A DNA stretch of 55,885 nt from positions 112,098 to 167,982 of the forward strand of contig CANRFA010000003.1 of the NCBI GenBank assembly GCA_947629775.1. Direction: 5' to 3'. Each line of letters starts with the position of its first letter. Position 1 is the stretch's first letter. Position numbers and translations under genes: made by a program. The stretch is from an uncultured Oscillospiraceae bacterium. GTDB lineage: Bacteria; Bacillota; Clostridia; Oscillospirales; Oscillospiraceae. The notes beneath the pieces were generated by a model, which was not told the DNA's origin, did no database searches, and worked only from the letters and a program-made list of their open reading frames with translations. Of the stretch, positions 1 through 55,885 are shown piece by piece.

Positions 1-1583
1 CAGAAGTACACGTTCGCCAGCGCCGTTGCCTTGTGCATACAGCAGATGAACGTAGCCCGCTTGTTCAGGCACTTAAAGTGCTGGTAGTTGTATGCCGAGC
101 AGTTATGGACAATGGCCCCGTTCGCCACGTAGGTGTGAGTGCCTTCCACCGTCAGGTTGTAAACGGTCTCGCTCTCAGGCACGTCCAGATCGCACGGATC
201 CACCTCAGCCCACGTGCAGCCTCCAGGCTCGTACAGGGCGATCTCGTCTCCCGGAATCAGCTCCCCAGCCGGAATCCACTCCTCGGATTCGTCTCTCCTG
301 GTCCGGAACGGATGCTCCTTCGTAACCAGCGTGGCAGGGAATCCGGCTGCTTTCACATACACAAGATCCTCACGGCCCACCGTCCGCTCCATGTTAGCGG
401 AGATCGTCTGAGTATCGCCGTTCCCGTCAGTGACCTCATCTCCGGGCTTCAGCGTCTCAATATCCCGCAGTCCGGCGGGGGTTGCCACCTTCGTACCGGC
501 GGGAAAGCACCAGGCGCAGCCCTTTCCGATGGGGCAATTGATGCACTCCTCCGTAGACTGGCTGGTTCTGGTCATACACTTGAGGCAATCTACCCAGTGC
601 TTCTGCTTCTCGGTAGCCTCTAAGCCTCCCTCAACAGTACCAATGATGATTGGCTCTACGTCATTTCCAAGAGAGCTCTCCATGTACCTCAGACAGGGAA
701 AGAGGTTGCCCCTCCAGTCTACCGCCAGCATATCCCCATTACCACCGCACCAGTTCTTATCGTCATCCTTTGCCGGGTCAAAAGGCATATAATAATCTTC
801 ATCGTACAGACGGATGTATACGTTCTCAGATCTGCCGGTTCTAAGCAGAGCGTCACTGAGTTTCTTCATCTGGTTATAGAGCACTGAAGCGTGTTCTAAC
901 GTCCATCCTTCTTCGTAAACGCAATTCACAAAAATCTCGTCATAGCCAAGATTCAGAAGGTTCCAGATGGCATCCGCTGTATATCCGATATTCGCAGGAG
1001 CCAACGTCATCTTACAGCTGATGGGCTCGAAGTGCTTCATATAGTGCAGTGCAGCACCCGCAGCCAGATCATAGCTCCCAGTCCCATCGGGGAACACCCG
1101 GCAGGAATCATGGAGGGTGCGGTTCCCGTCAATCGAAACCCCAAGACAGATCCAGGGACCAAACTCCCGTAAGTACGCCTGCACCTCCGGCTGAAAATAC
1201 AGAGTCCCATTAGTGGAGATACAGATACGGAAGAACCTCAGCCAAGGGTGCTTCTCCCGGATCATTTTCTCAAAGGCATACTCCGTAATTTCCCTTATCA
1301 GTTTGATAGCCATGAACGGCTCTCCACCGATAAACTCCAGTATGAGGCCGTTCGTGTTCTCGTAGTTGATATAGAGGCTGTCTCCTCTCAGAAGCATATC
1401 TATGAACTGCTTCGCCAGATCAATGTCCATATAGTTATGAGCCTTATTAATCTGGTAGCAATACGAGCAGCATAAGTTGCAGGCGTCAGTCACCTGCATC
1501 GTTACGCTTCTGACCTTCTTCCCGCTCTTATCCGGGAACAGCCTGCCTACCTGATCATTATAGTTCTCAGGCTTTTCCTTCAT
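1..1583 (-). CDS. Radical SAM/SPASM peptide maturase interrupted by an intein (C-terminus outside window)
   Basis: The reading frame is open for 527 codons from ATG at 1583 and runs off the left edge. Residues 35-42 hold the radical SAM cluster motif CNLCCSYC (CX3CX2C, C35, C39, C42), followed by a GGEPF motif typical of the fold. From about residue 345 a SPASM-type cysteine cluster begins (CINCPIGKGCAW) and is broken by an in-frame intein (residues 359-494); the host protein resumes with CSAYNYQHFKC. Such enzymes bind two or more Fe-S clusters and form thioether or other crosslinks on peptide substrates in the cytoplasm. The start overlaps the stop of the upstream gene as ATGA, so translation is probably coupled, and a Cys-repeat candidate substrate lies two genes upstream. 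The fit to the family that modifies CXXX-repeat peptides is inference; the enzyme class is clear. Confidence 0.93.
   Translation of the reverse strand, partial: MKEKPENYNDQVGRLFPDKSGKKVRSVTMQVTDACNLCCSYCYQINKAHNYMDIDLAKQFIDMLLRGDSLYINYENTNGLILEFIGGEPFMAIKLIREITEYAFEKMIREKHPWLRFFRICISTNGTLYFQPEVQAYLREFGPWICLGVSIDGNRTLHDSCRVFPDGTGSYDLAAGAALHYMKHFEPISCKMTLAPANIGYTADAIWNLLNLGYDEIFVNCVYEEGWTLEHASVLYNQMKKLSDALLRTGRSENVYIRLYDEDYYMPFDPAKDDDKNWCGGNGDMLAVDWRGNLFPCLRYMESSLGNDVEPIIIGTVEGGLEATEKQKHWVDCLKCMTRTSQSTEECINCPIGKGCAWCFPAGTKVATPAGLRDIETLKPGDEVTDGNGDTQTISANMERTVGREDLVYVKAAGFPATLVTKEHPFRTRRDESEEWIPAGELIPGDEIALYEPGGCTWAEVDPCDLDVPESETVYNLTVEGTHTYVANGAIVHNCSAYNYQHFKCLNKRATFICCMHKATALANVYF
102..509 (-). 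other. Class 1 mini-intein (136 aa) inside the radical SAM/SPASM protein
   Basis: The insert starts with Cys1 in block A (CFPAGTKVATPAG), has block B with the TxxH signature (VTKEHPF), a C-terminal block F (VYNLTVEGTHTYV) and ends with the splicing motif AIVHN followed by Cys+1 (CSAYNYQ). All residues needed for standard splicing (Cys1, block B Thr and His, penultimate His, terminal Asn, +1 Cys) are present. There is no room for a homing endonuclease. Removing it joins GCAW to CSAYNYQ and restores a compact SPASM cysteine cluster, so the +1 nucleophile is probably also an iron-sulfur ligand. Confidence 0.93.
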
Positions 1584-1879
1584 TCGTGCTCGCCCCCTGA
1601 CAGTTCCTCACAGAACAAAGTCCTGCTCTTGTAGTTCACTTTGACATTCTGCACCTGACGCCCTTTGAAGTACTTCTCCGCTAACTGCTCGTGAAGCACT
1701 TCCAAGTCAAGATGCTTCTCTACAAACAGGCGAAAGTAATACTCCCTGTTCGGCAAGCTACGGGTGTCTATCAGATGAAGTATGCATTTAAGATTGTTGA
1801 TCTCAAATACAAGAGCCTCCGCACGGTTGGCCTCATCCTCGCTGATATCAGCTCTGACAGGCTTCCTTAAGTTTCCCAT
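1580..1879 (-). CDS. Small helical protein of the Cys-peptide cassette, unknown function
   Basis: This 99-residue protein has an ATG at 1879 behind a strong GCAGGAGG site and its stop overlaps the radical SAM start (ATGA). It looks largely helical with a charged, hydrophobic middle (about residues 20-65) and contains only two cysteines. I do not recognise it with certainty. Known CXXX-repeat peptide systems carry a small accessory protein of about this size next to the maturase, and its position fits that role or a recognition or chaperone function. That is inference from context only. Confidence 0.75.
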   Translation of the reverse strand: MGNLRKPVRADISEDEANRAEALVFEINNLKCILHLIDTRSLPNREYYFRLFVEKHLDLEVLHEQLAEKYFKGRQVQNVKVNYKSRTLFCEELSGGEHE

Positions 1880-1899
1880 AAACCTCCTGCCTCCAATCG

Positions 1900-2607
1900 T
1901 CAGGAAACTATGATCTTCTTATATAGATCCTGGATGTACTTGATGTATGTCTGCATCTGGCTGGCAGAAAGAACTCCTTTCTCGGGAGCTGCCCCCGTGT
2001 ATCCACCAGTCTTGCAATTCTTATGGATTGAGTCCAGCATCTCTCCTGTAATTGGCTGCTCCGCAACTGCCGTCTTCTGGTCCTTGGTCAGCCTGCGCCT
2101 GTTCAGTTCCCGGACTATGCTATTCTCAATCTCATTTACATCGCTTGCCCTTACAATAGCATCCAGGACTATATTCTTGCCTAAATTCGTATAGACACTG
2201 GTCATAGTAGAAGCCGTGCATCCGTTATCGCAGTTCCCGGTACAGTTCCCCGTACAGGCCGTACAGTTATAGGAGCAGCTATCACCACAGCCGGAGCAAC
2301 CATCGCAGCCATTGCAGCCATATCCGCACCCGTAACCGCACCCGGAACAACCATCACAACCATCGCAGGAATAGTCACAGTATCCGCCACAGCCGGAGCA
2401 ACCATCGCAGCCATCACAGGAAGATCCGCAGCCAGAGCCACAACCGGAGCAACCGTCACAGCCTCCGCTGCATCCACTACATCCACGTCCACAGTTATAC
2501 GAACAAGTATCGGAGCAACCAGGATCACACTGGCTATCGCAATTACCTGAGCAGGAGGTCCCGCAAGATGCTCCTCCACAAGCGCCACTACAACTACTAC
2601 AGGCCAT
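1900..2607 (-). CDS. Cys/Gly-repeat protein, candidate precursor substrate of the radical SAM maturase
   Basis: The 235-residue product has 36 cysteines within its first 130 residues, spaced almost only as CxxC and CxxxC, with Gly, Ser, Asp and Asn between them. Four tandem units of 17-18 residues (CDGCDGCSGCG plus a variable half) cover residues 46-114. A cysteine-poor helical region of about 105 residues follows. ATG at 2607 is preferred over a TTG at 2613 because GGAGG sits 9 nt upstream of the ATG but only 3 nt before the TTG. The gene overlaps the upstream one by 11 nt. With the radical SAM/SPASM enzyme two genes downstream, a thioether-bridged RiPP is the most economical reading. An unmodified metal-binding or disulfide-rich structural protein is the alternative. 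The C-terminal region shares a short motif with the neighbouring paralogues. Confidence 0.85.
   Translation of the reverse strand: MACSSCSGACGGASCGTSCSGNCDSQCDPGCSDTCSYNCGRGCSGCSGGCDGCSGCGSGCGSSCDGCDGCSGCGGYCDYSCDGCDGCSGCGYGCGYGCNGCDGCSGCGDSCSYNCTACTGNCTGNCDNGCTASTMTSVYTNLGKNIVLDAIVRASDVNEIENSIVRELNRRRLTKDQKTAVAEQPITGEMLDSIHKNCKTGGYTGAAPEKGVLSASQMQTYIKYIQDLYKKIIVS
2266..2472 (-). repeat. Four tandem 51-54 bp repeats encoding Cys/Gly units
   Basis: Codons 46-114 of the Cys-rich gene consist of one 54-bp and three 51-bp units. Each encodes a conserved CDGC-SGC core followed by a variable stretch (GSGCGSS, GGYCDYS, GYGCGYG, GDSCSYN). In-register repeats like these allow copy-number change by slippage or recombination. 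Confidence 0.85.
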
Positions 2608-3055
2608 CCACAAACACCTCCAGTTGAGTTCTCAATACAGCAAGCTTTTCGGAATTATTTGTCAAAAGGCACATAAAGGTCAGAGAGCTGGCGAGTCTGG
2701 AAAAGTCGTAGTCTCCATCAAACATGCCTTCCTTAATGTTTTCCTTTACCCAGCTGTCCATTTCCTTGCTGTCTCTTCTTCTCCATACCATAGATGCATC
2801 AAGTTCCAGGATCTGTTCTTTCTTGAACTCAATGCAATCCAGGTTATTCAGCAGGAAAAGAATCACATTACCACCACGGGCGATTTTCTCATCGCTGAGC
2901 TTTAATGCATCCTCTACTGCTTCCTTTTGATCATCAGTCAGAACCATAGAGTTGAGCCTCTCGCAGAGCTCCTGCAGGTTCTCTGTAGTCCCGCTTTGAA
3001 TGGACTCCTCAATTGTTATCACGTCAGACAGGACACTAATCCACTGTTCGTCCAT
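2597..3055 (-). CDS. Small helical protein, paralogue of its upstream neighbour, unknown function
   Basis: This 152-residue protein starts at ATG 3055 behind CAGGAGGTG. It aligns along its length with the 153-residue product just upstream: a conserved LN...L segment near residues 34-47, an N-x-L-L-N-L-type segment in the middle, a shared W-(V/L)-(K/E)-x-N motif and an M-(F/Y)-D-G motif near residues 110-114. Its segment LNSMVLTDDQKEAV matches LNRRRLTKDQKTAV in the C-terminal part of the Cys-rich protein at 9 of 14 positions. No known family is recognised. Position suggests a partner or recognition protein for the Cys-repeat substrate. Confidence 0.8.
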   Translation of the reverse strand: MDEQWISVLSDVITIEESIQSGTTENLQELCERLNSMVLTDDQKEAVEDALKLSDEKIARGGNVILFLLNNLDCIEFKKEQILELDASMVWRRRDSKEMDSWVKENIKEGMFDGDYDFSRLASSLTFMCLLTNNSEKLAVLRTQLEVFVDGL

Positions 3056-3078
3056 TACAGTTCACCTCCTGATGTTAT

Positions 3079-3540
3079 TCAACCCGCCTCTTCTAAGAGG
3101 ATCGAGCGAATATCAGCCATCTTATCATACCGCTTGGCAATTCTGCAAAGCATAATCAGGCTCCGCACATACTGAAGCTTGTTAGCCCCACCATCGTACA
3201 TATCCGGAGAAACATTTGCTTCCAACCAATGATCTGCTTTCTCAGCGTTTTCTGAGGCAATTATCCCCATCACCTCCAAAACACTTAGCTTGTTCTCCCG
3301 GTCATCAACGTGGGTTAAGTTTGATATGACATAGCGGATATTTTCCTCGCTGCTTTCATATATCTCATAGATTGCAGACAAAACAATGTCGTTAACCGTT
3401 TTCCTGCTCGGTTCATCCAGGACTAACCCATTCAGCGCTTCGCAAATCTCGCTTGCTTTTCCGCTGTTTTGTCCTGCGTGCATACAAGACTCCAGGTCAA
3501 TTGCATAGGTAAGGAACTTCGCTTGGTTCGTATCCAGCAT
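3079..3540 (-). CDS. Small helical protein, tandem paralogue, unknown function
   Basis: ATG 3540 (MLDTNQAKF) is chosen over an upstream in-frame start at 3591 because GAAAGGAGG lies just before it and because 153 residues matches the 152-residue paralogue downstream. The two proteins share spacing of hydrophobic segments and a W-L-E-x-N ... M-Y-D-G motif near residues 115-125. It is the first gene after the fibre genes, so it inherits late transcription. No recognised domain. Function unknown; likely part of the Cys-peptide cassette. Confidence 0.78.
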   Translation of the reverse strand: MLDTNQAKFLTYAIDLESCMHAGQNSGKASEICEALNGLVLDEPSRKTVNDIVLSAIYEIYESSEENIRYVISNLTHVDDRENKLSVLEVMGIIASENAEKADHWLEANVSPDMYDGGANKLQYVRSLIMLCRIAKRYDKMADIRSILLEEAG

Positions 3541-3557
3541 ATTATAGCCTCCTTTCT

Positions 3558-4187
3558 TCAGGGTGCCCACACAGCATGTACGCCCTTCCATGTCCCTCCG
3601 TCATAATACTTCAGGACACTGGACGTGTTTGTATCTACCCAGAATAACTTCGTATCCGTAGGGGTATCTCCCTTTACTTCAACGTGTTTTACGTCTCCCA
3701 TCGCTTCCTGGGCAGCCTGTTGGGCCTTTTCTGCTGCTTCTTCCGCCTTCTTCGCTGCTTCGTCAGCGTCGGCTTTCGAATCAGCTGCGTCCTGCTTGGC
3801 CTGCTCCGCAGAGCTCTTCGCGTCTTCTGCCATCTTTTTGGCCTCGTCCGCTGTCGTCTTGGCCGTTCCCGCAGTTTCGGAAGCTGCATCAGCTGTATTC
3901 TTGGCAGTATCAGCCGTGGATTTCGCTGTATCAGCTGTTCCCTTGGCTTCCTCTGCTATCCTCTTGGCTTCCTCCGCCGTCTGCTTCGCCTCATTTGCAG
4001 TCCCTGCAATTCCATCAGCTGTTGTCTTTGCCTGCTCCGCAGTGCTCTTGGCGGTATCGGCGGTATTCTGCGCAGTCTCAGCAGCCGTTTTGGCCTGGTT
4101 CGCCGTAGACTGAGCGGTTTGGACCTGGACCTTTACTTCCTCCAGATCTTTCCCAACCTTACCGGGAGCGTTAGTTAAGCCTTTCAT
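3558..4187 (-). CDS. Alanine-rich coiled-coil tail fibre protein
   Basis: This 209-residue protein consists of repeated TA-x-TA-K heptads over residues 20-155, predicting a long trimeric or dimeric coiled coil. Its last 40 residues (LFWVDT ... KYYDG ... VHAVWAP) match the C-terminus of the 850-residue fibre encoded immediately upstream, which suggests a shared tip or chaperone-binding module duplicated between the two genes. A GAGAGGTGG site precedes ATG 4187. It is probably a virion fibre or fibre accessory at the distal tail. Confidence 0.8.
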   Translation of the reverse strand: MKGLTNAPGKVGKDLEEVKVQVQTAQSTANQAKTAAETAQNTADTAKSTAEQAKTTADGIAGTANEAKQTAEEAKRIAEEAKGTADTAKSTADTAKNTADAASETAGTAKTTADEAKKMAEDAKSSAEQAKQDAADSKADADEAAKKAEEAAEKAQQAAQEAMGDVKHVEVKGDTPTDTKLFWVDTNTSSVLKYYDGGTWKGVHAVWAP

Positions 4188-4204
4188 CGAACCACCTCTC
4201 TCTT

Positions 4205-6757
4205 CTACGGTGCCCAGACCGCATGGACTGGAACCCAGCTGGTTCCATCATGGTATTTCAGGATCTTTTCGTTTGCGGTATCTATCCAGAACCGCTTCTG
4301 GTCAGACGGCGCTGCATCCGCTGCCTGAATATGGGAGGCCTCAATCTTTGCCGTAATGGTACAGTCCGCCGTCCCATCAAAGCTCGCTGACCCGGATACC
4401 TCTCCGGTCAGCTTGATATTATGGGGCGTAGCCAGCCCAACCGCTTTGCCGTCCGTCCTTCCGGTTCCTCCCTGCTCAACGGGGACAGCTCCGGACATCT
4501 TGCTTCCGTCCAGCTGTGTAATGGTGATATTGATATCACCTGACCCGTCAAACGTGGTTGCTGCGCTGGTAGCCCCGCCATTGATCGTGATCTTAGGGGC
4601 GTTTGTCAGCTTGTCAGCCGTTGCGGATGAAGTTGCCTTGCCGTCAAACGTAGCTGCCTTGACCGTATTTGTAGACGGGTTGACCGTGACCCCAGTCCCG
4701 AACAGGGAGGTCTCCGTAGCAGTCGCAGTCCCCTTCGACAGAAGCACCGGAAAGGCTTTGTTCTCAGCTGAGAGCGTCTGCGTAACCTTTGTATCGTCAG
4801 GGATCGTAATCGTCTGCTCTACAATCCCGGTCACTCGCCCCTTCTCGTCTACTGTAACCTGCGGGATGTTGAATGACCCGCCAGGGGCCGGGCTGGCTGC
4901 GCTGCTGCCGTAAGTACCGGCAGTTGCTCCGCTGTCAGGTAGAGTGGCCTCAATAGTCACGTTTGTTGTCCCGTCAAAGGATACAGAGCCGTTTATATCT
5001 CCCTCTAACGTGATATCTCTTGGATCAATCAGACCTGAAGCCTTCCCGTCTGTCCTGCCACTGCCACCCTTTTCCGGAGGCACGGGCCCGGACAGCAACT
5101 CTGGATCCACAGCCGTAACCGGGATTGTGATATTGTCAGTCCCGTCAAACATCGTTGGCGTCCCTGTGACCCCACCTGAAAGGGAAATGGTCCTTGCCGT
5201 TCGCAGAGCGGTGGCCGTCCCGGAGTTTCCGGCGATATTCACCTGGAATGGATGTACATGGTCCTCACGGGCGTACTTCTCAGAAGTCCCCACGATAGCC
5301 ATCTGACCAGGTGGCAGTGGAAGCTCAACCGCCCCCACGTAGTTGGTGCTGTTGTCTACGCTCCAGCTGATATAAACCCAGTAGGATCCATCAAACTGGT
5401 ACATACAGTATCTGCCAGCTGTACCTGCGTATTGCAGATTATCTGTTTTTATGGTTTCTGTATTGTACCAGACAAGATGGGCTCCGCTCCCTGCAATATT
5501 AAAGGTAGGGTGTCCGGCTGTATTCGTCTCCGTGAACAGGATGGAGATAAGCGCTCCAGGCATCAGCCTCCAGTTGGAATCCGAGCTCGTCAGAGTGATC
5601 TCTTTCGCAGCTACGTCACCTGCCGTAGCGCAGGTTCCAACAGCGATATTGGTATTGTCCAGCTTTGCCTTATCCTCCGGAGACATAAGCCCTGGCTCAT
5701 CCCCGGTAGACTCCTCATACGTGGTATCAGTTGGTATTATCCACTCTCCATCCCCTCGCAGGAACGCTGCCTGCTTTCCGGCTTCCGGCGCAGGAACGAG
5801 GCCAGATGTGCCAGGAGCGTTGGAGCTGGCCCCAGTCATAGTCTGATACTTCGTATCCACGTCCCTTGGGAGGGTAATGGAGGAGTTGATTACTTTCGTA
5901 ATCCGCCCCTTCTCATCAACTGTAATCTGAGGCACTGCGAACGAGGCTCCCTGCTCCGGCTTGATGGAGGGGCTGCCATAGGTGCCGGGTTCCGCCCCTG
6001 TAGGCTCCAAAGAAGCGGTGATGACAGCATCCGCCGTCCCGTCAAACAGCGCCCGGCCAGTCACATCTCCGGTCAGCTGAATATCACGGGGCGTCTCCAG
6101 CTTTGTGGCTGTATCAGCATTACCCTCAATATCCCCTGTTGGAGCCACATAATCCTCGCCAGGCACGGCTTCTCGGATCATGCCATTCTCGCCCACCAGC
6201 AAACCGGACAGGTCAGTAGCTGTATCTCCACCCACAGTATTAGGTCCAGCCGGGCCTCTCTCACCCTGCGGCCCCTGAATATTGACCCGTGTCGTACCCG
6301 GATCCGGCGCTCCAGATGTGTCTCCATCCTCTACTTTCGTCCAGGTTATCTCGCCTTCTTCGCTGACGGACGGCACCCAGGCGTCGCCGGTAGCGCCTTT
6401 CGGACCCATAATGTTTACTCCCTGGGGCACAGTGGAGGCGTTCTTGGCCCAGGTAAGATCGCCCTCCAGGCTGACGGACGGCACCCAGGTATCGCCAGAG
6501 ATTCCCTGTGGTCCTTGCGGTCCGGTGGGTCCCTTCGCTCCGTCGAAAGTGCCATTGTCCAGCTTCTCCTGCATGGTTTCGCCATCTTCAAAGGCAACAT
6601 CCTCTGCCGGGTGCGTATGCCCCTTGTCTGACTTCCGGTTGTCCAGGTCCTGAATGGCAGCCGTTACGGTCGCCATCATCTCCCGCATGTAGTTGAGCGT
6701 AAAGGTTTTTACAGCCTCCAGACCGGATTTCAGATGTTCAATGGTTATCAGGCGCAT
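4205..6757 (-). CDS. Large tail fibre with collagen-like segments
   Basis: The 850-residue product begins with a helical section, then collagen-like GPxGPQG stretches (about residues 75-175), then several beta-rich repeats with the recurring pattern 'L(T/E)G(D/E)(V/I)xGxxxFDGT' and 'PQ(I/V)TVDEKGR(I/V)T', common in long phage tail fibres. The C-terminal 40 residues end in VHAVWAP and recur in the next gene. This is the probable host-recognition fibre, attached to the baseplate. ATG 6757 follows CTGGAGGTAAG. Confidence 0.9.
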   Translation of the reverse strand: MRLITIEHLKSGLEAVKTFTLNYMREMMATVTAAIQDLDNRKSDKGHTHPAEDVAFEDGETMQEKLDNGTFDGAKGPTGPQGPQGISGDTWVPSVSLEGDLTWAKNASTVPQGVNIMGPKGATGDAWVPSVSEEGEITWTKVEDGDTSGAPDPGTTRVNIQGPQGERGPAGPNTVGGDTATDLSGLLVGENGMIREAVPGEDYVAPTGDIEGNADTATKLETPRDIQLTGDVTGRALFDGTADAVITASLEPTGAEPGTYGSPSIKPEQGASFAVPQITVDEKGRITKVINSSITLPRDVDTKYQTMTGASSNAPGTSGLVPAPEAGKQAAFLRGDGEWIIPTDTTYEESTGDEPGLMSPEDKAKLDNTNIAVGTCATAGDVAAKEITLTSSDSNWRLMPGALISILFTETNTAGHPTFNIAGSGAHLVWYNTETIKTDNLQYAGTAGRYCMYQFDGSYWVYISWSVDNSTNYVGAVELPLPPGQMAIVGTSEKYAREDHVHPFQVNIAGNSGTATALRTARTISLSGGVTGTPTMFDGTDNITIPVTAVDPELLSGPVPPEKGGSGRTDGKASGLIDPRDITLEGDINGSVSFDGTTNVTIEATLPDSGATAGTYGSSAASPAPGGSFNIPQVTVDEKGRVTGIVEQTITIPDDTKVTQTLSAENKAFPVLLSKGTATATETSLFGTGVTVNPSTNTVKAATFDGKATSSATADKLTNAPKITINGGATSAATTFDGSGDINITITQLDGSKMSGAVPVEQGGTGRTDGKAVGLATPHNIKLTGEVSGSASFDGTADCTITAKIEASHIQAADAAPSDQKRFWIDTANEKILKYHDGTSWVPVHAVWAP

Positions 6758-6783
6758 ATCTTACCTCCAGTGTGGAATAGTGA

Positions 6784-6805
6784 AGGGGCCGGTTTCCCGG
6801 CCCCT
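6784..6805 (-). terminator. Intergenic hairpin between fibre genes
   Basis: A perfect 9-bp GC stem (AGGGGCCGG with CCGGCCCCT) around a 4-nt loop sits in the 59-nt gap between two fibre genes. On the transcribed strand it is followed by TTCACTATT, a weak T-tract. It may be a partial terminator or an RNA-stability hairpin. Confidence 0.5.
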
Positions 6806-6816
6806 GTGAAGTTCAA

Positions 6817-7977
6817 TCAGTCTTCCGGCGGAAACAGGATGTCCAGCACGCCCTGGACATCTTCCGTCGTAGCGGTTTCCATCTTGTCCAGCTTATCCTT
6901 GTCAGTATCGGACATCAGGCCAGCTGCCTCCGCAGTGGCATTCGTAATCACGGCATCCAGGTCAGCCTTCGCAGCCTTCTCCGCAGCGGACACATGGCCC
7001 TGGGCGTCCACAGTAATCTTGTACAGGCCGGACACCTGAGTGGTGTAAGAGGGATGGGTATAGACAACCGTATCCGTGCCGTTGATTTTGATCTTGCCGT
7101 TCTCGCCCTGCTCGACCTTGGTGGCTTCCGCCTGGATCCCATTCAGCTTGTTCTTGTCCTGGGCCGACATCAGGCCGGAATTCTCGCCGTCAGCGTCTCC
7201 AACCAGCTCGTTGACCTTATCTTGCAGCTCCGCAGTCTTGGGGTACTCAGCCAGCTTCGAGGTCAGGTCCTCCTTGGTCTCGTAGGTGGACTGGGCTGTA
7301 GCCTGCGTCAGGTAGGTGCTGGCCACCTCAGCGGTCTTGGCATAGGGGGACAGATCGATGAACCCGGCCAGGACATCAAACTTGTACTCTTCCGCACCGG
7401 TAGAAATGACTACAACGTTTGTGCCAGCGGGATACGCCTTCACTTCGCCGTCATTGTCAACGAAGTTCTCGCTCGTATTAAAGCTGTTGGACAGATTGTA
7501 TACCTTGCCCAGGTTATCTTTTGTCAGCAGCGTTTCATCCAGCTGATCGGAAGCAATCGTACCTCCGGGCCGGTACACGGAGGCGATCCGGGTGGTAATC
7601 TCCGTTTTCAGGGCGCTTACCGCTTCGGTAACCTCGGTGTCCAGGGCATAGTCCTCGTGGTCGGTCAGCTCAGCGACCGTGGTGGGAACCTTGATATCCA
7701 CGTCAGCGCTGGCCTCAGTCATGGAAACGTCAGTGCCGTTGACCTTGATCTTAATCGCAGCGGTCTTGGACGTCATCGTAACGTCATTGCCATTGATGGT
7801 GATCTTATCGATCTTGTTAGGCTCGCCACCGGCTTCCTGCAACTGACTGACCTGCGTGGACAGCTGAGTTACGGTGGTGGTATCCGCTTTCTTTTCAAGT
7901 TCAGTCTTAATTCTGGTAGCCAGATCCTGCAGAGCTTCCAGATTGACAAGTTTATCAGTGACTTCAACAACTGCCAT
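6817..7977 (-). CDS. Tail fibre protein
   Basis: The start ATG 7977 (MAVVEVTDKLVNLEAL) is preferred to an upstream ATG because AAAGGAATG is correctly spaced before it, giving 386 residues. The sequence has N-terminal helices, short beta repeats (ITINGNDVTM and IKVNGTDVSM types), and 'SGLMSxxDKxKL' motifs typical of phage fibre shafts. It ends with an acidic tail (LFPPED). The gene lies between the tail-collar fibre and the collagen-like fibre, and is probably part of the same adsorption apparatus. Confidence 0.85.
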   Translation of the reverse strand: MAVVEVTDKLVNLEALQDLATRIKTELEKKADTTTVTQLSTQVSQLQEAGGEPNKIDKITINGNDVTMTSKTAAIKIKVNGTDVSMTEASADVDIKVPTTVAELTDHEDYALDTEVTEAVSALKTEITTRIASVYRPGGTIASDQLDETLLTKDNLGKVYNLSNSFNTSENFVDNDGEVKAYPAGTNVVVISTGAEEYKFDVLAGFIDLSPYAKTAEVASTYLTQATAQSTYETKEDLTSKLAEYPKTAELQDKVNELVGDADGENSGLMSAQDKNKLNGIQAEATKVEQGENGKIKINGTDTVVYTHPSYTTQVSGLYKITVDAQGHVSAAEKAAKADLDAVITNATAEAAGLMSDTDKDKLDKMETATTEDVQGVLDILFPPED

Positions 7978-8032
7978 ATGGATCATTCCTTTCATGAAAT
8001 AGATGTATATCTACAGGGCTTTCCTGCGGATA

Positions 8033-9037
8033 TCATGGATCATCGTCTTCGCCGAACACGCCGTCAATCACGTCGTCGGCTTCCTGATCGTTCGCTGTGA
8101 CGTCTTCTGCCACGTCCACAGCGTCTACGTAAATGGTGCCGTCCGGCAGCACCTGGATATTGTCGCCAATCTTGACCACGCCCAGTGTCTCTCTGGTGGC
8201 AATCGCAAGCGTAGGCACAACACTGGAGTCATCCGGACTGCCTGGGAAGAACATCTGGAGGGAGCCGGTCAGGGCGTCTGACGGCGCTTCCACCGTAAAG
8301 AACCGGACGCTGCCATCATGGCACTCCGCCGTAGGAGCGAATCCGCACTTGGCTGCTGCGTCCAAGCTGGACACATCCAGCGCCAGGTAGGGAGTGCCAG
8401 CCTCCGTGGACACATCCACCGTAACGTCCCTGTAGAGATTGTAGCCGGAGCTTCCGGCCTCTTCCCAGCTGACCCAACCCTCTTTCGGGATTGTGATCTG
8501 CTCCGTAATGGCGTGGCAGATTTCGCCCGTCAGGGCATTGTGGATCAGCGTGGTAATGATTGTCTGAGCGTCCTGCGAGGTCAGGAACGCATTGGTATCG
8601 TACAGAAGCTGGACCTTTGCATCCGTAGCCAGTACGATGGTGATTGGATACCGCCGGATATCCACCCGGTTCTCTTTGAACGCAGATACCGGCTGCGGGG
8701 AATCGCCCAGGGTGGCATAGTACAGCAGGCACTCTTCCTGCCGGTCCGTTTTGGCATAGACACCGAACTCTCTGAGCCAGAAGCTCTCCTTCAGCCCGCC
8801 GTTCATGTCGTTCCGGTACTCGACTGTCATATACAGTCTGCCGTTCTCCGCTACCGGGATCGTGGAAGATGCAGCGCATTTTGGTTCCGCCAGGTCAGTC
8901 ATATCCATGACCGTCTTTCCTTCCGGGACAGAGCCGGTGCCAACCATGATCTTTGTGAACTGTATGGTCTCACCGGCAATCAGGCTGGTAATCAGGTTGA
9001 TTCCGGCTACGGTTACAGTTCCGCCGTAGTAACTCAC
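8033..9037 (-). CDS. Tail-collar fibre protein (proximal fibre)
   Basis: The 334-residue protein starts with GTG at 9037 behind AAGGAGGTC. Its N-terminal 150 residues match the phage tail-collar fibre pattern: GTVTVAGINLITS, a 'FTKIMVGTGSVPEG' segment, 'WLREFGVYAKT', and a following 'ITIVLATDAKVQLLYD'. This domain attaches fibres to the baseplate in P2- and Mu-like contractile tails. The C-terminus ends in an acidic, Asp-rich tail. It follows the baseplate genes, as expected. Confidence 0.88.
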   Translation of the reverse strand: MSYYGGTVTVAGINLITSLIAGETIQFTKIMVGTGSVPEGKTVMDMTDLAEPKCAASSTIPVAENGRLYMTVEYRNDMNGGLKESFWLREFGVYAKTDRQEECLLYYATLGDSPQPVSAFKENRVDIRRYPITIVLATDAKVQLLYDTNAFLTSQDAQTIITTLIHNALTGEICHAITEQITIPKEGWVSWEEAGSSGYNLYRDVTVDVSTEAGTPYLALDVSSLDAAAKCGFAPTAECHDGSVRFFTVEAPSDALTGSLQMFFPGSPDDSSVVPTLAIATRETLGVVKIGDNIQVLPDGTIYVDAVDVAEDVTANDQEADDVIDGVFGEDDDP

Positions 9038-9055
9038 ACTTTAAGACCTCCTTAC

Positions 9056-9889
9056 TTAGAATTGGGAAACGTCTCCGATGGGTGTCTCCATGATACTGTA
9101 GCCCAGTCCTTCAAAGGACGGGAAGTCCTGCTCCACCGGCGGAGATGGAAACGGTCTGTTCTCCGCCAGGTTGAGGAGGTCACTTTTGACTTCGACCTCT
9201 GCCGTATAGTCGATGTCACGTTCCTGCTGTGGCAGGGGTTCGATCGACTCGTTCAGGAACCCCGACCGCAGAAACAGCCCTGTATCGTAATCAATATCAC
9301 GCTCAAACCATGGGAGAGTGCCTTCCGCCACGTTAAGGAAGCCTGTTACGACGTACACATAGGCCGGAGGCATCTCCGTCTTTGTCCTTGCGTACAGCCG
9401 AAACCCAACACCCGCAGCCCGTATGATGGGCATATCCATCAATGGCCGGGTATCCACCCAGCCGTCCATCTCGCCGGTATCGAAGATCATACAGGCGGGA
9501 ATATTCGGGTCTTCACTGTAGTACAGAGGCCGGTCCCAGAATATCCGCAGCCCCTTGTACACGTCAGCGTAGGTGGTATGGTTGGTGTTCTTCCAGATCT
9601 TATATATCAGGTAATCCCTGTATCGGTCATCCTCCAGGTAAAAGACGCTTTCAGACAGGCAGGCCAGCACACCGGCTTCGTACCGGCTCAGTACCACGAT
9701 ATCGCCTATCCGGTCCAGCTGTGCGCCCTGGGCCGTCTGAAGGGCTGTCTTATCGTGGACATCCTGGGCAAACTGCTGAATCTCATTCAGCTTCCCGCCC
9801 AGCACGTCCATCAGGGCCTTGATACGGGGCTGGTCTCTGAACTGCTCCGGGAGATCGTTATACAGCTTCTGCCTGTAATCCTCAGCCAT
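9056..9889 (-). CDS. Baseplate / tail protein (DUF2612-like, P2 gpI position)
   Basis: ATG 9889 (MAEDYRQKLYNDLPEQF) has GAGGTGG upstream and overlaps the end of the baseplate J gene by 8 nt. The 277-residue protein has an N-terminal 'LPEQFRDQPRIKALMDVLGGKLNEIQQF' type helix pair and an 'LDRIGDIV' segment common to phage proteins that follow baseplate J and complete the baseplate-fibre junction. Its role is structural. The exact family assignment is from memory of the pattern. Confidence 0.82.
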   Translation of the reverse strand: MAEDYRQKLYNDLPEQFRDQPRIKALMDVLGGKLNEIQQFAQDVHDKTALQTAQGAQLDRIGDIVVLSRYEAGVLACLSESVFYLEDDRYRDYLIYKIWKNTNHTTYADVYKGLRIFWDRPLYYSEDPNIPACMIFDTGEMDGWVDTRPLMDMPIIRAAGVGFRLYARTKTEMPPAYVYVVTGFLNVAEGTLPWFERDIDYDTGLFLRSGFLNESIEPLPQQERDIDYTAEVEVKSDLLNLAENRPFPSPPVEQDFPSFEGLGYSIMETPIGDVSQF

Positions 9890-11321
9890 CGAGCACCACC
9901 TCAATCCGGCTCACGTCCGTCCGGGCTATCTCCCGTTCGTCAATGGCTATGCTCCTGGCCTCATACTCCGCCGGTTTCGCCTCGCCCTCCGTAGGAGTGG
10001 CATAGAGCTGGATATCCAGATAGTCCACGCCGGGGACTTCCGGCAGGAACTTCTGCGGAATCACATCCTCGCCAGCGCTCAGCTTCGTTACCCCGGCCTC
10101 CAGCTGCTCCTTGATCATTTCCACGTAGTTTGTGGGCAACTGTACCGTCTTGCTCCTGGTAACTCCCACGTGGAACCAGACATAGACCGGTTTCGGGCGG
10201 TTGAACCGGACCGGGATCTTCTCGCCGTAGTTGCCTATGATCTCCACCACGGTATCTCCGTAGGTGTTGATCCCGGCAGCTTTCGTGTCCCAGATGACCT
10301 GGGCGATCTCCGCTTCGTCTCCGCCATCCGCTACCACTTCCACGCTGTGCGGGTATCTGCCCTTCTCGTCCACCTCATTGCCGTAGTTTTCGTAGACGGA
10401 GCAGGTGGTAACACCCTGCACGTGCTTCAGAATAGCCGACCGGATGGATTCGATCATGTTGCTGGACCGGTTAAAGATCTTGTCAGCGTAGGACTGCCGG
10501 AGCTCTTCATCCGTCTCCGTCAGCCGTCCGGCGATATAGCTGCCTACATTGACTACGCTGTCCAGCCCGCCTACCGCCTTCACAATCTGCGTAATGACGC
10601 CCGGCGGGATGAAAATGTCTCCAACCTCTTCCGTACCGAAGGTCACAACGCTGCCTACCGTCTCCGTTGTCAGATTTTCGGACAATACCAGCTCATGATT
10701 CGTGATTTCGCTGTGACATTCGAGGACAATTGTCGTGCCTTCCAGCGTGACATTGAAATCCTCATTCAGGATACAGTCCGCCAGCTTCTGCATATTCACC
10801 GCCAGGTCCGCATCCGGGTCCGGTTCGCAGGTATACAGCTCCGTATCGATGGCGACCGCCAGGGCGGATACCAGCTTCGTTGTCGTAGAGATGATAGCCG
10901 CTTTATTGAACTTCTGCCGGGTAATCATGGCGTCTTCTTCAATCGTCAGGTTCGTCCTGGGATTGGTGTCCGAAGCGATCATGGTTCCGGCGGGCAGTAC
11001 TGTCCCATCCTCCCCGGTGCAGAGGATTCTGTAATAGCTCTTAGCCGGCTGCTCTCTGGTCGTACCGCCGTACTGGGCTGCATTGTCCAGATTCACGCCC
11101 TCTGCGGTGGATGGATACATGGCGTAGTACAGGGACTCATTCAGCTCCCACAGCTCCGCCAGCCTGTCAGCAAAGTTCGTTATGATAACGTTAATGAATG
11201 ATTCAGGGTCCTGCTGTGTATTGACACCCCACTGCTCCGAGAGCTCTGTGTGTATCTCAGACCGGAGAACGTCCAGCCTCTTTATGTTTGGGCCCTGAAG
11301 GGTAAGCCCGTACTCAGGCAT
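9882..11321 (-). CDS. Baseplate J-like protein
   Basis: The 479-residue protein has the baseplate J layout: a helical N-terminus with 'LWELNESLYYAMYPSTAEGVNLDNAA' and 'PAGTMI', a central beta region, 'GGLDSVVNVGSYIAGRLTETDEELR', and a C-terminal 'TRSIAIDEREIA' type segment. The 'G..ETDEELR..Y' motif is characteristic. It forms wedge segments of contractile-tail baseplates. GGAGGAGATT precedes ATG 11321, and the gene overlaps the upstream gp25-like gene by 40 nt. Confidence 0.93.
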   Translation of the reverse strand: MPEYGLTLQGPNIKRLDVLRSEIHTELSEQWGVNTQQDPESFINVIITNFADRLAELWELNESLYYAMYPSTAEGVNLDNAAQYGGTTREQPAKSYYRILCTGEDGTVLPAGTMIASDTNPRTNLTIEEDAMITRQKFNKAAIISTTTKLVSALAVAIDTELYTCEPDPDADLAVNMQKLADCILNEDFNVTLEGTTIVLECHSEITNHELVLSENLTTETVGSVVTFGTEEVGDIFIPPGVITQIVKAVGGLDSVVNVGSYIAGRLTETDEELRQSYADKIFNRSSNMIESIRSAILKHVQGVTTCSVYENYGNEVDEKGRYPHSVEVVADGGDEAEIAQVIWDTKAAGINTYGDTVVEIIGNYGEKIPVRFNRPKPVYVWFHVGVTRSKTVQLPTNYVEMIKEQLEAGVTKLSAGEDVIPQKFLPEVPGVDYLDIQLYATPTEGEAKPAEYEARSIAIDEREIARTDVSRIEVVLDG

Positions 11322-11668
11322 AGCGCAATCTCCTCCTCGTACTCTTCTTCGCCAATTGTGAAGGTAAAGGTAAATACCGCCGTCCTGTCCCGGCGGTTAT
11401 GGCTGGTTCCGGTAATCGTACAGGAGGTTACGCCCTCCACGCTCATAACCTCTTCCCGTATGCGGGTGCGGATTTTGGGGATGTTCGGGTTCTTTATCAG
11501 GACGGACTCAAACCAGGGGAATCCCAGGCTTGGCCCCAGCCTCCACTCGTCAAACAGCCACAGCAGGTGGATCTTCACTTCCTGCCGGATACTGTCCGTC
11601 AGCCGGATATCCCCTCTGCTCTCGTCAATCCAGATGTCTCCATGCTCGTCCAGCAGAATATCCGCCAT
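11282..11668 (-). CDS. gp25/W-like baseplate wedge protein
   Basis: The 128-residue protein (ATG 11668 chosen over GTG 11674 because GGGAGG spacing is 8 versus 2 nt) has the small baseplate wedge arrangement: 'D..ESRGDIRLTDSIRQEVKIHLLWLFDEWRLGPSLGFPW' followed by 'IRTRIREEVMSVEGVTS'. These features match GPW/gp25- or DUF2634-type proteins encoded just before baseplate J. It is a structural component of the baseplate wedge. Confidence 0.88.
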   Translation of the reverse strand: MADILLDEHGDIWIDESRGDIRLTDSIRQEVKIHLLWLFDEWRLGPSLGFPWFESVLIKNPNIPKIRTRIREEVMSVEGVTSCTITGTSHNRRDRTAVFTFTFTIGEEEYEEEIALCLSTGLPFRAQT

Positions 11669-11687
11669 ACGCACCGCCTCCCTTCTG

Positions 11688-12029
11688 TCAGCCTCCTATA
11701 TACACGTCAGCGCTCCCCTGCACGATCTCGCCCGTCCCACTGTGTGGGCTCAGGGCGTCTCCCAGCCTGCTGGCCGGGATCCCATTCACAAAAACACTGC
11801 CGGACCCCCTGGCCACCTTTCCGTTGCTGGACCCGCAGCAGGCGTCTCTCTCCACGGTAACACTTCCTATGTGGGCTGCTCCCAGCCTGTTAATGAATAC
11901 GTTGCCGGAGCAGTTGGAGATGATCTCTCCGTCAAACGGGAGCGGACCGTGGGGCGGATCATCATGCCCGCTGTGCTCTCCCGCAGTCGTACCCCGCACA
12001 GCGTCGCCCATTCTCGATGCCGGTGGCAT
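11688..12029 (-). CDS. PAAR-domain spike-tip protein
   Basis: ATG 12029 (MPPASRMGDAVRGTT) follows AAAGAGGTG and gives 113 residues. 'MPPASRMGDAV', 'SGNVFINRLGAAHIG' and 'GSVFVNGIPASRLGD' are PAAR repeats, each pairing a glycine-asparagine turn with an 'A.R.GD' turn. PAAR proteins cap the membrane-piercing spike of contractile tails and often bind a metal ion through His and Cys residues; His and two adjacent Cys are present. Lies between methyltransferase and baseplate genes. Confidence 0.9.
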   Translation of the reverse strand: MPPASRMGDAVRGTTAGEHSGHDDPPHGPLPFDGEIISNCSGNVFINRLGAAHIGSVTVERDACCGSSNGKVARGSGSVFVNGIPASRLGDALSPHSGTGEIVQGSADVYIGG

Positions 12030-12033
12030 GGCT

Positions 12034-12804
12034 TCACCTCTTTGCTTTCCCTTGCTGGGCCTTACCAGGCCCATTCACACGCCTGCGGATGGCATTAGAG
12101 ATCCGGAGCGCTGCGGAATCGTAGTACCCGGAGTCCAGCTCGATCCCGATAAAGTCTCTGCCCGTCTCGATGGCAGCTACCCCGGTGGATCCGCTGCCCA
12201 TGAACGGATCGAACACGGTCCCACCCTCCTTGCAGATGGCGAGTATCTTCCGGAGCAGAGGGACTGGTTTCTCGGTCTGATGATGCTTCTGCCCTGTGGA
12301 CACAGACTTAACATGATAGCAGCCGGGCAGATTCTTGCATCCGGGGTAGGGTTTCCCTCCGGACTCCCCGTTGGAGCCCCAGACAATGTACTCGCAGTCG
12401 TTCCGAAAGCGGTCCGGGTTGGGCCTGCTGATCCCCTTGTCCCATACAACGATCCCACGCCAGACCCAGCCAGCCATCTGGAAGGCGTCCGTCATGGCCG
12501 GGAGGTTGCGCCAGTCAATGAAAACAGCGCAGATCGCCCCATTCCTGCAGACGGACCGGAACCTGCTCAGGCACATCCGCATGAATTCGGTAAACGAGCG
12601 CTGATCCATATTGTCTCCGGAGAAACTCTGGAATCTGGCAGCGCCGTTGTAATCCTCGCTGGTATACTTGCTCCTTGTGCTGGCCTTACGACTGCCCGAG
12701 AACAGCCCTCCGCTGCTGTATGGCGGATCGCAGAGCACCATATCGACTCCCCGGATCCCGGCCCGTTCGATTACCTCCAGGCAATCTCCTTTATACAGTT
12801 GCAT
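12034..12804 (-). CDS. DNA methyltransferase (N6-adenine/N4-cytosine, beta class)
   Basis: The 256-residue protein carries motif IV as CDPPYSSGG near residue 25 and the SAM-binding motif I as FDPFMGSGSTG near residue 205, with 'HQTEKPVPLL' just before it. This order (IV then I) is the beta class of amino-methyltransferases. No partner nuclease is adjacent. It is the last of three consecutive methyltransferase genes inside the baseplate module, and probably protects phage DNA from host restriction or alters gene regulation. Confidence 0.92.
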   Translation of the reverse strand: MQLYKGDCLEVIERAGIRGVDMVLCDPPYSSGGLFSGSRKASTRSKYTSEDYNGAARFQSFSGDNMDQRSFTEFMRMCLSRFRSVCRNGAICAVFIDWRNLPAMTDAFQMAGWVWRGIVVWDKGISRPNPDRFRNDCEYIVWGSNGESGGKPYPGCKNLPGCYHVKSVSTGQKHHQTEKPVPLLRKILAICKEGGTVFDPFMGSGSTGVAAIETGRDFIGIELDSGYYDSAALRISNAIRRRVNGPGKAQQGKAKR

Positions 12805-12814
12805 ACGATCACCT

Positions 12815-13057
12815 CTACAGGGGGATACCCTCCAGGAGCGCCCGGTCCTCCAGGCAGCTGAGGTAATCGTACATAACCCGCATCTGATCTTTGAACAGGG
12901 CCTTGCTGGCCTTGGAGACGGAATCCGGATCCTCCTCCAGCTTTTCCAGCATCTCCTCCAGCTTCTCGTAGCGGATCCGGGCCTGCCAGTACTCAGCCTG
13001 GAACCGGTCCTCCCACTTTTCCGACAGCATCATGTCTACCGTTTCTTCCAGCGTCAT
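12815..13057 (-). CDS. Small helical protein between methyltransferases, unknown function
   Basis: This 80-residue protein is highly charged and helical (KWEDRFQAEYWQARIRYEKL) and overlaps the upstream methyltransferase by 65 nt. It does not match a family I can name with certainty. Small proteins like this often sit beside phage methyltransferases, but no function can be read from the sequence. Confidence 0.7.
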   Translation of the reverse strand: MTLEETVDMMLSEKWEDRFQAEYWQARIRYEKLEEMLEKLEEDPDSVSKASKALFKDQMRVMYDYLSCLEDRALLEGIPL

Positions 13058-13817
13058 TTGAACGAACCTCCCTGGCCCCCAGGATTCGCCTGGAGGCGAT
13101 TACAAAGTATTTTGGGTCGAGCTCCATCCCTATGAAGTCCCGCCCGGTGTTTACGCAGGCTACGCCCGTAGAACCGCTCCCCATGCAGTTGTCCAATACG
13201 AGCTGTCGCCTGCTTGTGTATGTGCGAATGAGATACTCCAGAAGCTCTACCGGCTTCTGCGACGGATGCAGCCTGCCATTGGTGGGAAGGCCAAACCGCA
13301 GGATACTGGTGGGGTATCCGGCGCTCTGCTGCACAAATTCGGTCTTATGCGACGGCCTCACGGAGTATACGGAGTCCGGCTTGTTCAGCGCCCTGTGGAC
13401 CTGCCTGTTCACCCTGGTCAGCCCCTGCGGGTTGTAGGGCATCCGCTTGTCAGCCAGCAGATTGGCATGGCCTATGCTCCCTCCCGAGAACACGGATATG
13501 TGCTCGTGGGCCCGCATAGGCATATTCTTCGCATGGAAATAGTTCGTAGGCGCAGGCTTCTCCCAGATCCAGTCGTACTTGTAGAGGTCCATGGCCTCCA
13601 TCCGCAGACAGGTGGAAAACGGCTCCGCCCCAAACAGACAGATGACGCCACATGGCTTTATCAGGCGTCTGTACTCCGCCCAGAGCTCTTTGATGGGAAT
13701 CACACTGTCCCAGCTGCACGCCGTTGTCCCGTATGGGAGGTCGCACAGGATGAGATCCACAGACTGATCCGCCAGCCGGGGCATCAGCTCCAGGCAGTCA
13801 CCCTTGAGCAGTCGCAC
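12993..13817 (-). CDS. DNA methyltransferase (beta class, DLPY variant)
   Basis: GTG 13817 is chosen as start because GAGGAGG lies just upstream and the conserved 'LLKGDCLELM' opening follows at once; the in-frame extension to 13880 runs inside the preceding gene. The 274-residue product has motif IV as CDLPYGTT and motif I as DNCMGSGSTGVACV, with 'HPSQKPVELLEYLI' between. DLPY in place of DPPY is a known natural variant. It is closely related to the gene upstream, which suggests duplication. Confidence 0.9.
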   Translation of the reverse strand: MRLLKGDCLELMPRLADQSVDLILCDLPYGTTACSWDSVIPIKELWAEYRRLIKPCGVICLFGAEPFSTCLRMEAMDLYKYDWIWEKPAPTNYFHAKNMPMRAHEHISVFSGGSIGHANLLADKRMPYNPQGLTRVNRQVHRALNKPDSVYSVRPSHKTEFVQQSAGYPTSILRFGLPTNGRLHPSQKPVELLEYLIRTYTSRRQLVLDNCMGSGSTGVACVNTGRDFIGMELDPKYFVIASRRILGAREVRSNDAGRNGRHDAVGKVGGPVPG

Positions 13818-14532
13818 GTTGCGCCTCCTCAATCCGCTTCCGGGCCACATGAAAGTAGCCCGGCTCCAGCTCGAAGCCAATAAACCTGCGCCCCTTATTC
13901 ACGCAGGCCACCCCGGTAGATCCGCTGCCCATGCAGTTATCCAGGACCAGATCCCCCGGATCCGTGAATGTCTCCAGCAGATACTCCAGCAATGGCACAG
14001 GCTTCTGGGTGGGATGCTCGTTCTCGGTGGATGGCACCCCTATGAAGTCCAGAATGTCCGTAGGGAAATAGACGTCATTGATCAGCTCATTCTTCCCATA
14101 GCTGCCATAGCAGCCATTCCGGCCACCAGCTGACCCCTTCTTGCGCATGGGTCCTTTTGTCATAATGGGGTGGAACTTGCACTGCTTCCTGTAGAACACG
14201 GTGATCAGCTCTGTAGTCCTCAGAAACTGCTTATGAGCATTCAGGAAGTTGCGTGTATAGTGCTTGTACCAGACCAGATTGTATTTAAAGTCTTTCAGAT
14301 TGCTCATAACGAGCGAAGATGTAAAGGGTTCGGCGGTAAAGAGCACAATAGGAGCCTCCTCTTTGGCGATCCGGTTGTACTCTTTCCACATACTGCCCAG
14401 GGGCAGCACGGAATCCCACCTGTTTTTGGTCGTTCCATAGGGCGGATCACAGAGGATCATATCCACCGTCCCGTCCGGGATGGATTTCATCAGCTCCATG
14501 CAGTCGCCCCGCTTCAGTGTAACCTGATCCAT
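13798..14532 (-). CDS. DNA methyltransferase (beta class)
   Basis: ATG 14532 (MDQVTLKRGDCMEL) follows GAGGAGG with 7-nt spacing; the in-frame extension to 14577 lies within the upstream gene. The 244-residue protein has motif IV CDPPYGTTKNRWD and motif I DNCMGSGSTGVACV, with 'HPTQKPVPLLEYLL'. Close similarity in both motif blocks to the next methyltransferase points to a tandem duplication with diverged target-recognition regions (about residues 85-165). Confidence 0.92.
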   Translation of the reverse strand: MDQVTLKRGDCMELMKSIPDGTVDMILCDPPYGTTKNRWDSVLPLGSMWKEYNRIAKEEAPIVLFTAEPFTSSLVMSNLKDFKYNLVWYKHYTRNFLNAHKQFLRTTELITVFYRKQCKFHPIMTKGPMRKKGSAGGRNGCYGSYGKNELINDVYFPTDILDFIGVPSTENEHPTQKPVPLLEYLLETFTDPGDLVLDNCMGSGSTGVACVNKGRRFIGFELEPGYFHVARKRIEEAQRATAQG

Positions 14533-14566
14533 CAGATAACCTCCTCGTGCATTCCCCCTGCACGGC

Positions 14567-14866
14567 TTACAGGACACCTTTCCAGCGTTCCCGTATCATT
14601 TCCAGATAGATGCGTGTTTTCTCAATGGCCTCCAGGTGCCTGCCCCCGCAAAAGGGGATCCAGAGGCCCAGCCGGTCCATAGCCTGCTGCCAGGCGAGTT
14701 CGCTCATATCCACATCCAGCATGCTCCCCGCCTCCAGATCGCCAAGGCAGGCCGAAAACGTATACAGCCTGCACATGGCCGGACTCATGTCCAGGAAGGG
14801 GGCGATCTGCTCAGCGGTGGAGCGGATATCAACCAGCAGGTCCAGATCTTCCACAGTACCGTCCAT
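14567..14866 (-). CDS. Small protein upstream of methyltransferases, unknown
   Basis: The 99-residue product starts at ATG 14866 behind GGGAGGAGCGG. It contains 'PFLDMSPAMCRLYTF' and 'WIPFCGGRHLEAIEKTRIYLEMIRE' but no family I recognise. It lies between the spike protein and the methyltransferase genes and may belong to either module. Confidence 0.72.
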   Translation of the reverse strand: MDGTVEDLDLLVDIRSTAEQIAPFLDMSPAMCRLYTFSACLGDLEAGSMLDVDMSELAWQQAMDRLGLWIPFCGGRHLEAIEKTRIYLEMIRERWKGVL

Positions 14867-14880
14867 GACCGCTCCTCCCG

Positions 14881-15435
14881 TCAGTTCAGATTCACGATTC
14901 CTCCGCTGGTCGTAAAGTTTCCATTCACAAAGGTATCCTGGGCGTTAATGACCACCTGCCTGCTGTCCATCTGAATGAGATCCTTCTGGACCTTCAGCCT
15001 GGTCCCTTCCACATCCACAATCACAGCGTTCTCCTGGCAGGCCTCCCGCAGGACGGAAGAGGGGACCGAAAACAGGCCCGGAATACAGATGGCGTTGCTC
15101 AGGTCAAAAGCCAGGTCCGTATCCGTCTCCTGCCCGTACTGCCAGTAGTCCAGGCTCTGCTCCGCAAAGACGATCAGGCATCCGTCTCCCGCCTTTACCG
15201 GGTAGGCCACGGTCGCCTTCTGCCCGTAGCTCTGGGGAATGACAACCGGGACTCCGGTGATCTTGGGGAAGTCCATCCGCTTCCCGGATGGCTGCTTGAA
15301 CTTCATGGTGGGGAGCACATCCGCCAGCCCCTTCACGGGGTCGAACTTTACGATCTTCCCCGGCAGGGCTGTATGGATCCCACGGATCGCTTCGTCTGTG
15401 GCATCTTTCAGTGACTGCACAAACTCCTGTATCAT
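14881..15435 (-). CDS. Baseplate spike protein (Gp138 / gpV-like)
   Basis: The 184-residue protein has the OB-fold pattern of membrane-puncturing spikes: 'HTALPGKIVKFDPVKGLADVLP', a 'VPVVIPQSYGQKATVAYPVKAGDGCLIVFAEQSLDYW' segment and a C-terminal beta-helix-like run ending in 'NGNFTTSGGIVNLN'. These are features of Gp138-family and Mu gp45-like spikes that sit under the tail tube. Its ATG overlaps the stop of the upstream gene (ATGA). Confidence 0.88.
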   Translation of the reverse strand: MIQEFVQSLKDATDEAIRGIHTALPGKIVKFDPVKGLADVLPTMKFKQPSGKRMDFPKITGVPVVIPQSYGQKATVAYPVKAGDGCLIVFAEQSLDYWQYGQETDTDLAFDLSNAICIPGLFSVPSSVLREACQENAVIVDVEGTRLKVQKDLIQMDSRQVVINAQDTFVNGNFTTSGGIVNLN

Positions 15436-16301
15436 GGCTTTACCTCCAGGAGCCGGGCCTTACACAGCCAGTCTCCGCTCTCGTTGTCTCCGTTAATGTC
15501 CAGGGAGTAGACCCTGAAGTATCCGGAGATCTGCCTGCTCTCTACCCTTACAAAGTCATCGATGTTGATGGCTCCATTCATGAAGTACTCCACGTCCCAG
15601 CCAATCTCGTTCTCCTTTCCCTCTTCGCTGGAGGTAATGACAACTCTGGCTGGGGAGCCAACCATGCCGGTCTGGGCCGACAGCAGATACACTTCCTGAT
15701 TCATGGTCCCGCCCGGCTTCTTCACCTGCATAACCCCGTTCTGAAGGCTCCAGGTAAGTCCGCAGCAGGCGCAGCCCTTGGACATGATGTCCTTCGCCTT
15801 GCCCACGTAGCTGTATCCGTTGGTAACATTCGCAAAGGTTGCGTTATAGGAGTAGTTCACGACCACCCCCATCTGCGCTGCCACGTCATCCATAATCTTC
15901 TTCCAGGAAACTACCCCGTCATAGGTGACGGAAACGTAGGTGTCCCGGATATTGACCAGGTTGTCCACGATCTCAATCTCGGTCTTGGTATCCGCATTAT
16001 CCAGCGTCGTAGATACGAAGGATACAACTCCGGCAAAGATAAGGGCGATCCGCTTACCATACCCGGCCCGAAACGAGGCCACGCAGTCTGTGCGATTCAG
16101 GACGGCCAGCTGGGCCGGGCTGAGGTTCCAGAGGCTGACCTTTCCGGTATTCTGAGTCTCCAGATCGCTCTTCTGGAATGAGAAATTGCAATGGATGGCA
16201 GCTCCATGCTCTCCCGAAGGAGCGCCCACTTCAAAGCCGGCCCCGCCCGCCGGACCGGCTGCAAACCTGTACTGCCTGTCAAAGTTCTCCAGATTCGCCA
16301 T
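15432..16301 (-). CDS. Baseplate hub protein
   Basis: The 289-residue protein lies between the Dit/plug genes and the spike gene, the usual place of the hub. It has a beta-rich N-terminus, the segment 'SFQKSDLETQNTGKVSLWNLS', and a 'DTYVSVTYDGVVSWKKIMDDVAAQMGV' helix that matches hub proteins of contractile-tailed phages. It probably forms the trimer from which the tail tube and spike extend. Family naming is by pattern and position. Confidence 0.8.
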   Translation of the reverse strand: MANLENFDRQYRFAAGPAGGAGFEVGAPSGEHGAAIHCNFSFQKSDLETQNTGKVSLWNLSPAQLAVLNRTDCVASFRAGYGKRIALIFAGVVSFVSTTLDNADTKTEIEIVDNLVNIRDTYVSVTYDGVVSWKKIMDDVAAQMGVVVNYSYNATFANVTNGYSYVGKAKDIMSKGCACCGLTWSLQNGVMQVKKPGGTMNQEVYLLSAQTGMVGSPARVVITSSEEGKENEIGWDVEYFMNGAINIDDFVRVESRQISGYFRVYSLDINGDNESGDWLCKARLLEVKP

Positions 16302-16307
16302 CTTCCA

Positions 16308-16652
16308 TCACTCCAATTGGCTCAGGCTGATATAGACGAAGGTGGCCTGGCCCTCTTTGAAAGCGTAGCGCCCTATCCTGGGCAGTCTGGTAATGGCTGC
16401 GAAGGCTCCATCCGGCATATTGAGATGCGTCACGTACAGATTCAGGGCAATGTTAGGCACGATCTTCAGGCCTATGGCAATGGGCTGCTCCAGGGAGTTG
16501 TAAAGGCCAAACGTCCAGCAATCCTCGTACATATTGTAGGTAAACCGGATCGTATACTGCTTCTTATCCAGGGCGATCCTGCTCATGCTGTCGTTCATGT
16601 CCGGGACTTCAATCACGGTATACTCCAGGCTCTCGATATTGTCCGGATCCAT
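16308..16652 (-). CDS. Baseplate plug-type protein (Pam3 gp18-like)
   Basis: ATG 16652 (MDPDNIESLEYTVIEVPD) follows AAGAGGTG and gives 114 residues. The pattern 'YTIRFTYNMYEDCWTFGLYN' with 'PIAIGLKIVPN' resembles the small beta-barrel plug proteins encoded between Dit-like and hub genes in contractile phages. Its likely role is closing or organising the central baseplate hub. Confidence 0.78.
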   Translation of the reverse strand: MDPDNIESLEYTVIEVPDMNDSMSRIALDKKQYTIRFTYNMYEDCWTFGLYNSLEQPIAIGLKIVPNIALNLYVTHLNMPDGAFAAITRLPRIGRYAFKEGQATFVYISLSQLE

Positions 16653-16656
16653 GCTT

Positions 16657-17310
16657 TCACCTCTTCTTTCCCGTTGCGAAGTCAACGAGGGCAGTCATTA
16701 CGCTGCCCTTAGTGGCCGTCCCACCCGAGTTTCCGGAGGAACTTGAAGAGGACTTGCTGCTGGAGGAGGAAGATGTGGAGGCCGTCTCTGTCGTCGCCTT
16801 TTTCGTGGAGCTGGTCTTTGTCTTCGTCTCGGTATTGGCCGTCCCCGCCTTCTTCTCGGTAACTCCGCTCCGGGCGTAGCTGTCCGGGATGGTGGTTGTC
16901 TGCTGGTAGGTCACCCGTATCTTGACGAAGGAGACGTTCAGTTCCCGGGCGTAGCCTACCTCCAGGCTTTTTGAGACCTCCAACTTCTCAATCGCCATCA
17001 TGGTATAGGTGGCGTCCGTAGTGGTAATGGTTACCGGCTCCCTGGCGAAGTACAGCTCCTCCATCTGCTTGCAGACTTCATCCACCCGGTTCTGGTTGCC
17101 CCCGTGCCTGCTGTACCAGGTGACTGGCGTATTGGTAACATAGAGGACCATATCCAGTTTCTCGGGCTGGAGCAGGATAGCGTCGCTCACATGATAGCCA
17201 TCCTCAACGGCATACTGGGGGGCTGTGGCCTCCAGGGTCCTCGTCTGGCTGATCAGGGCATCGAACTCCAGATCGCCATTGATTGTAACAGGCTGTTTCG
17301 CCCGTGGCAT
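16657..17310 (-). CDS. Dit-like tail / baseplate protein with Ser/Thr-rich tail
   Basis: ATG 17310 (MPRAKQPVTINGDLEFDAL) has GGAGG 9 nt upstream; an in-frame TTG at 17319 abuts the site and is rejected. The first 145 residues contain 'YSRHGGNQNR' and 'ALISQTRTLEATAPQYAVEDG' features of Dit-like proteins that link tube and baseplate. Residues 150-205 are low complexity (Lys, Thr, then long Ser runs), probably a flexible linker, followed by 'VMTALVDFATGKKR'. Confidence 0.8.
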   Translation of the reverse strand: MPRAKQPVTINGDLEFDALISQTRTLEATAPQYAVEDGYHVSDAILLQPEKLDMVLYVTNTPVTWYSRHGGNQNRVDEVCKQMEELYFAREPVTITTTDATYTMMAIEKLEVSKSLEVGYARELNVSFVKIRVTYQQTTTIPDSYARSGVTEKKAGTANTETKTKTSSTKKATTETASTSSSSSSKSSSSSSGNSGGTATKGSVMTALVDFATGKKR

Positions 17311-17330
17311 GAAGGCCAACCTCCCCTCTG

Positions 17331-20300
17331 TTATCTGGCATAGCTGACCGCTCTGGCAGCCTGTCCGTAGATGTCTCCGCTGAGTTTATTGGCATAATTT
17401 GCGTTGGACTTTTGCGTACTGACGTCACCGACAAAGGAATTATTCTGGGTTACGGACATATTTACGCTCTTAGATGTGCTTGTACTATTGGAAACACTGC
17501 TCACAGTGCCGGATGATGCTGCACGAGCTGCTGCCATTGCAGCCATCGCTCCGCTGGCCTTGACTTCGTTCAGCCCTCTGGCAATGGCGGTGCCGGTATT
17601 GGTAATGGCGGTCAGTACAGATGCGTTATTACTCACCAGGATGGACTGGATGGTGCTGAGCCCGCTGGCTACCACAGCGTTAAACTGGGATGTAAGGGTC
17701 CGGACTGCGTTCAGCTGCTGATTCATAATGGATACGAGCTGCGTATGCGCAGACCTCTTGAAATTCAGCAGTTGGGAGAAGGCGTTGAGCGTCAGCCCCT
17801 CGTTTGCGTCCATGCCAGCTCTCTGATCCAGGAGCATGGCGTTTTCCTGCACGTGGAGTTCTATCAGCTCCGCCAGCGAGGCAGGCAGCTCCTGCGTCAC
17901 CCCGGCTAAAGCTGCGAACCCCTCGCCCAATACAACGGGCAGGGCTGCAACAGCCGGTCCGATTCCGGTCAGATCCGTCGCCAGCAGAGTCAGTGGTCCC
18001 AGAGCCGTCTGCAGACTGCCAAGGATGCCCGTTCCAACCTGAGCTAAGGCACTGAACGAAGCCTGGATCCCGCCTGCGACAGCAGCGCCCGCCTGGCCTG
18101 CAATTCCCGCCAGGGTTTGGATCCCGCCTGAAATGGCCTGGATCACGCCAGTTAAGGGCTGTGGCGCACTGGCTGCCGGTTTTTCGGCAGTCTGAGTCCC
18201 GCCAGCCAGGGCTGTACCAAGCTGGGTGACAGCGCCCGTTACGGCCTGCGCTCCGTTTGTGACTGTAGCGCCAAGCTGGGAGATCGCATTGGCGATCATC
18301 TGGCCTGCGTCCGTAATCAGGGCGGGGATTGAAGATACGATCTGCTCCAGCCCGCTGGGAGCGGGTCCGGCCTGAGCCAAGGCATTCTGGATGGCCTGAG
18401 CTGCGCCAGTAATCAAAGCCGGGAGCCCCTGCACGATTTGGGCTGTACCCGCCAGGGCGGAATCCATGGGGAGAAGCGCTCCCTGGATTCCCTCTATGGC
18501 CTGCACGGCCCCCGCTGCGGAGGCTGCGATCTGGGTCTGCCCCGTCAGGATGGGCTGGATGGTCTGAGAGACCCCGGCTATCGCAACTGCGACCTGAGAC
18601 TGGCCCGTCAGGATGGACTGGACTGTCTGAGCAATCCCGGATACCGCTACTGTGAACTCAGTCTGAGCGGTCAGTATGGACTGAGCTGTCTGGACCACTC
18701 CGGTTACCGCAACTGTGAGGTTGGTAACAGCGCCCTGAATGGCCTGCAGCCCGCCGGTCAGCATAGCAGGGATCTCAGCGATGGCCTGCCCTATTCCGGC
18801 GATCGAGGTTGCGGTCTGAGACAGGATTCCCATTAACGCCTGGGAGGCGCTGGTAAGGATGGGCGGGACAGACGCAACCGTCTGGCTTATCCCGGTAACA
18901 CCCGCAGCGGTCTGGGTGAGAATGCCGAACGTTGTCTGGGCAGCGCTTGTGAGGAGCGCTGGCAGCGCCGTAACAGCCTGGCCCACGCCGGTGAGCTCCA
19001 TTACCAGCGTCTGATCTACAGCCAGGAGGGAGCGGATCCCATCCGCAAATACGGTGGGGATGGTGGTCAGCGTAGTACCAAACCCTGCCAGATCCGTAGC
19101 CAAGGGGCTGAGAGCGCCCATGACGGAGGTGGCATAGGAGGTAAACTGATTGACCAGACCCGTTACGGTGGAGTTGAGGGTCGTAAGCGCCTCGTTACTG
19201 GCGCTGGTCCCCGTTGTCAGGCTGCTGAAGTCGTAACTGCCGGAAGATCCGGACGTGTACTTGCTCCAGTCAAAGGAGGAGGTGGTGGCGCTGCTGGACT
19301 GCTGGCGATCCCTTAATTCGGATCCTGTCATCCCGCCCGTCCCAGTGGAGCCGGACGTGGATGGCGTATAACTGGACATGATACTGTCCAGATCGAACCC
19401 TTCGCCTGCTGTGGACAGACCGCCGTTTACGCTGTTCGCCAGACCCTGCGCTGCGTTGGCAACGTCGCCCTGGCCCTCGTTCATGCCCGAAACCATGGTA
19501 TCCACCATGTCCGGCATGTAGGTATCAAAATCGGCCAACGGACCCACGTCCGGGGAGCTGAAGTGGAGGAAGGAGGCGATCGCTCCGGCGATCCCGGCTA
19601 CAGCGTCCACTACCCCGCCTATGGCCCCCATAATGCCTTCCACAAGGCCGTTGATGATGTCAGCGCCCCATTGCAGAGCCTGCCCGGGCAGATCCAGCAG
19701 GAACTGGACAGCTGCCATCAGACCATCGATGATGCTCTGGGCGATGTTCCCTACCAGACCAGTCACAGCGCTCCAGATACTGCCGAAAATACTGACGAAG
19801 AATCCGAAGATGGAACTGAGAATGGAGGAGATCCCGCCCAGAATGTTGCCCATTACGGACGTGATAACGCCCCAGAGAGTACCCAGCGCATTCGAGACCC
19901 AGGAGACGATCCCATTCCAGATCGTGCCCACAATACTGAGGATCCCCTGCCAGACCCCCTGCCAGTCCCCATGGATAAGAGCCAGGAAGGTATCGATGAT
20001 GCCCTTGATGACTCCCGTAATGGTCTGGACAATGATGGAGACTGCGTTGAAGGCACCCTGAACGATGGCCCGCACAGCGCCCAGTCGCAGCCCGAAAGCG
20101 GATTCGATCTGGGAGAGGATATCCATTACGACGGATACCGCTGTGCTGAAGAATCCCATGATGGCCCCTGGGATCCCGGCGAAGAAGTTTACAACGGCGC
20201 TGAACGCCTGGGCCAGCACCCCTGGTATGGCTCCGAAGAAGTTTCCAACCGCCTGGATAGCCGTGGAAAACGCACTTCCCACGGCCTCCGGGATCCCGGC

Positions 20301-22997
20301 AAAGAAGTTCTTTACCGCCTCCCAGACCTTTCCGGCCACTTCCTTTACCTTGTCGAAGTGCCTGATCACCAGGATGATGATCGCAATGAGAGCTGCGATC
20401 CCCGCCACGATGGCGATGATGGGCAGCAGACCCGCCGTCTGAATCACATTGAGAGCCATCTGAACAACCATCCAGGCTCTCTGTACCGCCTGCACCGCTG
20501 CCACAATGGCGTGATATGCAGCCATAGCCAGGCTGATCGCTTTGAAGACCGCTATGAGAATGATGATGGCGGATACCACGGAGCCAATCACTTCAGCGAC
20601 TCCATGCAGGGTATCCTCATTCTCCCGGATCCCGCCCGTGAAGTTCGCAATGGCTCCGCCTACGACCGAGATGATCCCGCCCAGGATGTCAAAAGCTGCG
20701 CCCAGGACAGTCCCAATCACATTGGCCACCGTTGTCACGATGGGGATCAGAGTGTCCAGGACTACCAGGAAGCTCTCTCGGAGGATGGCAGCGATGTTGA
20801 CGATAATGGGAATAGCCACCCGGATGGCGGTGGCGAACACGCCAGCGATCTTACCGGCCAGAGTCGATATAACCTCACCTACGGTCCGGATCACCGGCGT
20901 AACCTTGGTCAGAACTTCCGTGAAGAAGTTTACCCAGTTGATGATCTCGCTGCCAAAAGCGCTGCCCATGTCTGCGACAGCAGATCCAACGGCGCTTATG
21001 GCTGTAACGAACCCACCCGACTGGGAGTAGTCTCCTTCCTTCCACTCCGTCTTTGTGTTGCCCTGCGCATCCGTCGTCTTTACGTTGCGCCCGCTTTTCC
21101 AGAGCTTTCCGTCTTTCCCGAAAGCTCCGCCTGCGATCCGCCCAAACCCCTTCAGGGCATCCATGGTAGCGGTAGCAGCTCCGCCCAGAGCTTCGATGGC
21201 CGGGTTCAGGGCGTCCGTAAGTTGCTTTACGAAGTCAATAGCAGCCTGGGTATTGTCACTCAGCCACTGTCCCAGGGTCTGGAGGGAACTGGCTATATTG
21301 TCCAGCCAGCCGGCCTTCCCGCTGCCCTTTACGCCCTTGCTTCCGTAAAAGACATCGATGAAGGTTTCAAAGGCGGTGGAAACGGTGCCCAGAATACTGG
21401 TCAGCGCCCTGCCCAGGATGGTCATCAGGGGCCTGATAACGGAGATGACCCCTTTGATCAGCTCCATCAGTCGATTGAACTGACCGGCCAGGCGATTGCC
21501 GAACACCTGCGCCAGATGCTGAATCACCGGCCCAAGGGCAGTCATGACCTGCTCCAGGACTTCGAAGCCATCCACAATCACGCTGTCTATGATCTCATAG
21601 AGAGCGTTAAGGGTGGGCTGCATATCCACGAAGGCCTGCCCCAGGAAGTCAGCTACTCCCTGGATGGCGTCGCCCACTCCCACCCCGGCATTCCGCATTA
21701 AGGTGGCGAACCCATCGGCAAATCCGCCTACGGCATTGGACATCTGGTGGATTGTCGTACCCACCCGCTTGAGGAAGTCTGCGAAGGGGCCTTCGCTGAG
21801 CGCCTGACCTATGCTGTCTTTAATGTAGTTCAGCCGGGCTACGATGGGCTCCACAAAAGCGCCAAACCCATCTTTGATCTTCCCAAGGGCCTCCCGGATC
21901 CGATCCGCCTCTTTGGAAAATCCGGCAGCGTTGACGGCCCGGCCCAGCATGGAGTCATTGCCCTGCAGGAAGGAGAAGAAGTCCTCTGCGACCAGAGCCA
22001 CCAGGAGTATCCCGGCAGCTAAGACAAGGGCGTTTGCGTTCAGCAGGTTGAAAGCGCCCGCCAGCTGGAGGATGGCACCCGCAAACTGAGTGACCATCCC
22101 TATATTCATGGCTGCTACTACTCCAATAATGGTTGGGAGCAGGACACCCAGGACCCGTTCGGATCCGCCTACAGCGTCAGAGAAGTCGATGAACTTCTGG
22201 ATGATCAGGCGCAGCCCGTTGACGGCTCTGGAGACCAGAGCGAGTCCCTTCTGCATGGTGGGCATGAAGAACCCGCCTATCAGCTCTTTGACCTCTTTCA
22301 GGCGGGATTGGAACTGGCGCATGGTGGACTCGTAGGAGCCCATGGATCGCACGCAGTCGCCTATGGCGGGCTGGCTCTGCATGAGCACGGCCTTGTAGTT
22401 GACCTGCATCTTCTCCAGCTGACTCAGCTTCTTGTAGGTGCCGGTCATACCCAGCGCAGCCATGGCCTCCGCCCTGGTCTGATCGTTCAGAGCAGCGCCC
22501 AGCATCTCAGCAGCCTTGGACTGGCCCATAACGGCCTTCTGCAACCGCTGTACCGTCTCATCCTCGTCCATGTTGCCAAACGAGGCCAGATCAAGGGCCA
22601 GAGATGTGATCTGCTCAGACATGTCCATGGCGTCCCTGGTACTCGCTCCAAAACCTACGAACAGGTTCTGCATGTCCGCCATGTACGTTTTGATTGTGTT
22701 CTTATTTCGGCCTACGGAGTTGGAGAAATCCTCCGCCCACTGGTCCGCCTCTTCCCGCAGGTTGTCAAAGACCACGTTGAACTTGTTCTCCATCTCCTGT
22801 ACGGCGGAGGCAGCGTTCACGCAGTCATTGATGGCATTGGCGATCCCCTTGACCGAAAAGGCCAGCCCCAGGGTGCCCAGAGCGTTCTTGGCGAAACTGG
22901 CCAGACTGTTGATCTGACTGGTAGCCTGATTGATCCCGGAGCTGTCTACCTGGAATCCAATCCGGTTCAGCAGTTCAGCTACTACAATCTGTGACAC
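17331..22997 (-). CDS. Tape measure protein
   Basis: At 1888 residues this is the longest gene. The first 350 residues contain the phage tail tape-measure segment ('NSLASFAKNALGTLGLAFSV', 'ENKFNVVFDNLREEA'). Long hydrophobic helices occupy roughly residues 680-1150, and an extended Gln/Ala/Val/Thr-rich repeat region ('QTVQSILTGQ', 'GIAQTVQ') fills about 1270-1750. It sets tail length and is ejected with DNA. GTG 22997 follows GGAGGCGAGATT. A tube length near 280 nm would follow from about 0.15 nm per residue, which is inference. Confidence 0.93.
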   Translation of the reverse strand: MSQIVVAELLNRIGFQVDSSGINQATSQINSLASFAKNALGTLGLAFSVKGIANAINDCVNAASAVQEMENKFNVVFDNLREEADQWAEDFSNSVGRNKNTIKTYMADMQNLFVGFGASTRDAMDMSEQITSLALDLASFGNMDEDETVQRLQKAVMGQSKAAEMLGAALNDQTRAEAMAALGMTGTYKKLSQLEKMQVNYKAVLMQSQPAIGDCVRSMGSYESTMRQFQSRLKEVKELIGGFFMPTMQKGLALVSRAVNGLRLIIQKFIDFSDAVGGSERVLGVLLPTIIGVVAAMNIGMVTQFAGAILQLAGAFNLLNANALVLAAGILLVALVAEDFFSFLQGNDSMLGRAVNAAGFSKEADRIREALGKIKDGFGAFVEPIVARLNYIKDSIGQALSEGPFADFLKRVGTTIHQMSNAVGGFADGFATLMRNAGVGVGDAIQGVADFLGQAFVDMQPTLNALYEIIDSVIVDGFEVLEQVMTALGPVIQHLAQVFGNRLAGQFNRLMELIKGVISVIRPLMTILGRALTSILGTVSTAFETFIDVFYGSKGVKGSGKAGWLDNIASSLQTLGQWLSDNTQAAIDFVKQLTDALNPAIEALGGAATATMDALKGFGRIAGGAFGKDGKLWKSGRNVKTTDAQGNTKTEWKEGDYSQSGGFVTAISAVGSAVADMGSAFGSEIINWVNFFTEVLTKVTPVIRTVGEVISTLAGKIAGVFATAIRVAIPIIVNIAAILRESFLVVLDTLIPIVTTVANVIGTVLGAAFDILGGIISVVGGAIANFTGGIRENEDTLHGVAEVIGSVVSAIIILIAVFKAISLAMAAYHAIVAAVQAVQRAWMVVQMALNVIQTAGLLPIIAIVAGIAALIAIIILVIRHFDKVKEVAGKVWEAVKNFFAGIPEAVGSAFSTAIQAVGNFFGAIPGVLAQAFSAVVNFFAGIPGAIMGFFSTAVSVVMDILSQIESAFGLRLGAVRAIVQGAFNAVSIIVQTITGVIKGIIDTFLALIHGDWQGVWQGILSIVGTIWNGIVSWVSNALGTLWGVITSVMGNILGGISSILSSIFGFFVSIFGSIWSAVTGLVGNIAQSIIDGLMAAVQFLLDLPGQALQWGADIINGLVEGIMGAIGGVVDAVAGIAGAIASFLHFSSPDVGPLADFDTYMPDMVDTMVSGMNEGQGDVANAAQGLANSVNGGLSTAGEGFDLDSIMSSYTPSTSGSTGTGGMTGSELRDRQQSSSATTSSFDWSKYTSGSSGSYDFSSLTTGTSASNEALTTLNSTVTGLVNQFTSYATSVMGALSPLATDLAGFGTTLTTIPTVFADGIRSLLAVDQTLVMELTGVGQAVTALPALLTSAAQTTFGILTQTAAGVTGISQTVASVPPILTSASQALMGILSQTATSIAGIGQAIAEIPAMLTGGLQAIQGAVTNLTVAVTGVVQTAQSILTAQTEFTVAVSGIAQTVQSILTGQSQVAVAIAGVSQTIQPILTGQTQIAASAAGAVQAIEGIQGALLPMDSALAGTAQIVQGLPALITGAAQAIQNALAQAGPAPSGLEQIVSSIPALITDAGQMIANAISQLGATVTNGAQAVTGAVTQLGTALAGGTQTAEKPAASAPQPLTGVIQAISGGIQTLAGIAGQAGAAVAGGIQASFSALAQVGTGILGSLQTALGPLTLLATDLTGIGPAVAALPVVLGEGFAALAGVTQELPASLAELIELHVQENAMLLDQRAGMDANEGLTLNAFSQLLNFKRSAHTQLVSIMNQQLNAVRTLTSQFNAVVASGLSTIQSILVSNNASVLTAITNTGTAIARGLNEVKASGAMAAMAAARAASSGTVSSVSNSTSTSKSVNMSVTQNNSFVGDVSTQKSNANYANKLSGDIYGQAARAVSYAR

Positions 22998-23042
22998 AAT
23001 CTCGCCTCCTTGCGCCTGGCATAAATTCCCTGAAATCCCGAG

Positions 23043-23071
23043 TTGACTTAGCCCCCATTCGCTGGTATCCT
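23043..23071 (+). promoter_or_regulatory. Sigma-A-type promoter for the counter-oriented gene
   Basis: TTGACT (23043-23048) is separated by exactly 17 bp from TATCCT (23066-23071). This is the only good promoter I see on this strand inside the late operon, and it lies 37 nt before a plus-strand ORF. Confidence 0.65.
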
Positions 23072-23107
23072 GTCCTTGGTAACTGAAATGGAAAGGGGCT
23101 GCTGGTA

Positions 23108-23776
23108 ATGACAGATGCGATGCTTGATGAGATGGAGCGTATCAGCGATTATGTGATACACTTCGAGGACCGGAGCGACAGGCTCCTGTGGAGGGCTGCA
23201 GACCAGTTCAGGCGGGTGTGGGACGTAAAGGCCCCTTCGTTTGACGGGATGTTCCGTCAGGCCAGCTATCTGGCTCTGAATCTGTTTGACACCCCCAGGT
23301 CCCGCCCCTTTGCCGGCCTGCACAATCTGATCGCCAATGGGGAGGGCGATCTTGTCCGGAGCTGCCTGGGAGACCTGCTGCGGACCGGGCGGTCGATGGC
23401 CGGGCTGCAGTACTACGACTGCAACGTCTTTATAAAGAACATAAACTGGAAGATAGACGATCTCCAGATGGGCGAGATCTACCACCAGTCCCTCGCCAGC
23501 GCCCTGAATCTGCTGGCTCTCTGGTCCCCTGCGACGGTCTATGCATACTCTCCCAAAGCGGACCGGTACTGGGCCAGGAGATCTGGAATGAATATATTCC
23601 CGGAGGGGGATGGCCGGTTCCTGGAAAGTCACACAGCCCTCTGCGACAGCCTGAAGCAGCTGCTGTTCTATCAGATGGAGGACTGTGACGGGATCTGGGA
23701 GTCCCTGTGGACCTACGGCTTCGACGACAACCTGAACCTGCTGGTCTATGACATGATGCGCACGCTGGCCCGCTAG
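23108..23776 (+). CDS. Counter-oriented moron-like gene inside the late tail operon, unknown function
   Basis: This 222-residue protein reads against all surrounding late genes, between the tape measure and the tail chaperone. It has its own promoter (23043-23071) and a GGAAAGGGG site. Composition is that of a normal soluble protein with aromatic-rich motifs ('LLWRAADQFRRVWD', 'YYDCNVFIKNINWKID', 'FDDNLNLLVYDMM') and no membrane segment or signal peptide. Its TAG stop shares a CTAG palindrome with the convergent chaperone stop. Genes in this configuration are often expressed from the prophage and alter the host or exclude other phages; that role is inference. No family recognised. Confidence 0.78.
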   Translation: MTDAMLDEMERISDYVIHFEDRSDRLLWRAADQFRRVWDVKAPSFDGMFRQASYLALNLFDTPRSRPFAGLHNLIANGEGDLVRSCLGDLLRTGRSMAGLQYYDCNVFIKNINWKIDDLQMGEIYHQSLASALNLLALWSPATVYAYSPKADRYWARRSGMNIFPEGDGRFLESHTALCDSLKQLLFYQMEDCDGIWESLWTYGFDDNLNLLVYDMMRTLAR

Positions 23777-24461
23777 CGCTTCGTCTTGGCCTCCAGCTCC
23801 CTGCGCTGCCCGTCCTGTATGGTATTCTCCATCTCCAGGAAGGCGTAGAGCTTCAGAGCCTCGTCCAGGGTATACACCGTCTCCAGCTCATACTTGGACG
23901 CCAGCTGGGCCTTGATCAGGAGGTACATCCTTATTTCGAGTTCCGTGAACCTTTCGAAGTCGAACGTGCCCCACTTGCTGATCTGATCATCTTCATAGAT
24001 TCTTCGAGGTTTCCAGATTGGATCACCCCGTTTTTCCCGAAAAAAGTACCCGCATAGTTGAGCTTGATAACCTCCCAGACCAGCCGGAACATGCCCCAGA
24101 TATCCGTAGCGAATACCTCGTTGGCATAGTCCATGGTAAGGAGCCTGGTCTTATCCTCCGTGATCTCGCCCTCTATGGACACATTCTGGTTATCAATGAG
24201 GAGCTTCTTAAGTACCTTTTCCACCTGATCCCCGCTCATGCCCTGGAAGGCTGTTGCGATCGCCGGGATGGCCTTCTGCAAATCCTCCTCCTCAATCGCC
24301 CCGTCCTGAACGGAATTCATGACGGGCAGAACCGCCCCTAATACAGGCACCAGCAGGGAGGCAATATCGCCAAAGATGTTAGCTGCCCGAAAGGCGGGAA
24401 ACGGTCTGAGATAGAAGTTGTAGTCCCCTAAAGAGACTTCTGTAACCTCCTGAAGTTTCAT
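23773..24461 (-). CDS. Tail assembly chaperone, long form by -1 frameshift (gpGT-like)
   Basis: A second frame, -1 relative to the short chaperone, is open from about 24045 to TAG 23773 and encodes a coherent tail (REKRGDPIWKPRRIYEDDQ ... FDFERFTELEIRMYLLIKAQ ... ENTIQDGQ). Joined at the T TTT TTC site the product would be about 229 residues. This two-product arrangement upstream of the tape measure is conserved in long-tailed phages, where the minor long form loads the tape measure for tube assembly. The coordinates span both frames and need a ribosomal shift. Confidence 0.85.
23931..24461 (-). CDS. Tail assembly chaperone, short form (gpG-like)
   Basis: ATG 24461 (MKLQEVTEVSLGDYNFYLRPFPAF) follows ACAGGGGG and gives 176 residues; an upstream in-frame start at 24491 falls inside the preceding hairpin and is rejected. 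The protein has the helical layout of tail chaperones and sits between the tube gene and the tape measure. Its last 25 residues overlap the -1 frame that encodes the long form. Confidence 0.85.
   Translation of the reverse strand: MKLQEVTEVSLGDYNFYLRPFPAFRAANIFGDIASLLVPVLGAVLPVMNSVQDGAIEEEDLQKAIPAIATAFQGMSGDQVEKVLKKLLIDNQNVSIEGEITEDKTRLLTMDYANEVFATDIWGMFRLVWEVIKLNYAGTFFGKNGVIQSGNLEESMKMIRSASGARSTSKGSRNSK
24039..24045 (-). promoter_or_regulatory. Programmed -1 frameshift slippery site T TTT TTC
   Basis: In the chaperone frame the codons ACT TTT TTC GGG give the canonical X XXY YYZ heptamer T TTT TTC. Slipping back one base leads directly into the long open -1 frame. A G AAA AAC run six bases downstream is a near-match but not in the standard form. 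Confidence 0.8.
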
Positions 24462-24484
24462 ATGCGAACCCCCTGTAAAAGTAT

Positions 24485-24512
24485 GGGCCACCGGACTTTA
24501 CCCCGGTGGCCC
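24485..24512 (-). terminator. Hairpin after the tail tube gene (partial terminator)
   Basis: A perfect 10-bp stem (GGGCCACCGG with CCGGTGGCCC) and 8-nt loop lie between the tube and chaperone genes. On the transcribed strand it is followed by ATACTTTTAC. It may reduce chaperone expression relative to the abundant tube protein or stabilise the tube mRNA 3' end. On the plus strand TTTT follows directly. Confidence 0.6.
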
Positions 24513-24524
24513 TTTTGTATGCTG

Positions 24525-24944
24525 TCAGCCGGTAATGGTAGCGGAGCCGGTGTGGATTTCCCACTCACGGTCGCCCGCCTCTTTACCATACTGGCGGGAA
24601 GCGCTCTTGCTGGGCCAGGCGGAGTCGGCGCTGAATACCATGCCACCCTTCAGATCCTTGATCATGATGGCGAACATGGCATCTCCGGTCTCCCGGTCAC
24701 GGGCCAGCTGCTCTTCCAGCCATGCGCTGGAGTCGCTGGTCTGGAGCAGAGTCAGCTTCACGATATAGGTGTCATCCGGGGAGATGGACCTGACGATCTC
24801 GCCGTCGCAGCCCACCTTCTTGGTGATTCCATCGCCATTGGGATCAATGGTAACGAAGGAATCCTCGGCATACCCGGTAACCAGATGCGCCCCAAGGGTA
24901 ATCGTAACTTCCTTGGGGTTATAGGTCTTGATAACGCCAGCCAT
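24525..24944 (-). CDS. Tail tube protein (DUF3277 family)
   Basis: The 139-residue protein has the DUF3277 pattern: 'IKTYNPKEVTITLGAHLVTGYAEDSFVTI' followed by 'TKKVGCDGEIVRSISPDDTYIVKLTLLQTS'. It follows the sheath gene, as tube genes do in contractile phages. It forms the inner tube of the tail. GGAAGGAGTG precedes ATG 24944 and the gene is followed by a strong hairpin, consistent with high expression. Confidence 0.92.
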   Translation of the reverse strand: MAGVIKTYNPKEVTITLGAHLVTGYAEDSFVTIDPNGDGITKKVGCDGEIVRSISPDDTYIVKLTLLQTSDSSAWLEEQLARDRETGDAMFAIMIKDLKGGMVFSADSAWPSKSASRQYGKEAGDREWEIHTGSATITG

Positions 24945-24947
24945 TGG

Positions 24948-26525
24948 TTACACTCCTTCCGAATAGGAAATCTCGTAGGTGATGCTGCCGGTAATCTCGG
25001 CGAAGTGGATGGCCCCGGTGGGACGGGCGCTGAACGTGCAGCCGGTCAGCTTGCGGGACCGGCGCTGGACAGCGCTGATACTGGCAGCTGTGGGCACCTT
25101 CGTGACGTAGCCGGGGATGGTATTGCCATCCATGTCGTACTCATCGTAGCAGATCCCGCCCACGGCCTGCCCATGCTTGAGGGAGGCCTCCATGGCGTTA
25201 TGGATCAGGGTAATTCCGGCGTCCGTGTAGGGGATCTTGGGATTCGCCAGGAAGACCTTGACGATCTCATTCTGCATGTAGGACTTCAGGTAATCCCGGA
25301 ACCGGATCATGTCGCACCACTCATCGCCAATCATCTTGCCATTCATACTGACGACCCTGTTGCGGATACTGAGCAGGTAATTGAGGTTGTCCCTCTCCAT
25401 ATGATCCATCTGGTCCTTGGAGAACTTGCCGGAGACGAGTCCACCACGGGGCTGCTTGAAGGCAGCGGTTTCGGATCCGGGCTGGAAGTTGAACCAGGCA
25501 GCGGTAAAGCCTACGTTGGCATACTGATTCACTGCGGGTACCTGGGCGGGATCCTGATCCGCATACTCCAGGGCCACTACGCCAGCGGTGCGCATGTAGG
25601 TGGGGGATACCGTGGGAACCTCCCCATTCTGGAAGTACTTCAGCTCCGTGTAGACGAAGATCTTCTCCTGCGTCTCAATGAGTTCGGCAATGGCCTCGTA
25701 CTCGTCGTCAGGCACGCCAGCGGGACAGACCGCATACCAGTCCTCGTTGTCCAGGGCACGGGCCACAGCGTCCACAGCAGGCTCGTACTTCTCCACAGGC
25801 GAGGGTAGAGTGCCCTTGTACTCCTCGTAGGGACCCTCCTGGTTGCTGTTATCCGGATAGCGGGCCAGCACACCAAAATCAACCCAGGTGGAGGCTCCGT
25901 CAATGACTTTGCCTACCCGCACCTTAAACTGGACAGCGGGATTACCTTCGGACATATCCAGGACCTTCTGGCACTCGGTGCATGTCCGGACGCTATCGAT
26001 GGACAGGATCCGGGTGGAGCCAATATAGATGGCATAACCGCCATCCAGCAGCTTCTGGCACAGCAGGCCAGCGCCCGTACCCTTGATCCCGGACGCAGAA
26101 GCGCCCGCAATGTGTACGGTCAGGACCCGCTTATCGGAGTCGTAGCTGACTTTGCAGCCACTGGGGGTCGCCTGACCCACGGTTTCAGCGATAGCCTCTT
26201 CAACGGCAGCCTTTACAGCAGCGAAGCGCTTGGCCTCGCCGGTGGGCTGCGTGGGGGCCAGATACACCTTGGTGGGGATGGGGTTCTGGGAGAATGCCAC
26301 ACGGGCAGCAGCGCCTAGGGGATCCGCATCCTCGCCGGTGGTAATCCACCCCTGCTCCTCCATCTCCACAATACTGCCGTACTCAAGCACGCCAGCGGTG
26401 GGAGTCACATCGAAGTTTTTCGGGCCAGGCCCAACAATTAAGAGCTTGTTAAAGCTCATGTCTTCAATTACCGGATTGATGATGTCAATATCAACCGTCG
26501 CAATCCGGTCGAGATTAATGCTCAT
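24948..26525 (-). CDS. Tail sheath protein (DUF3383 family)
   Basis: The 525-residue protein begins 'MSINLDRIATVDIDIINPV' and contains a large variable domain (about residues 90-230) and a conserved C-terminal half with 'GFTAAWFNFQPGSETAAFKQP' and 'IPGYVTKVPTAASIS'. These match DUF3383 sheath proteins. Its presence, with DUF3277 and baseplate J, shows a contractile (myovirus) tail. The start overlaps the upstream stop as ATGA. Confidence 0.92.
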   Translation of the reverse strand: MSINLDRIATVDIDIINPVIEDMSFNKLLIVGPGPKNFDVTPTAGVLEYGSIVEMEEQGWITTGEDADPLGAAARVAFSQNPIPTKVYLAPTQPTGEAKRFAAVKAAVEEAIAETVGQATPSGCKVSYDSDKRVLTVHIAGASASGIKGTGAGLLCQKLLDGGYAIYIGSTRILSIDSVRTCTECQKVLDMSEGNPAVQFKVRVGKVIDGASTWVDFGVLARYPDNSNQEGPYEEYKGTLPSPVEKYEPAVDAVARALDNEDWYAVCPAGVPDDEYEAIAELIETQEKIFVYTELKYFQNGEVPTVSPTYMRTAGVVALEYADQDPAQVPAVNQYANVGFTAAWFNFQPGSETAAFKQPRGGLVSGKFSKDQMDHMERDNLNYLLSIRNRVVSMNGKMIGDEWCDMIRFRDYLKSYMQNEIVKVFLANPKIPYTDAGITLIHNAMEASLKHGQAVGGICYDEYDMDGNTIPGYVTKVPTAASISAVQRRSRKLTGCTFSARPTGAIHFAEITGSITYEISYSEGV

Positions 26526-27385
26526 TCAGATTCCTCCTCTGTTATGGCTGCTTCCGTGAAGTAGCCCAGATATTCATCCGCAAGTTCCTGGGAACCGCCT
26601 CCGGAATCCAGCGGTTTGAACGTGGGGATCACACGGGTTCTGTGATACGGGTCATTGTCCGTCTGATTCCCGCCCGGTCTGCCCACAGTACTCTGTTTAT
26701 CCGCAGGCGGGACAGGGACGTAAACAGTACCCGGATCCGTGGGATCGATATAGACGTCAGGATCCTTCGTGGGATCGTATTGCGGATCGCTGCCTTCGCT
26801 CCCGCCTTCGCCTCCACCTTCGCCCCCGCCTTCCGGATCTGTATGCTCTTCCACCCATTCGTCTCTGTCATGCGGGTAGCGAACGCTGGATTCCTCCAGC
26901 ACCCCCGCATAGCCAACCGCCATCTGCGTGAAGTGGAAGGTGAGCTCCAGGCGGGCTCTGTACTCGTAGTTGTCATCGTTGACGATCCCGGTAAGGTCCT
27001 GCACGGGCCTGTCCAGGATAATGGCCACATCCTGCTGGTGGCACCAGTCGATCGCAGACTGGGAGTACAGAAAATCGGCAAAGGCCAGCATATCGTCCAT
27101 GGCCGTATTCTCGTAGGCGACGATCCTGTTCCCCTCCCTTATGGGGGAGCCATGCGTGAACAGATCCACTGCAATCCGCATCTGGGATGGATAGAACGCC
27201 AGCGGAGTGTCATCCGCCTGCTTCTGGACGGGGAAGGTGGCCCGGGTCACAGCGCCAGGCGTAATGGACACCAGCGGGAGCCTGCTCTTCGCAGCCCTGC
27301 TCTGCCTGCCGAAAATGACGGTGGCCTTTGGGAAGAAGGTGCGGGTCAGCTGCCGGAACAGCTCCCGGGCCTCTCTTGACCTCAT
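26522..27385 (-). CDS. Neck / tail terminator protein (gp12-like, LIC_12616 type)
   Basis: The 287-residue protein has an N-terminal domain of about 165 residues with 'KSRLPLVSITPGAVTRATFPVQ', 'DLFTHGSP' and 'LELTFHFTQMAVGY', resembling gp12-like neck terminators. A Gly/Glu-rich, Asp/Pro-rich linker (residues 180-235) and a less conserved C-terminus follow. It lies directly before the sheath gene, where tail terminators are found. Overlaps both neighbours by 4 nt. Confidence 0.8.
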   Translation of the reverse strand: MRSREARELFRQLTRTFFPKATVIFGRQSRAAKSRLPLVSITPGAVTRATFPVQKQADDTPLAFYPSQMRIAVDLFTHGSPIREGNRIVAYENTAMDDMLAFADFLYSQSAIDWCHQQDVAIILDRPVQDLTGIVNDDNYEYRARLELTFHFTQMAVGYAGVLEESSVRYPHDRDEWVEEHTDPEGGGEGGGEGGSEGSDPQYDPTKDPDVYIDPTDPGTVYVPVPPADKQSTVGRPGGNQTDNDPYHRTRVIPTFKPLDSGGGSQELADEYLGYFTEAAITEEESE

Positions 27386-27957
27386 GGCACTCCCTCCCCA
27401 TACGCCCTGCGGATCTCATCTGCCGTAGCGCTGTCCAGCGCCAGGGATCCGTCCGGCTCAATCGTAAGGCCCGAGCCAGCGGGGATCATGACGAAGCCCG
27501 GCTTGTCTCCGGCAGGCACCTTTAGCTGGCCGTCAACGGTAAAGAGTCCCTCGCCACGTCGCATCTTATTGGGATCCCGCCTGGGCGGGTCGTCCAGATC
27601 AATGGTTCCGTGTGCGTCATCCGGTACTATGACGAAGCTGTAGTTGATGTGATTCAATACGGTGTGATCCCAGAGCTGTGCGTTTACGCACTCGTACCAG
27701 TATCCATGGTAGTAGAGGAGATCTCCCTTTGTCTCCGTATCCTGATCAGCTGCCACGAGCTCGTCAGTACCGTGGGCCTCCAGGCGCTTGATGCGCCGTT
27801 CGCCCTCGTCATTGGCCTGCTGGCGGTCCGTCCCGGACGGATGCACATTCAGACTGACAATAAAATCCCGCCTGCCTGTGGTAATGTATCCACGAATCTC
27901 CCGCTGCTCTCCAAAGCGCCTCGCCCAGTAATTCCTGTTGAACAGGGTGATGTTCAT
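27382..27957 (-). CDS. Head-tail connector / neck protein
   Basis: ATG 27957 (MNITLFNRNYWARRFGEQ) follows GGAGG; longer in-frame extension lacks a site. The 191-residue product has 'GDLLYYHGYWYECVNAQLWDHTVLNHINYSFV', a pattern of small beta-barrel neck proteins, and a C-terminal module 'GEGLFTVDGQLKVPAGDKPGF' that resembles one in the DUF4054 neighbour ('LDLETIL', 'GLKVDIDGSLRV'). Probable head-closure protein. Confidence 0.75.
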   Translation of the reverse strand: MNITLFNRNYWARRFGEQREIRGYITTGRRDFIVSLNVHPSGTDRQQANDEGERRIKRLEAHGTDELVAADQDTETKGDLLYYHGYWYECVNAQLWDHTVLNHINYSFVIVPDDAHGTIDLDDPPRRDPNKMRRGEGLFTVDGQLKVPAGDKPGFVMIPAGSGLTIEPDGSLALDSATADEIRRAYGEGVP

Positions 27958-27973
27958 ATCACGGCCTCCGTTT

Positions 27974-28423
27974 CTACTGGCTCCTGACCTCATAGGTAAC
28001 GGAGTCCTTCATCAGCCCGGTATCAATAAGGGGGGTCGAAGACCCTTTGCGGGCCATGGTAGCCGGGGAATTGGGTGTGAAAGATCCGCTCTCGATCGTA
28101 TCCTGGACCAGCTTGACCGCAGCCTCACCCAATGACTCCAATTCGGCCTCTACGGAAGCGCCACTGGCCAGGCTCTTGCCCATGGAAACGGCTCTCCGCT
28201 TCACATCTTCCGCATGGTTGTCTGCCATCTGCTGCATAAAGGGTCTGGACGGAATGGACGATGTGCCATACTCATTCACAGCTGCGACTTCAGCTACCGA
28301 AATCCCGTTGGGATAGGATCCGGAATCCAGGAATCCCACATCTACGGTGAGGCTGGACAGCTGCTCCAGGCTTGACAGGTATCTGGACCCGGCAGCAGTC
28401 ATACCAGGAAGGCTCAGACTCAT
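27974..28423 (-). CDS. Neck protein, HK97 gp10-like
   Basis: The 149-residue protein contains 'VDVGFLDSGSYPNGISVAEVAAVNEYGTSSIPSRPFMQ', the hallmark (E-Y-G ... I-P-x-R-P-F-x) of HK97 gp10-type tail completion proteins, and 'PLIDTGLMKDSVTYEV' at the C-terminus. Begins with an ATGA overlap. Acts in head-tail joining. Confidence 0.88.
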   Translation of the reverse strand: MSLSLPGMTAAGSRYLSSLEQLSSLTVDVGFLDSGSYPNGISVAEVAAVNEYGTSSIPSRPFMQQMADNHAEDVKRRAVSMGKSLASGASVEAELESLGEAAVKLVQDTIESGSFTPNSPATMARKGSSTPLIDTGLMKDSVTYEVRSQ

Positions 28424-29076
28424 GGCTCCTCGCCCTCCGCATCCGCCAGGATCGTCTCCAGATCCACCCGCAGCGATCCGTCAATGTCCACCTTCAGGCC
28501 TGCGCCGGGCTTCACCTTAACGGCTCCCAGGCGATCCTCGCCCGCAATGGGCAGCTGGGGCCTGGCCGGAAACAGTGGAACAGATGGCACGGACTGCTGC
28601 TCATCCTCGCCCTCGCCCTCGCCCTCCGCATCATCGTCGTCCTTGCGGTGGTGGTGATGGTGATGACGGGGTTTGGGTGGCGGAGGCCACTCCCACTCTC
28701 CGGAGCAGTGGATAGGAATAACGGCCATCCTGCGCAGCTGAAGAAACTGGGTGCCATAGACGGTAAGGCCATATTCGGCGTCCGTCTCCATATTGGTGGC
28801 CTGACTGTTCCCAAAGCTGACGGAGCTTCCGCCCTCAGATACGCTGCCCAGCCCGAAACCTGTGCCGGGTTTCCCCAGCTCTCCCAGGGGGCTGTCCCCG
28901 TAGCCTGCCATTTTGAGCTTGTGGCATACGAGGAAGGCCAGCGCCCGCTCGAACAGCGGGCCAAACTGTTTTCTGCTGACCAGAGGCCTGCAGATCTCAA
29001 TCCATACTGTAAGGTCGCTGTCCCGTATTCCCCTGAACTCCGTTCCAACGACCCGTATAATCTCCAGGGCCGTCAT
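28420..29076 (-). CDS. Head-tail connector (DUF4054) with natural His6 and acidic linker
   Basis: ATG 29076 is preferred over GTG 29085 because AAGGAG is 8 nt from the ATG and adjoins the GTG. The first 110 residues match DUF4054 connector proteins ('TVWIEICRPLVSRKQFGPLFERALAFLVCHKL' and 'YGTQFLQLRRMAV'). The following stretch contains PPPPKPR, six consecutive histidines, then KDDDD and an EGEGEGED run, a metal-binding-like, charged linker. The C-terminal 60 residues form an extra domain also hinted at in the next gene. Confidence 0.82.
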   Translation of the reverse strand: MTALEIIRVVGTEFRGIRDSDLTVWIEICRPLVSRKQFGPLFERALAFLVCHKLKMAGYGDSPLGELGKPGTGFGLGSVSEGGSSVSFGNSQATNMETDAEYGLTVYGTQFLQLRRMAVIPIHCSGEWEWPPPPKPRHHHHHHRKDDDDAEGEGEGEDEQQSVPSVPLFPARPQLPIAGEDRLGAVKVKPGAGLKVDIDGSLRVDLETILADAEGEEP

Positions 29077-29088
29077 GAACGCCACTCC

Positions 29089-29274
29089 TTATTTCTTAGA
29101 CTTAGTGGAAACGGTAGCGGGTGCGGGCTTGGGCTCCTCCACGAGCTTCAGGGAGCCAACCGCAGCCAGGGCCTCCTCGCCCGGACCCACCTCCGTCAGC
29201 ACACACTCTTCGCCAGGCAGCAGGGTGGTATCGCCCAGGATAATGATCTTATTGCTCACATTAACTGCTTTCAT
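29089..29274 (-). CDS. Small protein between capsid and connector genes
   Basis: The 61-residue product (ATG 29274 behind AAGGAGG) has a beta-rich start ('VNVSNKIIILGDTTLLPGEECVL') and a Pro/Lys tail. Short proteins of this kind (about 60 residues) are common directly after the major capsid gene in this phage type and may be head-decoration proteins or chaperones. No confirmed family. Confidence 0.7.
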   Translation of the reverse strand: MKAVNVSNKIIILGDTTLLPGEECVLTEVGPGEEALAAVGSLKLVEEPKPAPATVSTKSKK

Positions 29275-29293
29275 AATAACCTCCTTATTAACA

Positions 29294-29325
29294 ACGGCAG
29301 GCCACGCTTCCCGGCAGCCTGCCGT
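29294..29325 (-). terminator. Hairpin after the major capsid gene
   Basis: Perfect 9-bp stem (ACGGCAGGC with GCCTGCCGT) with a 14-nt loop, 12 nt past the capsid stop and before the next ribosome site. Followed by TGTTAATAA rather than a T-run, so it is more likely an mRNA-stability or attenuation element than a full terminator. Confidence 0.5.
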
Positions 29326-29337
29326 ACGGATCTTCCA

Positions 29338-30396
29338 TCACTGACCGTTAATGCTGATGCCAGTCATGATAATGGCACTCAGGGGGTAGTACATGATGGT
29401 GCCAGCGGTACGTCCCTCGCAGGGGATCTTGGTCAGCATGCCATCCACGGTAACGGTACCCTGATAGAAGGGGACCGGGATCTCCACGGACAGCTTCCGG
29501 GGGTCGTTGGTGAACAGCAGGGCCACGCCCTTGCCATCCGTTTCCGGATCCGCCTTGGCGTAGGGATTGAACTCCACGGCGTTGGCATTCAGCTCGGCAG
29601 CGGAAACGATGTTCTTCAGGTAGGGCTGATTCTTCTTGATGAAGCTCAGCACGGTCTCGCCGGTATCGCCTACCCGCTTATTGCAGATGTCCAGGAATAC
29701 GTCGGAGGGCAGGACGAGGGTGTCCGGGCGCTCCACGTTCTTGGTCAGCCGGGACACTTCACGCACCATCCGATTGACGTCAAACAGGATCTCGTCCGCA
29801 TTCTTGAGGATCCAGGTATAGGAGCCGGTGGTGGCCCCCTTGCCCGCCGTCAGTACGGGGATCTGCTGCTCTTCCGAAAGCACGCCCAGCAGACCGGTGG
29901 CCTTGTCGCCGATCCAGGCGATCTGGTTCATCTTCAGGTCGATGGCCTTGCGGGCAGCTTCCGCCCTGCGGACGTCCAGATTCTTATTCGCCAGGCGGGA
30001 GGCCCGCATATCCTGCACGCTGTAGCCGTAGCTGGCGCCCAGAGACTTGATGGGGACCGTGGTAGCCTTGGCGTTGGTGTCCACCCTGGGATAGTCGTGG
30101 GCAGCGTAATCGTTCACGACCTTCGCCATGCCGGTCCGGTCGTAGCTGTAGAAGGTAATGGTCTCGGCTCCGGGATCCGCCTCGCTGGTCTGCGGGAACA
30201 GACTGAGGGCGGTCAGTTCCGGATGCTCCACGTCGTAGGACTGGGCCTTGACGAAATCGAGCTCCCGTGCGAAGTACATGGCAGCGTCATCTGCGCTGTC
30301 GAAGTGGCACTGAGGGCTGTTCATGACCATTGTGCCAATCCCGCCCGCTCTGAGAGCGTTCAGGTCGGTCTGATCGAAAGACTTGTGTTCAACCAT
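29338..30396 (-). CDS. Major capsid protein (DUF2184 family)
   Basis: The 352-residue protein follows the protease/scaffold and cement genes and has DUF2184 features: 'MYFARELDFVKAQSYDVEHPELTALSLFPQTSE', 'YGYSVQDMRASRLANKNLDVRRAEAARKAID' and 'IPVPFYQGTVTVDGMLTKIPCEGRTAGTIMYYP'. It forms the HK97-fold icosahedral shell. AAGGAGGATT precedes ATG 30396 and a hairpin follows the gene. Confidence 0.92.
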   Translation of the reverse strand: MVEHKSFDQTDLNALRAGGIGTMVMNSPQCHFDSADDAAMYFARELDFVKAQSYDVEHPELTALSLFPQTSEADPGAETITFYSYDRTGMAKVVNDYAAHDYPRVDTNAKATTVPIKSLGASYGYSVQDMRASRLANKNLDVRRAEAARKAIDLKMNQIAWIGDKATGLLGVLSEEQQIPVLTAGKGATTGSYTWILKNADEILFDVNRMVREVSRLTKNVERPDTLVLPSDVFLDICNKRVGDTGETVLSFIKKNQPYLKNIVSAAELNANAVEFNPYAKADPETDGKGVALLFTNDPRKLSVEIPVPFYQGTVTVDGMLTKIPCEGRTAGTIMYYPLSAIIMTGISINGQ

Positions 30397-30422
30397 AGTT
30401 AGAATCCTCCTTCTGGAAGTAA

Positions 30423-30908
30423 TCAGGACTGCACGAAGCCGGGATTAAAGATCTCGGCCAGAGCAACGCCATTGTCCGGACCGCTGAGGAAACGGCCATT
30501 GACGGCCATATCGCCGGAAGGATCGAAGTAGCCGGCCTCTTCGCCGGTAGCCTTCATCTTAAGGGGATCGCCGTACTTGGGCTGGGCCTCCTTCGCCAAG
30601 GCCACATAGATCTTGCCCCAGCGGAGCACCGCCATGGGGCGTCCCTTGGGGATCCGCACCTTGCCGTCCATATCCAGCTCATAGTGATAGTCGTTAATGA
30701 CAACGCCTTCGAACTTGGCCGTATCAGCGCTGGTGGGGATCTTCACGTCCACTCCCGGTGTCTCGCCCTGCACGACGCCCAGACCGCAGAACAGTTTCCC
30801 GGTCTCCTCGCCATTCAGGAAGGTAACTCCGGCATACTCAGTGTTGTCGGCAATGGCTCCGGGCATCCCGAAGGGGACCGCCCAGCTGTAAGTAGTCTGT
30901 ACACTCAT
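30423..30908 (-). CDS. Capsid cement / decoration protein (DUF2190-like)
   Basis: ATG 30908 (MSVQTTYSWAVPFGMPGAIAD) follows GGAGGAGTT and gives 161 residues; a longer in-frame extension lies within the upstream gene and has an unnatural composition. The 'NGEETGKLFCGLGVVQGETPGVDVKIP' and 'PMAVLRWGKIYVAL' segments match structural cement proteins that sit next to major capsid genes. Stabilises the shell. Confidence 0.85.
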   Translation of the reverse strand: MSVQTTYSWAVPFGMPGAIADNTEYAGVTFLNGEETGKLFCGLGVVQGETPGVDVKIPTSADTAKFEGVVINDYHYELDMDGKVRIPKGRPMAVLRWGKIYVALAKEAQPKYGDPLKMKATGEEAGYFDPSGDMAVNGRFLSGPDNGVALAEIFNPGFVQS

Positions 30909-30924
30909 TTGTAACTCCTCCTTA

Positions 30925-31800
30925 TTACTGGTGCTGACGGCGCTTCGCCAGCATCGCATTGAACCTGGCAGCTGCGGACGTATTGTCATCCTCGTCCATA
31001 TGGACGGCGGTGCCCGGATTGAACATCTGACGGGCCTGCTCGCCGGTGGTGGTCCGTCCCTTTCTGTCCAGATGGGCCAGGACCCGATCAAACAGGGCGT
31101 CCAGATAGACCTCGCTCTTGCCGTCAAGCCGGATATTGGGGGTATCCGCCAGAATGACGGCCCGCTTGGCAGCTGCAAGAGGCATATACTCCACGCCATC
31201 CAGATTCAGCTTCTGCGCAGCCCGGGCGATCTTCATACGCTGGCAGAAGACCTTATCGGCCACAGAGGCCACGTCCTGGCTGTCCGCTCTGCGACTGTCC
31301 GCCCTGCTGTCTGTCTTGGGCTCCTCCTCCGGAGCTGCTGGGGCCTGGGCGGGTTCCTCCTGGGGCGTGTTGGCGTCATCGTAGGCCTTCTCCGCCAGGA
31401 ACCGGTCGATGATGTTCAGCAGGATCTGCATATCCTCGTCCGGCTCGGGATTGCGCTCCTTGACAGCTCCAATCTGCTGCTCAAGGGTCATGGGCATGAT
31501 ATCCTCCACGCCAATATCCACAGGCTCTGCGGGGGTATCTGCGGGGGCCTGTTCAGCCGGGGCCTCTTCTGCGGGGGATCCTTCCTCCACGGGCTCCTGC
31601 TGTTCGCCCTCAGCGTCAGCGGAGATGACGGGCTCCTCCTGATTCTCCTCTGCGGGGACGGTGGGGATGGGTTCTGCATTCTCACCTTCAGCGTCCAGGG
31701 TGGCGCTTCCGCAGTCAGCTGCATGATTAGCCAGATATTCCTGAATCGCCTGCTGCAGCTGCTCAGGCGTCAGGCCGTCATTGCGCTGGGTCTTATCCAT
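30925..31800 (-). CDS. Nested scaffold protein from an internal start
   Basis: At ATG 31800 (MDKTQRNDGLTPEQL), in frame with the protease, AAAGGAGG sits 7 nt upstream within coding sequence. Translation from it would give a 291-residue acidic protein lacking the protease, the same arrangement as lambda C/Nu3. It would serve as the bulk scaffold. The start site is seen in the sequence; its use is inferred. Confidence 0.65.
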   Translation of the reverse strand: MDKTQRNDGLTPEQLQQAIQEYLANHAADCGSATLDAEGENAEPIPTVPAEENQEEPVISADAEGEQQEPVEEGSPAEEAPAEQAPADTPAEPVDIGVEDIMPMTLEQQIGAVKERNPEPDEDMQILLNIIDRFLAEKAYDDANTPQEEPAQAPAAPEEEPKTDSRADSRRADSQDVASVADKVFCQRMKIARAAQKLNLDGVEYMPLAAAKRAVILADTPNIRLDGKSEVYLDALFDRVLAHLDRKGRTTTGEQARQMFNPGTAVHMDEDDNTSAAARFNAMLAKRRQHQ

Positions 31801-32358
31801 CTTTCTTCCTCCTTTGAAAGTTTTGCCATCCCGGCTGTCAATGTTCAGCCGGGCCTGGTCGCCCGCTCTGGCTTCCTGAACCAGAGCAAGGTGATTGATG
31901 CGGATATTATGCTGGATGGCGTCATAGGGCTGTCCATTCCACTCCCCCGGCGTCTCTTCGAGATCCAGGTTATAGCCAAGGGACAGCTCCTTCAGCCCCG
32001 CATTCTTCATGGCCCTGGTATCGTGAATCACTATTCTGGCCCGTACATCGTCCCCACTGCGGTAACCTTCGGTGAGAATCGTGCCAATCGAGAACTCGCC
32101 CACGTTGCTGTTGTCTACCAGCCCTGCCCTGTGGGTGATGATGATTGGCTTGCCCATATAGCTCCTCAGACTTTCAGGCTCAAAGACATCCTCCGGAAGC
32201 CTGAGCTCCCGGCGGATCTGTCCGTCATCATTGGTATATTCGAAGATCCCTGTACTCGTCAGGATGGGCCTGTCAAACAGGTAACCTTCTTCGGTAAAGT
32301 AGGTCTGATCCAGCGGAAGGCTGTCCAGCCGGATCACACGTTTTAACTGCGAGGCCAT
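30925..32358 (-). CDS. Prohead protease-scaffold fusion (DUF2213)
   Basis: ATG 32358 (MASQLKRVIRLDSL) has 7-nt spacing from GGAGG; ATG 32364 is too close. The 477-residue protein has an N-terminal protease-like domain (residues 1-175: 'MGKPIIITHRAG', 'GTILTEGYRSGDDVRARIVIHD', 'LKELSLGYNLDLEETPGEWNGQPYDAIQHN'), typical of DUF2213, then an acidic Glu/Ala/Pro-rich scaffold region and a helical C-terminus. Processes and templates prohead assembly. Contains a nested start (see the next entry). Confidence 0.88.
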   Translation of the reverse strand: MASQLKRVIRLDSLPLDQTYFTEEGYLFDRPILTSTGIFEYTNDDGQIRRELRLPEDVFEPESLRSYMGKPIIITHRAGLVDNSNVGEFSIGTILTEGYRSGDDVRARIVIHDTRAMKNAGLKELSLGYNLDLEETPGEWNGQPYDAIQHNIRINHLALVQEARAGDQARLNIDSRDGKTFKGGRKMDKTQRNDGLTPEQLQQAIQEYLANHAADCGSATLDAEGENAEPIPTVPAEENQEEPVISADAEGEQQEPVEEGSPAEEAPAEQAPADTPAEPVDIGVEDIMPMTLEQQIGAVKERNPEPDEDMQILLNIIDRFLAEKAYDDANTPQEEPAQAPAAPEEEPKTDSRADSRRADSQDVASVADKVFCQRMKIARAAQKLNLDGVEYMPLAAAKRAVILADTPNIRLDGKSEVYLDALFDRVLAHLDRKGRTTTGEQARQMFNPGTAVHMDEDDNTSAAARFNAMLAKRRQHQ

Positions 32359-32389
32359 AAGCATTCCTCCTTCGCAGACTGTTCAGACT

Positions 32390-33181
32390 TTATATGACAG
32401 GCAGGCTCAGGGTATCCCGGTCGAACACGGGGATCGCCGTACACCTGCAATTATGCTCCTCGCCCGGATGGTAATTCCCGGTCCCGGTGTCCGGAGGATC
32501 GTCCCAGGAACACTCCTGACCCTCCAGAGCACGGTGGCCGTCCCGCACCCTGCTGTCCTGCATGGTGCTCCAGATGTAGGTATTCACTCCCGCATCCGTC
32601 TGTGTCAGCTTCAACAGACCCGCATGGATGGTGCCTGTCTGGCTGCTGGCCGTAGAGGCCATGGCCCTTTTTACCGCCAGGCACCTGCCATCCACGATCT
32701 CCAGAACCCGCTGCGGATCCCGGGCGTTCAGAACGGCTGTCGCAATCCCCGCAGCCAGGAAAGCCGGATATCCATTCAGTTTCTTCCGGGTCTCTGCCTC
32801 CCACCTCGTTACAACCGGCTCGTAAAAGGAGGGGGAGTAGTAGGACCTGTCCAGCTCCACGCCAAGGGTGGATCGCACTATCCGCAGCCATTCGTTCAGG
32901 GAGATGTTCCGTGCGATCGCAGCGATCCTCCGCAGCAGTTTCTCCAGGCCCATGGCCGTCAGAGCGGCAGCGAGAAGTCTCTCCAGCCTTTTCCGCTCCG
33001 CCTCCATGCGTGCTTCCGAAGAAGCCTCCTGAAGCCTGCGCCCCTCGCTGCGGGCGATCTTCCGGGCCTCTCGCATGTACCGGGCGGTGACCCGGACGAA
33101 CTCCCGTTCAGCCGATAGAGGATACCTGGGCGCTGTCCGGCTTATGATCCGGCTCTTCGAGCGGAATTTCCGTAGCTCCAT
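32390..33181 (-). CDS. Minor head protein (MuF/SPP1 gp7-like)
   Basis: ATG 33181 (MELRKFRSKS) has better spacing from AAGAGG than ATG 33187, two codons upstream. The 263-residue protein is Arg-rich and helical at the start and ends with the MuF core: 'TYIWSTMQDSRVRDGHRALEGQECSW ... NYHPGEEHNCRC', whose His and Cys residues are characteristic. Such proteins are injected or attached near the portal. Overlaps the upstream gene by 74 nt. Confidence 0.9.
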   Translation of the reverse strand: MELRKFRSKSRIISRTAPRYPLSAEREFVRVTARYMREARKIARSEGRRLQEASSEARMEAERKRLERLLAAALTAMGLEKLLRRIAAIARNISLNEWLRIVRSTLGVELDRSYYSPSFYEPVVTRWEAETRKKLNGYPAFLAAGIATAVLNARDPQRVLEIVDGRCLAVKRAMASTASSQTGTIHAGLLKLTQTDAGVNTYIWSTMQDSRVRDGHRALEGQECSWDDPPDTGTGNYHPGEEHNCRCTAIPVFDRDTLSLPVI

Positions 33182-33476
33182 ATCCATACCTCTTGCGCAT
33201 CAGGGCCACAACGGCTGCGAACAGGTCCAGCTCCTCCTGCGTAATGGGAGCGCCCAGCTTCGCCAGCCTCTTCATCTCCATCCGTTTCTTCGCAACGGAG
33301 GTGTAAGTCCCATCATCCGCCAGGATCCGGTTGGCTACTCCACCGCCCTTGGCAGAGCCTCCACGCCCGGACCCGCCTTCGTGGCCCCAGTTTCCGCTTC
33401 CGCTCCCGCCGTCCATACGGCGCAGCCTGATCGTATCCGTCACTTTCCTGATCCCTGCGATCAGTTCTCTGTCCAT
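33108..33476 (-). CDS. Gly-rich GNWGH-motif protein, unknown function
   Basis: ATG 33476 (MDRELIAGIRKVTDTIRL) follows GGGAGGGG; the in-frame extension to 33569 crosses a terminator hairpin and is rejected. The 122-residue protein contains 'GSGSGNWGHEGGSGRGG', a Gly-rich motif that reappears in altered form (GSGFPNHAGNRGHVGGSS) in the portal fusion. A helical C-terminal half follows. Function unknown; the motif is associated with phage head or nuclease-bearing proteins in clostridial phages from memory. Confidence 0.72.
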   Translation of the reverse strand: MDRELIAGIRKVTDTIRLRRMDGGSGSGNWGHEGGSGRGGSAKGGGVANRILADDGTYTSVAKKRMEMKRLAKLGAPITQEELDLFAAVVALMRKRYGYGATEIPLEEPDHKPDSAQVSSIG

Positions 33477-33495
33477 CTCCACCCCTCCCGGGAAT

Positions 33496-33523
33496 AAAAA
33501 AGAGCGGTGCTTTCGCATCGCTC
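33496..33523 (-). terminator. Rho-independent terminator after the CPCC gene
   Basis: On the transcribed strand a GAGCGATGC-GAAA-GCACCGCTC hairpin (one A-C mismatch, GAAA loop) is followed directly by six T. This is the clearest intrinsic terminator in the late region and lies between the CPCC-family gene and the GNWGH gene, splitting packaging/portal transcription from the head genes or attenuating it. Confidence 0.8.
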
Positions 33524-33610
33524 TCAGGCCGGTTTTAAGGCCCCTCTCTCGTCTTTCAGGCACGGCCATGCAGGTATATTCCCAGGCGCTGAAACGCCAT
33601 GAGAATAGCC

Positions 33611-33835
33611 TTAAATCAGGCCTCGCTCCTCTTTGATCCAGTCAGGCAACCATCCGGACTGGTAGGCAGCTCTGTACTCGTCCAGCTCCATCTCATTCGC
33701 TCCGGTGGGTGCGCCCTCCTCCATTACGTCATCTTCCCATCCGCAGACAAAGCAGATATCGTTGCTGAAAGGGGCGTCGAACTCCGTCTGCCCGCATACC
33801 GGGCACATGTGTTTGCCTTCCCATTTTTTCTTCAT
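33611..33835 (-). CDS. CPCC-family small zinc-binding protein
   Basis: The 74-residue protein has paired CxxC motifs (CPVCGQ at residue 11 and CFVCGWEDD near 28) and the 'GANEMELDEYRAAYQSG' segment, matching Cys-rich CPCC-type proteins. These are predicted zinc ribbons of unknown role. ATG 33835 overlaps the portal fusion stop (ATGA), and GGGAGGAAATAC precedes it. Confidence 0.82.
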   Translation of the reverse strand: MKKKWEGKHMCPVCGQTEFDAPFSNDICFVCGWEDDVMEEGAPTGANEMELDEYRAAYQSGWLPDWIKEERGLI

Positions 33836-36384
33836 ACTGTATTTCCTCCCGTTTTATTCTTTCCGGCTTTCTTCCCTTTTGGCTTGCCCCTTGGGGCTGA
33901 TTTTGCCTTCTGGGCTGTCGCCTTTGGCTTGCTGGCCGTGGCTGACCTGGCGGGCTGCACACTGGCTGTTTTAGCCGGCTGCGTGGCCTGTGTACCCTGA
34001 GATGGTGGCGTGTATGCATTTACTTTCTTATCATATTTGAAATAGTTATTTGCCTTCCTGATGTCTGACTGCCCGGTAGCATCATTATACTTGGCAAAGA
34101 AGCATGTACACAGATGGGACCCCGGGTAGCCTGATGCATACTCACCTGTCGCCATGTTAAACCGGACGACCTTTCCGTCAGCTGTGATATATCCGTCTAT
34201 ATCTCCACCGCAGGGCTGTTGCAGAAACTTAATGGCGTGCTTCACGTACTGAGTCTTTGTCATCCCAGGGTACTGATGCAGATGCTTCTTTACGTGTCCA
34301 TTCAGTTTCTTCGTATTCGCAAACCCCGTACACGCCTGATTCGCTCCGGTAGCGGACCCTCGTGGCGAGGATCCACCCACATGCCCTCTGTTTCCGGCGT
34401 GATTGGGGAAACCGCTTCCCTGTCCCCCATCGCCTGTGATTATACCACTTTCAGCTGATTTGTCAACCCCAATTTGAAAGTTTTCTGAAGTTTTTTTCTC
34501 CAGAATCTCCGTCAGGCGGTCAAGGGAGTCCGCAAATGGCTGGAACAGGCTGGGGCGGAGCTGGTCCAGCTCCTGCATACTGCACCAGGCGGGTTCTATG
34601 ATCTCATCGCTGGGGGAGAACGGTTCGCCCACAAAGGAAGTACACAGGAAAATGTACGGAGCGATTCCCGTTTCCGGCTCCTGCGGGCCCACGCCAAGGG
34701 GGAAAAGGTTCCTGGGCTGGATGCCAAATTCCTCCAGAGTTTCCCGTTCCGCAGCTTCCTCGGGAGTTTCTCCGGGCTCGATATGCCCGCCTGGCCCGCA
34801 GATGAGGCCTGTTCCGGAGTCGCTGCAGCGGGTGCCAACCAGGATCTTACCGTCCTTCACGACCAGGACGCCCACTCCGCCTAAGTTTTCGGCATCCGCC
34901 TCTGTAGCGGTGGCCCCCATATCTTCCGGGAGTCTGGTGGCGTTGGGAGCTGCCAGTGGCGCATTGGAATCGACAGGGGGATCCGGGCTGGCTGCGATCT
35001 CCTCGTCCGGGAGATTGTCCAGAATGCTCTCGATGTCCATTTCTGTGGAGCCTGCCAGGGCCTTACGCACTTCGCTGGGGTCCAGGGCCTGCATATCCAC
35101 GTAAGTCTGGGCGGTCTGCGCTCTGGTCTGCGCTGTCGCAGCCTTTCTGGCCTCGACCTCAGCTTTTTCGGCCTCGCTCATGGACCAGATGGGGTTGAAC
35201 GTGATATCCAGCTTGGGGATCTCGTCGATCTCGCCGGTAAAGATCCCGGCCTGGAAGATCGCCGACAGAATGTAGCGGAGGTTGGGCCGGACGCAGGTCC
35301 GGTTGTAGCGGTCGATCAGGCTGTTGTAATTCTCCTGATCCGCCTCGCCGGTGGCGTTTTCTCCGGCTGGGGATCGACCAAACAGCTTTGTCTGGGGGAT
35401 GCTGGTTACCGCCGAGAGCAGATTGCAGTTGACGTTTACCACGTCCATGACCCCGGTAAAGCTGAAGGTCTTGAAGTCGTAGTCCTCTTCGGCATCAATG
35501 ATAATGCTGTTCAGGAGGCCTCTGGCGGAGTCAATCGCCATCAGCCTGCGGAGAACGGCCTCCTCGCCTCCCTCGTAGGAGAGCTCGTTGGAGAGGTCCT
35601 TCATCTTATAGACCGCCTGAACGGCCCGATCGAGGAGCTTGGGGGCCATCTCGTGGGAGACCTCCGTATTCTGGATGGCCTTGTGGATCCGGAGATATTC
35701 CGGCAGGCCCCAGAGCAGGTAATTGGTGTTGGAGGTATTCTCCGGCAGTTTCCCATTCCGAAAGACCAGACACCGGCTGTCGTGGACCCGGAAGGATCCA
35801 AACCGGCTGTACACGTCATAGTACTCCGGATATCCCATCCGGGAGCCTCTGGTCCGGAACGGATCGCTGGAGCTGTAATTGAACATGGACTGATAGTCCG
35901 GCGTAATGAGGGAGCGATCATAGACCCGCAGGCCGTCCACAGACTGGATACTGGCCCAATCTACCGGGTCCTGAAGCCTTCTGCCGTCATTAATGAGCAT
36001 GACGATGATGGCTCCGCCATAAAGGCGGGTCCAGCGGAGGGCGGTCATGACCGCATCGTCCCACTCCAGCTCGTCCAGGGCCTCTTTATAGAAGCGGATG
36101 ATCTTCTCATCCTTCAGCCCGTTCAGCTCAAATCCATGCTTGACCGCATCTTCGGCGGGGACGTCGATGATTCTGGCGAACAGCCCGTTGCTTTCATAGT
36201 AGCGGGTAAGAAACTCGTCTGGGATCTGGGGCTCCGGCAGGTAATGATAATGGGTGGAAGCGTCCCGGATCGTATTGAACTTGTTCATGGTATTGACATA
36301 CCCGTCCATGCGGGGCTGATTTACCGCCCTGCCGGTGCTGTTCTCCAGCAACCGTCTGTAGTTCTGCGTTATCTTATCCTCCAT
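33832..36384 (-). CDS. Portal protein fused to NUDIX hydrolase and PBECR-like nuclease domains
   Basis: One 850-residue frame contains three parts. Residues 1-430 are a DUF1073-type portal ('HYHYLPEPQIPDEFLTRYYESNGLFARIIDVPAEDAVKHG' opening, 'PQTKLFGRSPAGENATGEAD'). Residues 501-630 are a NUDIX domain with a complete box from G533 (GHIEPGE) through RETLEEFGI (547-555). After a Gly-rich linker (656-673), residues 690-785 (HVKKHLHQYPG, then DGYITADGKVVRFNMATGEY) resemble phage-barnase/EndoU/colicin-like nuclease (PBECR) domains. A Lys/Ala-rich basic tail ends the protein. The portal is the DNA gate of the head. The extra domains could act on nucleotides or RNA in the infected cell; that is inference. 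Confidence 0.88.
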   Translation of the reverse strand: MEDKITQNYRRLLENSTGRAVNQPRMDGYVNTMNKFNTIRDASTHYHYLPEPQIPDEFLTRYYESNGLFARIIDVPAEDAVKHGFELNGLKDEKIIRFYKEALDELEWDDAVMTALRWTRLYGGAIIVMLINDGRRLQDPVDWASIQSVDGLRVYDRSLITPDYQSMFNYSSSDPFRTRGSRMGYPEYYDVYSRFGSFRVHDSRCLVFRNGKLPENTSNTNYLLWGLPEYLRIHKAIQNTEVSHEMAPKLLDRAVQAVYKMKDLSNELSYEGGEEAVLRRLMAIDSARGLLNSIIIDAEEDYDFKTFSFTGVMDVVNVNCNLLSAVTSIPQTKLFGRSPAGENATGEADQENYNSLIDRYNRTCVRPNLRYILSAIFQAGIFTGEIDEIPKLDITFNPIWSMSEAEKAEVEARKAATAQTRAQTAQTYVDMQALDPSEVRKALAGSTEMDIESILDNLPDEEIAASPDPPVDSNAPLAAPNATRLPEDMGATATEADAENLGGVGVLVVKDGKILVGTRCSDSGTGLICGPGGHIEPGETPEEAAERETLEEFGIQPRNLFPLGVGPQEPETGIAPYIFLCTSFVGEPFSPSDEIIEPAWCSMQELDQLRPSLFQPFADSLDRLTEILEKKTSENFQIGVDKSAESGIITGDGGQGSGFPNHAGNRGHVGGSSPRGSATGANQACTGFANTKKLNGHVKKHLHQYPGMTKTQYVKHAIKFLQQPCGGDIDGYITADGKVVRFNMATGEYASGYPGSHLCTCFFAKYNDATGQSDIRKANNYFKYDKKVNAYTPPSQGTQATQPAKTASVQPARSATASKPKATAQKAKSAPRGKPKGKKAGKNKTGGNTV

Positions 36385-36410
36385 GCGCTCCCTCCTTTCC
36401 TGTCAGGTAA

Positions 36411-36435
36411 GAGAAAACCCGGCCAGCTGACCGGG
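36411..36435 (-). terminator. Second terminator upstream of the portal gene
   Basis: CCCGG-(T)CAGCTG(G)-CCGGG stem followed by TTTTCTCTT on the transcribed strand. It lies only about 30 nt before the portal ribosome site. Confidence 0.65.
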
Positions 36436-36470
36436 CTGATAACAGACCGAATCAGATCCGTATCGCTCCA

Positions 36471-36511
36471 TAAGAAAAGCGGTTCCCGGGAACTACACCA
36501 GGAACCGCTTT
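36471..36511 (-). terminator. First terminator downstream of terL
   Basis: A perfect 11-bp stem (AAAGCGGTTCC with GGAACCGCTTT, 14-nt loop) whose last arm runs into TTTTCTTA on the transcribed strand. Strong intrinsic terminator form. Confidence 0.75.
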
Positions 36512-36750
36512 GGCGCACCCCTGTTGCTGCCCAGGGGTTTGCCGTCTGTTGAGGAGAATGTCCTTCTTCCAACTGAGAAGAACGATACGGTGAACCGCCA
36601 GTCCGGTTCATGAGGCTGCCCGCCTTCACATGCACAGGTCGAGCGCCCCTTGCCATCTCCCGGTACTGCCCCGGTGCGGGTGAGCAATCCGCCAGACTTC
36701 TGTGATGGCATGAAAGCAGGACTGCTGACGGCAATCCTGCGTATTACAGT

Positions 36751-38622
36751 TCAGATCAGGTTTCTGAGATTGAAGGTGGATCGGGACTCCACTTCGGCAA
36801 AACCGTTTGCGGATGCGTCCGCCATATCCTTGAGAGCAGCTGCCGGGAAGTTTTCCATCTGGGATACGTAGGCCTCGTTCCAGGGGGCGACCAGAATATC
36901 CACATTCCCGCCCTGCCACTGGGCTGCAAGGGGTTCCGCCCTGGTGATCTTGCTGCCCGACTCAAGCACGGTGGTGACATCAAACCCGGACAGGAACCTG
37001 GTATAGCTCTGGGCCTGTTCCTTGCCCGCCTGGCCGGGGTCCTGCGGGAGCCGGATCCGCACCCTGCGGTATCTGCTCCGGTCCTGGACAGCGGTCTGGT
37101 AGATGGTCTGACGTACCTCAGCAGCAGACATCTGGCGGTTGATGACATCCGCAATGATGTACCGTCCGTTCCGTCTCTTGCCAATGAGAACGCCAGCGGT
37201 GTAGGCTGCGTCCTCATTCTCCTCCGTCTCGGTCGCTGCGAGGTCCCAGCAGCGGACCCACTGGGAAACGTCGCTTGGGACGACCTCCACATACGACACA
37301 TCCTTACGGGGGAAGTAGAGACCGGCAGCGGGGCGGATCTTCCAGTTGCCCTTCAGGAGCCGTTCCTTCTCGACAAGAGGCAGGGCCTTCAGATTGGCCA
37401 TATACCCCGGGTCCTGCTCCATCAGGATCTTATTGTCCTGAAGCACGCTGGAGATGAACGAGACGGACTTTGGCTCCGCCCGTTCGGACTCCGTCTTGAG
37501 GTTGAACCGGTCCCAGAGCTCTTGCCTGGTGTCAGCCCAGTAGAGCGTCTCCTCCCTGCGGAGGAACCAGCGGATCTTCCCGCAGCGCTCCGGGATGGGA
37601 TACCCCGTTTCGGGATCAATCCACCATTCAATGAACTTCGCCACCCAGCTGTCTGCGTCCGGGTTGCACGTGGCCCTGATATAGGGCTTTACCCCGCAGG
37701 TGGAACGGTTACGGGAGAGCATGTAGAAGAAGGTCTTCTCGCTGTAATGAGTCAGCTCATCGAAGCAATTCTTATTGATGAGGCCGGCCTCTGTAATGTA
37801 CTGATTCTCGGAGTCAACCGTCATGTCTACGGTCCATCTCAGGCCCACCGGAGTCATCTTCACGGCCTCAAGCTGCACGCAATCCGCCGTCTGCTCCTGG
37901 CCCGTGTAAGGATGGCTGTACCACAGGACAGGGGAATTCCCTGCCGAACGATCCAGAGACCTGTATATCGCAGCGCCGTTCACCAGCCGGGCCTGGCCGT
38001 CTCTGCTGTCTCCGCCTCCCGGATCCTGATACGAAATCCACCCGGACTCCGTGAGGATCTTATGATCCACACTCTGGATCTGGGCCGAACCATCGGGAAG
38101 CTCCACTCGCACGCACTCTTTCAGCGTGGGGACACCCACCGCAGTAACTTCCCTCGCTCCATGCAGCGTCTGCACCATGTCGCCGGGCCGGATCTCTGCG
38201 ATCCGCTTATACGTCCCATCGCCCATGAGGACCGGAGTATTCATCTCCACACACAGGAGCGGAACCTGGCTGCCCTGCCACGAGGTGACGTCTTTGTAGG
38301 AGCCCAGAAACGAGAAAGTGATCCTCATACCGCTGGGAAATGTCCACATCAGCTTGGGAGACTGGACGGACTGCGCTCCGAAGAAGGGATAGATGGTGCT
38401 GCTGACGTCCCACAGGCCTCCTGCATTCAGGATCTGGGTGCGCTGCTGACGGAAGATGACTGCTTCAAACTGCGGGTTGCGCATATGGTAGAGAGGCTCC
38501 AGGAGGAGGGCGTAAGTCTTTCCGCCTCCGGCAGCCCCGCCGTAGATACAGATGTCGGCGGAGTGACCCAGGAACATCTCCTGCTTCCCCGCCTGGGGCT
38601 TGAAGATTTTCCTCTCGCTCAT
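36751..38622 (-). CDS. terL: Terminase large subunit interrupted by an intein in Walker B
   Basis: The 623-residue precursor has Walker A (GGAAGGGKT, about residues 28-36), the 'DVTSWQGSQV' segment before the break, and the nuclease half after it. The ATPase Walker B is split: PLL ends the first part at 123 and CFDELTHYSEKTF resumes at 286, with an intein between. Spliced TerL would be 461 residues, a normal length. It packages DNA into proheads with TerS and the portal. Start overlaps the TerS stop (ATGA). Function strictly requires splicing, since the insert separates the ATPase motifs. Confidence 0.95.
   Translation of the reverse strand: MSERKIFKPQAGKQEMFLGHSADICIYGGAAGGGKTYALLLEPLYHMRNPQFEAVIFRQQRTQILNAGGLWDVSSTIYPFFGAQSVQSPKLMWTFPSGMRITFSFLGSYKDVTSWQGSQVPLLCVEMNTPVLMGDGTYKRIAEIRPGDMVQTLHGAREVTAVGVPTLKECVRVELPDGSAQIQSVDHKILTESGWISYQDPGGGDSRDGQARLVNGAAIYRSLDRSAGNSPVLWYSHPYTGQEQTADCVQLEAVKMTPVGLRWTVDMTVDSENQYITEAGLINKNCFDELTHYSEKTFFYMLSRNRSTCGVKPYIRATCNPDADSWVAKFIEWWIDPETGYPIPERCGKIRWFLRREETLYWADTRQELWDRFNLKTESERAEPKSVSFISSVLQDNKILMEQDPGYMANLKALPLVEKERLLKGNWKIRPAAGLYFPRKDVSYVEVVPSDVSQWVRCWDLAATETEENEDAAYTAGVLIGKRRNGRYIIADVINRQMSAAEVRQTIYQTAVQDRSRYRRVRIRLPQDPGQAGKEQAQSYTRFLSGFDVTTVLESGSKITRAEPLAAQWQGGNVDILVAPWNEAYVSQMENFPAAALKDMADASANGFAEVESRSTFNLRNLI
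37768..38253 (-). other. Mini-intein (162 aa) in TerL, penultimate His replaced by Lys
   Basis: Residues 124-285 of the terminase begin CVEMNTPVLMGDGTYKRI (block A, Cys1), have block B as SVDHKIL (His in place, Ser for Thr) and block F 'RWTVDMTVDSENQYITEAG', and end LINKN before Cys+1. The usual His before the terminal Asn is Lys. Some active inteins lack this His, so splicing is possible but perhaps slow or conditional. No endonuclease domain is present. Different in sequence and length from the radical SAM intein. Confidence 0.9.
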
Positions 38623-39035
38623 TCCTCATCCGCCCCCGCCTGCTTCTGTGGCAGGTAGAGCACCACCTTTGGTTCCGCCAATGGCGCTCCGTCTTTCCCG
38701 GTAACCTCCGTCTTCTGGACGTACTTCCGGTCGTTGAAGAACTCGCCACCGTAGATCTTAAGGGCGTAGATGATCGCCGTAACGTTGCCTTCCTGGGCAG
38801 CTGCGTACAGCTGGTTCTCCAGGAGGGCCGTTACTTCCTGCCGTCCCATCCTCATGGCCTTGTGAATAGGCGGATGCTTCTTCTGAAGGCGGAGGAACTG
38901 GCGCTCAGAGAGGCCGAAATTGGCCCCTATCTGGGCCACGGTCTTTCCCTGCCTGGCGAGGGACTGCAGTACCGCAAGGCGGTTTTCCACGATCCCCTCT
39001 TCGATCCATTCCTCAAACAGATCCTTTTTCGCCAT
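38619..39035 (-). CDS. terS: Terminase small subunit
   Basis: The 138-residue protein directly precedes terL with a 4-nt overlap. It has a helix-turn-helix near residues 32-52 (KTVAQIGANFGLSERQFLRL), a helical middle with 'ALLENQLYAAAQEGNVTAIIYALKIYGG' typical of small terminases, and a 'KYVQKTEVTGKDGAPL' C-terminal segment seen in TerS proteins. It recognises the packaging site and regulates TerL. Confidence 0.88.
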   Translation of the reverse strand: MAKKDLFEEWIEEGIVENRLAVLQSLARQGKTVAQIGANFGLSERQFLRLQKKHPPIHKAMRMGRQEVTALLENQLYAAAQEGNVTAIIYALKIYGGEFFNDRKYVQKTEVTGKDGAPLAEPKVVLYLPQKQAGADEE

Positions 39036-40422
39036 CCCGCTTCTTCACCTCCTGTATGACCGCCTCTACCAGGCCCCCCTGCCTGTTATGGCGATATCCA
39101 TTGGGATATTCGATATTGAACTCCTCGTTTAAAGCCCAGCGCAGTTTCTTCAGGTCCAGTTTCCTGGGACCTGTCGCCTTGCAGTGGATGGTCGTATAGC
39201 AGGTGCGTATGACCTCCACATGCTCGTAATAGCGGGACAGCAGGGCCGTAAAGGACTCCACGGTGTGAAACTTCTGCTTATAAGCGATCCCGTTCTTGAA
39301 GCTCATGCCGTACCCGTCATCGTCCAGGAAGTACATGAACCGGCCCCTGTTCCCTCGGGTCTTCGCCTGAATCTGGGTGCCGGTTACTTCCGTCATACTG
39401 CGGGTCCCGGTGTAGAGAACACCATCTTTCTTCATCATGGCATTCGTAGTCATGATGACAATATCCTCGAAGGTATTGTTGGCTACGCTCCCTACCACAC
39501 TGTCCAATACGCAGACATCGAACAGGCCGTACTTCCGGACGTTGCGCTCCGTATCCAGAATGCAGCTCACGATCTTACGGAGATCGAAGGCGTGCTTACC
39601 GCCCGCCACCCTGTAGGAAGGCTCGTAGCAGCATACCCGGTATCCCTTGCCCCGCATGTAGTTCGCATATTCCATCTTTCCGGCCCCAAGGTCGAAGATG
39701 CTCTTGTCTTTTGGAACCTCCGGAATCACAAAGTTCTCGTAGACCACCGAGATCTTGGCCTTTCTCCCGTCCTTGAACCGGGTGGGCTGGGCCAGGCTCT
39801 GAGCGTAGGTCTTGACCGGGATGACGTCGTAGCAATACTCTCCGTAATCTTTGCTCAGATAATACAGGAGCAGCTTCCGCTTGCTCTCGGGTATGCAATA
39901 GACGAGGCTGCCATAGCCCATGAGAACGGCGGTGGCCACGTATTCCGCATTGAGGATGACGTTTCCCATCTCATCGCAGACTGCGCTGCCCCACTCCCCG
40001 TTGCGGGCGATCATGGAGGAGATGACGGAGGATTCCGTCACCGACTCCGGCTGCTTGAGTATGGTGATCCGGTCTCTGGGCACGTAGGTGAACTTCCCGG
40101 GCTGGACCCCGGATACCTTCACTGTGGCCTTGCTGGTCTCGATGCTGTTATGCATGATGTTGAAGATCACTTCGCTCTGGGGATTGGCCGACCGGACGAA
40201 GATGGCCGGGACGGTCTCCAGGCCTATGTCCAGAGCAGCCTGTCTCCGCTGGTGGCCCGCCAATATCACGTTGTTATCAACGTTGACGATGATTGGCTTT
40301 ACCATTCCCAGGGATCGCAGACTGTTCTCCAGATCCGCCTTGGCCTGCGGAGTAATCTTGCGGGGGTTGTAGGAGGCACTTCTTACGGAATCAACCGGAA
40401 CATTTTCCACGAAGTGCAGCAT
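39013..40422 (-). CDS. ParB-like domain fused to an SAM-dependent methyltransferase domain
   Basis: Residues 1-95 are a ParB/sulfiredoxin-type domain (NPRKI at 20-24, LAGHQRR at 54-60). After a middle region, residues 241-400 contain a methyltransferase-like motif I (FDLGAGKMEYANYM near 243). The 469-residue protein lies directly before terS. ParB-type domains can bind or cleave nucleotides or DNA, and the fused domain suggests DNA or base modification linked to packaging. The role is inference. GGGGAGG precedes ATG 40422. Confidence 0.8.
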   Translation of the reverse strand: MLHFVENVPVDSVRSASYNPRKITPQAKADLENSLRSLGMVKPIIVNVDNNVILAGHQRRQAALDIGLETVPAIFVRSANPQSEVIFNIMHNSIETSKATVKVSGVQPGKFTYVPRDRITILKQPESVTESSVISSMIARNGEWGSAVCDEMGNVILNAEYVATAVLMGYGSLVYCIPESKRKLLLYYLSKDYGEYCYDVIPVKTYAQSLAQPTRFKDGRKAKISVVYENFVIPEVPKDKSIFDLGAGKMEYANYMRGKGYRVCCYEPSYRVAGGKHAFDLRKIVSCILDTERNVRKYGLFDVCVLDSVVGSVANNTFEDIVIMTTNAMMKKDGVLYTGTRSMTEVTGTQIQAKTRGNRGRFMYFLDDDGYGMSFKNGIAYKQKFHTVESFTALLSRYYEHVEVIRTCYTTIHCKATGPRKLDLKKLRWALNEEFNIEYPNGYRHNRQGGLVEAVIQEVKKRDGEKGSV

Positions 40423-40427
40423 GGCCG

Positions 40428-41291
40428 TTACCTCCCCAGCAGGTAGGAAACAAACCCCTTGGCCGGATACACCGTATCCATATAGGCGGTGTAGGCGTCC
40501 GTCAGCATATCCTTCTCAGCCTCGCTGATGGAGAACTTGATCTCGCCGAAAATGAAGCGGACTTTCCTTGAGGCCTCCGGCTTCTCATCCGCCGGAGCGA
40601 TATTCGTCGGCTCCTCGTCAGCTTCATCCTCATCATCGTCATCCGGCCCGGCCAGCTCCACTTCGTCCGTCTCTTCGTCCAGACCCTCGTACTCTTCGTC
40701 ATCGTCCGGCACCGGGATCTCAGGGAGCTTGCGGACCGGCACATCCTCGAAGTACTCCGGGTCGTATTCTTCGGCCTCGTCCAGCTCCTCAACATCCTCC
40801 AGCTCCTCCTCCAGACTGTCGTCTGCGGAGAAGTCCATGCTTCCGCCCAGGAAGTTATTAGGCTGCATCTCGATTTCGGTGGGGATGTCCTGGAAATCGT
40901 CCATCCGGAAGTCCATCAGATCGAAGGCGTCCAGGGTGAGACTGTTCATCTCAATGTCCAGGTCGATGTACTGAAGCTCTTCCGACAGGCGATCCAGATC
41001 CCAGGTGGAGTATTCCGTGGTTTTGTTGTCCACCAGGCGGAAGTAGGCCACCTGCTCCGGCGTCAGATCGTCAACCCGGATGCAGGGAACCTCTTTGACT
41101 CCCACCTTCTCGCAGGCCTTCTTTCTGGAGTGACCGCAGACAATCACATTGTCAGCGTCGATGACGACCGGAAACAGGAATCCGAATTTCTTAATGCTGA
41201 CCGCAACCTTTTCGGCTGCCAGCTCATTGTCCCTGGGGTTGTTCTCGTACTCTTTCAGGGACTCGATGGGCAATGTCTCAATCTTATACAT
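40428..41291 (-). CDS. ParB-like nuclease-domain protein with acidic linker
   Basis: ATG 41291 (MYKIETLPIESLKEYENNPRD) follows GGAGGTGCG, giving 287 residues. Residues 1-120 hold a ParB domain (ENNPRDN, VCGHSRKKAC) and a 'NKTTEYSTWDLDRLSEEL' segment shared with the next gene upstream. Residues 165-240 are highly acidic (Glu, Asp) low complexity, and a 'FIFGEIKFSISEAEKDML' C-terminus follows. Probably a paralogue of the upstream 178-residue protein. Confidence 0.85.
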   Translation of the reverse strand: MYKIETLPIESLKEYENNPRDNELAAEKVAVSIKKFGFLFPVVIDADNVIVCGHSRKKACEKVGVKEVPCIRVDDLTPEQVAYFRLVDNKTTEYSTWDLDRLSEELQYIDLDIEMNSLTLDAFDLMDFRMDDFQDIPTEIEMQPNNFLGGSMDFSADDSLEEELEDVEELDEAEEYDPEYFEDVPVRKLPEIPVPDDDEEYEGLDEETDEVELAGPDDDDEDEADEEPTNIAPADEKPEASRKVRFIFGEIKFSISEAEKDMLTDAYTAYMDTVYPAKGFVSYLLGR

Positions 41292-41820
41292 CGCTGCGCA
41301 CCTCCAGAAGATGAATGATGAACCCAAGGTAGGAGCTGTGCTCCGCTACGTACCGGTCAAAGGTCTCCTTGAAGGCCTCGTACTCCTCTTCCGTGGCCGG
41401 GATCTCCTGGGACCCCCAGCGGATCTTCAGATTGTTATTCCGCTTCTTCCCTTTTCCAGCCGTAGGGCTGATGGTAAAGAACGGAGAGTCCTCCACGCCA
41501 ATCTTGAGCAGCTCCTCGTTGAACTTGGGCATATCCCAGGTGGCGTACTCGCTGGACTTGTTGTCGATAATCCGAGCCAGCTGGGCATCTTCATCCGTCA
41601 TATCGTGGATAATGCAGGGCACTTCCTTCATCCCCAGTTTCTTCGCAGCCCGCAGCCGGGTGTGGCCGGAGATGATATGCAGATCCTTCGTGACTGCAAT
41701 GGGATTGATGAACCCGAACTCCCGGATGCTCGCAATCACTTTCGGGACCGCAGCGTCATTGATCCGGGGGTTGTTCTCGTACTCTTTCAGCTTGGACACG
41801 CTGATGTTTACAATTTCCAT
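41284..41820 (-). CDS. ParB-like nuclease-domain protein
   Basis: ATG 41820 (MEIVNISVSKLKEYENNPRIN) follows CAGGAGGTC. The 178-residue protein carries a ParB domain (ENNPRIND, ISGHTRLRAA) and 'NKSSEYATWDMPKFNEEL', then a C-terminal part that ends like the next gene ('HSSYLGFIIHLLE' versus 'KGFVSYLLGR'). It is the first gene of the late operon. Three ParB-like genes in a row suggest successive duplications. Confidence 0.86.
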   Translation of the reverse strand: MEIVNISVSKLKEYENNPRINDAAVPKVIASIREFGFINPIAVTKDLHIISGHTRLRAAKKLGMKEVPCIIHDMTDEDAQLARIIDNKSSEYATWDMPKFNEELLKIGVEDSPFFTISPTAGKGKKRNNNLKIRWGSQEIPATEEEYEAFKETFDRYVAEHSSYLGFIIHLLEVRSDV

Positions 41821-41876
41821 AGCGACCTCCTGACGTATCCCCGGCAGACTCCCTCCTGCCCAGGGCTGAAGCATCA

Positions 41877-41902
41877 TGCAGGATCACGCATGTAATCCTG
41901 CA
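41877..41902. promoter_or_regulatory. Interrupted palindrome in the late leader
   Basis: TGCAGGAT and ATCCTGCA flank a 10-bp core containing GCATG. It lies 21 bp downstream of the late -10 box and could be an operator for a late regulator or fold as an RNA hairpin in the leader. Confidence 0.5.
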
Positions 41903-41922
41903 TTTATGCTTTCTCAGCCTGC

Positions 41923-41952
41923 ACTATATCACAGGTCTCACATGACATACAA
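41923..41952 (-). promoter_or_regulatory. Candidate late promoter
   Basis: On the minus strand TTGTAT (41947-41952) and TATAGT (41923-41928) are 18 bp apart with a TGTGA extension before the -10. It lies in the 210-bp gap between the DUF1492 regulator and the first late gene, as expected for an ArpU/DUF1492-controlled promoter. Confidence 0.6.
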
Positions 41953-42030
41953 GGCTAAAACGGGCTTTTCAGAGTCAAGCTAAGACTTTTCCGAGAAATC
42001 GCAGGGTTTCAGAGTGAAGGGAATCTGTCA

Positions 42031-42504
42031 TTATTTAACGAGGTCCATGACCTTCGCCATGTCGAGAAGGGCGCTCTTGTGAACTCTGTGGACCTTGCGG
42101 TAGAGAGTGGTGTAGCGTTCACTGGAGCAGCTGCCTTCGCCAAAGAGGACCTCTATGACCTCGCTCCACGAGCTGCCGTCCAGGTATCGCATACGGATGC
42201 AGGTTTTCTCCCTGGCGTTTCGGACACCAGCCAGCACCCGCTCGATCTCGTTTGCAGTCTTCCGCTGGGAGGCCATCGCTTTACTGATGATGCCCTCCAG
42301 CTCTTCCTTCCTGGCCAGGTATTCAGCCATCCTGTCTTTGTTCTCGTGGGCCTTTGGCATATCGCTCAGGCTCTGGGTACCAGGGGCCTCCATCTTGGCC
42401 TTGAGCATCTCATAGCGCTCGATCTGCATACCGATCTCACGCTCTTTCTCCAGATAGGAGAACAGCCAGGCCTTCACGGCCTTCGTATCATATCCGGGTT
42501 CCAT
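42031..42504 (-). CDS. DUF1492/ArpU-like late transcription regulator
   Basis: The 157-residue protein has the DUF1492 layout: an N-terminal coiled helix with 'IERYEMLKAKMEAPGTQSLSDMPKA', then 'REKTCIRMRYLDGSSWSEVIEVL ... SERYTTLYRKVHRVHKSAL', a sigma region 4-like helix-turn-helix. Such proteins control late promoters in Firmicutes phages. It is the last early gene, immediately before the late promoter. The start at ATG 42504 lies far from its GGAGG, so a slightly later start is possible. Confidence 0.85.
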   Translation of the reverse strand: MEPGYDTKAVKAWLFSYLEKEREIGMQIERYEMLKAKMEAPGTQSLSDMPKAHENKDRMAEYLARKEELEGIISKAMASQRKTANEIERVLAGVRNAREKTCIRMRYLDGSSWSEVIEVLFGEGSCSSERYTTLYRKVHRVHKSALLDMAKVMDLVK

Positions 42505-42588
42505 AGGCGCAGGGGGTCACCTCCATAATCATACTGCATGACGCAGTCCATAAGATCGCTCCCGACAGGCAAGGCTGTAGAGGCCTGG

Positions 42589-43368
42589 TCAGACATTCAG
42601 AGTCTGCGTTGTCCATGGCAGTTCCCGCACCAGCGGGCCGTCCCACACTCCGTCCAGGCTTTTCTTCATGTAGACGGGCACACCTGCGCCCTGGAGTCTC
42701 TCCACGGCCGGGCGGATCCAGCTGTCTGCGGGATACACCTTCAGCATACGCCGGCCTGTTTCGGCCCCAAACACAGCCCAATCCACGCTGCGATCTCCAT
42801 CGGGGAAGGATGGGCCAAGAGGCTCCAGGACCGGCTCCACGCTGAGCCAGGTATGCACGCTCTCGGCCTGGAAGAAAGCGTCTCCAGGGCCGGTGACGGT
42901 GGTCCCGTACCAGAAGGAATCCTCCTCTGGCAGCTTGCCCGCACGGGCCAGATCCGTATATCGCTGCGGATACTTGGTAAGAAAGAGGAACCTGCCGGGC
43001 CTGCTTTCCAGGGACAGAAACACGCTTTCGATCCAGCTGTCCGGGATCCAGGGGCCAAACATATCGCCCGAAAAACATACCAGGACGGTCCTGGCCTTCT
43101 TCAGATCCGCCGGATCGTTCAGCCTGTACTCGTAGAAGGTTGGCCGAAAGCCATAGGGATACGGGGCCTGTATGATCCGGCCTTTCCTCGTCAGCTTAAG
43201 CGGTTCAGTCAGACGGATGACAGGCCTTTCAGGCTCCTGCTCTCCGTCATGGCCTCCGAATCTGGTCGCAATGGTCCGTGCGAAGCAGTAAGGACATCCC
43301 CGCTGGCACCCGGTAATGGGATTGTAGGCCAGATCCCCATATTCAATATCTGTGGGCTTGATTGCCAT
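42589..43368 (-). CDS. DUF5131 (Gp37/Gp68-like) radical-SAM-type protein
   Basis: ATG 43368 (MAIKPTDIEYGDLAYNPITGC) follows GAGGTGG. The 259-residue product carries a CX3CX2C Fe-S motif (GCQRGCPYCFAR, about residues 20-31), 'FGPWIPDSWIESVF' and 'LTKYPQRY'-type segments of the phage Gp37/Gp68 DUF5131 family, and 'VFGAETGRRM'. These resemble spore photoproduct lyase-type radical SAM enzymes but have no proven activity that I know of. Lies between SSB and the late regulator. Confidence 0.85.
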   Translation of the reverse strand: MAIKPTDIEYGDLAYNPITGCQRGCPYCFARTIATRFGGHDGEQEPERPVIRLTEPLKLTRKGRIIQAPYPYGFRPTFYEYRLNDPADLKKARTVLVCFSGDMFGPWIPDSWIESVFLSLESRPGRFLFLTKYPQRYTDLARAGKLPEEDSFWYGTTVTGPGDAFFQAESVHTWLSVEPVLEPLGPSFPDGDRSVDWAVFGAETGRRMLKVYPADSWIRPAVERLQGAGVPVYMKKSLDGVWDGPLVRELPWTTQTLNV

Positions 43369-43431
43369 ATTTACCACCTCTTTGTATTGTAAACTGCGGG
43401 GGATGGTGCGGGCCATCCCCCGCCAGGTCAT

Positions 43432-43809
43432 TCAGAACGGCAGTTCGCTGCCCTCGTCCAGGCTGCTGGTCCGCTCCTGCTTCTTCCCGCCATCCCCGCA
43501 GAAGTAGGCGTGATTGGCCATCAGCTCGTAGGTCCGGTGCTCGTTGCCGTTGCGGTCCGTGTACCGGCCCTCCTGCATCCGTCCGTCCACGGTGATGAGC
43601 TTGCCCTTGTGGAAGTGGTCGGTGATGAACTTCGCCAGCTCCCGCCAGGCCACGACCCGGATCCAGTCCGTCTTGCGATCCTCGCCCTCCTTGCAGTAGT
43701 CCCGGTCCACCGCCACCGTGAAGCTCACAAAAGGCGTGTTGTTCCCGCCCGTGTAGCGCAGCTCCAGGTCCGTCCCAATGTGTCCGCAGATGACAATGTG
43801 ATTCAGCAT
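43432..43809 (-). CDS. ssb: Single-stranded DNA-binding protein
   Basis: ATG 43809 (MLNHIVICGHIGTDLELRYT) follows GGGAGGGG. The 125-residue OB-fold protein has 'PFVSFTVAVDRDYCKEGEDRKTDWIRVVAWRELAKF' and ends in a short acidic tip (SELPF), close to the usual SSB C-terminal peptide. It coats single-stranded DNA and recruits replication and recombination proteins such as the Bet annealase in this operon. Confidence 0.93.
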   Translation of the reverse strand: MLNHIVICGHIGTDLELRYTGGNNTPFVSFTVAVDRDYCKEGEDRKTDWIRVVAWRELAKFITDHFHKGKLITVDGRMQEGRYTDRNGNEHRTYELMANHAYFCGDGGKKQERTSSLDEGSELPF

Positions 43810-43811
43810 AA

Positions 43812-44495
43812 TTACCCCTCCCTGGTATTCAGGCCGTACAGCTGGCACAGGAACCTGTCCAGTACAAGGCCTTTGTCAATGTGATACTTTTTCATGAAGG
43901 TCAGCTTTCCCGTACTGTGGATCTCCGTATGATGGATCCGGCAGAGCGGGAGCACCCTCATCCCCTCGTGTACGATCTCCCTGCGGTTGCGACCCATTCC
44001 CACGGCATCAAGATGGTGGAGATCGGACGGCTTCCCGCAGATGCAGCATCTGCGATTCATGAGACACGAATACAGATAGTCCGCCTGGTCGTCTGCATAT
44101 TGCAGCAGCGAGGTGCCAGCAGGCACATTAAAGTCGATCATGAAGCGTACGAGGAACCTCTGGAACCCGGCTGCTACGCTGACCGAGCAATCCTTCAGGC
44201 TGAATCCATCCAGCTCGCCCTCCAGGTCGCTCTCCAGGTACTTCGCTTTCATGGCCTCCTTGGCCTCGCTCACGCTCATCCCGGTGTAATCCGCAATCTC
44301 ACGTATCATGGCATAAATGCTCTTCCGCTGCTGATCGCTGATGATTCTGCCATCCTCAAGTAAGATCTCGCAGGTCTGATACCCTCTTTTCAGGTACATC
44401 CTCCAGTCCGGATAGATGGCCCTGATCGTCATTGTCCCGTCCCGTGGATTGTATCCCACGATCCGGCCCTTTACCTTGTCCACTGGCGATCGCAT
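43812..44495 (-). CDS. HNH nuclease-type recombination protein (HNHc_6-like)
   Basis: The 227-residue protein contains a NinB-like N-terminal half and a C-terminal HNH motif: 'CCICGKPSDLHHLDAVGMGRNRREIVHEG' and 'PLCRIHHTEIHSTGKLTF'. The order Cys-pair, HH, then C-HH is that of putative HNHc nucleases in clostridial phages. Expected to process recombination or replication intermediates. GGGAGGCG precedes ATG 44495. Confidence 0.85.
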   Translation of the reverse strand: MRSPVDKVKGRIVGYNPRDGTMTIRAIYPDWRMYLKRGYQTCEILLEDGRIISDQQRKSIYAMIREIADYTGMSVSEAKEAMKAKYLESDLEGELDGFSLKDCSVSVAAGFQRFLVRFMIDFNVPAGTSLLQYADDQADYLYSCLMNRRCCICGKPSDLHHLDAVGMGRNRREIVHEGMRVLPLCRIHHTEIHSTGKLTFMKKYHIDKGLVLDRFLCQLYGLNTREG

Positions 44496-44515
44496 GTATT
44501 ACGCCTCCCGTTCCC

Positions 44516-44553
44516 GGCGGTGTAAGGCCCGTTTCTGCGGGCCTTACACCGCC
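44516..44553. repeat. Perfect 16-bp inverted repeat (strong hairpin)
   Basis: GGCGGTGTAAGGCCCG and its exact complement flank a 6-nt loop between two early genes. No T-run follows on either strand, so it is not a standard intrinsic terminator. In RNA it would fold into one of the most stable hairpins in the window. Confidence 0.85.
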
Positions 44554-44559
44554 CGTCCT

Positions 44560-45678
44560 TCAGATCTCCGCCGGGCGCTCGTAGGGCGGGATCTCCTCAT
44601 CCTCGAACCCGCCCCTGTTCCAGTCAGCCGGGGCGGGCACATCATAGAGGAATTCGCCACCCCGGTCCAGATCCCAGTAGACGAGGGCGTCATGCCCGCT
44701 GTTGCAGCCGAGGGACACCCGGATCCTGTGTCCGTCCCTGCCCTGCAGCACCTCCTCCGGAACATACATGGGGCTGTCCAGGGAGGCAGCGGTGCTCAGG
44801 AACACGTCACCGCTCAGGTCCGCAACGACCCGCAGCGCATCGTCCCTCCGGTTGACCTGAAAGTCATCGCTGGAGCAGCTGCGCCCCAGGTTCATGTTCC
44901 GCACCCTGCCCAGCAGGTACTCCCAGAGCCAGGAGGGATCCTCCGCCTCTTCATCGCCCGAGTCCACATCCACGACCTCCGCCTCCTCATCATCAGGCAC
45001 CTCGTGGAAGCACTCGTCAACGGTCATGTCCAGGAACCGGACAGAGGAGCCCACGGCTCCGGTATGCTGCTCCATCAGGATGCGGTGCCCTTCCCTCCTG
45101 CGCAGCTCGTCAGCGGGGCAGTACAGCTGAGAGCTCTTCAGGGCCGTGGAGCTCAGGATGATCTGCTGGCTGCCATTCCCGTCCGGCACCGTCATCAGGC
45201 AGTTCGCAGCGCCCTGAATGACCACCTGGAGCTCACGGGGTCCATCCTTGCACCAGCCCAGGAGCCAGTGGTAATCGCTGACTTCAGGGGCTCCGTCCCC
45301 CAAAGCCTTCATTTCCTCCTCGTCCATGGGGTACTCGTACTCGTCATCGAAGAGGGTCATCTGCCCATCCTCGCAGGCCCGGATCACCCAGGCCTCTCCG
45401 TTGTTCAGCATCACGTAGTCGCCATCGACAGTCCCCGAGGTCCTGTCCTTCAGTTGGGTGACGGTGGACACATCGTACTTGAAGGTGGGCTTGGTGACTT
45501 TCTTCCCATCCTCCAGGGCGATCTGGTCCAGCTCGATGTTGAGTTTCAGGGTGATGGTCGCCGTGCTGGTCTGCTTCTGATTCATGGTCTCCACGGTCCG
45601 CTTCAGCAGCAGATCGAAGTCGTGCCTTACGGCATCAAAAGCCTCTCCACTCAGGCTCAGGTCAATGTCCGGGCTCAT
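44560..45678 (-). CDS. Early protein of unknown function (372 aa)
   Basis: The product has an N-terminal 120-residue region with 'ATITLKLNIELDQIALEDGKKVTKPTFKYDVSTVTQLKDRTSG', a pattern of phage proteins of unknown role, then a middle acidic linker (about residues 225-245) and a C-terminal part with repeated 'GHRI' and 'DLDRGGEFLYD' segments. I cannot assign a function. Its place between a zinc-finger gene and the HNH nuclease suggests DNA metabolism. GAGGTAAAG precedes ATG 45678. Confidence 0.8.
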   Translation of the reverse strand: MSPDIDLSLSGEAFDAVRHDFDLLLKRTVETMNQKQTSTATITLKLNIELDQIALEDGKKVTKPTFKYDVSTVTQLKDRTSGTVDGDYVMLNNGEAWVIRACEDGQMTLFDDEYEYPMDEEEMKALGDGAPEVSDYHWLLGWCKDGPRELQVVIQGAANCLMTVPDGNGSQQIILSSTALKSSQLYCPADELRRREGHRILMEQHTGAVGSSVRFLDMTVDECFHEVPDDEEAEVVDVDSGDEEAEDPSWLWEYLLGRVRNMNLGRSCSSDDFQVNRRDDALRVVADLSGDVFLSTAASLDSPMYVPEEVLQGRDGHRIRVSLGCNSGHDALVYWDLDRGGEFLYDVPAPADWNRGGFEDEEIPPYERPAEI

Positions 45679-45679
45679 T

Positions 45680-45925
45680 TTACTTTACCTCCTTCAGCTT
45701 ATCGCTGCTCCTCTTCAGGTACCTGTTCATACAGGCCTCGCTGCAGAAATCATACGTGGTTCCATTGACAGTCGTCTGAACCCAGCCCAGATTCTGCAGT
45801 CTCTTCCTCTGGCCCATCCAGTCAATTATCTCCCCGCTGACCGGAAAGTCCCTCTTCCGCCTGCATCCGTCGCAGGCATAATGTACCGTGCCTGTCCACT
45901 TGGAGTCAATGTTAAGGGTCCTCAT
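45680..45925 (-). CDS. Small zinc-finger protein
   Basis: The 81-residue protein has two cysteine pairs, CDGC at about residue 18 and CSEAC near residue 62, with basic residues between, indicating a zinc-binding domain. AAAGGAGGTG lies just before ATG 45925. It is cotranscribed with the PAPS-reductase-like gene. Role unknown. Confidence 0.75.
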   Translation of the reverse strand: MRTLNIDSKWTGTVHYACDGCRRKRDFPVSGEIIDWMGQRKRLQNLGWVQTTVNGTTYDFCSEACMNRYLKRSSDKLKEVK

Positions 45926-45928
45926 TCT

Positions 45929-46789
45929 CTACTCATCACCTCCTTTCTCACGCTTCTCCCGTTCGAGCCTCTCACTCAGAAGCCGGAAAAACTCCCTGCT
46001 CTTAATGGACAGTCCCAAAGCGATCCGCTCCTCCTCAAAGGCAAATCTGACCTCCAGATCATCCACGGAATAGCGGGGCTTGAATGAATTCCACGCCCTG
46101 CGATCCATCTCCGCCAGCCTGGCCCACAGGTCCGGGAAATTCTTGCGCAGAACCCTGAGTTCCTCAAGGGATTTCAGCGGGCAGCACCAGCAGGATACCC
46201 GGTGGAACATTTCATACAACCCGCCCCAGTCAAAGCCCCTGTCATAACAGTACTTCAGGCAGTCCGCCTCCGTCCAGCCCCAGTCCATCAGGGGGTGAAT
46301 GTGTCCATCCTCCTGATTGTTCCTGCGCTCTATCCGTTCTCCCTCATCCGCTGCCAGTCCAATCAGCTGAAATACGTTATACTTCAGGCGCAGCTGATTC
46401 ATGTACTTCGAAACCAGGTCCGTTTTGAGATATGACGTGCACCACCTGATTCGGAATGTAGGCCATCCATGCCCGATCTGAGGAACATTGGGATTGTCTC
46501 TTTGTTTCCGGTAATCGAACATGTAATACTCAAAGCTGTTTGGGTTCTTTATCCGGGTGAATCTGATTCCGGCCTCCGTAAAGATCTGTTCCAGCCTGTC
46601 TATATGCTCCACCATGGCCGGAAACTCCATCCCTATATCGCAGTAAATCACTTCGTCCAGCGGATACCCGGCAGGATCCTGCTCATGACGTCTCAGCCAT
46701 TCCAGCCCAAGCGCAGTGGAGTCTTTCCCTCCGGACGCACTGAGCACCCAGTAATCCTGCTTTTCGGGAGTGGAAGACGTGTTCTTCAT
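45929..46789 (-). CDS. PAPS-reductase / ATP-PPase-like protein (DndC-like)
   Basis: The 286-residue protein has the ATP pyrophosphatase P-loop SGGKDST at residues 19-25, 'IYCDIGMEFPAMVEHIDRLEQIF' and a Cys cluster 'VSCWCCPLKS' near residue 195. These features belong to phosphoadenosine-phosphosulfate-reductase-like proteins, including phage forms and DndC-like sulfur-transfer enzymes. In a DNA-replication module this could mean sulfur modification of DNA or tRNA; not determined. CAGGAGGAGT precedes ATG 46789. Confidence 0.87.
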   Translation of the reverse strand: MKNTSSTPEKQDYWVLSASGGKDSTALGLEWLRRHEQDPAGYPLDEVIYCDIGMEFPAMVEHIDRLEQIFTEAGIRFTRIKNPNSFEYYMFDYRKQRDNPNVPQIGHGWPTFRIRWCTSYLKTDLVSKYMNQLRLKYNVFQLIGLAADEGERIERRNNQEDGHIHPLMDWGWTEADCLKYCYDRGFDWGGLYEMFHRVSCWCCPLKSLEELRVLRKNFPDLWARLAEMDRRAWNSFKPRYSVDDLEVRFAFEEERIALGLSIKSREFFRLLSERLEREKREKGGDE

Positions 46790-46844
46790 CTGTACTCCTC
46801 CTGGATTTTATTTCTGTTACCACCTCCTTTCCGGCTTGCCGGTC

Positions 46845-47270
46845 TTACCCTGTTACCTCCTGAATTGTTACAACCACACGGGGTTCAGCCCCGTAGAATC
46901 TGCGTATCATCGTATCTACAATCTGTGCGTCATCGTGATAGGCCACCCCGTTCAGCCCATCTTCGATCGCCTTGGCGATGTTGGTTGAGTCCGGTTTGGT
47001 CGTGGGACGAACCCTCCGCTCCTCCATGGCCTGCCTGCGTTTCTTCGAAGCTGATTTGGGGATTTGAAACCAGGCCATGATTCTCATGTCCAGCTGGGCG
47101 TCATCGCTGAAACGGAACCCATTGCACTGACGCTCGTACTCAACCCGCACCAGAGTCTCGTAATTCACTGTCTTCTCCGGAGTGTAAGCTCTGACGTGAT
47201 TCCCGGCCCGGGAAAACCTGGGGCGCTGTTTGCCCACAGGTTGTCCCGGAACGGTAAAGGTCACCTTCAT
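46845..47270 (-). CDS. RusA-like Holliday junction resolvase
   Basis: The 141-residue protein has the RusA pattern: 'PVGKQRPRFSR' near the start, 'PTTKPDSTNIAKAIEDGL' and 'AYHDDAQIV', with acidic residues D94, D104 and D113/D114 in the places of the catalytic metal ligands. It cleaves four-way junctions formed during phage recombination. Starts with ATGA overlapping the DnaC-like stop. Confidence 0.92.
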   Translation of the reverse strand: MKVTFTVPGQPVGKQRPRFSRAGNHVRAYTPEKTVNYETLVRVEYERQCNGFRFSDDAQLDMRIMAWFQIPKSASKKRRQAMEERRVRPTTKPDSTNIAKAIEDGLNGVAYHDDAQIVDTMIRRFYGAEPRVVVTIQEVTG

Positions 47271-48199
47271 TGCAGCCCCTCCAGGAGCTTTCTCATCTCG
47301 TTGTACCGGTCCCTCGCTTCCGCCCGCCTCCAGCTTTTCCCGTTCAGCTGGACGGGGAAGCAGCAGGAAAGAATCCGGTCGTAGATCCTGGAATACTCCG
47401 GTCTGGTCTCCCGCTGGATCTGGTCCAGCGTCAGGTTGGTGGTGAGTATCATGGGCCTGCAGCTCACATACCGGTCGTTGATGACGCCGTAGACCTTCTC
47501 CAGGGCGTAGCTCGTGGAGCGCTCCGCCCCCAGGTCGTCAAAGATCGCCAGCTTTGCGCTCCGGATCGCATGAAGCATGGCGGTCTCTGCGTCTCCACCC
47601 TGCTGAAAGGCCTCAAGTACCTTGACGAAGCTGGTCATGATAACCGGCACCTTCTGCTCCAGCAGGGAGTTCGCAATACAGCCTGCTGCGAAGGACTTGC
47701 CGGAGCCTATGTTCCCCCAGAACAGAAGCCCCTGCCCCTTTGCCGTCATCTCGCTGAACCTGTCAGCGTATCTCACGCACAGTCTCTTCAGGACTCTGTC
47801 GTTCTCGTCCCTGACCGTGAAGTTCTCAAAGCGTGCTGCTTCGAACCTGCGGTCCATGAGGCTGGACCGGCGGAGATCCCGGATCTCATCCATCGCCTTC
47901 CGGTCCGCCTCCTCCTTCGCCTTCAGCGCCTCCTCCTGCTCGTCGCACCTGCACATGACCGGCAGCAGTACCTCCTTCCGGCGGTCCGGCTCCTCCTCCG
48001 TGGGATCCGGCACCGTCCGGCGGATCTGCCTGAGCTGCCCGCACTGCCCGCAGACGAGCAGCCCGTCTGCGTTGACATGATCGCCTTTCCTGTGCGTCTG
48101 GGTTGCCATCCCCTGCCTGGCGATTCTCTCTACCAGCGGGGCAACGAGGAAACGGGCCGTCTTTTTGCCTGTAAGGCCCTCCTCTCCCGGGTAATGCAC
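47267..48199 (-). CDS. dnaC: DnaC-like helicase loader
   Basis: The 310-residue protein (GTG 48199; ATG 48109 is an alternative) has a zinc ribbon (CGQC at 50-53, CRC at 83-85), a helical linker, Walker A GNIGSGKS at 162-169 and Walker B LAIFDDLGAE at 217-226. This is the DnaC/IstB-type AAA+ fold of phage helicase loaders. It would load the host DnaB helicase at the phage origin bound by the upstream replisome organiser. Confidence 0.9.
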   Translation of the reverse strand: MHYPGEEGLTGKKTARFLVAPLVERIARQGMATQTHRKGDHVNADGLLVCGQCGQLRQIRRTVPDPTEEEPDRRKEVLLPVMCRCDEQEEALKAKEEADRKAMDEIRDLRRSSLMDRRFEAARFENFTVRDENDRVLKRLCVRYADRFSEMTAKGQGLLFWGNIGSGKSFAAGCIANSLLEQKVPVIMTSFVKVLEAFQQGGDAETAMLHAIRSAKLAIFDDLGAERSTSYALEKVYGVINDRYVSCRPMILTTNLTLDQIQRETRPEYSRIYDRILSCCFPVQLNGKSWRRAEARDRYNEMRKLLEGLQ

Positions 48200-48280
48200 T
48201 TATACCACCCCTCTCCTTAAAAACGATTCCAGGCCCCTTTCTGGGCGTCACAGTGGGTCCTGACGGTTCTCTCCGTACCG

Positions 48281-49297
48281 TCAGTCATCAAACGGGTTTA
48301 CGGACGGGTCCACAGGCCTGTAGTCCGGATGGCTGCGGTTCCACTCCTCCTGCGCCCGGAGGGTCCATACGCTGGGCGGTCCTGCCACTCCGGGCTGCTG
48401 CTGTCCGGAGCCGGTCTTAGCCTTCCGTACGTGCTCCCAGGTCCGTACCGCAGCCTTCCAGTCCTTCATGGGCGTCCGGTTCCGGCCTATCACCCAGCCG
48501 TTGGACTCGTAATGGTCCATCCACTCCTCCGGGTCGATCCCGTTCTCCCGTTCCAGGCAGTAAGCCCTGACTTCATCGAGCGTAGGCTTCACAAACACAT
48601 GGGGGCGCTTGCGCCCCGCAGACGGCTTGCCCGTCTGCCCGCCCCCCGCACGGGGGGTTTGGGGGGATATGTGTTCAGGGTCACGCTCAGGATCACGATC
48701 AGGCTCAGGATCACGATCAGGATCAGGATCATCCCCCACTGGGTCCCAGTGGCTGCGACTGGTACCCACTGGTTGCGACTGGGTCCCACTGGCTACCAGT
48801 GGCTGCGACTGGATGCCACTGGGACCCACTGGGAGCGACTGGTACCCACTGGTATCCAGTGGCTGCGACTGGTTGCCACTGGGACCCACTGGCTGCGACT
48901 GGGTACCACTGGCTACCAGTGGCTGCGACTGGTACCCACTGGCTGCCACTGGGTGCGACTGGTGGCCACTGGTACCCACTGGCTGCGACTGGTTGCCACT
49001 GGTTACCACTGGTGCTGCTGCCGGAGCAGCGGGTTTGTCCCGCTTCTTGGCGTTTTGCCTGTTCCTCTCGCACACACGATCGTACTTCTCCGTGTTCCGG
49101 TCGATCATCCCCTGCACGAAGCCAAAGGCCATCCGGAGCGCATCCGGCTTGTCTGCGCCCTCGAAGTCCAGGATCTCGCCGGTGTCCACGTAGGTTATGG
49201 CTGCGTCAAACAGATAGCCAAGATCGTGCCTGGACAGCATGCTCCTCGCAATCTTGCACTCGTCCAGGTACAGCAGAATTGACCGTTTCCCGCTCAT
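48281..49297 (-). CDS. Replisome organiser with 10-residue repeat region
   Basis: ATG 49297 (MSGKRSILLYLDECKIARSML) follows AAAGGAACG, giving 338 residues. The N-terminal 75 residues ('HDLGYLFDAAITYVDTGE', 'AFGFVQGMIDRNTEKYDRVC') resemble replication-initiation domains of Firmicutes phages. Nine 10-residue repeats (SGNQSQPVG type) follow, then an Asp/Pro/Arg stretch and a C-terminal 'VKPTLDEVRAYC ... WKAAVRTWE' domain. It lies before dnaC. The DNA under the repeats forms a 10-bp-phased array that may be the origin. Confidence 0.86.
   Translation of the reverse strand: MSGKRSILLYLDECKIARSMLSRHDLGYLFDAAITYVDTGEILDFEGADKPDALRMAFGFVQGMIDRNTEKYDRVCERNRQNAKKRDKPAAPAAAPVVTSGNQSQPVGTSGHQSHPVAASGYQSQPLVASGTQSQPVGPSGNQSQPLDTSGYQSLPVGPSGIQSQPLVASGTQSQPVGTSRSHWDPVGDDPDPDRDPEPDRDPERDPEHISPQTPRAGGGQTGKPSAGRKRPHVFVKPTLDEVRAYCLERENGIDPEEWMDHYESNGWVIGRNRTPMKDWKAAVRTWEHVRKAKTGSGQQQPGVAGPPSVWTLRAQEEWNRSHPDYRPVDPSVNPFDD
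48676..49012. repeat. Origin-like repeat region: 28 copies of a 10-bp phased unit next to a GATC hexamer array
   Basis: From 48738 to 49012 the pentamer A(C/G)TGG occurs 28 times, exactly every 10 bp, with no insertion or deletion; the other five bases vary within a small set. Directly beside it, 48676-48733 is a run of hexamers such as GGATCA and CGATCA. One-helical-turn spacing, location inside the initiator gene and the adjacent second array are all typical of iteron origins. Function is inferred. Confidence 0.8.
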
Positions 49298-49371
49298 AAG
49301 TTCGTTCCTTTCCTCCTCACCGTTTGGCCATGCAAAAATACAGTCATAGCCAATCACAGAAATTCACCTCG

Positions 49372-49794
49372 CTATCCGCAGTACTCGCACACGTCCGCAA
49401 GGTTGTATCCTTCGATGGCGAGAACCCCCGGAAAAACGCCATCCCAGAATACAAGGCCCAGTTCCATGAGTACACTGACAGCTGTCTTGAGTTCCTCCTC
49501 TGTATATGAGGGACACACGCTTTGCAGCCTGGTCAGATCCCAGGGAGTACACGTCTCAACAGGGTCGTCACCATCCTGCCACTTTTCTTTTACTTTCACC
49601 TCACCCAGGAGGAAAAAGTTGTCTGCGGTTCTGGCGCAAAGTTCAAAATATAAACACGCAGCCAGGAATCCGTTCTCATGCCGGATCAACGTGAAATACC
49701 TGTGGGAATCAAACACGGTTTCCGGCAGACGGACGTATCCGCAGCGCATACGGATTCCCGGCCCATTGCCGGTGAACAGATTGCTGATTTTCAT
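49372..49794 (-). CDS. Small putative replication protein, unknown
   Basis: ATG 49794 (MKISNLFTGNGPGIRMRCGYV) follows AAGGAGATGG, giving 140 residues. The segment 'VFDSHRYFTLIRHENGFLAACLYFELCA' and 'YTEEELKTAVSVLMELGLVFWD' suggest a winged-helix domain like those in phage replisome organisers. It sits between two likely replication genes. Not identified beyond that. Confidence 0.75.
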   Translation of the reverse strand: MKISNLFTGNGPGIRMRCGYVRLPETVFDSHRYFTLIRHENGFLAACLYFELCARTADNFFLLGEVKVKEKWQDGDDPVETCTPWDLTRLQSVCPSYTEEELKTAVSVLMELGLVFWDGVFPGVLAIEGYNLADVCEYCG

Positions 49795-49817
49795 ATTCCA
49801 TCTCCTTGCGTTCACAT

Positions 49818-50321
49818 TCAACTGTCCGGATCCATGCTTTTCGGACCTTCCGCCTCGTCCTGTGCTGACATACCGCTCAGGATCTCCATGGCACCTCCGG
49901 AAATGACATCCTGCTCCTCCACCTCGAAGGGCGGGTTGTCTCCAATCCGCATGGTCCAGGTGGCGAAAATGTCCTTGCGATCGCTGTACATGAACGGCTG
50001 GACCGCCTTCCCGCTATGTACCTTCAGCAGCCCGCAGCTGCGCAGCAGGGACAGCGCCTTCTCCATCTGCGTCTCGGACAGCAGGGGAAAGTCCTGCCTG
50101 AGCGCCATGGCGGTTCCGGGAATCCATGCGGACGGATCGTCTCCTGTCCTGCTCTCAAAGGCTCCATCCATCAGCCCGCCGTACCGGAAATGCATATGGA
50201 CGTACACCGCAAAGGCCGTAGCGCCATCTTCCTGCTGGCGCAGCCACCTGTACTCCGGGGAGGCGAAGAAACTTTCCCGGATCCTGAGATTGATGGAGGA
50301 ATACACCGGTTCGTTTTCCAT
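49818..50321 (-). CDS. Putative winged-helix replication protein
   Basis: The 167-residue protein has 'FFASPEYRWLRQQEDGATAFAVYVHMHFRYGG' and 'PLLSETQMEKALSLLRSCGLLKV', the layout of an N-terminal phage replisome-organiser or DnaD-like winged helix. It follows the Bet gene. CAGGAGGTC precedes ATG 50321. Exact role not known; it may be a second initiator part or a paralogue of the next gene. Confidence 0.76.
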   Translation of the reverse strand: MENEPVYSSINLRIRESFFASPEYRWLRQQEDGATAFAVYVHMHFRYGGLMDGAFESRTGDDPSAWIPGTAMALRQDFPLLSETQMEKALSLLRSCGLLKVHSGKAVQPFMYSDRKDIFATWTMRIGDNPPFEVEEQDVISGGAMEILSGMSAQDEAEGPKSMDPDS

Positions 50322-50355
50322 ATATCAGACCTCCTGCATGGAATGAACTGCCCGC

Positions 50356-50381
50356 CCCCACCCGGGTTTCCCCGGGTGGGG
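50356..50381 (-). other. Perfect 11-bp hairpin with GAAA loop after the bet gene
   Basis: CCCCACCCGGG-GAAA-CCCGGGTGGGG on the transcribed strand, 12 nt after the bet stop, with no T-run. Likely an mRNA-stabilising or attenuating hairpin. Confidence 0.6.
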
Positions 50382-50392
50382 TGAGGCTTGAC

Positions 50393-51376
50393 TTACGCAG
50401 GAATGCTCTCCTGCTCAGCGTCATCTCCGGTTTCACCGGATTCCTCCAGTTCGCTGATGGACCGGCGCAGGTCGCAGGCTTCCTCCAGGGACTCCATGAT
50501 GTGTTCGTACACGCTCCGGCGCATACCCTTCGTGCTGGTCATCCCTACCTCTTCCAGCAGGTTCCTGATCACCTGGTTGCCATCGTCTTTCCCAAAGGTG
50601 GCGTGCGCCAGGTTGAACATCTCCAGGAGTTCCTTGTGAGGGACAACCGGATCATCATAGGTGGTCTGTTCGCTGCTCTGGACCGGGGCAGCAGGCTCAG
50701 GCTGGACGGGCGGAACATCGCTGCTGGCCTCCGGTTCACGCTTCACGGGGGGCTGCGCCTTCTTATCCGGCAGAGCCGGAACAGCGCCACTGGTGATCAT
50801 CTCCGTCTCCTCGTACAACCCCGCATACTCCACGGGGAAAGCCTCCCGCAAAGCCTGCGCAATGGCCGTCTTCTGAAGCATGGTAGCAGGCATCTGCTTC
50901 CAGCTTGACTGCCCTTTGTTATACTCAGCAAGGGCTACTTCCCTGTAAGCTTTCCTCTCCGCTCCGTGACGGATATAGTGGACCCTGCACCATGCTCCAA
51001 CGAGGGTCTCCCCGGGGTACACGCAGGCTCCCTCTTTTTTTACGATTTCCTTCCGGTTGTTGAGAACGACGATACCGTCTTCCTTACAGATATAGTTGGG
51101 GTTTTCGTAGGCTCTGCGCATGTATGCGCTCTTTCCAACGACCATCTGCGCCGGGGAGCTTCCGTACTTGATCAGATAGCAGTCCCTGACAAACGGGTTG
51201 AGCTTCTGCGCTTTGCACAGATTTACGAAAAAGACGATCTCCTGATCTGTTACCTGCCCATTGCCCTGGACCAGGAAATTCCGCACCACCTGCGGGTCCA
51301 GCTGAACGGTCTCACCGTTCACTTCGTAGGTTGCCACCAGAGCATTCTGGGACACATTGATTATGCCATTGCTCAT
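50393..51376 (-). CDS. bet: Bet/RecT-family single-strand annealing protein
   Basis: The 327-residue protein matches the lambda Bet family: 'TDQEIVFFVNLCKAQKLNPFVRDCYLIKYGSSPAQMVVGKSAYMRRA' and 'KGQSSWKQMPATMLQKTAIAQALREAFP'. A Pro/Glu-rich linker (residues 205-240) and a unique C-terminal 85 residues follow. It anneals complementary strands; the RecB-type nuclease gene immediately upstream supplies resected ends. GAGGAGGTAAA precedes ATG 51376. Confidence 0.93.
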   Translation of the reverse strand: MSNGIINVSQNALVATYEVNGETVQLDPQVVRNFLVQGNGQVTDQEIVFFVNLCKAQKLNPFVRDCYLIKYGSSPAQMVVGKSAYMRRAYENPNYICKEDGIVVLNNRKEIVKKEGACVYPGETLVGAWCRVHYIRHGAERKAYREVALAEYNKGQSSWKQMPATMLQKTAIAQALREAFPVEYAGLYEETEMITSGAVPALPDKKAQPPVKREPEASSDVPPVQPEPAAPVQSSEQTTYDDPVVPHKELLEMFNLAHATFGKDDGNQVIRNLLEEVGMTSTKGMRRSVYEHIMESLEEACDLRRSISELEESGETGDDAEQESIPA

Positions 51377-51388
51377 TGTTTTACCTCC

Positions 51389-51997
51389 TCATTTATTTGT
51401 CCTGATGTAATCATATACGGTCTTCAACGCTCCAAAGACCTTCCAGGCCTCTGCGTCTCTTGGGGCGTATTCCTTCACATTTGCAGGTTTCCCCGCCCGC
51501 AGCTGAACAATCATCTTCCGCTCTACCTTTACTCCAAAACACAGCAGAGCCTGGGAATAGGCCTCCAGCTGGACCCTGCAGAGCATGTCTGATATAGTCT
51601 GCGTGGTCTTATAGTCCACAAGACTGAGCTGCCCGTCAATCTCCGCAATCAGGTCCGCTGTGCCTGCATACAGCATGAGCGGATGATACAGCTGAACCTC
51701 CGTCCCTGCGACTTTTGGGTCCGCAGTCCTGTACCAATCCAGGAACCCATCAAAGTAGCCCTGCAGATCCGGGGGGCAATCCATAAACCCGTATTCCGCC
51801 CACGTCTGCGCTGCCTGATGGATGATTGTCCCTCGCTCCGCTGCCTGATCCAAAGTCTTTCTGGAAACTCCATTGTACTTCGTATCAGACAGAGGGCGCA
51901 TGATCTGAGTGACGCTGGGTAATACGTCCCCATCCAGTCTGTACAGATGAGGACCTTCCTCGAAGCTCAGACCCTTCATTTCAGGTATCCGGTCCAC
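51389..51997 (-). CDS. PD-(D/E)XK exonuclease (RecB-like)
   Basis: GTG 51997 follows GGGGTGA, giving 202 residues. The segments 'SVTQIMRPLSD', 'AAERGTIIHQAAQTWAE', 'YAGTADLIAEIDGQLSLVDYKTT' and 'VQLEAYSQAL' are the conserved nuclease blocks (H, D, (D)-Y-K-T, Q-x-x-x-Y). It pairs with Bet as a phage recombination system of the lambda Exo/Bet type. Confidence 0.92.
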   Translation of the reverse strand: MDRIPEMKGLSFEEGPHLYRLDGDVLPSVTQIMRPLSDTKYNGVSRKTLDQAAERGTIIHQAAQTWAEYGFMDCPPDLQGYFDGFLDWYRTADPKVAGTEVQLYHPLMLYAGTADLIAEIDGQLSLVDYKTTQTISDMLCRVQLEAYSQALLCFGVKVERKMIVQLRAGKPANVKEYAPRDAEAWKVFGALKTVYDYIRTNK

Positions 51998-52003
51998 TCT
52001 CCA

Positions 52004-52774
52004 TCACCCCACAATCTTCTGCCACTTATAGTAATGGCTCATGGCTTCCCTGGAGTAACCATTATTGGACCCCGGCCAGTGCCCTGTGTTATATACCGTA
52101 AGCGCCTGCTGATAATATCCACGCTTCTCTACACATTCAGCCAGATAGTCAGTTCCAACGAGGAAATTGCTCATGGGATCCATCAGGTCCGTCACCCCAT
52201 ATTTGATCATCCTGTCCCGGTGCCAGCGGGGATGAACCTGCATATAACCATACGCTGCTCCACTGTCTCCTCGTACATTCTGAAAATCTGTCTCCTGCTC
52301 AATACACGCAAGCGCCAGCGCATAATCGCACCCGGTCTGCTGGCACGCTTTGTATAACGCAATCTGGAGATTGTAGGGCAGCGGAATCTCCTCTCTGTAG
52401 CCGTTGTCCGTCAGAATTTCAAGCGCAGGATCCGGATCTTCAGCCTGTTCCTGGGCCGTCTCTGCGCCCGTCTCCCGGCTTCCCGGTTCTTCCTGGGGCT
52501 CCTGTACGGTGTCCGCCTCCATGGCCTCAGAAGCCATTCCTGCGCCATCGCAGGGCATCAGCCCGCCCACCTGCGTGGAGATCTCGCACATCTTCTCGAT
52601 GTAGTTGCACTGCTTTAGACCGGGGAGCTGCTGCTGCTCCGTCTCCGTCTCAGGATACGGCTGCCATACCACCGGCGGTCCCATGCTCGCAATCACGTCT
52701 CCTGCCCAAAACAGTACCGCTGCCAGCAGAAAGGAGATTGCGATCTTCATCGCATCAGATAACTTCCGTCTCAT
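52004..52774 (-). CDS. Membrane-anchored lytic transglycosylase (SLT domain)
   Basis: The 256-residue protein has an N-terminal hydrophobic segment (residues 9-30) that should act as a signal anchor, a Glu/Gln/Pro-rich linker (85-115) and an SLT lysozyme-like domain with 'ACIEQETDFQNV' (probable catalytic E161), 'GDSGAAYGYMQVHPRWH' and 'ALTVYNTGHWPGS'. It is unusual to find it in the early operon beside recombination genes rather than with lysis or tail genes; an envelope or superinfection role during early infection is possible. Confidence 0.87.
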   Translation of the reverse strand: MRRKLSDAMKIAISFLLAAVLFWAGDVIASMGPPVVWQPYPETETEQQQLPGLKQCNYIEKMCEISTQVGGLMPCDGAGMASEAMEADTVQEPQEEPGSRETGAETAQEQAEDPDPALEILTDNGYREEIPLPYNLQIALYKACQQTGCDYALALACIEQETDFQNVRGDSGAAYGYMQVHPRWHRDRMIKYGVTDLMDPMSNFLVGTDYLAECVEKRGYYQQALTVYNTGHWPGSNNGYSREAMSHYYKWQKIVG

Positions 52775-52776
52775 TA

Positions 52777-53274
52777 TTACCCTCCTGTTTTTACATTCCT
52801 GACCCGTTCCCAGATTACTCTCAGTTCTGAGACCGCAATCTGGAGCTTTTCGAGCCTCTCCATGATACTTTCCATGCCAGAGAATTCATCCGGAGTGATT
52901 TCACCATCCTCCGCAATATCAACCAGAGCCTCAACGAGGGTCTCCGTATCCCTGAGCTCCTTTATAATGTGAACTGTCGCCCGTTCCAGGCTTACCTCCT
53001 CCACCACCATGGGGATCCGTCCCCCTATGGGGCATTCCATCTTGCAGAACCAGTTCAACAGCCAGGGAGCCTTATATACCTCTGCCATACGAAGCGCCTT
53101 TTCCGGAGGCATCACCTTCAGAGCGCCCAGCTCCGTATCCGCTACTGCGCAGGCAGACATACCCAGCACCTCCGCAGCTCCCTCTCTGGACTTCAGGCGA
53201 GGATCCTCTTTCGAGGCCTCCATCCGTGCCTTATACCAGATGTTTGTAACCGCCTTCTTTGCATCACGACCCAT
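52777..53274 (-). CDS. Helix-turn-helix (XRE-type) regulator
   Basis: ATG 53274 (MGRDAKKAVTNIWYKARME) has AGAAGG correctly spaced; GTG 53283 does not. The 165-residue protein has an HTH region (SREGAAEVLGMSACAVADTELG, about residues 28-48) and 'AEVYKAPWLLNWFCKMECPIGG', seen in clostridial phage XRE proteins, then a helical C-terminal half. Second gene of the lytic operon; probably an antirepressor or early regulator. Confidence 0.8.
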   Translation of the reverse strand: MGRDAKKAVTNIWYKARMEASKEDPRLKSREGAAEVLGMSACAVADTELGALKVMPPEKALRMAEVYKAPWLLNWFCKMECPIGGRIPMVVEEVSLERATVHIIKELRDTETLVEALVDIAEDGEITPDEFSGMESIMERLEKLQIAVSELRVIWERVRNVKTGG

Positions 53275-53380
53275 TTTCCACACCTTCTTTCAGAGTTACC
53301 ATCATCCCATAAAAGGGATGGAACGTTTGTTACCGTTACAGTTGGCAATTTGCCAATTCCGGGGCGTGAAGCCTCGCCTG

Positions 53381-53614
53381 CTACCACTGCGTATCAGCTG
53401 CAATGGGCAGAAGGCCGTCATAGAAGTAGTCGTTGAACTCTCCAGGGGTCAAATCCAGCAGTCGTGCCAGGCTCAGAGCCTCCTCCATGGAAAATCCGGT
53501 CTTCCCGTTCTCCTTCAGACAGTAGGACGAGAGCCCCAGCCCCATCTTGGAAGCCATCTCCTTCTGGCTGTACCCCTTCCGGAGCCTGGCACACTTCACC
53601 TCCAGGGTCTTCAA
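53381..53614 (-). CDS. Cro-like repressor (XRE family)
   Basis: The start is taken as TTG 53614 because GGAGG lies 7 nt upstream, whereas GTG 53623 would overlap that site. The 77-residue protein is one XRE helix-turn-helix domain (SQKEMASKMGLGLSSYCLKENG at about 16-37). It is first in the leftward operon and divergent from the CI-like gene, the position of Cro. Confidence 0.85.
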   Translation of the reverse strand: MKTLEVKCARLRKGYSQKEMASKMGLGLSSYCLKENGKTGFSMEEALSLARLLDLTPGEFNDYFYDGLLPIAADTQW

Positions 53615-53664
53615 AGTTATCACCTCCTGATAAGTTTTTTCCCGCTTTTGTGCTGGTACTTAGC

Positions 53665-53693
53665 ATTATAGCTGCTGTCCCGCCAATTGTCAA
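53665..53693 (-). promoter_or_regulatory. Leftward lytic promoter (consensus)
   Basis: On the minus strand a perfect TTGACA (53688-53693) and a perfect TATAAT (53665-53670) are 17 bp apart, a full consensus sigma-A promoter 51 bp before the Cro-like start. Confidence 0.92.
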
Positions 53694-53698
53694 CTCGG

Positions 53699-53739
53699 TT
53701 TCTTAAATTTTTTCAAGAATCTTAAATTTCTTTCTTGAA
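53699..53739. promoter_or_regulatory. Switch operators (repeated half-sites)
   Basis: TTCAAGAA (53712-53719) and its complement TTCTTGAA (53732-53739) lie within two copies of a 20-bp direct repeat sharing CTTAAATTT. The right half-site overlaps the CI promoter -35 and the left copy abuts the lytic promoter, as expected for CI/Cro sites. Confidence 0.7.
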
Positions 53740-53763
53740 TCCACGCATTCATTCAGGTATATT
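53735..53763 (+). promoter_or_regulatory. Rightward repressor-gene promoter
   Basis: TTGAAT (53735-53740) and TATATT (53758-53763) with a 17-bp spacer, 24 bp before the CI-like ATG, overlapping the operator half-site. Confidence 0.75.
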
Positions 53764-53787
53764 GAATTCGGAAAGGGAGTGTCTGCT

Positions 53788-54195
53788 ATGGCGGTCGGTA
53801 CTGTTTTGCCCGAAGGGATCAGCTTCGATACCTTCCGGCTGCGTCTGACTGGACTGATCGATGCTCACGGTTACACGAGGAGAGAGTTTTCCCGCATCAT
53901 CTCCCTCGACCCCACCACCCTCTCGAAGATCCTGACCGGCAAACGGGATCCGGACCTCATCTATGTCGTTCGGACGGCCCAACTCTTCAACTGCAGCGTT
54001 GAATGGCTCCTGGGGCTGGACACCAACGGGCAGAAGATCTTTGACGAGAACGTGCCCTACTACAGGCCCATGATGATCGCTGAGCTGTACGCCAGGGCCG
54101 AAGAGGATGATCGCAAGCGGGTCGAGGATATCCTGCGGAGGTATATCTACCCGGACCGGGATAAGGTAATGAAGAGCGTGTTCTCGGAGTCGTAA
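53788..54195 (+). CDS. CI-like repressor without a cleavage domain
   Basis: ATG 53788 (MAVGTVLPEGISFDTFRLRL) has AAAGGGAG 8 nt upstream. The 135-residue protein has an XRE domain (YTRREFSRIISLDPTTLSKILTGKRDP, about residues 29-55), 'LFNCSVEWLLGLDTNGQ' and a helical tail. There is no LexA/S24 protease domain, so induction must depend on an antirepressor or another signal rather than RecA cleavage. Divergent from the lytic operon. Confidence 0.87.
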   Translation: MAVGTVLPEGISFDTFRLRLTGLIDAHGYTRREFSRIISLDPTTLSKILTGKRDPDLIYVVRTAQLFNCSVEWLLGLDTNGQKIFDENVPYYRPMMIAELYARAEEDDRKRVEDILRRYIYPDRDKVMKSVFSES

Positions 54196-54214
54196 ACCAT
54201 CTCTCCTCCTTTGG

Positions 54215-54246
54215 AAGGCCTCCCATCTCTGCTGACGGGAGGCCTT
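54215..54246 (+). terminator. Terminator-like hairpin after the repressor gene
   Basis: Perfect 10-bp stem AAGGCCTCCC with GGGAGGCCTT, 12-nt loop, between the CI-like and integrase genes. The T-tract is short (TTTG). Confidence 0.6.
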
Positions 54247-54298
54247 TGCGCCGGCCCTTTCCTCCCCTTTATCCGCTACGCTTTATGAGGAGGTAACA

Positions 54299-55768
54299 AT
54301 GGGTACGGAAAACATGCGGTTTGCAGCCGCTTATATCAGGGTTTCTACCGAGGAACAGGTGGATCTCTCCCCCGACAGCCAGCTGGAGGAGATCCGGAAG
54401 TACGCCAAGGGCCATGATCTCGTTCTCCTGGAGGATCATGTCTATGTGGACGCCGGGATCTCGGGACGTAAGGCGGACAAGCGCCCTGAGTTTCTGAGGA
54501 TGGTCGCTGACGCCAAGGAGAAGGACTGCCCGTTCTCGGTACTGCTCCTCTGGAAGTTCTCCAGGTTCGCCAGGAATCAGGAGGAGTCCATCTTCTATAA
54601 GAACATCCTGCGGAAGAAGTGTAACGTAGAGGTCGTCAGCATCACCGAGCCGGTTTCGGGCGATCACTACGGATCGCTCATTGAACGCATCATCGAGTGG
54701 ATGGACGAGTTCTACTCCATCCGCCTCAGCGAGGAGGTCAAGCGGTCCATGACGGTCAACGCCGAAAGGGGCGTCCTTCAGTCCCAGCCCCCCTTTGGCT
54801 ACAGAGCCGTCAACGGGGTCCTGGAGATCATCGACAGCGAGGCCGAAACGGTAAAGTACATCTTCCAGGCCTATATGGGCGGGAAGGGCTACTACGCAAT
54901 CGCCAAGGATCTGTCGGCCATGGGGGTTCTCTCCCGTAAGGGATCCCTGCTGACTGCGACCAGAGTCAAGTATATCCTCCACAACCCGGTCTATATAGGC
55001 AAGCACCGCTGGAACCCCAACGGGATCACCGGGTACAACTGGGATTCGGAGGATCTGATCATTACGGACGGCAAGCACAAGCCTATTATCGACCAGGAGA
55101 CCTGGGACAAAGTGCAGGAGCGGTTGGACGAAATGGGAAAGACTACGCCAAGGGAGCGCTGGACCGAAAAAGGGCTGAAACACTGGCTGGCCGGAGGCTG
55201 TATCCGGTGCAGCGAATGTGGAGGGCCTCTCATCGTTCGGACCTTTAAGTATGCCTCCTACTTCTGGTGCAGCAACTATAACAGGGGGACCTGCCGAAGC
55301 AACCAGAGCGTGCGGGTGGAAGTGCTGGAGCAGGCTGTACTGAATGCCCTGGAGGAAGATGCTCAGGGGGATGAACTGACCTACACCATCACCTACGAGA
55401 AAAAGGATGTGGAGGCTGCTCTTGGCAGGCTGAACGCTTCCGCTGCTCAGATAAGGAAAAAGCTCGAGCGACTCCAGGAAGCGTACCTCGCAGAGGTCAT
55501 AGACCTCGACGTGTTTGCGCTTTCCAGGAAGTCACTCGAGCAGAATCTGGAGAAAGTCATGGCTGAAATTCGGGAGGTTCAGGAGAAGGCGGATCCCAAG
55601 GCTGCTGTGGCGGAGCTTCAGGAATCCATCCGCAGGGGCCTGGACATCATTCGGTCCCCGGAGGCCAGCCTGGAGGAGAAACGGCGGGCCTTCCTCCGCA
55701 CCGTTTACAGGTGCGCCTGGAATAAGACCGATAAGCATCTGGAGCTGACCTACAGGTGGGTTCACTGA
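54299..55768 (+). CDS. int: Large serine recombinase (integrase)
   Basis: The 489-residue protein has the resolvase catalytic domain with S16 (AAYIRVSTEEQ) and 'KFSRFARN', a recombinase domain ('RGVLQSQPPFGYRAVNG', 'GGKGYYAIAKDLS', 'ILHNPVYIGK'), a zinc ribbon (CIRCSECGG ... FWCSNYNRGTC, about residues 299-335) and a C-terminal coiled coil. It integrates and, with a directionality factor, excises the prophage. GAGGAGGTAACA precedes ATG. The attachment site lies within 45 bp downstream. Confidence 0.95.
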   Translation: MGTENMRFAAAYIRVSTEEQVDLSPDSQLEEIRKYAKGHDLVLLEDHVYVDAGISGRKADKRPEFLRMVADAKEKDCPFSVLLLWKFSRFARNQEESIFYKNILRKKCNVEVVSITEPVSGDHYGSLIERIIEWMDEFYSIRLSEEVKRSMTVNAERGVLQSQPPFGYRAVNGVLEIIDSEAETVKYIFQAYMGGKGYYAIAKDLSAMGVLSRKGSLLTATRVKYILHNPVYIGKHRWNPNGITGYNWDSEDLIITDGKHKPIIDQETWDKVQERLDEMGKTTPRERWTEKGLKHWLAGGCIRCSECGGPLIVRTFKYASYFWCSNYNRGTCRSNQSVRVEVLEQAVLNALEEDAQGDELTYTITYEKKDVEAALGRLNASAAQIRKKLERLQEAYLAEVIDLDVFALSRKSLEQNLEKVMAEIREVQEKADPKAAVAELQESIRRGLDIIRSPEASLEEKRRAFLRTVYRCAWNKTDKHLELTYRWVH

Positions 55769-55772
55769 GGGC

Positions 55773-55885
55773 TCAGGCTGCCCTGTCATTGCACAAATTG
55801 ACACAAGGGACGCCGTGGGGCGTATCATACACGGCGCCCAGGGTGTGAGCCATGGAGTGGGCGATGCCGAGGCCCACGTTGGAGA
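55773..55885 (-). pseudogene. Host iron-containing alcohol dehydrogenase gene truncated by the prophage
   Basis: Reading leftward from the window edge, the frame gives SNVGLGIAHSMAHTLGAVY then DTPHGV, the metal-binding signature 2 of iron-containing alcohol dehydrogenases (His at H..AH and in PHG). After V the expected 'ANA' is replaced by PCVNLCNDRAA and a TGA at 55773-55775, within phage DNA. The 5' part of the gene lies outside the window. The enzyme would lose its C-terminal helical domain in the lysogen. Confidence 0.87.
55790..55815. other. Right prophage junction (attR/attL region)
   Basis: The alcohol dehydrogenase homology ends at about 55809-55811 (GTC of the HGV motif) and the sequence toward the integrase no longer fits the enzyme. 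Serine integrases use a 2-bp core, which cannot be fixed without the other end. Confidence 0.7.

Follow-up and report, generated by a model that had tools for sequence, protein, structure and literature searches.

In the window, the 55,885-nucleotide stretch of DNA analysed here, a five-gene cassette lies within the late, tail-gene run of a myophage (Table 1). The original prediction named two paralogous helical proteins, a Cys-rich protein, a protein of 99 residues and a radical SAM/SPASM enzyme, and all five genes are present. The P0004 and Cys-array genes overlap by 11 bases and the P0002 and radical SAM genes by 4 bases. A GGAGG site precedes four of the five starts, the exception being that of the enzyme gene. 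The cassette had been placed downstream of the tail fibres. Tail fibres do lie upstream, but a collagen-like tail fibre, more fibre-like proteins and a CHAP/SH3-type endolysin (all judged by eye) are encoded 3' of the enzyme gene. Because these genes follow the enzyme, the cassette is inside the late run and not after all of the fibres.

Table 1. Features of the cassette and its upstream neighbours in the window
Feature	Position	Strand	Basis or remark
Five-gene cassette: P0005, P0004, Cys-array protein P0003, P0002, radical SAM P0001	1-3540	minus	listed in transcription order
P0005, helical paralogue, 153 aa	3079..3540	minus	phmmer
P0004, helical paralogue, 152 aa, overlaps start of Cys gene	2597..3055	minus	phmmer
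Cys-array protein P0003, 235 aa from ATG: array and C-terminal domain	1900..2607	minus	
Cys array, 36 Cys	2218..2601	minus	spacing of 2 or 3 residues, with a single gap of 4
C-terminal domain with E..RR motif, like the L139 and L053 domains	1903..2211	minus	alignments, profile comparison
P0002, putative small partner protein, 99 aa, phage branch of TIGR04116 kind	1580..1879	minus	profile comparison
Radical SAM/SPASM maturase P0001, first 527 of its 569 aa in window	1..1583	minus	TIGR04115; remainder in L003
CxxxCxxC motif (C35, C39, C42), radical SAM core	1458..1481	minus	
Mini-intein, residues 359-495 (137 aa), splits SPASM region at GCAW/C	99..509	minus	Hint_2, PT-HINT, TIGR01443
Coiled-coil tail-fibre-like protein, upstream neighbour	3558..4187	minus	PHROG tail fibre, 7e-17
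Tail fibre, 850 aa, upstream	4205..6757	minus	PHROG tail-fibre and structural families

The Cys-array protein contains 37 cysteines. As predicted, 36 of these form a single tandem run with C-x2-C/C-x3-C spacing (residues 3-130). No other window ORF of at least 60 aa contains a Cys run above 5 (257 ORFs, own caller). Compared with its sister in L139, the gene has 95, 96 and 154 differences at codon positions 1, 2 and 3 (228 codons), and this excess at the third position is as expected of a coding frame. The dense C-x3-C repeat adjoins the maturase, with the array gene two genes upstream of the enzyme gene. No NCBIfam model, TIGR04114 included, matches P0003 up to E=1, and its phage relatives match the curated CXXX-repeat target models (TIGR04114/04117/04118) only below the cut-offs. 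The C-terminal domain, aligned with those of L139 and L053 (three sequences), scores 89.9 percent by hhalign against the array-domain family and 96.8 percent against the C-terminal domains of L052, L141, L144 and L146; all hhalign E-values in this study are from single comparisons. The HMMER array-domain profile at E 0.01 misses the window, L139 and L053. In most other phages a domain precedes the array, and the window domain appears to be related to it through intermediates only. A structure model of the array domain does not match the one solved chain with which it was compared.

The radical SAM/SPASM enzyme scores 374.4 bits against TIGR04115, the CXXX-repeat maturase model, and exceeds the NCBI cut-off of 350, in agreement with its predicted identity as a peptide maturase. 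The proposed model search succeeds for the enzyme but not for its neighbours, as P0003 has no match to TIGR04114 and P0002 none to TIGR04116; the PapB model (NF047865) scores below its cut-off. The TIGR04115 cut-off is also passed by the L341, L043, L139 and L052 enzymes and is nearly reached by those of L034 and L118. No characterised TIGR04115 member was found in the literature. The enzyme gene runs off the window at base 1. C35, C39, C42 and the SPASM cysteines align with those of L034 and L035, and one SPASM cysteine lies after the intein. The intein itself scores 36 bits against TIGR01443 (cut-off 15.6) and has the features of a class 1 mini-intein: Cys1, a terminal HN, Cys+1 and a length in which an endonuclease would not fit. 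The earlier mention of a spliced enzyme is thus borne out. Some relatives have no intein, L341 for example. In a tree of 142 rows, the domain-type enzymes form one clade of 61 rows (SH-aLRT 99) that is separate from the cellular enzymes. The SPN3US-like and other distant phage enzymes fall outside this clade.

The 99-residue protein probably belongs to a phage family that is distantly related to TIGR04116. A profile of 32 phage homologues matches P0002 at 1.3e-6 (single-target search), and the phage partner family matches cellular TIGR04116 at 96 percent by hhalign (E 1.4e-9, single comparison). P0002 alone reaches 78 percent against the phage family and 1 percent against cellular TIGR04116, and in the NCBIfam scan it has no match to the TIGR04116 model (cut-off 50 bits). 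Among ten small proteins scanned against this model, only the cellular L035 protein passes (104.6 bits). In one contig, the partner forms the N-terminus of the enzyme (L044, same contig as L318).

The helical proteins P0004 and P0005 are paralogues, as proposed (phmmer 3e-13), but they are not constant across the cassettes of relatives. No relation was found between them and sixteen "190-residue" proteins of other cassettes, and their relation to a 153-residue protein upstream of the L139 array is weak (hhalign 38 percent). The gene order surveyed in other phages is accordingly conserved in part: the array, the small protein and the radical SAM gene recur, but the helical paralogues do not do so consistently.

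The pairing of array and maturase recurs in many unrelated phages, among tail genes. An array lies within 5 kb of the enzyme in 22 of the 22 close viral enzymes (E<=1e-40), which include two copies, L048 and L049. For more distant enzymes, an array is within 5 kb in 4/11 and 7/47 cases, and one of the latter seven (L081) is low complexity. A reciprocal search seeded on the array-attached domain of about 105 residues recovered 41 contigs, 40 with an array and 36 with the enzyme; its seeds were drawn from enzyme-bearing loci, both queries contained the first array stretch, and the tblastn confirmation may favour array-bearing matches. Second rows of the same contigs are excluded from this count (L353, L357-L360, L362, repeats of L319-L322, L324). 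The enzyme-positive contigs include L325 and L363, despite in-frame TAG codons that break the gene under table 11. Four of the five contigs lacking the enzyme are interrupted at contig ends. L330 has an array but no enzyme in the flanking 8 kb on each side. Copies seem to account for six of the 41 contigs, which share coordinates and scores with others (L334-L336, L340, L343, L347), and without them the array is present in 34/35 contigs and the enzyme in 30/35. An array is present in 88 of the 90 ORFs with the domain (67 of the 90 are distinct). Homologues of the Cys-rich protein that consistently lack the radical SAM gene, named at the outset as evidence against the proposed system, are not the pattern observed, since the enzyme occupies the same locus in 36 of the 41 contigs.

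The arrays are regular in spacing. Across 65 arrays, 2,179 of 2,204 Cys gaps are 2 or 3 residues long, under a run caller that permits up to 5. Cys columns are retained in 21/21, 21/21, 34/34 and 40/44 cases, versus 59, 65, 82 and 59 percent for the remaining columns. Asp and Glu are scarce (2.7 and 0.7 percent of residues), and phage arrays reach 144 cysteines. The phrog_6085 profile matches the arrays of L056, L123, L251 and L132, and weakly 6/16 domain-plus-array starts. This family covers the repeat only, and its annotation gives neither a function nor a maturase.

In four of the 17 array proteins scanned, the array is on a virion-type protein: a tail fibre (L056, 2.7e-32), tail proteins (L251, 3.3e-11; L084, 1.2e-6) and a Hoc-like head decoration protein (L100, 1.5e-89). 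The other 13 match no named virion family. All four fusions are in relatives and none is in the window phage, and two of them (L084 and L100) have only distantly related enzymes. Among the 25 families listed for upstream neighbours (n=73), 17/17 named families are tail, baseplate or structural. Among the families listed for downstream neighbours (n=45, with L326 and L124 left out as second radical SAM genes), endolysins make up 12 of the 17 named. In SPN3US-like phages, which infect enterobacteria and Erwinia, two tandem arrays lie beside virion genes in 6/6 genomes read. Annotation misses these arrays in five of the six. Escherichia phage vB_EcoM_EC001, whose host is E. coli, carries arrays in ACEC001_1660 and ACEC001_1655. 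Their dN/dS is 0.06-0.15 in four comparisons, and a fifth is saturated. They adjoin putative virion protein 0167 and gp168; according to PMC5694885, gp168-170 are baseplate/tail-fibre candidates that mass spectrometry detected in virions. The arrays are missing from the published list of SPN3US virion proteins, an absence that is uninformative either way, as the list was presumably made from the deposited genes, which lack them.

The cassette probably encodes a virion-surface appendage that is matured by the radical-SAM enzyme. Sequence comparison points to this through the enzyme and partner families, their close pairing with the array, the conserved cysteines and the virion-type fusions in some other phages. 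The Cys-array protein would be produced late, together with the tail proteins, and its domain with the E..RR motif may dock it to the maturase, the virion or both. The maturase would be active only after the intein splices out. Assisted by the partner of about 100 residues, the enzyme would work along the array and convert its cysteines to carbon-sulfur cross-links, most likely thioethers. Cross-linking could yield a stiff rod or tip from a segment in which hydrophobic residues, around which it might fold, are nearly absent. The product would be carried on the exterior of the particle, in this phage as in others, most often on or beside the tail fibres, and may help adsorption.

A phage-borne RiPP toxin is unlikely. 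Here, the array would be a cross-linked antibacterial, released at lysis or injected against competitors, and the helical paralogues would be immunity proteins. The enzyme family modifies peptides, the cellular relatives are small peptides or Tat-signal proteins, and the downstream endolysins and a weak match of P0005 to the immunity family Tsi6 (E 4.7e-4, under the gathering score) are consistent with this reading. However, P0004 and P0005 are inconstant across the family, some phages have the array fused to a tail-fibre, tail or Hoc-like protein, and arrays of up to 144 cysteines are found. Apart from further arrays and one protein of 387 residues, no ORF lying between array and enzyme exceeds 225 aa, which is too short for an ABC exporter.

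It is also unlikely that the array acts on the particle as free thiols or as metal or Fe-S ligands (for example in binding to host or mucus surfaces through disulfides), with the enzyme adding another, sparse modification. Retention of the cysteines while other residues drift agrees with such a role, as do the array on a Hoc-like protein and the gut origin of some matches (MT835573, gut genome titles). The enzyme, however, is nearly always present and belongs to the maturases that NCBI associates with CXXX repeats. The even Cys spacing is probably stricter than a thiol brush should require, and mucus cannot be the common theme because of the enterobacterial and Erwinia hosts of SPN3US-like phages. 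A metabolic helper role for the radical SAM gene, with the Cys gene as a bystander, is very improbable. Such a role is suggested for SPN3US-like SPFM phages in PMC6614189 (citing Lee et al. 2011), and in Campylobacter phage CP220, whose many radical SAM genes are described in PMC2853527, the single site read (L367) contains no array. Both the array beside every close enzyme and the reciprocal search argue against a bystander, as does the partner protein, which seems to be of a kind found in peptide-modification systems.

The pairing suggests that such viruses build part of the particle from chemically cross-linked peptide. Whether the appendage forms a wider class is evenly balanced. This class would consist of structural RiPPs in which a radical-SAM enzyme has cross-linked a ladder of cysteines. 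Its members would occur on the tail fibres, tails and head-decoration proteins of tailed phages that are unrelated to one another (myophages of gut Firmicutes, jumbo phages like SPN3US and recoded phages). Small bacterial natural products are the known setting of radical-SAM peptide maturation, and in phages a branch of it appears to act for the virion. If so, virions contain covalent building material that is not made through ordinary folding, and jumbo-phage radical SAM genes now catalogued as metabolic extras gain a concrete substrate.

No phage system of this make-up was found described in open-licence PMC text, in line with the original prediction; subscription journals and preprints lie beyond that text. 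The bacterial CXXX-repeat system (TIGR04115 maturase, TIGR04116 partner, TIGR04114/04117/04118 targets) resembles the cassette in its maturase, which passes TIGR04115, in a partner family that profile comparison suggests is homologous to TIGR04116, and in a target with a C-x3-C repeat rich in Gly, Ser and Thr. Unlike the cellular enzymes, the phage domain-type enzymes form their own clade. The phage target is larger, has its own domain and contains up to 144 cysteines (the cellular set reaches 31), and C-x2-C makes up 25 percent of its gaps, versus 7 percent in the cellular arrays. Cellular L035 has TatA/TatC, whereas the window has neither these nor a Tat signal on the array protein. Many cellular CXXX-repeat enzymes bear a second radical-SAM half that is missing from the window enzyme.

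The PapB ranthipeptide maturase is the second-best family of the window enzyme (170 bits, cut-off 340). PapB forms Cys-to-Asp/Glu thioethers, according to PMC9413430. Phage arrays have almost no Asp or Glu, so the acceptor in the array must differ. The SPN3US-like jumbo phages (Seoulvirus, Erskinevirus, Machinavirus, Derbicusvirus) resemble the window in their arrays, two of which lie in tandem, flanked on one side by a virion protein gene and on the other by radical SAM genes. They differ from it in a more distant enzyme (TIGR04115, 126 bits), another array N-terminus and the presence of two radical SAM genes.

The five-gene cassette lies on the minus strand of a myophage with PHROG matches for tail sheath, tape measure, baseplate wedge, portal, head protease and terminase. 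It runs from P0005 and P0004 (paralogous helical proteins) through P0003 (the Cys-array protein) and P0002 (a 99-residue small partner) to P0001 (the radical SAM/SPASM enzyme), and is flanked on both sides by tail-fibre gene regions. P0001 runs past the window edge and is 569 aa at full length; beyond it, a collagen-like tail fibre, more fibre-like proteins and an endolysin are assigned by eye. In P0003, residues 3–130 hold 36 Cys with gaps of 2 or 3 (once 4), followed by a domain of about 100 residues. This array is the sole such Cys run within the window. Modules common to neighbouring tail-fibre-like proteins suggest module swapping around the cassette.

P0001 exceeds the cut-off of the CXXX-repeat maturase family TIGR04115 (374 bits; cut-off 350). 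Its second-best family, PapB, scores 170 bits, under the PapB cut-off. Among 60 genomes searched, its own included, only its own contains a TIGR04115 match over the cut-off. Inteins of phage maturases occupy three different sites, each immediately ahead of a conserved Cys that is presumably an Fe-S ligand.

Coordinates of features in the window and in related loci
Locus	Position	Strand	Feature
Contig C3	112098-167982		The window, end of the contig
Window	99-509	-	Mini-intein, P0001 residues 359-495, within SPASM region
Window	3079-3540	-	P0005; weak Tsi6 immunity-protein match (E 4.7e-4, under gathering score)
Window	3558-4187		Tail-fibre-like protein (a)
Window	4205-6757		Tail-fibre-like protein (a)
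L003	10515-11888		Tail-fibre-like protein (a)
L338	4813-7209		Maturase, intein at W/CGG
L352	10221-13811		Maturase with two inteins, at W/CGG and second Cys of CxxxCxxC
L325	9567-10850		In-frame TAG, apparently sense (b)
L363	8001-10200		In-frame TAG, apparently sense (b); enzyme stretch read, exact ends not located
L060	7001-8347		TGA apparently sense (b)
L035	2222-6270		Deposited as phage: Tat-signal CXXX protein, two radical SAM genes, TIGR04116
L064	3651-4766		Hint-like domain fused C-terminal to array
L100	8041-9744		Hoc-like head decoration protein with N-terminal Cys array, immediately after distant radical SAM gene
(a) N-terminal or C-terminal modules in common; two of the three share the C-terminal end ..FW.DT....LKY.DG..W..VHAVWAP. 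(b) In enzyme or array frame.

An alignment search of viral contigs with the enzyme covers at least 80 loci. An array here means at least 8 Cys in which gaps of 2 or 3 account for at least 70 percent; it was counted when no more than 5 kb from the enzyme. Among the matches listed, an array is present at all 22 loci with E ≤ 1e-40, at 4 of 11 with E 1e-40 to 1e-18, and at 7 of the 47 weaker ones; of those seven, L081 is low complexity. Arrays also lie near the enzyme in eight of 11 phage-collection records picked by enzyme match (L034–L037, L364–L369, L371). One of the eight, L035, is probably cellular (Bacteroidota) rather than phage. It also carries TatA- and TatC-like genes, by eye, and its gene set looks as though Tat exports a folded CXXX protein. 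In gut phage MT835573, the array, a 202-aa protein, a 94-aa protein and the enzyme lie amid tail genes, in an order much as in the window.

Most arrays are attached to a domain of about 105 residues with the pattern E..RR...P...E...K, whose profile matches 16 of the 22 enzyme loci with E ≤ 1e-40. The domain is N-terminal to the array in most loci and C-terminal in L052, L141, L144 and L146. The window, L139 and L053 also carry a domain C-terminal to the array, and the three resemble one another at 43–44 percent over the whole protein. The HMMER domain profile does not match these three; by hhalign they score 89.9 percent against the domain family and 96.8 percent against the C-terminal type, which itself scores 98.4 percent against the family.

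A reciprocal search, using two sub-alignments with DNA patterns located in the domain, yields 41 distinct contigs. The array is in the same ORF in 40, and the enzyme is in the locus in 36. The remaining contig, L363, carries TAG codons in frame, and the array start is seen in the frame read. Four of the five contigs without the enzyme stop 0.2–1.9 kb downstream. L330 lacks the enzyme although 8 kb is present on each side, and is a genuine exception to the pairing. Over all loci examined, the domain profile finds 90 ORFs (67 distinct); 88 contain an array and the remaining two are short fragments.

A quick tree was built from 142 enzymes. The window enzyme and all 51 rows with a profile-detected domain in the locus group there in a single clade of 61 rows (SH-aLRT 99). 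L139 is sister to the window enzyme (support 99). For a separate clade of 49 mostly cellular enzymes (support 91), the targets are either short peptides of CXXX type or CXXX proteins with a Tat signal. SPN3US and other distant phage enzymes fall outside both clades; deeper forks are often weak and branches long, so these positions are unsure.

The commonest gene order is array, sometimes a protein of about 190 residues, a protein of about 100 residues, and enzyme; the enzyme comes first in some loci. The phage family of about 100 residues is probably homologous to TIGR04116, the cellular maturase partner (96 percent, E 1.4e-9 by hhalign). P0002 matches the phage family at 1.3e-6 when it is the sole target of the search and at 78 percent by hhalign; its direct hhalign score against cellular TIGR04116 is 1 percent. 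In one contig (L044 = L318), a partner-type protein forms the enzyme N-terminus.

SPN3US, phiEaH2, Caitlin, CR5 and Phobos have two tandem arrays, with runs of 15–21 Cys, flanked by a virion structural protein gene and two radical SAM genes. These five records leave all ten array ORFs unannotated and call other frames or the opposite strand instead. The five RefSeq records of SPN3US-like phages with missed arrays (L364, L365, L366, L368, L037) carry hypothetical proteins there in the wrong frame or on the opposite strand, and in the first four the arrays are followed by an annotated third paralogue, short and with few Cys. Escherichia phage vB_EcoM_EC001 has both arrays annotated, as hypothetical proteins. 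The dN/dS of SPN3US-like arrays is 0.06–0.15 in four comparisons. By gene order, the arrays adjoin SPN3US gp168–170, which PMC5694885 gives as baseplate/tail-fibre candidates among 86 virion-found proteins. Radical SAM genes are read as metabolic helpers in papers on SPN3US-like phages (PMC6614189) and on Campylobacter phages (PMC2853527).

Among the 25 PHROG families listed for 73 upstream neighbours (each with at most 8 proteins), all 17 named ones are tail, baseplate or structural. The 43 downstream neighbours have 25 families listed (each with at most 3 proteins); 17 are named, and 12 of these are endolysins. The scan of 17 array proteins gave a named virion family for four: a tail fibre in L056, tail proteins in L251 and L084, and a Hoc-like head decoration protein in L100. 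Five others hit families that have no assigned function, and eight have no match.

For composition, 65 non-identical arrays from domain-bearing ORFs were used, excluding the window array, with a run caller that permits gaps up to 5. They contain 2,269 Cys; gaps of 2 or 3 make up 2,179 of the 2,204. By residue, C accounts for 27, G for 24, S for 17 and T for 11 percent, with Asp/Glu at 2.7/0.7 percent and Pro, Trp and large hydrophobics each at most 1 percent. Cys columns are kept in four pairs (21/21, 21/21, 34/34 and 40/44), with other columns 59–82 percent identical. Cross-linking fits, because apart from Cys the array segment has little to fold around.

The genes, their families, the array–enzyme pairing, the sequence conservation and the fusions in relatives are read directly from sequence. 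We infer array modification, the bond type, a place in the virion of the window phage and a role in adsorption. The cassette genes would be co-expressed late and the enzyme spliced, removing the intein. The partner may help the enzyme bind the array, S-C bonds would form repeatedly along it, and the product would be assembled onto the particle.

No account of such a phage array–maturase system was found in PMC open-licence text. NCBIfam already knows the maturase family and what it does in cells. PapB links Cys to Asp/Glu (PMC9413430), whereas the phage arrays are nearly without Asp/Glu. Because these acids are lacking, PapB-type chemistry is not transferable to the arrays, and the acceptor must differ.
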